Origin: a virus
IMG/VR virus record: IMGVR_UViG_3300032087_004618
Location: 1 to 21,216 of that record
Strand: one strand, 5' to 3'
Length of the DNA stretch: 21,216 bases
Shown here: positions 1 to 21,216 of the stretch, one piece after another
Layout: each line of letters begins with the position of its first letter
Numbering within the stretch: position 1 is the first letter of the stretch
Made by a program: the position numbers and the translations under genes
Notes under the pieces: model-generated
Database searches by the model: none
Told to the model about the DNA's origin: nothing
What the model saw: only the letters and a program-made list of their open reading frames with translations

Positions 1-54
1 GCCGCGTGGCTCGTCTCGCCCGCGGCCGATGCCGTGGTGGTCGCCCTGCGCTAA
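1..54 (+). CDS. 3' end of an unidentified plus-strand gene (partial)
   Basis: Reading frame 1 is open from the first base and ends with TAA at 52-54, giving a 17-residue tail rich in Ala and Val. It lies nine bases before the next plus-strand start, the tight spacing usual in this genome, so it is plausibly the end of a real upstream gene in the same small operon. Nothing in the tail identifies its function, and an open frame this short in GC-rich DNA can occur by chance. Confidence 0.35.
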   Translation, partial: AAWLVSPAADAVVVALR

Positions 55-63
55 GCTCGTGGC

Positions 64-453
64 ATGAGCTACACGCCGCCCGCATCCGTCGCCGCCGAGG
101 CCCGTCGAGGTCTCGGCGTGCGGCGCGCGGCGCCGAAGAGCCGACGAGGCGGGACAGTCGAGGCCGGCGTGCAACGGGCTAAACAACTAAAGAACCGCGA
201 TCGGCTGTCGCTCGACACCGTCAAGCGGATGCTGGGCTACTTCTCGCGTCATCTGAAAGACAAGCAGGGCCGCACCTGGGAGGGCCAGGGCAAAGGCTGG
301 CAAGCGTGGAAGCTGTGGGGAGGCGACCCCGGCGCCCGCTGGGCTGCGCGAATCGTGCGGCGCGAGGATCCCGCGTGGTTCAATCGCTTTCTGGAGGGCC
401 CGCACAACCGCGCTCTCCTCCGCCATCTTGGGATCTCGACGAGGAAGGTCTGA
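64..453 (+). CDS. Phage protein with a conserved Lys/Trp-rich helical domain (function unknown)
   Basis: A 129-residue basic protein. The N-terminal ~35 residues are Arg/Ala-rich and probably disordered. From about residue 38 there is a compact domain with KQLKNRDRLS, an amphipathic helix (TVKRMLGYFSRH), then GKGWQAWKLWGGD and a following helix. I recall this arrangement from uncharacterised phage proteins and from domains attached to phage structural or head-maturation proteins (the DUF5824-like group); that family link is from memory and is not demonstrated. The TGA stop overlaps the next gene's ATG by one base (TGATG), so the two are probably translationally coupled. No strong ribosome binding site precedes the ATG. 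It runs opposite to the long late gene train, so it belongs to a different transcription unit. Confidence 0.7.
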   Translation: MSYTPPASVAAEARRGLGVRRAAPKSRRGGTVEAGVQRAKQLKNRDRLSLDTVKRMLGYFSRHLKDKQGRTWEGQGKGWQAWKLWGGDPGARWAARIVRREDPAWFNRFLEGPHNRALLRHLGISTRKV

Positions 454-635
454 TGCCAGTCTTCGAACGGCGCGACGAGCGCGGCGCGTACTTTCAGTGG
501 GGCGACGCGGGCAAGAAGTACTACTTCGACCCGTCGAGCCTCGCGTCTGCTGCCCGAGCTCGGGCGCGCGCGCACCGTCAGGGACAAGCGGTGAGGGCCC
601 GCCAGCGGGTGGCCGGCGAGCCCTACAGAGGGTGA
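453..635 (+). CDS. Small basic phage protein of 60 residues
   Basis: The ATG at 453-455 overlaps the stop of the upstream gene by one base. The 60-residue product has an aromatic N-terminal half (ERRDERGAYFQWGDAGKKYYF) ending in the core motif GKKYYF, and a helical Ala/Arg-rich second half (SAARARARAHRQGQAVRA). I recall similar very small proteins (aromatic GKKYYY core followed by KAKARKQG) in many tailed phages, often next to a protein like the one upstream, but no function is known to me. A longer reading of the same frame, from ATG 306, would overlap the upstream gene almost entirely and is rejected. The stop at 633-635 directly abuts the inverted repeat at the convergent junction. Confidence 0.65.
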   Translation: MPVFERRDERGAYFQWGDAGKKYYFDPSSLASAARARARAHRQGQAVRARQRVAGEPYRG

Positions 636-689
636 ACCCGACGCGGCGGACCGACAGGACAGACAGACAGACACGACGCCGCGCCGGGT
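636..689. terminator. Large-loop inverted repeat at the convergent gene junction (possible bidirectional terminator)
   Basis: The left arm 636-648 (ACCCGACGCGGCG) pairs with the right arm 677-689 (CGCCGCGCCGGGT), with 12 of 13 positions complementary and one A/C mismatch at 641/684. The 28-base loop contains four perfect tandem GACA units (658-673) and a fifth at 653-656. It begins at the base after the plus-strand stop and sits 29 bases before the stop of the converging minus-strand gene, where a shared terminator is expected. There is no T-tract on either side and the loop is much larger than in standard intrinsic terminators, so termination is an inference. Bases 690-717 hold only a short CGTGCACG palindrome (690-697). 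Confidence 0.45.
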
Positions 690-717
690 CGTGCACGTTG
701 TAACACGCCCGCAATGC

Positions 718-1113
718 CTACCGCTCGCCCGCGCTCTCCTGCGTCGTCGGCTCGGGCTCTGCGTCGAAGGCCTCGACGAGCCGGCGAGTGAGCTGTGAGC
801 ACTCCAACCGGCCCGCGTCGCTCTGACCGAAGGCGCCGCAGGTCGCCCACGCGCACTGAATCGACATCGGGTCGCCGCCGAGCTCGGCGACGCACTGGAC
901 GGGCGTCGAGGCAAGCGAGGCGCGAAGCTCGGCGTCGAGGACTACGGGACGCGCGGCCGCCTCGACGAGCGCGCGCTGCCCGTCCTGGAGCTCGCCGATT
1001 AGCTCTGTTTGCCGCTCGACGACGTCGGCCGTCCGGTCGCGCCCGAGAGACAGCCCGGTGACCATGCCGCCACCGAAGAGGACCAGGCCGGCGCCGACGA
1101 GGATCCACGTCAT
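718..1113 (-). CDS. Rz-like inner-membrane spanin candidate
   Basis: A 131-residue protein with a short N-terminus, one membrane segment at about residues 3-23 (ILVGAGLVLFGGGMVTGLSL), a helical stretch to about 60 (VVERQTELIGELQDGQRALV), and a C-terminal part with four cysteines (74, 87, 92, 105). The layout, N-in with a periplasmic helix, matches i-spanins (Rz), which join inner and outer membranes for the last step of lysis in Gram-negative hosts. Its ATG overlaps the endolysin stop by four bases (ATGA), so it is the last gene of the lysis cassette. I recall similar CAWxxC/FGQSxA-type proteins next to phage endolysins. No lipobox-bearing outer-membrane partner was found in or beside it. A longer frame starting upstream would run inside the endolysin gene and is rejected. 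Confidence 0.6.
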   Translation of the reverse strand: MTWILVGAGLVLFGGGMVTGLSLGRDRTADVVERQTELIGELQDGQRALVEAAARPVVLDAELRASLASTPVQCVAELGGDPMSIQCAWATCGAFGQSDAGRLECSQLTRRLVEAFDAEPEPTTQESAGER

Positions 1114-1523
1114 CGCTCGCGGAGCTCCCAATGCGGGCCATCCTGGAAGCTGGTCCAATCTCCACCCCACCGCAGGTCGTAGGCACCCGAGAGCCGGCCC
1201 GAGGTCTCCAGCCGCTTCCAAGTGGCCTTGATGTGGTCGGCGAGCGGGTGGTAATGGTCCCAATCCCACGAGACGCCGCCGATGTACGGCGCGACGTCCA
1301 CCGCGAGCGACGGCGACCGGTTGTGCCGCGACTGCGGAAACCGGAGCTGCGACGCGCCCGACTCAAACGCCGCGGTCTGCTCGGCCTCGCCGCGGTAGCC
1401 GCAAAGCACCGTCATGTCGGACGGGCAGGCATCGTCGGCGAGGGCTTCCGCCATGAGGACGACGAGGTCGCCATGACAGGTGTTGAGCCGGTCAATCGAC
1501 CGCTGGGAAAAGCGGTAGCTCAC
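1110..1523 (-). CDS. Endolysin, M15-type (VanY/CwlK-like) peptidase
   Basis: A 137-residue zinc peptidase that should cut the peptide stems of peptidoglycan. The M15 metal-binding pattern is visible: SRHN (His67), AVDVAPY (Asp76) and DGPHWEL (Asp128 as catalytic acid, His131 as third ligand). The spacing and small size fit L-alanyl-D-glutamate or D-Ala-D-Ala type phage lysins. There is no signal peptide, no membrane anchor and no added cell-wall binding domain, so it probably depends on a holin for release. The GTG start at 1523 is chosen because its GTGA overlaps the stop of the upstream holin candidate; the frame could be extended upstream, but only inside that gene. The stop overlaps the start of the spanin-like gene by four bases. 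Confidence 0.88.
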   Translation of the reverse strand: MSYRFSQRSIDRLNTCHGDLVVLMAEALADDACPSDMTVLCGYRGEAEQTAAFESGASQLRFPQSRHNRSPSLAVDVAPYIGGVSWDWDHYHPLADHIKATWKRLETSGRLSGAYDLRWGGDWTSFQDGPHWELRER

Positions 1524-1804
1524 AACTGCCCCAGCGGAAACCGTCCGCTGATGTCGTCGAGCTTGCGGAGGATCTGCTGCCCCTGCTCGTGGCACTCGCG
1601 CATCGACTGCAGCCAGGCCTCGCGGTCGGCCTCATGCTGCCGCAGGAGCTCTGCGCTCTGGGCCTGCTGTTCGTCCACCCACCGCGTAACGAGCGGAAAA
1701 ACATTCGTAGTCACGAATCGCCACGCGCCGAGGCCCATGCCGGAGAGCAGGACGAGCGACGAGAAGGGGCCCGTCGCGAGGCTGATTAGGCTCATGTCAT
1801 CCAC
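1520..1804 (-). CDS. Holin candidate: one membrane segment plus coiled coil
   Basis: A 94-residue protein with a hydrophobic segment at about residues 8-32 (LATGPFSSLVLLSGMGLGAW) followed by a long charged amphipathic helix (residues ~42-85, DEQQAQSAELLRQHEADREA). A membrane anchor with GPF near its start followed by a coiled coil resembles BhlA/UviB-type holins, and the gene lies directly before the endolysin. The function comes mainly from position and topology; it could also be an unrelated lysis accessory. The GTG at 1804 is chosen over the ATG at 1795 because TAGGAG (1811-1816) lies six bases before it, versus fifteen for the ATG. Its stop overlaps the endolysin start as GTGA. Confidence 0.6.
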   Translation of the reverse strand: MDDMSLISLATGPFSSLVLLSGMGLGAWRFVTTNVFPLVTRWVDEQQAQSAELLRQHEADREAWLQSMRECHEQGQQILRKLDDISGRFPLGQL

Positions 1805-1810
1805 GGCGAG

Positions 1811-1816
1811 CTCCTA
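1811..1816 (-). promoter_or_regulatory. Ribosome binding site deciding the GTG start of the holin candidate
   Basis: TAGGAG on the minus strand lies six bases before GTG 1804. It also contains the TAG stop (1814-1816) of the preceding gene, so termination and initiation are physically linked. Confidence 0.6.
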
Positions 1817-2038
1817 CGGTGCAACGGCTGCGGCGAGCTGGATGGCGAGGACGTCGGCGCCGATGGCCTGGAGCTCGGCGAGCGTCGGCGGCTCGGCGAC
1901 CGGGTCGCGCGCGGCGATGGCCTGGAGCGTCGCCGTCGAGGCCTGCATGTCGATTCGCGCGTGCACCGTCCGCGTCTCGACCGGGTCGGCCTCGGTGTCG
2001 CCGTAGAGGTAGGGCTCGGTCAGCTTGTCGAGGGTCAT
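1814..2038 (-). CDS. Small protein of unknown function, 74 residues, between tail fibre and holin
   Basis: I do not recognise this protein. It starts MTLDKLTEPYLYGDTEADPV, has a central stretch with VETRTVHARIDMQAS, and ends in an Ala-rich helix (LAELQAIGADVLAIQLAAAV). No signal peptide is evident; the C-terminal helix is hydrophobic on one face but too alanine-rich to call a membrane segment. The ATG at 2038 is preferred over an in-frame TTG at 2044 because GGGAGGG (2046-2052) is seven bases before the ATG and almost touches the TTG. By position it may be a fibre accessory or belong to the lysis cassette. Confidence 0.65.
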   Translation of the reverse strand: MTLDKLTEPYLYGDTEADPVETRTVHARIDMQASTATLQAIAARDPVAEPPTLAELQAIGADVLAIQLAAAVAP

Positions 2039-2040
2039 GC

Positions 2041-3441
2041 TCAATCCCTCCCAGGGCCAGCGCTGATGATCTTCACGCGCTTCAGTTGAGCGATGGGGCC
2101 GGCGCCCGCGCCCGCGGTGTAGTTGATGCCATGGAGCCCGACGTAGACCTCGGACCCAAAGTTCATATCTTCGGACACGCCGACGCCATTGCTCTCGCCG
2201 AAGCTTTGCACGTAGACGTCTGCGTCTGCAGGGTCAGGAACACCCGTGAAGAGCGTCGTCCCGCGGCGCCAGTAGGTGAAGACAATCGTCCCGCCCTCGA
2301 CGACATAGGCGCAGACGTAGTCCTGCGGCAAGGTCGCCCCGCTCGCTTGATTCGTGCCGAAGCTATAGGCGACGTTGCCTGGGTAGTCCTGGGCGCGCTC
2401 GTTCCGCAGGTCGGAATCGACGACAAGGCACGTCCAGTTGTGGCCGCTGCCACTCTGCCGAGGGCGCCCGTCCTCGCCGAACATCGACCCGATCGATTCG
2501 AACTGCTTCGATCCGATGCTCTGGATGCGGTACTGCATGATGACAACGACGACGTCGGCTGCCCAATCGACCGCGGTTGTGTCGAGCGCAAAGCCACAAT
2601 GCGCCCACGTGTAGGAACCCGACGCCAGCTCGGCTTCAAACTCCAGACCGCCCGAGCCGATCGACGCGAGCAGGTTGCTTGTCCCGCTGACGAGTCCGTC
2701 GCCGATCCGCATCGTCCCGATCGGCGTCGTCCCGTCGCTCTCGTAGATGACGTCGCCGTCGGCGAGTGTGGCGTCTGCGGTCGCCGTCGTGAGGTCGATG
2801 TCGTAGTGAGTGATCACCGACGCCGCCGGGTAAATGGACGTCGTCGCGGTGTCGGTCTCGCCCTCGGAGTCGGTGACGGTGAGCTCGGGGATGTACGTCG
2901 AGCCGGCGACCGCGGTAAAGCTGGGCGTCGCCGTCGAGGCTCCGGTGAGCGTCGCCGTCGCCGGGCTGTTGCTCGCCCAGGTCCAGGAGTAGGACGCGAT
3001 CGTGCGACCCGCGACCGCGGTCGAGGCGGAGCCGTCAAGGTTGACCGTCCCGCCCGTCTGCTGCTGCGTCGCGCCCGCGTTGGCCGTCGGCGCCGCCGAT
3101 GCGACCTCGACGACCGCGCGGCCGCCTGCAGACCCGTCCGCATTCGTGCCCGTGTAGTCGATGACGTAGGTCCCCGCTGCGTCGGGCGCGGTGAGCGTCA
3201 CGTCGAGCGACGGCGAGCTGTTGGCGACCGTCGCGGTGTGACCGCTCGGGCCATCCACAATCGACGCCGACGAGCTCGTCAGCGCGCCGCCGGAGTTGGT
3301 GAAGCTGAGCGTCGGGTCGGCGTCGCCGAGGGTGATCGAGGACACCGACGGGTCGCCGATGACGGGCGGATTCGCGCCGGCCGGCGTCGAGCCGCCGCCC
3401 ATGTCCGTCGGCGATGCCGGGTAAAAGCTCGGGCTCGCCAT
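2041..3441 (-). CDS. Tail fibre or appendage protein with Ig/PKD-like domains
   Basis: A 466-residue protein low in Cys and rich in Thr, Ser, Gly and Ala, typical of extended beta structures on virions. Residues ~27-112 look like an Ig-like beta sandwich (TYVIDYTGTNADGSAGGRAV at its end). Residues ~116-203 look PKD-like, with NAGATQ near the start, NLDGSAS, ASYSWTW and ELTVTDSEGETDTATT. Residues ~210-466 form a separate aromatic-rich C-terminal domain (TYWRRGTTLFTGV, VYVGLHGINYTAGAGAG), possibly the receptor- or glycan-binding head. The gene is in the last tail position before lysis, where host-recognition fibres are common. The function is inferred from composition, domain pattern and position. 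The start follows the previous stop by one base (TGACATG). Confidence 0.65.
   Translation of the reverse strand: MASPSFYPASPTDMGGGSTPAGANPPVIGDPSVSSITLGDADPTLSFTNSGGALTSSSASIVDGPSGHTATVANSSPSLDVTLTAPDAAGTYVIDYTGTNADGSAGGRAVVEVASAAPTANAGATQQQTGGTVNLDGSASTAVAGRTIASYSWTWASNSPATATLTGASTATPSFTAVAGSTYIPELTVTDSEGETDTATTSIYPAASVITHYDIDLTTATADATLADGDVIYESDGTTPIGTMRIGDGLVSGTSNLLASIGSGGLEFEAELASGSYTWAHCGFALDTTAVDWAADVVVVIMQYRIQSIGSKQFESIGSMFGEDGRPRQSGSGHNWTCLVVDSDLRNERAQDYPGNVAYSFGTNQASGATLPQDYVCAYVVEGGTIVFTYWRRGTTLFTGVPDPADADVYVQSFGESNGVGVSEDMNFGSEVYVGLHGINYTAGAGAGPIAQLKRVKIISAGPGRD
2046..2052 (-). promoter_or_regulatory. Ribosome binding site deciding the ATG start at 2038
   Basis: GGGAGGG on the minus strand with a seven-base spacer to ATG 2038. 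It lies inside the last codons of the upstream fibre gene, whose TGA stop (2041-2043) falls within the spacer. Confidence 0.6.
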
Positions 3442-3442
3442 G

Positions 3443-3835
3443 TCACCAGCCCCGGCGAATGTGGAGGACAGTCGTGATCGCGTTGTTGCTGCCGCTGTTC
3501 ACCTTGGCGCGGTGGAACAGGTTGGTAACCTGCGTCCCGTAGGTGATGGGCGCCGCCGGCTGCTGGTGGACAGGCTGCGCCGCGGTGTCGGTGCTGAAGA
3601 GCCACGACGCCGCGTTCTCGGGGTCCGACGCGTTCCCGAGGACCGGCTGCACCGTCGAGCCGGCGCCGCTGGTCACCGCGCACCGTCGAGCGACGACCGC
3701 ACCGACGGGCGGCAGGCCCTCGGCGGCGAGGTCGATGTCTACCTCAGAGGTCGCCGACGCGTCGGTCTCGCTGATGGTGACGACGTAGAGGCCCGTGCCG
3801 GCCTGCTGAACGGTGATCGTGGATGCATAGGCCAT
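3443..3835 (-). CDS. Small beta-rich structural protein, 130 residues (tail-associated)
   Basis: I do not recognise a named family. The 130-residue product begins MAYASTITVQQAGTGLYVVT, is dominated by short beta-strand patterns and ends in NNAITTVLHIRRGW. Its composition (Thr, Val, Ala, Gly; few charged residues) fits a virion protein. It sits between the 501-residue tail protein and the Ig/PKD fibre, so a fibre-base, adaptor or decoration role is plausible. A good ribosome binding site, AGAGGA, lies six bases before the ATG. The 55 bases between it and the upstream gene (3836-3890) contain this site and two copies of TTAGCGCGC (3862-3870, 3891-3899), but no clear promoter or terminator. Confidence 0.65.
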   Translation of the reverse strand: MAYASTITVQQAGTGLYVVTISETDASATSEVDIDLAAEGLPPVGAVVARRCAVTSGAGSTVQPVLGNASDPENAASWLFSTDTAAQPVHQQPAAPITYGTQVTNLFHRAKVNSGSNNAITTVLHIRRGW

Positions 3836-3890
3836 GGCGGATCCTCTGTCTTGTGCGGAGATTAGCGCGCGCGGCGATCATTGGCGAGGG

Positions 3891-5396
3891 TTAGCGCGCC
3901 CGAGGACGCGCGAGGGTGTAGTCCCAGACGCCGTCGGCGAGGCTGCGACGCTGGACGATGGCGTAGGTCTTGTCGGAGGAGAGCTGGACCCACTCGCCAG
4001 CGCGCACGCGGCCGAAGCTCGCGGGCACTTGGTACGCCGCGGCCTCCCAGCCCATCGCGCCGATCCGCGCAGCCCAGGAGGCCATGCGGTAGCGGGTCGA
4101 GGCGCTCCAGCTCCACGACGTCTGCAGCCCGACCTCCTGCAGCCCGTCCAGATGGCGGACCCATGCGTGCGGCAGCGCGGCGTCTCGAGCCGGCGTCGAG
4201 CCGATCCGCAGGTCGGACACATCGGCCGAGACCTCGACCTGGCCCACGCGCGCAGCTCCGGCGCCAGCCCAGGACGAGACCCGTCGGTAGGGCCCGTCCT
4301 CGTCCCAGGTCGTCGAGCAGACCTTGTCGGCCAGGTACGGGTCGAGGAGGACCGGCGCCCAGCCGTCGCGAGCTCGCCGCATCGTCACCGGCAGACCCGA
4401 GAGCAGGTCGCGCGCGACCTCCCAGGCCCGCGAATCCGGGTCGTCGATGTAGCCACCCATCTCGAGGTCGAGCAGCCGCGACAGGCTGACCCACTCGGGA
4501 ATGTCGATGTCCGCGCCGCCGATCGACAGCAGGTAGGCCGCGATGCTGAGCGGGTCGGAGTCGCCGTAGGGCGTCAGCGCCGGGCCCTCGGTCCAGGCGG
4601 TCGTGTAGGTTGTGCCGGTCGAGTCGTCGAGCGAGGTGGCCGAGAGATCGACGAGCGCGCAGGTCTGCCCGAGCCCGTCCTGCTCATAGACGATCGAAAC
4701 GACCTCCGAGTTGCCCTGGCTGTCGTGAACCTTCACCTTCTCGGAGACCGACCAGCCGACCGAGACCATGATCTTGTAGTTGACGAGCGCGGCGCCGCTG
4801 ATCTGCTGCAAGACGACCGGAGCCGGCGGCCCACCCTGCTCGCCGTCCGGCGCCGGCCTGCCGAGGACCCACGGGTAGCGCACGTCGAAGTCGGGCGCGA
4901 AGTTGAACGTGTCGAGGGTGATCTCCCAGGCAAAGGGCACGACAGGCCGCTCGGTCCGGTAGGGCGAGTCCTCGAGGGTGCAGGCGATGTAGCCCGCGGG
5001 CTGCTCGGGGTCGTCGTGGACGGCCTCGATCGCGTAGCCGACCGCGCGGACCTCCCGCGCGGCCCACTCATGGACCAGCGGTCCGTCTCGGTGCCACACG
5101 ATCGCGAGCTCGAGGGTGATGTCCTCGAGGTCGTAGCCCGCGTCGATCAAGTCCTGAACCCGCACAGCCGGCAGGCAGAAGGCGACCGGGAAGCTCGCGC
5201 CGACGTCGCCGCCGGCCTCGAGGCTGATCTCGTCGGTGATGGTCGGCTCCTCGAGCAGCCCAGGGTCGGCGGCCCACTTCGACCCGACGAGCGACCGGGT
5301 CGCGAGATACCACGTCCGGCCCGCCCAGGTGACCGACAGCACCGCCGCGACCTGGACGTCGTCGTAGTCGGTCCGGCCTTGCGAGCGGGTAGGCAT
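3891..5396 (-). CDS. Tail tip or baseplate-like protein, 501 residues
   Basis: A 501-residue protein encoded directly after the 1148-residue tail protein. The N-terminal ~190 residues contain YDDVQVAAVLSVTWAGRTWY and, after an acidic linker, RYPWVLGRPAPDG. The middle has many beta-strand patterns (EVVSIVYEQDGLGQTCALVD). The C-terminal third includes RVRAGEWVQLSSDKTYAIVQ, reminiscent of hub-like beta domains. I cannot name a family; position after the tape measure and next large gene suggests a hub, tail-tip or fibre-attachment component. GAGGAGG lies five bases before the ATG, and the ATG directly abuts the previous TGA (TGAATG), implying coupling. Confidence 0.65.
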   Translation of the reverse strand: MPTRSQGRTDYDDVQVAAVLSVTWAGRTWYLATRSLVGSKWAADPGLLEEPTITDEISLEAGGDVGASFPVAFCLPAVRVQDLIDAGYDLEDITLELAIVWHRDGPLVHEWAAREVRAVGYAIEAVHDDPEQPAGYIACTLEDSPYRTERPVVPFAWEITLDTFNFAPDFDVRYPWVLGRPAPDGEQGGPPAPVVLQQISGAALVNYKIMVSVGWSVSEKVKVHDSQGNSEVVSIVYEQDGLGQTCALVDLSATSLDDSTGTTYTTAWTEGPALTPYGDSDPLSIAAYLLSIGGADIDIPEWVSLSRLLDLEMGGYIDDPDSRAWEVARDLLSGLPVTMRRARDGWAPVLLDPYLADKVCSTTWDEDGPYRRVSSWAGAGAARVGQVEVSADVSDLRIGSTPARDAALPHAWVRHLDGLQEVGLQTSWSWSASTRYRMASWAARIGAMGWEAAAYQVPASFGRVRAGEWVQLSSDKTYAIVQRRSLADGVWDYTLARPRAR

Positions 5397-8300
5397 TCAG
5401 ACCTCCTCGCGGATGGTCAGCGTTGCGACGCGTACGACCTCGGTCTCGCCGACGTCGCCGAGGACGACCTCGAGGTCGGGCGCGCTCTCGACCGTCCCCC
5501 ACAGCTGCTCGGCCTGCCGACGGATGACGACGGCGCCCGATGCGGTGCGGTCCCAGGCGACCCAACCGACCGGGCGACCGTCCTGCCGCTCGAGCATGGA
5601 GACGACCGACCGCGGGATCTCGCCGAGCGACGCCGCGGGCTCGCTGCCCGAGCTGTAGGGCGTGACGAAGCGGACCTCGGCAGACCCACTGATGTCGCTC
5701 TCGTCAACGCCCTCGTCCCATGCGATCCGCAGCTCTCGGGAGGCTGGCGCGCGCGAGACGCGGACGCCGACGTCGCCCTCGAGCTGGACGCGATCGTGGC
5801 CTGGAATGGCGGTGAAGCCGCGGCCCCAGCTCGGCGGCAACGCGAAGGGGTGAACGTCGCACCACGCGATCTTCGTCCGAAGGTCGCCGTCGGCGGTCGG
5901 CTGCGTCGGGATGCGGAGGCGCCAGGCCGTCGCGGTGACGCCCGCGACGAGGACCGTCACCGACGGCGACCACAGCGACAGCACGCCGCCGGTCGTCGGG
6001 TCGCCGCTGTCGGTTGACTCGAGCTCGAGCCGCGCGCGGGGCTCGCTCGTCGAGGAGCTCCACCGTCCCGGCGCGTTGCCTGTCACGTGTCGGTAGACGT
6101 CCGTCCCGGCGCCGTCGTCCCACTCGACCGTCCAGTCGGGCCCGACCTCGTCGCGGTGGAGGTAGACCGTCGAGCCGGTCGCCGAGGCCCGAAGCGTGCG
6201 GCCGATCCGGGTGTAGCTGACGCCGTCCAAGATGGCGGTGTCGATGCTCGCGGCCTGGGTCCAGGCGCCGCCTTGCGGCAGGTACTCAAGGAACGCGGTC
6301 CGCCAGTTGCAGTCGATGTGGAGCGCCATCATCGGAGGGTGCTCGGTGTCCTCGACGCCCGGCCGTGCTGCGTCCACAGCCCACGGGATGACGACCTGCG
6401 AGGCGGTGTCCTTCGTCCGATGGTGAATGCGTCGAGTCGGGGTGTCGAGGGTCAGCGCGCGCGCGATCTCGTACTCGCCGGAGACGCCCACCTTCCACTG
6501 ATCGCCCACGCTGAACGGCCCGCGGCGACCTGCCAGCTCGAGGCCGTCGAGGCAGTAGCCTTTGGCCGTTCCAAGCGGCCGACCGGGCAGGATGCCAGGG
6601 TTGTCGCCGCCGGTCTGATCGAGGTCGGGCCAGAGCGCGTAGGAGCCCGGCGAGAGACCGGTCGAGGAGTAGGGGAACGCCCAACCCATCGAGAACCACG
6701 TGCTCTGATTCTGCGTCGTTGCGCCGCTGTTGGCGATGTGGCCCCACTCCAGATGCGGAACCACGCCGCCCGCGCCGTTGTCGTTGGCGAGCGTGAAGGA
6801 ACCGATCCTCGTCCAGCGGCGCCGCTCGGGCGTGGAGCCGTCGTTGCGCCTGTACCAGACCTGCAAATTGCGCCCGGCGCCCGTCTCGGCGTCCATCTTC
6901 ATGCCCCACCGCACCACGTAGCGCGAGCCCGAGACGAGGCCCGTCGCGTTGCCGAGCGGAGTGAGGGCGACGTTGTCCCTTACGAAAATCCCGGTCGGCG
7001 TGCGGACGATGGCGACCTCGCACCCATGGGTCGTCGAGGCAAGGCGCATGGTCCAGGCGATGTCCAGCGAGGCGCCCGTCCCCTCGGAGGCGGCGACCGC
7101 CATGTCGATCTCGCCGCATCCGACCTGAACCAGCCCGTTGTCGACGCCGACGTGCTTGTAGAAGTTGACGCCGGTTGTCCCGCCGCCGCCCGAGCCCGTC
7201 GTAATCGCGTGCGCGCCGTTGCTCAGCGTCGAGGTCTGCGTCCCGGTCTGCGTCGCGGTGTAGAGCTGGTCCTCGGGGAGTTCGAAGGGCAGGTAGGTCC
7301 GCAGCCAGCCTTGCCGATGCCCGATCTTCACCCCGTGCCGTTCGAAGGCGAGGGTCAGGTCGGACCAGCCGCCGAGCTGCGTGACGTAGGAGCCGGTGAA
7401 GCCTGCGACCGTCGAAGTGTTCGTGTGGCTGACCAGGATCGAGCCGCGCCACCAGGCCGCGCGGATCCGCGTCGGGCGGTTGCCCTGGGCGCCGGTCGCG
7501 AGATCCTCCGGGTAGAACCAGTACCCTGAGATATCGGTCACGGCTGGAATCGTGGCATGCCCAGGCGTCCACGTCGAGCCACCGTCTGTCGAGTAATAGG
7601 CGTACTGCACGCCCGACCCGACTGCGGAGCCAGCCGCGCAGGTGAGGCACCACAGGACGCCCGACGGGTCGTAGGTGAGCGCGAGCTCGCCGACGCCGGT
7701 CAGCGCCTCGGCGGTCCCGATCGGGTAGTGCTGTTGTTCGAAGCCGCCGTCGGCAACGATGTCGAAGGGCCCCGAGACGTCGGACGCGACCGCGGAGCTG
7801 AGCGGCTGCCATGCCGATCCGATCTGGATGAACTGCGGCGCCGTCTTGCCATTCTCAATCCAGGCCACCGCGAAGCCCGTCGGCGTTGCGACGATGTCGG
7901 GCAGCGCGTGACCCGCTCGCCCGCTGTACTGCGCGGCGCCTGGGAAATCCTCGACGAGGTCGAGCCGGTGCGCGAGCGACGGGCCCGCGTACTGCCGGAT
8001 CACATCCATGTCGTCGTCGTCGCGGTAGCCGATCAGATGGCAGAGGACGCAGACCTCGCCGTCGCGGTAGGCCGCGCGGATCCGTCCGCTCGAGAAGAGG
8101 GTCCCGGCTCCGGTCGAGGGGTCGCTGGTGTTGATGACGTTGTCGAAAACGTCCTCTTCGGTCGTCGCGTAGTCCTGCACAAGCTCCCAGGTCGCGCCGT
8201 TGTCGGACGAGCCCCAAACCGTGATGAACCGGTTGGGCTTCGTTGCGATGGCGGGGTCGTAGGCGACGCCCTCGCGCCATGCCAGCAGGTAGATCACGTC

Positions 8301-8843
8301 CTCGACGACGAGGAGGCAGGGCTCGCTTACCTGCGTGCCGAGGAAGCTGCCGCCCGCTGCGATCTGCGTCACGGTTCCGCGGTCGGTCCAGCTCGTCGCG
8401 CCGGGCGCCTTCGTGAAGACCTTCGCCTGGGTGCCCAGGATGCCGCAGATGACGAGCGTGCCATCCTGCGTCGTCTTGATGTCGGTCACACTGACGTTGG
8501 TCGCGATCAGATCGAAGGATGCGAGCGCGCCCGACTGCTCCCAGCCCAAGTAGAGCGGCTCGCCGTCGCGACGCGCAGCGATGGTCGCGCCATGGTCGAC
8601 GAGGCCAGGCAGCCCGCCATGCTGGACGCGGACGTCGTAGTCGCTCGTCCCGGTGACGTCGCCCTGGGCCTGCAGGACGCCGTACGTCTTGGAGCTCGTC
8701 TGCGGCAGCGCCGGTCGCGGCGTCTGCTCGGTGTAGGCCCGACCGCTCGTCGCGTCGTCGTCGGTCCAGACCTCGATCGGGCGCGACAGGACGAGCGCCT
8801 GCAGGCGCCCCGAGATCGGCCGGTTGTCGGTGATGTCTGCCAC
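5397..8843 (-). CDS. Large tail protein with Asp-box (BNR/sialidase-like) beta-propeller motifs
   Basis: The largest gene here, 1148 residues, encoded directly after the tape measure. Two clear Asp boxes, SSDNGATW (residues 212-219) and STDGGSTW (418-425), with a degenerate one near 144-155, indicate a beta-propeller like that of sialidases and other BNR-repeat proteins over about residues 100-500. A Gly/Thr-rich linker (~530-558) leads into a beta-rich region that resembles lectin-like domains. The C-terminal ~100 residues (SMLERQDGRPVGWVAWDRTA) form another small domain. Position and size fit a tail-tip or receptor-binding protein; enzyme activity cannot be claimed, since Asp boxes are structural and no catalytic set was identified. 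The GTG start is supported by AGGAGG six bases upstream. Confidence 0.75.
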   Translation of the reverse strand: MADITDNRPISGRLQALVLSRPIEVWTDDDATSGRAYTEQTPRPALPQTSSKTYGVLQAQGDVTGTSDYDVRVQHGGLPGLVDHGATIAARRDGEPLYLGWEQSGALASFDLIATNVSVTDIKTTQDGTLVICGILGTQAKVFTKAPGATSWTDRGTVTQIAAGGSFLGTQVSEPCLLVVEDVIYLLAWREGVAYDPAIATKPNRFITVWGSSDNGATWELVQDYATTEEDVFDNVINTSDPSTGAGTLFSSGRIRAAYRDGEVCVLCHLIGYRDDDDMDVIRQYAGPSLAHRLDLVEDFPGAAQYSGRAGHALPDIVATPTGFAVAWIENGKTAPQFIQIGSAWQPLSSAVASDVSGPFDIVADGGFEQQHYPIGTAEALTGVGELALTYDPSGVLWCLTCAAGSAVGSGVQYAYYSTDGGSTWTPGHATIPAVTDISGYWFYPEDLATGAQGNRPTRIRAAWWRGSILVSHTNTSTVAGFTGSYVTQLGGWSDLTLAFERHGVKIGHRQGWLRTYLPFELPEDQLYTATQTGTQTSTLSNGAHAITTGSGGGGTTGVNFYKHVGVDNGLVQVGCGEIDMAVAASEGTGASLDIAWTMRLASTTHGCEVAIVRTPTGIFVRDNVALTPLGNATGLVSGSRYVVRWGMKMDAETGAGRNLQVWYRRNDGSTPERRRWTRIGSFTLANDNGAGGVVPHLEWGHIANSGATTQNQSTWFSMGWAFPYSSTGLSPGSYALWPDLDQTGGDNPGILPGRPLGTAKGYCLDGLELAGRRGPFSVGDQWKVGVSGEYEIARALTLDTPTRRIHHRTKDTASQVVIPWAVDAARPGVEDTEHPPMMALHIDCNWRTAFLEYLPQGGAWTQAASIDTAILDGVSYTRIGRTLRASATGSTVYLHRDEVGPDWTVEWDDGAGTDVYRHVTGNAPGRWSSSTSEPRARLELESTDSGDPTTGGVLSLWSPSVTVLVAGVTATAWRLRIPTQPTADGDLRTKIAWCDVHPFALPPSWGRGFTAIPGHDRVQLEGDVGVRVSRAPASRELRIAWDEGVDESDISGSAEVRFVTPYSSGSEPAASLGEIPRSVVSMLERQDGRPVGWVAWDRTASGAVVIRRQAEQLWGTVESAPDLEVVLGDVGETEVVRVATLTIREEV

Positions 8844-8846
8844 GTC

Positions 8847-10862
8847 CTACCTCCTGCCGGGAATGCGGCCCGCGCGCCGCTTGATCAGCCCGTAACGGTC
8901 CGGGGCCCGAAGCGGGTCTCGCCCGTAGCGGCCGCGGTGGCTGTCGGTGTCGCGGATCAAGACCTGCGTCCCGCCCGAGCCGATGCCGGCCCGCTGCATC
9001 TGCCGGACAAGGTCGCCCTCGTCGCGGCCTGCAACGACCAGGTCGCCCGGTGCGAAGCTTGCGGTCATGCCGCTGTAGCCGACGCGCTGCAGACCGGGCG
9101 TGTCTGCGAAGGTCGGCTTCTGGCTTGCGATCATCGCGACCTGGATGCCGGTCTGCGCGGCCACGAGGCTCGCGATCGCCAGAGACGCCGGGTACGGGTA
9201 GTCGGCGAAGGCGCGGGTCGCGGCAGCTGCGCCGCTCATGATCGCCTGCGCCAGCGAGACCGCCTTGTAGAGCTTGAAGGTCTGCAGCGCGGCATCGCGG
9301 TTCGTTTCCGAGAGCGTCTGCGAGCGCTGCAGAAGCGCGGCCGCAGAGGTCGAGGCGAGGTTGTCGATCGCGTTGTAGAGACCGGCTTGCACGCGGCGCC
9401 GCTCTTGCAGCCGCGCCATCTCCTTCTGATGCGCCTCCTCCTCGGCCTGCTCTTGCCTGCGCGTCAGCTCGGCGAGCTCCTCGGCCTCCTCGCGTCTGCG
9501 CTGGCGACGCAGCTCTGAGAGCTCGGCGTCGTACTCGTCCTGCGTTGCTGCGCGCGCCTGCTCGGCGACCGCACGGTTGCCGCTGACGAGCTCGAGCTCC
9601 GCGATGCGGTTCAGCTGCTTTTGGTACTCCGCGGTCAGCTTCTCCTCGCCCTCGAGGATAGCCATCGACGCCTTCTCGGTGATCGCCTGCAGCTGCTCGA
9701 CCGCCTTCTCTCGCTCTTTGATCTCTGCAGTCGGATCGGCTGCGCTGACGTCCTGGCGCGAGCTCGGGACGATGAACCGCTCGCCGCCGAGCGCTGCGCC
9801 TGCGCCGCGCGCGCGAAGCTCGCCGACGTTGCGCCCGAGCTTGACGACCTCCTTGTTGGCCTCCTTGATCGCGTTGACCGTCGTCATGATCAAGCCGCGG
9901 TCGCCGAAGGTGCCGCCTCGCGACAGCTCGACCAGGCTGCGGCCGACCGACTTGAAGTCGAGGTCTACGATGCCTTCGAAGACGTCGGCGACGAGCCCAA
10001 ACTGCCGTTCGAAGTAGCCGAAGAACTGCTCGAAGGCGACGGTAGCCGCGCGGAGCGCGCCCGCGACGACGATCGGGAAGTTGTCGAGGCCCAGGGCGTC
10101 GGAGAGGACAGCCTTCGCGCTGTCGAGCTCCATGTTGAGAATCGCCATGTCGCGCTGGTACTGCGCGGCCGCATCGGCAGCGGCCCGCGTCGCGATGGCG
10201 CTCTGGCCTGCGAGAGAGACGAACGACTCGAGCGCGGCAGGGTCGCCGAGGGCTTGGAGGAGGTAGGTGCCCTGCCTGCCGAAAAGCTGCGTAGCCGCGG
10301 CCGCCTTGTCGGTCTCCGAGGACAGGCCGCCGATCGCCTTGATGGAGTCGCGGAACACTTCGTCGGCGTCGCGCAGCGTCCCGTCGGCGTTGGTCACGTT
10401 GACGCCGAGCGCGCGGAAGGCGTCGGCTTGCTTCTTAGAGCCGGCCTGCACATCGCTCATCGTCTTCGGCAGCCGGCCGAGGATCGACTCGATCTTGCTG
10501 AAGCTCACGCCCGACCCATCGGCGGCCACCTTGAGGCCTGCGATCGTCTCGCGGGCGACGCCGCTCCGGGTCGAGAGGTCGGTGAGGTTGTTTCGCGCGT
10601 CGGCGACCGACTGCGCCATCATCCCAAGCCCGACGACCGCGCCCGTCGCCGCGGCGCCGACAGCTGCCAGCGATGTCGAGAAGCCCTTCGCGTCGCGGCG
10701 CCCGCGCTGGGCGGCCCGCTGCGTCTGCCGGGTGGCCTTGTTGAGCGCCGACGTTGCCTGCCGGACCTCGGCCGCGGTCAGGTCCGGGATTTGCTTGAGC
10801 TTTCTTCTGATGTCGCCGATGTCGGCGGTGTACGTAAGCGAGACGCGGTCGGATCGTGCCAT
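8847..10862 (-). CDS. Tail tape measure protein
   Basis: A 671-residue, mostly helical protein. An N-terminal helical region with basic patches (residues ~1-60) precedes a hydrophobic Gly/Ala segment (~66-86, AAVGAAATGAVVGLGMMAQS). The phrase SGVARETIAGLKVAADGSGV (~100-120) is typical of tape measures. A long charged coiled coil runs ~380-495 (EEAEELAELTRRQEQAEEEA), followed by a hydrophobic helix pair (~535-585) and a Gly-rich C-terminus (GYSGMTASFAPGDLVVAG). These proteins set tail length and are ejected with the DNA; at about 0.15 nm per residue, 671 residues would give a tail near 100 nm. Its place after the tail chaperone and before the large tip proteins agrees. GAGGAG lies seven bases before the ATG. 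Confidence 0.92.
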   Translation of the reverse strand: MARSDRVSLTYTADIGDIRRKLKQIPDLTAAEVRQATSALNKATRQTQRAAQRGRRDAKGFSTSLAAVGAAATGAVVGLGMMAQSVADARNNLTDLSTRSGVARETIAGLKVAADGSGVSFSKIESILGRLPKTMSDVQAGSKKQADAFRALGVNVTNADGTLRDADEVFRDSIKAIGGLSSETDKAAAATQLFGRQGTYLLQALGDPAALESFVSLAGQSAIATRAAADAAAQYQRDMAILNMELDSAKAVLSDALGLDNFPIVVAGALRAATVAFEQFFGYFERQFGLVADVFEGIVDLDFKSVGRSLVELSRGGTFGDRGLIMTTVNAIKEANKEVVKLGRNVGELRARGAGAALGGERFIVPSSRQDVSAADPTAEIKEREKAVEQLQAITEKASMAILEGEEKLTAEYQKQLNRIAELELVSGNRAVAEQARAATQDEYDAELSELRRQRRREEAEELAELTRRQEQAEEEAHQKEMARLQERRRVQAGLYNAIDNLASTSAAALLQRSQTLSETNRDAALQTFKLYKAVSLAQAIMSGAAAATRAFADYPYPASLAIASLVAAQTGIQVAMIASQKPTFADTPGLQRVGYSGMTASFAPGDLVVAGRDEGDLVRQMQRAGIGSGGTQVLIRDTDSHRGRYGRDPLRAPDRYGLIKRRAGRIPGRR
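8850..8855 (-). promoter_or_regulatory. Ribosome binding site deciding the GTG start of the 1148-residue tail protein
   Basis: AGGAGG on the minus strand, six bases before GTG 8843. It partly overlaps the end of the tape measure gene, whose TAG stop is at 8847-8849. No ATG lies near the start of the frame, so this site fixes the start. Confidence 0.65.
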
Positions 10863-10865
10863 GGT

Positions 10866-11534
10866 TCAGCTCCTCGCGGCTCGGTTCAGGTCGTCTTGTA
10901 GCCGCTCGGCGATCTGCTTGGCAGCCCGACGACCAGGCGTGCGAATGAACGCGGACCAGATGCTCTTGCCGGCCTTCGCGGCGTTGATCGCGCCCGTGCC
11001 GTGCCGCGTGAAGAGGTTGGTCCGGTAGAGCTGGATCAGCCCAGCGGCAGACCGCGTCCCTCGCAGCGGCGGAAGCGTGATGTTCTGCGCCTCGGCGAGC
11101 TCGCGCGACTTGTTCAGGAACGCGTAGAGACGGACGCCGTCGGCTTCGATGCTCGCGGCGTACCGCTCGGCCTCGGCGGCGATGGCCTCCACCTTCTCGA
11201 TCTCGCGCGCGAGGCTGGCCCGGTCTCGGCGGCTGTAGCGCACGAACCACGCGTAGCCGCGCCCGTTGGGGCCTCGAGCGGTGTTCTCGATGCCGGCCTC
11301 GATCTGGTTGCCTCTCAGCCCGTGAAACAGGCGGAAGCTGCCGCGGCTGTTGCGGCTCTTGCGATAGCGGACCGGCCAGCGCGCCTCGGCGCCCTGCATG
11401 ATCGGCCGGAGCTCGGTCGAGGTCTCCTTGATGAACGCCGAGGGCAGGCCGCCTGCGACCTTGTCCAGCGTGCGGACGAGCGCATCATCGTCGAGCGTGA
11501 TTGCGGCGCTGCCTTTGCTGAACCTTCGCGGCAT
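10866..11534 (-). CDS. HK97-gp10-like tail completion or minor tail protein (tentative)
   Basis: A 222-residue protein between the chaperone and the tape measure. The N-terminal half has features of gp10-like tail-completion proteins: a helix, then WPVRYRKSRNSRGSFR and GIENTARGPNGRGYAWFVRY. A charged helical stretch (~105-145, RASLAREIEKVEAIAAEAER) looks like an insertion relative to the usual ~120-150 residues. The end (GRRAAKQIAERLQDDLNRAA) is a helix typical of the family's C-terminus. The match is by pattern only. The ATG has GAGGG six bases upstream. The first 50 bases overlap the -1 frame of the frameshifted chaperone, which ends at 11485. Confidence 0.55.
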   Translation of the reverse strand: MPRRFSKGSAAITLDDDALVRTLDKVAGGLPSAFIKETSTELRPIMQGAEARWPVRYRKSRNSRGSFRLFHGLRGNQIEAGIENTARGPNGRGYAWFVRYSRRDRASLAREIEKVEAIAAEAERYAASIEADGVRLYAFLNKSRELAEAQNITLPPLRGTRSAAGLIQLYRTNLFTRHGTGAINAAKAGKSIWSAFIRTPGRRAAKQIAERLQDDLNRAARS

Positions 11535-12050
11535 GTTGCACCCTCAATCGTTGGTCAGCGAGCAGTAGAGCCTGGGTCTCTCGATCGAGGGTGTCCCACC
11601 ATGCCGGCTCCTGCCCGTACTCGCGGCACAGCTCCAGGACCGCGCGGACTAGTCCGCCGAGTCCTCGCGGTCTGGAGAGAAATCCGCGGCCGTCGAGACC
11701 TCCTGCTCAGTCACCGCAGAGACGACCACCCATGCCCGAGCTTTCGCGAGCTGCTCGCCGAGCGCGGCGAGGGTCATGCCCGACGCCGGGTAGAGCTCGT
11801 CGAGCACAGCCTCCCCGTAGTCTGCGACGTCGCTGCCGAGCTTGTGCTTGCGCGGCCGCTTGCGAGCAGGCCACTTCACGTCTTCCGGCCAAGCGGCGCG
11901 GAGGCACGCCGCCGAGACGGCGAGCACGTAGCTCGGGTCCTGGGCGCGCGGGTCCTCGACGTCGATCGCCAGCCCGGCGGCTCGCGTGATGCCGACGGGT
12001 TGAAGCGTCGCGGTGATGTCGCCGATCGTGACCTGTACGGGGTCGGGCAT
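11485..12050 (-). CDS. Predicted -1 frameshift product of the tail assembly chaperone (GT-type)
   Basis: The -1 frame is open from just after a TGA at 11707-11709 to a TGA at 11485-11487, filling the otherwise empty 11535-11648. Its translation is protein-like, with LELCREYGQEPAWWDTLDRE followed by TQALLLADQRLRVQHA, a pattern like the T domains of other phage chaperones. It has no ATG or GTG start before its last stretch, so separate initiation is unlikely. A -1 shift within 11652-11706 would join it to the upstream gene; a slip at TTC 11679-11681 would give 188 residues. The site is not a textbook heptamer. Frameshifting in this gene pair is widespread in long-tailed phages; its use here is inferred. 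Confidence 0.65.
11649..12050 (-). CDS. Tail assembly chaperone, short (G-type) product
   Basis: A 133-residue protein between the tail-tube gene and the tape measure, the standard place for the lambda G/GT-type chaperone that coats the tape measure during tail assembly. It begins MPDPVQVTIGDITATLQPVG, has a basic stretch (WPARKRPRKHKLG) and a helical second half (GEAVLDELYPASGMTLAALG), and ends in an acidic tail (SPDREDSAD) at TAG 11649-11651. AGAGGA lies seven bases before the ATG. Family assignment rests on position, size and the overlapping -1 frame rather than on strong sequence recall. Confidence 0.7.
   Translation of the reverse strand: MPDPVQVTIGDITATLQPVGITRAAGLAIDVEDPRAQDPSYVLAVSAACLRAAWPEDVKWPARKRPRKHKLGSDVADYGEAVLDELYPASGMTLAALGEQLAKARAWVVVSAVTEQEVSTAADFSPDREDSAD
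11676..11682 (-). other. Best candidate frameshift site, T TTC TCT
   Basis: Within the only window where a -1 shift can succeed, T TTC TCT is the only heptamer in which the P-site tRNA re-pairs well (TTC to TTT, both Phe); the A-site codon TCT to CTC would mismatch. AGGAGG at 11699-11704 lies 16 bases upstream and could act as an internal stimulatory Shine-Dalgarno element, as in dnaX, though the distance is longer than usual. Confidence 0.35.
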
Positions 12051-12091
12051 GGGTGGTTCCTCTTCGGTGGGGTCAGGGGGTCAGGGTCGGA

Positions 12092-12571
12092 CTACCGCGA
12101 CGAGACGACGGCGGTCCCGTCGAAGCTCATGGGCCCGACGACCTGGAAGGTGAAGGCGATCGTGCTGGTGTCGCCCTCGGTGATCTCAATCGACGTCAGG
12201 ACCGCGTCCTCACCCGTGATGTCGCGGGTCTCGGCGCCGTAGTCGAAGCTGAAATCGAAGTCGTTGGCAGCGTAGTCGCCGATATCGACGGTCGTCGAGG
12301 TGAAGGTCGCGGTCTCGCCGAGGGCCTGGATCTGGAACGCCGCCGAGGGGCCGGCGAGGATCGCAGTCACGCTGATGGTCGGGTAGGACCGCTGGCCCTT
12401 CCGCAGACCCACGGTCGCGCCCTGGGACTGCGAGACGACGAGCTCGCGGCCGTCGGGCACCAGGCCGGAGACGGTCAGGTCGCCCTGCGACATGAGCAGG
12501 GTCGCCGAGTTGGCGTTGTCGTCGGTCAAGGTGAAGCTGCCGTCGGTGAAGTTGGCGGGGATGTTCGACAT
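12092..12571 (-). CDS. Major tail (tube) protein
   Basis: A 159-residue beta-rich protein encoded just before the tail chaperone, where siphoviruses encode their tube subunit. It begins MSNIPANFTDGSFTLTDDNA and contains LRKGQRSYPTISVTAILAGP, then the acidic strand patterns NDFDFSFDYGAET and VLTSIEITEGDTSTIAFTFQ; the alternating strands fit the tail-tube/Hcp-like fold. Length is in the usual range for short tube proteins. AAGGAG lies seven bases before the ATG, a strong site that suits a protein needed in many copies. The identification rests on size, composition and position; the neighbouring 164-residue protein is the main alternative. Confidence 0.75.
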   Translation of the reverse strand: MSNIPANFTDGSFTLTDDNANSATLLMSQGDLTVSGLVPDGRELVVSQSQGATVGLRKGQRSYPTISVTAILAGPSAAFQIQALGETATFTSTTVDIGDYAANDFDFSFDYGAETRDITGEDAVLTSIEITEGDTSTIAFTFQVVGPMSFDGTAVVSSR

Positions 12572-12587
12572 GGGGTGTCTCCTTGCG

Positions 12588-13082
12588 CTACTGCGCGACG
12601 ATTAGCCAGAGGGTGTAGGTGGAGGAGGTCGCGCCGGTCTCGGTGACCCTGAAATTGCAATCGGTCGTCACGTCGAGACCGGCCGGACCGAAATCGACGC
12701 CGAGGGTCTGACCTGCCGAGAGGACGACGCCGTGGTTGTTGTCCTCAAAAAAGTTGATCGAGTTGCTGGCGTGACCGTCGAGCGTGACCTGACCCGCTAC
12801 GCACTTGATGCACAAGCCTTTGAGCTCGTCGGCGTCGATGGTCTGCCCGAGCACGTCCTCGAGCCCGCCAGCGATCGCCAGATCGTAGAGCTTGAAGGTG
12901 CCGCTCGCGAGCGTGTTCGTCTCGAGGTAGACGCGGTCGACCTCGCCCGTGCCCGTGCCCTGTCGCCAGCCGCGGCCGCCGGGCGCGTTCTCGAGAGCGT
13001 GGCCGATGGTCTGCGAGTGCGGCGCGTCGGGCGCCAGGTCGGCCTGCGCGGTGATCTGCAGTCGTGCTGAGAGCGTCGTCAT
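12588..13082 (-). CDS. Beta-rich virion protein, 164 residues (tail or decoration)
   Basis: I cannot name a family. The 164-residue product begins MTTLSARLQITAQADLAPDA and contains TFKLYDLAIAGGLEDVLGQT, two nearby cysteines in LKGLCIKCVAG, and NNHGVVLSAGQTLGVDFGPA followed by strands to the C-terminus. The pattern suggests a single beta sandwich. It lies between the tail-terminator-like gene and the tube protein, so a second tube, capping or decorating protein is plausible. The ATG follows the previous TGA by one base (TGACATG), with GAGGG six bases upstream. Confidence 0.65.
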   Translation of the reverse strand: MTTLSARLQITAQADLAPDAPHSQTIGHALENAPGGRGWRQGTGTGEVDRVYLETNTLASGTFKLYDLAIAGGLEDVLGQTIDADELKGLCIKCVAGQVTLDGHASNSINFFEDNNHGVVLSAGQTLGVDFGPAGLDVTTDCNFRVTETGATSSTYTLWLIVAQ

Positions 13083-13083
13083 G

Positions 13084-13512
13084 TCAGGCCCTCGGGATGC
13101 GCGTCTGGACAGTGAGCGTCGTCGTCAGCCACTCGGCCGAGAGCGCGTCAATGTCATAGGAGACCGACCGGTAGCGGACGCCGTTCGGGCCGCGGTAGCT
13201 GTCGAGCCACGCCATCGCGGCACGGGTCGCCGCGTGAATGCGCGCTTGTCCCATGCTGTCGGAGTCGGGCGTGAACCGGTGCACGATTAGCAGTTGCGAG
13301 TCGTGCACAAGGTGCGGCGACGTCGAGGTCGCCGGCCCGAGGTCGAAGAACACCTCGAGGTGCTTCGTCGCGCCGCGGTCCGCGTCGATGTACCGCGCCT
13401 GCGAGAAGCGGTCGCTCTTCGCGTAGCTGAAGTCGGAGCAGTCGATGCCCGCAAGCCCGTCGTAGACCGCCTCGATCACAGCCCGGTAGGAGCTCGTCGC
13501 ATTCAGGTCCAC
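13084..13512 (-). CDS. Tail terminator-like protein
   Basis: A 142-residue protein with an N-terminal helix (SYRAVIEAVYDGLAGID), a strand with HLEVFFDLG, then LLIVHRF and a helix (ARIHAATRAAMAWLDSY), ending in strands (EWLTTTLTVQTRIPRA). This alpha/beta order and size fit the tail terminators of long-tailed phages, which cap the finished tube; its position shortly before the tube protein agrees. The GTG at 13512 is chosen because upstream residues in this frame are Arg-rich antisense-like sequence lying within the connector gene; it overlaps that gene by ten bases. The ribosome binding site is weak, so coupling to the upstream gene is likely. No ATG is available in frame near this start. Confidence 0.6.
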   Translation of the reverse strand: MDLNATSSYRAVIEAVYDGLAGIDCSDFSYAKSDRFSQARYIDADRGATKHLEVFFDLGPATSTSPHLVHDSQLLIVHRFTPDSDSMGQARIHAATRAAMAWLDSYRGPNGVRYRSVSYDIDALSAEWLTTTLTVQTRIPRA

Positions 13513-14258
13513 AGCGGCCGCCCAACCGCAGAGAGCGAGATCACAGGCGAGGCGCCGCGGCGAACGCCCGCCGCCTGGTCGTCGTACTGAAACTTCATGC
13601 GCGCCGCGACGGTCTTCATGTCGAAGTACAGCCGCTTGTTCTGCTCGGCCCACGTCGAGTCGGGACCGAAGCTGATGGTCCCGACGCAGAGCTGCAGCGC
13701 GCGGGTCAGCAGCCAGTCGCGGTAGCCCGTGATCTCGCGCACCTTCCAAGGCTCGCGGCCGTCGTCGATCAGCCGCCGGAGGAGCTCGAAGTAGGCCTCG
13801 TCAATCTGCGGCTGCCAGCCCTCGCCGGAGCCGCCGCGGTCGGTCGCGCCCTGCGACTGCGGCACGCGGTGCTCGAGCTCGGGGACGCGAGCGTAGAGGT
13901 CGCGCTCGCTGATGACGTTGGGCGGCACGTACTGGACGAGGTAGGCCGACTGCCTGTAGGTCGGGTAGACGACGCCTGAGAACGTCAGCGTCCACAAGAC
14001 CGTCCAGCCGGCGCCCAAAGTCTCGGACGCAGCCGGTGCAACCGTGTAGGTCGCGGTCGAAGAGGAGACCACCACCGGCTGGTCCGAGAGAAGGTCGGTG
14101 CCATCCGGCCGCGTGATGGTGATCGTCCCGGAGTCGGGCGCCACGAGACCGCCGCCCGACCCATGCCGGATCGGTGCGGTGATCGTCTGCGTCGCGCCTC
14201 GCTCCAGAAAGTACGGAGCGGGGCGCGAAAACGCGTACGTGGCGGCCCGAATCGCCAT
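13503..14258 (-). CDS. Head-tail connector or adaptor-like protein with an N-terminal beta domain
   Basis: A 251-residue protein with two parts. Residues ~1-110 are beta-rich (SGTITITRPDGTDLLSDQPV, then GAGWTVLWTLTFSGVVYPTY), like a small Ig-like domain. Residues ~115-225 are helical (EAYFELLRRLIDDGREPWKV, YRDWLLTRALQLCVGTISFG), like the helical head-completion or adaptor proteins that bind the portal ring. Position between capsid and tail-terminator genes supports a connector role. A fusion of a beta domain with a connector-like helical domain is not the commonest form, so the function stays tentative. TAACATG joins it to the upstream gene with a one-base gap. Confidence 0.6.
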   Translation of the reverse strand: MAIRAATYAFSRPAPYFLERGATQTITAPIRHGSGGGLVAPDSGTITITRPDGTDLLSDQPVVVSSSTATYTVAPAASETLGAGWTVLWTLTFSGVVYPTYRQSAYLVQYVPPNVISERDLYARVPELEHRVPQSQGATDRGGSGEGWQPQIDEAYFELLRRLIDDGREPWKVREITGYRDWLLTRALQLCVGTISFGPDSTWAEQNKRLYFDMKTVAARMKFQYDDQAAGVRRGASPVISLSAVGRPLWT

Positions 14259-14259
14259 G

Positions 14260-14688
14260 TTAGCTCACGACGTCGTAGCGAATGACGATGTCGACAACGC
14301 CGTCGTCGAGGGCCGTGGTGGCGCCGTCGCCGAGGTTGGCGCCGACAGCGGTGAACTTGGCCTTCACGAGCACGCCCGAGGCGGTCGGGTTGGCGCCGTC
14401 GTTGCGGTACTGCCCAGCCGCGGGCCCGAAAACGTCGGTGCTCGTGATGAACGCGTCAGCGGTCGCCGCGGTGCCGACCTCGACGGTGAGGTCGGAGATC
14501 GAGCCCGCGTCGGAGAAGGTCGTGATCAGATCGACGATGCAGAGGCTGATCTGCGCGCCGGTCGGCAGGGTGACGAGATCCACCGTCTCGGTCAGCGCAG
14601 CCGCGGTGAGCTCGGAGAAGTCCACACGCACGCGGGCTTCCTGGGTGTAGTCGCCGACGGGACGGTTGCTGCGGTAGGCGGTGGGCAT
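14260..14688 (-). CDS. Capsid decoration-like beta protein, 142 residues
   Basis: A 142-residue protein starting MPTAYRSNRPVGDYTQEARV. It then follows a repeating strand pattern (ELTAAALTETVDLVTLPTGA; ISDLTVEVGTAATADAFITS; DGVVDIVIRYDVVS). I recall similar short proteins of the form ELTAA...TLPAGA...VGTTATPTAF near capsid genes of marine phages, annotated only as structural. Two genes downstream of the coat gene, a decoration or head-stabilising role is plausible. The ATG at 14688 is preferred over GTG 14709 because AAGGAG (14696-14701) stands seven bases before it, and the longer version would swallow that site. Confidence 0.65.
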   Translation of the reverse strand: MPTAYRSNRPVGDYTQEARVRVDFSELTAAALTETVDLVTLPTGAQISLCIVDLITTFSDAGSISDLTVEVGTAATADAFITSTDVFGPAAGQYRNDGANPTASGVLVKAKFTAVGANLGDGATTALDDGVVDIVIRYDVVS

Positions 14689-14692
14689 TCTG

Positions 14693-15385
14693 CTACTCCT
14701 TGGCGGCACGCTTCCGCGCCGGCTTCGGTGGTGCGACCTCGTCTCGGAGGTCGACGGGGACGTGTTCGGGCGGAAGGTGGGAGAGGAGCGCCGAGAGCAT
14801 CCGCTGGCCCCGCGCGTCGTCGCGGTCCTGGGCGGCCTGGATGCGACGCAGCACGGGCGCGACAGCCATCTCGACCTGCATGTCGATCAGGCCGTCGGGC
14901 GAGACGAGGGCGAGGCACTGTCGCAAGAAGGCCTTCCAGCCCTCGCGGTCGTGCTCCCAGGAGACGAGGTGGCCGAGCTGCTTCGGTCGGTGCCACGCGT
15001 CGGCGTGGTAGGTGACCGGCCGCCCGCGGCTGATGCCCTCGTAGCGGTCGAGGTAGGCCGACAGCGGAGCGCCGGCCCTCGACTCGCCGAAGGCTGTCGT
15101 CTCGATGTCGTGGGGAACGGGCGTGAAGCCAGCGCCCATGAGGTTCGACACAAAGCCCTGACCCTGACCACGGCCCCCGGCGTTGCCGTTGCTGCCCGGC
15201 GTGTGCCACGCCTTGGCGAGCTCGGGAAGCACTTCGCCGTCGAAGCACATGAGGCGGGTCGGCGAAACGCAGTAGGTCCACGGGTCACGCGGGCCCGGCA
15301 GCTGGAGCTGAGCACGGGAAAGCGCGTTGCCTCTGGCAAAAGACGGTCCAGCGAGACTCGGCCCGCCGCTCGGGGTGATGGGCAT
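14693..15385 (-). CDS. Uncharacterised phage protein between coat and decoration genes, 230 residues
   Basis: I do not recognise a named family. The 230-residue product has a Pro/Gly/Ser-rich N-terminus, a segment with DPWTYCVSPTRLMCFDGEVL, a Gly/Asn-rich loop (HTPGSNGNAGGRGQGQG), and a central part with PVPHDIETTAFGESR. Residues ~145-205 are helical (EGWKAFLRQCLALVSPDGLI, then EMAVAPVLRRIQAAQDRDDA). It ends in a basic tail (PPKPARKRAAKE). The two-part build and location suggest a head-associated structural or assembly protein. AGAGGAGG precedes the ATG by about six bases. The 77 bases up to the coat gene stop (15386-15462) are GC-rich and show no clear promoter or terminator. Confidence 0.6.
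   Translation of the reverse strand: MPITPSGGPSLAGPSFARGNALSRAQLQLPGPRDPWTYCVSPTRLMCFDGEVLPELAKAWHTPGSNGNAGGRGQGQGFVSNLMGAGFTPVPHDIETTAFGESRAGAPLSAYLDRYEGISRGRPVTYHADAWHRPKQLGHLVSWEHDREGWKAFLRQCLALVSPDGLIDMQVEMAVAPVLRRIQAAQDRDDARGQRMLSALLSHLPPEHVPVDLRDEVAPPKPARKRAAKE
14696..14701 (-). promoter_or_regulatory. Ribosome binding site deciding the ATG start at 14688
   Basis: AAGGAG on the minus strand, seven bases before ATG 14688. It lies in the last codons of the upstream gene, whose TAG stop is at 14693-14695. Confidence 0.65.
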
Positions 15386-15462
15386 AGGCGCCCTCCTCTT
15401 CGGTCATGGGTGAGGGTGGCGCCGCGCCCAGCTCGAGCGCGACGCCGCCGCCGACGTCTCGC

Positions 15463-16419
15463 TCAGGAGACGTAGCGGATCGCAGCCATGCGGCCGTTCT
15501 CAGCGATCGCGACGCCGTTGTAGGCGACGGTCTCGATGCGCGAGACGCTGCCACCAGGCCGGCGAAGCTCCATGCTGTAGAAGCCAGCCTGGACCAGCGA
15601 ATCGGCCTCGCGGGGGAGGACGACCTGCTGATGCTTGCTGATGATGGCGCCGTCGGTGATCAGCAGGCCGAGATCGTCGCCGCTGTCAGTGTCCAGCTCC
15701 GAGTTCAGGTACACGTCAACGCCTCCCAGGCTGGCGACGTACGCCCCAGCGGTGGCGTTGGCGAGCAGGCCCTGGATCTGCGGAGCCATCTGCACAGCGC
15801 CGCCGAGCGACAGAGCGTCGTCGGCGAGGTCCTTCGCGCCCTTGACCGTCACGAGAGCCATCGCCCGGCCCTGAGCCGCGCCGCGGTTCTTGAGGTCGAG
15901 AATGCCCTCGTTGAGCGCGGACCACGTCAGGGGGACGCCGGTCGAGCCGATGGTGTTGGTCGCGGAGGAGGCCAGCGCGGCGATCTGGTCGACGAGGCTG
16001 TTGAGCCAGAGCCGGGTGCCTTCGTAGGCGAGCATGACCTCGACGTCGGGCCCGATCTCGCCCATGAGGAGAGACTCCTGCAGGCTGCGGGCGTAGTCGG
16101 AGACCTCGCGGGTGAACGCGCGGCGAGCCGGGGTGACGGTGACGTTCGTCGTGCTGAAGTTGGTCGCGCTGGCCTCGGTGCCCTCCGCGGTCGCGGCGAG
16201 CTTACCGGAGCCGAGGTCGGCGAAGCTCACGCCGTAGCCGTACGCGCCGAGCATCTGGCCGACACCAGCGTCGCGGGCGAGCATCGCCTGCATCACCGGA
16301 TGCGCCGCGGCTTCCATGTTCTTGTTGGCCTCGGTGAGCGCGGCCATGATCCCGCGCGCAGTCGAAGCGTTGTTTGCGTCACCGATCCCGGACTGGGAGT
16401 ACCAAGCACCTGCAGCCAT
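15463..16419 (-). CDS. Major capsid protein (HK97-fold candidate)
   Basis: A 318-residue protein encoded directly after the scaffold, the standard place for the coat gene. An N-terminal helical region (GIMAALTEANKNMEAAAHPV) is followed by a strand-rich stretch (NFSTTNVTVTPARRAFTREV), a long helix (PDVEVMLAYEGTRLWLNSLV), a central domain (MALVTVKGAKDLADDALSLG), a segment GGVDVYLNSELDTD, and C-terminal strands (SVSRIETVAYNGVAIAENGR). This order matches HK97-fold coat proteins. No maturation protease gene is visible nearby, so the scaffold may be removed without cleavage. The ribosome binding site before ATG 16419 is weak (GGATAAG). The 87 bases upstream contain a promoter candidate. Confidence 0.85.
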   Translation of the reverse strand: MAAGAWYSQSGIGDANNASTARGIMAALTEANKNMEAAAHPVMQAMLARDAGVGQMLGAYGYGVSFADLGSGKLAATAEGTEASATNFSTTNVTVTPARRAFTREVSDYARSLQESLLMGEIGPDVEVMLAYEGTRLWLNSLVDQIAALASSATNTIGSTGVPLTWSALNEGILDLKNRGAAQGRAMALVTVKGAKDLADDALSLGGAVQMAPQIQGLLANATAGAYVASLGGVDVYLNSELDTDSGDDLGLLITDGAIISKHQQVVLPREADSLVQAGFYSMELRRPGGSVSRIETVAYNGVAIAENGRMAAIRYVS

Positions 16420-16481
16420 TGTCTTATCCGTGGCATGCGCGCTGATACCCGTTTTCCGCCCGGCGGCGTGCGCTTACCTTC

Positions 16482-16510
16482 CGTCTACAGGCTGCGAGCG
16501 GTCATGTCAA
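16482..16510 (-). promoter_or_regulatory. Weak candidate sigma70-type promoter before the capsid gene
   Basis: A perfect TTGACA (16505-16510, minus strand) is followed after exactly 17 bases by TAGACG (16482-16487), which matches the -10 consensus at three of six positions but lacks the conserved final T. It overlaps the scaffold stop and lies about 60 bases upstream of the capsid start, in one of the longest non-coding gaps of the minus-strand train. The -35 could be a chance match since it includes the stop codon TGA. Confidence 0.22.
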
Positions 16511-17157
16511 CCACCGCGAGCAGCCCGCAGGACGTCGGCGAGGCTCGCGTCGGCGGGTAGCGCGTTGAGCCGATCGTTGACCGACGCGGTCTGCTTGCGC
16601 GAGGCGCCGCGGTCCACCTTCGGCGGCTGACGCGTTGCGGGCGTCGAGCTCGGCGCCGCGGCCTCGGGCATGTAGCCGAGCAGAATCCGCGGGATCTCGA
16701 CCTTGGGTGCCTCGTCAGGGTTGGCGGTGTGCGCGGCGTGCGCCTCGAGGGTCGCCGACCACCACTTCGCCGGGCTCTTGCCGCGGGTGTCCTCGGGCTG
16801 CGCCTCCCATGCCTGCCGGACGGCGACGCGGCCCAGGTCGTCTCGGATGCCAGCGTCGACGAGCGCCAAGTCTTCGGAGTGACGCGTTGCCAGCGACGCG
16901 AGCTCGGACGCGGTCTGCTGCTTGAGCCCGTCGAGCTGCGACTTGTACGCAGACTGCAGGGTCTCGAGCTGCCGCCCGAGCTCAGCGAGCTCTTCGCGCG
17001 CTTGGTTGCGCTGGTCGATGGCGCTCTTGAAGCGGTCGTAAGGCACGCGGCCGCGGCCGGTGTCCTCCAGGTCGTCGCCCGCCTCGGAGTGACGGGACAG
17101 CGCGGAAGAGACCGCGCGGGAAACGCGCTCGGCGAGGGTGTTCGGGTCGTCACTCAT
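16507..17157 (-). CDS. Capsid scaffolding protein
   Basis: A 216-residue acidic, highly helical protein between portal and coat genes. The central region (~44-95) is a coiled coil (QRNQAREELAELGRQLETLQ; ASELASLATRHSEDLALVDA). A Pro/Ser/Thr-rich linker (EAAAPSSTPATRQPPK) leads to a helical C-terminal end (VNDRLNALPADASLADVLRA), the region that usually contacts the coat in scaffolds. It would fill the procapsid during assembly and leave before DNA packaging. Its ATG overlaps the portal stop by eight bases (ATGAGTGA). A second frame covering nearly the same bases (16485-17153) is Ser/Arg/Thr-rich and is read as a shadow. Confidence 0.8.
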   Translation of the reverse strand: MSDDPNTLAERVSRAVSSALSRHSEAGDDLEDTGRGRVPYDRFKSAIDQRNQAREELAELGRQLETLQSAYKSQLDGLKQQTASELASLATRHSEDLALVDAGIRDDLGRVAVRQAWEAQPEDTRGKSPAKWWSATLEAHAAHTANPDEAPKVEIPRILLGYMPEAAAPSSTPATRQPPKVDRGASRKQTASVNDRLNALPADASLADVLRAARGG

Positions 17158-18433
17158 TGTTCAGGGTTTCCTCTTCGTCTTCGATGTCGCCCAACGCGTC
17201 GGAGACCTCTCCGCGGAAGAGCACACCGTATGGGTCTTCGTTGAGCTCGGTGCCGACTAGGTCGGCCCGGTTGCTCATGGCTGCCACGCGCCGCAACGTC
17301 TCGGAATCGAACCGCCGCAGCTCGGGGAAGGTCTTCGCGATCAAGGAGTTGAGCGCCTGGGCCTCGTAGGCCAGCGGCTCGCCGCCGGTCCGTTCGAAGC
17401 CGACGGGGAGCCCGAGGCCCGCCATCGCGGTGAGCTCGTAGTCGCGGATCGCGCGGCCCACCGCTTCCATGTCCGCAGCGGGTGAGTCCTGCCAATGCGA
17501 GCCCGGCCGGTCGGGGTCCACATCGACCCACTGGAGGATGGTCTCGGGCCCGGTCTGGATTCCGTTTTGGCCGCCCTCGGCTTCGGAGTCCAGCCCGACG
17601 AGCGCCAGGCCGCGCACGTTGCGCTGCGGATGCCCGGCGTCGCGGATGCCGCTGAGCCAGTGCGTGTAGAGAGTGCACACCGAGAGGGTCGTCTGCACAA
17701 GCGGGTCGGTCGCGTACGGGTGCCGCGTGTCGCCGACGACGACCAGGCGGTGAAACGGCGTACCGTCCGAGTAGCGCCACCAGTAGTCGTCGCCGTCGAA
17801 GGTCTGCCCGTAGAGTTCCTCGGTCTTGTCCTGCCCGTTGATCTCGGTGCGGAAGCTCGGCGCGTCGAGGTCGGACAGGTCGTAGACGTCGACCGCGAGC
17901 TCCTGCCGCCCGTCCATGGTGCGGACGCGCTCATGCCGGATGATCGTCGGCTCCATGGGATCGTGGCTGTGGTACTCGAGGTGCAGGGTGTCAGGCTTGA
18001 CGACCTCGAGGTAAACCTGACGGGCCCGCTCGCTGTAGCCAATGAGCAGCCCTGCATACCCAGCGCCGAGCCTGTATTTGTATGCCTCGCGAGCCGCCGA
18101 GATCAAGGTCGAGGGCATCGGCCGACCACCGGCCTCGCCGTAGAGCTGGACGGTCGTCCGCGCGCTCTGGTCGCCGAGCAGCGCGGCAAGCTCAGCCGAC
18201 AGCCCATCGACGAGCGGCACTGGCGAGTCGTGGGCCCGGTTGACCCGTCGCACGTACCCGAGGAGGGTGTTCCGGGTCATGTCGAGCGGCCCGAGCTGCA
18301 AGGCGCGGTTGCCGAGCTCCGCCTTGGCCCGGGTCAAGACGTCTTCGAAGTGGGCGCCGTCGAGAATCCGTACCGCGAGCTCGACCTGTTGGGCCGGCGT
18401 GCGCGCTCGCCATCCGCGGTAGCTCGACAGCAT
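17150..18433 (-). CDS. Portal protein
   Basis: A 427-residue protein immediately after the large terminase. It starts MLSSYRGWRARTPAQQVELA; the wing region contains EAYKYRLGAGYAGLLIGYSE. The C-terminal third has DMEAVGRAIRDYELTAMAGL followed by GLPVGFERTGGEPLAYEAQA, the helical stem-like phrase recognisable in many phage portals. Twelve copies would form the ring at the capsid vertex through which DNA passes. The last residues are acidic (IEDEEETLNNE). GGAGG lies five bases before the ATG, in an 11-base gap after the terminase stop. Length is at the short end for portals but acceptable. Confidence 0.85.
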   Translation of the reverse strand: MLSSYRGWRARTPAQQVELAVRILDGAHFEDVLTRAKAELGNRALQLGPLDMTRNTLLGYVRRVNRAHDSPVPLVDGLSAELAALLGDQSARTTVQLYGEAGGRPMPSTLISAAREAYKYRLGAGYAGLLIGYSERARQVYLEVVKPDTLHLEYHSHDPMEPTIIRHERVRTMDGRQELAVDVYDLSDLDAPSFRTEINGQDKTEELYGQTFDGDDYWWRYSDGTPFHRLVVVGDTRHPYATDPLVQTTLSVCTLYTHWLSGIRDAGHPQRNVRGLALVGLDSEAEGGQNGIQTGPETILQWVDVDPDRPGSHWQDSPAADMEAVGRAIRDYELTAMAGLGLPVGFERTGGEPLAYEAQALNSLIAKTFPELRRFDSETLRRVAAMSNRADLVGTELNEDPYGVLFRGEVSDALGDIEDEEETLNNE

Positions 18434-18444
18434 GGGGGCCTCCG

Positions 18445-19860
18445 TCAGTGTGCAACGCCCTCGGACATGGGGACGGCGATGTAGCGTAGTGCGTCTATAG
18501 CATGCTTCCAGGGGTCAGTCGGTGACGTCGAGCCGTTCCACTCGTTCAACGACTCGATCAGCCCGTGGCACGACGGGTCAACGGAGAAGCGCGCGGGGTC
18601 GGCGACCATCATCCGATGTAGGCACTCGGCGCCCTCCCACACCGACTGCGCGAACTTGCGCGGGGTCTTCATGAACCGCAGGGGCTTCGGTAGCTTGTCG
18701 GTCCACCCGCGTACGCGCGTGTCATGCCCGAGCACTTCGGCGAGGCTGGCCTTGAGCCGCGTGTTGCTTTTCTTTCCGCCGCGCCGGTCGCCGTGGTGGG
18801 CGCGATCGCCGACCCACTGGTCGACGTCCTCGAGGCGGAAGCCATGGGTCGCGAGGAGGTCGATGATGCCCTGGGCGTCGTCGCGGCTGTTCGTCCGGCC
18901 GTCTCCAATCCATTCGCCCAGGACATGGACCGCGCTGTAGAGGCCGCGACCGCCGCACGCGGCGAGGATGACCCGCTGTGAGCCCGGCTTGCTGCCGTGG
19001 TCGATGCCGATGCCGAGGCGCCAGCCCGCGAGCTGCTCGAGCGGCCGATGGACGACGAGCTCGCCGCGCCAGGCGGAGAAGTAGGCCGCGTCTCTCTTCG
19101 GGGTCCGGCTGCGGCCCATCCTCATGTCGGCCTCGACGCGCGAGAGCCCGTGCTCAAACTCGCCGATCTCCTGCGCGGTCATCCAAGGCAGCTCGACGAG
19201 GCCACCGCGCGGCGTGACGGCGTCGAGGGTCAATGGGACGTGGAGCTCGCCCGCCCAGGGTCGCGACGCGTCATCGACCAGCTCCCACAAGTAATCCACC
19301 CGCGCGGCCGTCCCGAGGGTCGGGGTGAAGGCCTGGTACATGCGGCCGTTCCTGCCCAGGAGACGAGGCCAAAGCTCATTGTGCACCGCCTCGGGGAGCG
19401 GCTCGTCTGTGATGACGACGTCGGCGCGCGGGCCGGCGAGGTTGCTCGCCTTGAAGGTGCCCAACCTGAGCTCGCCGCCTGCGCCTGGTCCGCGGACGAT
19501 GTCGAAGACCTGCAGCCTTTGGCCCTTCATGCCGCCGGCCTCGTAGCGGACGCCAGCCTTGAGCCAGCCCTTCAGCCGGCCCGTCATCATGTAGCGGATC
19601 GTCGAGCCGAGCTGACTCCAGGTGTTCCCGGCGAGGATGACGACCTGCGGCCCCGGCCGTTGCCAGTGAAGCGAGCCCTCGATCGCGCGGGTCGCGAGCT
19701 CGGCGAGGCCTCGGCTCTTGCCGATGCCATTCGCCCCCCAGCAGACGGTCAGCTTGTAGGGCGAGTCGAAGAGGGCCCGCTGCGGGTTGGTCCACCGCTC
19801 CGAGTGCCCGACCTGGGCGCGGCGGTCTGCGCGGTGGTCGAGGAGGAGGGCCCGCGTCAC
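18445..19860 (-). CDS. terL: Terminase large subunit (packaging ATPase and nuclease)
   Basis: A 471-residue two-domain DNA-packaging motor. The ATPase domain shows a Walker A motif WGANGIGKS (residues 41-49), a Walker B ADVVITDEP (146-154, with Asp/Glu at 152-153) and a likely coupling motif at FTPT (178-181). The nuclease domain has the RNase H-like acidic residues in GIGIDHG (Asp287), VGDRAHHGD (Asp352) and a C-terminal DPWKHAIDALRYIAV (Asp449, Asp456). The GTG start at 19860 is used because GTGA overlaps the methylase stop; extending upstream would add an Arg-rich shadow of the methylase. The N-terminus may be slightly short compared with many TerL proteins, but all core motifs are present. 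Confidence 0.93.
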   Translation of the reverse strand: MTRALLLDHRADRRAQVGHSERWTNPQRALFDSPYKLTVCWGANGIGKSRGLAELATRAIEGSLHWQRPGPQVVILAGNTWSQLGSTIRYMMTGRLKGWLKAGVRYEAGGMKGQRLQVFDIVRGPGAGGELRLGTFKASNLAGPRADVVITDEPLPEAVHNELWPRLLGRNGRMYQAFTPTLGTAARVDYLWELVDDASRPWAGELHVPLTLDAVTPRGGLVELPWMTAQEIGEFEHGLSRVEADMRMGRSRTPKRDAAYFSAWRGELVVHRPLEQLAGWRLGIGIDHGSKPGSQRVILAACGGRGLYSAVHVLGEWIGDGRTNSRDDAQGIIDLLATHGFRLEDVDQWVGDRAHHGDRRGGKKSNTRLKASLAEVLGHDTRVRGWTDKLPKPLRFMKTPRKFAQSVWEGAECLHRMMVADPARFSVDPSCHGLIESLNEWNGSTSPTDPWKHAIDALRYIAVPMSEGVAH

Positions 19861-20807
19861 GAGGCACCGCCGAAGAGGTCGCGCTGCTCGCCGCCGGCCA
19901 TGACAGCCGCCGCGCGCTCGGCACGCTCGGCCGCGAGCTCGCACGCGCGCACCGCTCGACGGTCGGGCTCGAAGCTCGTGGTCACCCACTCGCGTTGCTG
20001 CTTGCTGAAGGTCCGCTTCTGCCCGACGCGCATCGCCGAGACCTCGACCGCGTGCCAACCGCACGCGACGAGCGCGTCGATGGGGACCGCCTCGGAAATC
20101 ATCACCCGCGCGCCAGCCGCGGCCCACTGTTGCGCCAGCCGGACCACCGCCAGGCGGTCCAGGTCGTGTGCGTAGCCCGTGGTCCCGACGTAGGGCGGAT
20201 CAATGAAGACGAGCGTCCCCTCTGGCAACGGGTCGGGAATCGGCGCCGTCGTCGCGTCGTCGTGGATGGTGGCGGGGAGGCCGCCTGCGTCATGCACGCG
20301 GCGGGCCGTCTCCGGTGCAAGCGCGTTCCATGCTTCGCCCGACTGTACGCCATTGTTGAAGCCGCTCTCTGGCTCGCCTCGACGGTAGGACCACTGACCG
20401 AGCATCGTCAATCGCGCGACCTCCCGCGGATCTACAGGCGGACACCGCGCCGGCCCCTCGGCCCGCAGCCGTTCCCACAGCGCGCGGGGCTCCTCGTCAG
20501 CCCATGACCGGATGATGCGCGCCGCCTCGCGGGCAAGGTCGGCGTCCCGGTAGGCATGGAGGAGGAGCCGGACGCCGTCGTCGGGCTCGCACCACAGATA
20601 GTGCCCCGCCTTGTCGCCCGGCTCCAGCCCGGCGAGCGCGAGGATGCAGTCGGCGTAGCCCGTCTTCGCGCCCATCCGCGAGACCGGAGGACGAGCGCCG
20701 GCCCGCTCTAGTCTGAGAGACAGCGCAGCCGTCCCCGCGCAGAGCTCGACGAGCAGCGGGATTGCCGGCCGGCGCGGTGTCGGTGTCTCGCCGAAGAGCT
20801 GAGTCAC
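19857..20807 (-). CDS. D12-type DNA adenine methyltransferase
   Basis: A 316-residue protein with the N6-adenine methyltransferase signature FIDPPYVGTTGY (DPPY at 203-206) and an AdoMet-binding-like segment LVELCAGTAALSL (19-31). A third conserved-looking stretch, SRMGAKTGYADCILAL (43-58), follows motif I, whereas in Dam the Gly/Lys-rich element comes before it. I recall phage methylases with this order. The C-terminus is Ala/Glu/Arg-rich helix ending EQRDLFGGAS. The enzyme may protect phage DNA from host restriction or mark it for packaging. The GTG at 20807 overlaps the upstream stop as GTGA, and its own stop overlaps the terminase GTG, so it is embedded in the packaging operon. Confidence 0.78.
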   Translation of the reverse strand: MTQLFGETPTPRRPAIPLLVELCAGTAALSLRLERAGARPPVSRMGAKTGYADCILALAGLEPGDKAGHYLWCEPDDGVRLLLHAYRDADLAREAARIIRSWADEEPRALWERLRAEGPARCPPVDPREVARLTMLGQWSYRRGEPESGFNNGVQSGEAWNALAPETARRVHDAGGLPATIHDDATTAPIPDPLPEGTLVFIDPPYVGTTGYAHDLDRLAVVRLAQQWAAAGARVMISEAVPIDALVACGWHAVEVSAMRVGQKRTFSKQQREWVTTSFEPDRRAVRACELAAERAERAAAVMAGGEQRDLFGGAS

Positions 20808-21175
20808 GACGCCACCGCGAGCCGGAGCTGCCCGCCCTCGACGACCAGGCGGTAGCCGTGACGGGTCAGCCACTCGTGGACGTAGACCTCGAGGTCTTCG
20901 TCGGTCGCGGCCTGGGCGTCAGCGCGGACGCGCTGCTCCCACTCCTCGGGCGTCATGTCGGCCGCGGTGATGCTGGCGCGGTGTGCGGCCCGGAGCTCGT
21001 CGAGGTCTCGGCCCGCGCGCATGACGGCCCGAAGGCCTTGCACGTGCGCGACACTCCCGGGCGTCGCAGCCGAGACGCCGCGCTCGGCCTGCTCCAGCAC
21101 CCACTCCCCGCGCTCGATGGCGGAGAGGTCCACAATGCCCACAGCGCGGGGCTTTTCGATTCTTGACCGGGCCAT
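20804..21175 (-). CDS. Unknown 123-residue protein, possible terminase small subunit
   Basis: The first gene of the visible minus-strand train. The product starts MARSRIEKPRAVGIVDLSAI, has a helical middle (GEWVLEQAERGVSAA; SVAHVQGLRAVMRAGRDLDE), an acidic stretch (TPEEWEQRVRADAQAATDED), and a C-terminal mini-domain (VHEWLTRHGYRLVVEGGQLR). Small terminase subunits often lie at this point, but I see no clear helix-turn-helix or oligomerisation core, so the role is a guess from position. ATG 21175 is preferred over an in-frame TTG three bases upstream. The stop overlaps the methylase GTG by four bases. The 41 bases upstream to the window edge hold a run of seven C on the coding strand and a TATGCT that could be a -10 element, with any -35 at or beyond the edge. 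Confidence 0.6.
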   Translation of the reverse strand: MARSRIEKPRAVGIVDLSAIERGEWVLEQAERGVSAATPGSVAHVQGLRAVMRAGRDLDELRAAHRASITAADMTPEEWEQRVRADAQAATDEDLEVYVHEWLTRHGYRLVVEGGQLRLAVAS

Positions 21176-21216
21176 CAAAAAGACCTGGGGGGGTTGTTTA
21201 CGGAGAGCATATCGAC

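Follow-up and report, generated by a model that had tools for sequence, protein, structure and literature searches.

The tail assembly chaperones gpG and gpGT of phage lambda are the closest described counterparts of the locus analysed here. In lambda, the short gene G lies between the genes for the major tail protein and the tape measure protein and is extended in the -1 frame by T, which has no start codon of its own and runs past the stop codon of G. Slippage occurs near the end of G, at the heptamer GGGAAAG. The locus predicted here resembles lambda in its position, in its short G with a -1 T extension that lacks a start codon and reaches past the G stop, and in a slip site near the end of G. 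It differs from lambda in its heptamer, GGATTTC, in an extra gene (g222) between T and the tape measure gene and in that no sequence similarity to named chaperone families could be detected.

In plant and fungal viruses, GGAUUUU is well established as a site of slippage (GGAUUUN class; PMC4737148, PMC5009743). It is active in pea enation mosaic virus, where only the A-site tRNA re-pairs perfectly; a swap to GGGUUUU gave 112% of wild type, and two umbraviruses carry AAAUUUU in place of GGAUUUU (PMC4737148). The heptamer proposed here has the same G_GAU_UUN form, with perfect A-site and imperfect P-site re-pairing, and the replacement of GGAUUUU by AAAUUUU among umbraviruses has a parallel in one relative of the phage (L015), which has AAATTTC instead of GGATTTC. 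Unlike the phage locus, pea enation mosaic virus and the umbraviruses are translated by eukaryotic ribosomes, shift within an RNA polymerase gene and use other stimulators, and the last base of the heptamer is U in these viruses and mostly C here. The third comparable system is dnaX of Escherichia coli, which likewise combines an upstream Shine-Dalgarno-like stimulator, a heptamer and a downstream hairpin, whereas its heptamer is A_AAA_AAG, its efficiency is about 50% and it serves another gene and purpose. For phages, PRFect (PMC10885494) describes a 'twoonefour' motif in frameshift overlaps, which by its name would cover GGATTTT.

Gene neighbourhood and reading frames

The window, i.e. the whole stretch of DNA analysed, corresponds to a virus record of 21,216 bases in IMG/VR. 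All genes are located on the minus strand, the late ones in the order terminase, portal, scaffold-like gene, probable capsid, several small genes and then the tail genes, several of these names being derived from gene order only. The tail genes begin with that of the probable major tail protein (12092-12571), which was named from its position directly upstream of G and its conservation in relatives and has no family match of its own in PHROG or Pfam. It is followed by the zero-frame gene G (11649-12050), identified by its ORF and homologues and predicted to encode the short-form tail assembly chaperone of 133 aa, and by the -1 frame T (11485-11706), a putative C-terminal extension without its own start codon, recognized by an open frame and a conserved domain. 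The next gene, g222 (222 aa, 10866-11534), overlaps the end of T with its start, and the tail tape measure protein is encoded at 8847-10862. The latter matched PHROG tape-measure families (best E = 5.6e-25) and showed a weak PhageMin_Tail match under the Pfam curated cut-off.

Searches with the capsid, portal and terminase proteins, encoded within 12050-20127 of the window, against 50,697 INPHARED phage records gave no match at the cut-offs used, INPHARED searches with G and T were likewise unproductive, and a terminase profile found no relative among bacterial and archaeal genomes. On the basis of the capsid, portal and terminase results, the phage is a member of an uncultured group for which the reference collection contains no close relatives. 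At 19857-20873 of the window, an adenine-methylase-like ORF shares 271 bases with the 5′ part of the long terminase ORF; the terminase probably starts in fact near 19800, the point from which homology to relatives is seen.

The coordinates given for both frames in the original prediction all proved correct on the minus strand. The zero-frame ORF extends from 12050 to 11649 and ends with the stop codon TAG at 11651-11649, 27 nt downstream of the heptamer GGATTTC. The -1 frame is limited upstream by TGA at 11709-11707 and remains open down to TGA at 11487-11485. It contains no ATG, GTG or TTG before the TTG at 11547, near the end of T. We could thus confirm that a -1 frame without a usable start fills a sizeable hole between the genes and overlaps the next gene by 50 bases; no other gap in the gene train is as large as this hole, which measures 114 nt. 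Among the genes of this virus, 32 of 72 stop-free stretches in the -1 frame reach at least 73 codons and so equal or exceed T in length, such open frames being common in this GC-rich virus. Taken by itself, the openness of the T frame is therefore weak evidence; relatives had to be consulted, and the case rests on homology.

Conservation of both frames in relatives

Relatives were gathered by terminase searches, with a single sequence and then with a profile, and by T-profile scans, which together gave about 20 distinct IMG/VR loci with G and T. Scanning directly with the complete alignments of G and T yielded nothing, as these were too divergent. The slip position was aligned for 21 loci, and the frames, the conserved domain, the slip position and the permitted substitutions were all read from these sequences. 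Both frames are kept in a contig that is 91% identical to the window (L002/L005). The T-domain profile matched in the same -1 relation to G with E = 1e-16 to 1e-26 in L010–L012, L014–L017 and most other relatives, and more weakly in L066 and L079 (E near 0.04–0.05). Identity of T to the window ranges from 97% down to 29%, and the relatives share the pattern F-L-R-x-P...C-R-E-Y-G-Q-x-P-x-W-W...L-A-D-x-R. Homologues of G were found between the major tail protein and tape measure genes in L005, L010, L011, L012 and others. As expected for a lambda-type G/GT pair, both frames are kept as protein in the same frame relation among the relatives.

A change of frame inside a metagenome contig always raises the concern of an assembly or sequencing indel, or of gene decay, in which case the true gene would be one ORF. 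Here, the same break occurs at the same codon in contigs of many metagenomes, one of them 91% identical to the window and others below 50% identical in T. Since the break persists down to 29% identity in T, it is ancient and not an error. The probability of this explanation is negligible, and a sequencing indel was rejected because independent contigs share the break. A +1 or -2 shift was likewise rejected, as the other frame contains no conserved protein.

For the protein products, an AlphaFold model of G (mean pLDDT 85.6) consists of a beta hairpin plus helices. Fold searches gave only weak matches for G, with GT of phage N15 among them, and a weak match of T to a tail assembly chaperone of a Bacillus phage; a PDB fold search with G led nowhere. 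Neither G nor T could be assigned to a named family in PHROG or Pfam. Given the weak fold matches and the missing family match, the assignment of G and T as a putative tail assembly chaperone pair is supported mainly by gene order and frame architecture.

The probable slip heptamer

The stretch in which a shift is permitted was defined for the window and L005 and extends from -21 to +34 nt of GGATTTC. When every zero-frame heptamer within this stretch was scanned, A-site re-pairing proved feasible only at G_GAT_TTC (11679-11685, minus strand), which lies one codon upstream of the heptamer TTTCTCT (11682-11676). The latter had been regarded in the original prediction as the only reasonable site, which was not borne out, as GGATTTC is the sole site with A-site re-pairing and aligns with XXXYYYZ heptamers in relatives. 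Compared with the canonical X_XXY_YYZ, GGATTTC deviates from XXX at one base, while its A-site half TTT fits.

At the aligned position, 12 of the 21 loci contain GGATTT(C/A/T), namely GGATTTC in 10, GGATTTA in L011 and GGATTTT in L066, and the other nine contain XXXYYYZ. Five of these nine have GGGTTT(C/T), with GGGTTTC in the L017 group, L090 and L094 and GGGTTTT in L079 and L098. The remaining heptamers are AAATTTC (L015), GGGAAAC (L016), TTTTTTG (L096) and TTTTTTC (L099), the TTTTTT run of L096 and L099 being located one codon further 3′. A slip site of tandem re-pairing form (GGATTTN or XXXYYYZ) is thus found at a fixed position near the 3′ end of G in 21 of 21 loci. The base preceding the P-site codon varies in step with this codon, so that the form of the heptamer is kept while the encoded amino acid is D, N, G or F. 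A -1 frame stop codon lies immediately before GGATTTC in L014 and 6 nt ahead of the heptamer in L012, which excludes upstream shift sites in these loci. Furthermore, most of the 11 loci tested use a minority synonym as their P-site codon (for instance, GAT accounts for 11% of Asp codons in the window and GGT for 9% of Gly codons in L017). The product of the P-site codon frequencies over these loci would be 9.5e-9 if they were independent; they are related, and this value overstates the significance while the direction is clear.

A shift at TTTCTCT, as originally proposed, would occur by P-site-only slippage of tRNA-Phe. In this case the P-site re-pairing from TTC to TTT is perfect, and TTTCTC is common to the window, L005, L010, L012, L014, L015, L017, L028 and others. 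The A-site codon TCT would however move to CTC without pairing. The heptamer itself is altered in L005, L010, L011, L012, L016, L066, L096 and L098, and the relatives show TTTCTCG, TTTCTCC, TTTATTG, TTTTACC or AAACTCC at this position; it is lost in L011 (TTTATTG), L066 and L098 (TTTTACC), L016 (AAACTCC) and L096. Slippage at TTTCTCT also leaves unexplained why TTC is preceded by GAT, GGT or AAT, codons which run against the codon bias and are matched to the preceding base. We therefore consider this site very unlikely.

Another explanation is that T is translated as a separate protein by termination-reinitiation at or near the zero-frame stop codon. Homologues in which T has a start codon of its own had been named in the original prediction as evidence against frameshifting. 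A T-frame ATG at the zero-frame stop codon (TAATG, TGATG or ATGATG) does exist in L015, the L017 group, L028, L088 and L092, but the slip heptamer is retained in these relatives too, and no such ATG is present in the window, L010, L011, L012, L014, L016, L066, L079 and L093. Moreover, the -1 frame is already conserved ahead of the zero-frame stop codon. In the overlap from the heptamer to this stop codon, comparison of the window with L010, L012 and L014 gave 7 of 9 identical residues in the -1 frame versus 4/9, 2/9 and 2/9 in the zero frame, suggesting that the -1 frame is translated before the stop codon is reached. This is predicted by frameshifting and not by reinitiation at the stop codon, and reinitiation as the source of T appears highly improbable. 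The ATG codons overlapping the zero-frame stop were recorded at L015:8323-8478, L017:9191-9355 and L028:9992-10156 and in L088 and L092; in these loci, including the L017 group, a free T product made by reinitiation in addition to the fusion is possible.

Frameshifting at GGATTTC has against it that tRNA-Asp re-pairs imperfectly with GGA in the P site and that the experiments supporting GGAUUU concern eukaryotic ribosomes. The original prediction of a non-canonical signal without a textbook heptamer holds narrowly, with regard to the P-site deviation of GGAUUUN, but this class is documented (PMC4737148, PMC5009743). Judged by its sequence, GGATTTC is a member of the G_GAU_UUN slip-site subclass, and with the slip site corrected, the claim that the recoding signal is new no longer stands. 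A phage example of a GGATTT slip site was not found in the literature searched; an earlier example may exist. We tentatively suggest that GGATTTC/A with its imperfect P-site re-pairing might be the preferred tail-chaperone slip site across a group of uncultured GC-rich tailed phages, kept over GGGTTTC through long divergence, perhaps for a low frameshift rate. If true, this preference would represent a class of slip site that has not previously been clearly described for bacterial ribosomes. The 21 aligned loci with their interchangeable heptamers provide a natural series on P-site pairing versus frameshift level in bacteria. For gene finders, a useful rule in GC-rich tailed phages that have no XXXYYYZ would be to seek GGATTTN where the gene preceding the tape measure region ends.

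Proposed mechanism and stimulatory elements

The frame relation, the gene order, the conservation of both frames and the conserved shift site support the original prediction of a frameshifted G/GT tail chaperone. Very probably, a lambda-type programmed -1 ribosomal frameshift at GGATTTC yields two tail assembly chaperones. The predicted frameshift is ordinary in kind, like that of lambda G/GT, and well supported, and it represents a new member within a phage family without close reference relatives. Slippage itself, its efficiency and the roles of the stimulators and proteins are proposed as follows. Most ribosomes would translate G until they reach the TAG at 11651-11649, where gpG is released. 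A minority would pause on G_GAT_TTC (11685-11679), aided by the hairpin just downstream and by AGGAGGT, which would pair with the 16S rRNA 12 nt upstream. In the P site, tRNA-Asp would then slip from GAT to GGA, while in the A site tRNA-Phe would move from TTC to TTT, and reading of the -1 frame as far as 11488 would yield gpGT. In analogy to lambda, G may coat the tape measure protein while T recruits the major tail protein.

The Shine-Dalgarno-like sequence AGGAGGT (11698-11704, minus strand) is perfectly complementary over 7 nt to the 3′ end of 16S rRNA and ends 12 nt upstream of the heptamer GGATTTC. According to a review, the working Shine-Dalgarno distance for stimulating a -1 shift is 9–14 nt (PMC5009743). 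The 12 nt to GGATTTC are inside this range, whereas AGGAGGT is 15 nt away from TTTCTCT, outside the range, which again argues against slippage at the latter site. The importance attributed to AGGAGG (11704-11699), 16 nt upstream of TTTCTCT, in the original prediction was thus strengthened, with a spacing that suits GGATTTC and not TTTCTCT. AGGAGGT is also present in L005, L010 and L095, and most other relatives have complements of 5–8 nt at nearly the same distance. The sequence also encodes a conserved Glu-Val, and for this reason its conservation is not independent evidence.

Downstream of the heptamer, a hairpin is predicted at 11632-11677 (minus strand), with a long stem whose apical part contains the zero-frame stop codon. 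Its stability of -30.5 kcal/mol (z -4.3 versus shuffles) ranks about 6th lowest among 10,585 windows of 47 nt on the same strand. The hairpin would start 1 nt past the heptamer if fully formed and 7 nt past it if the lower six pairs are open, and in L005 changes on both sides leave the lower stem paired. It is statistically outstanding only in the window, L005, L093 and L094; most relatives have no unusual stability at this place, and a family-wide hairpin is therefore not claimed. In L093 and L094, near 3000–3060, the hairpins follow right after the slip heptamer (z -3.8 and -2.8) and are unlike that of the window in sequence.
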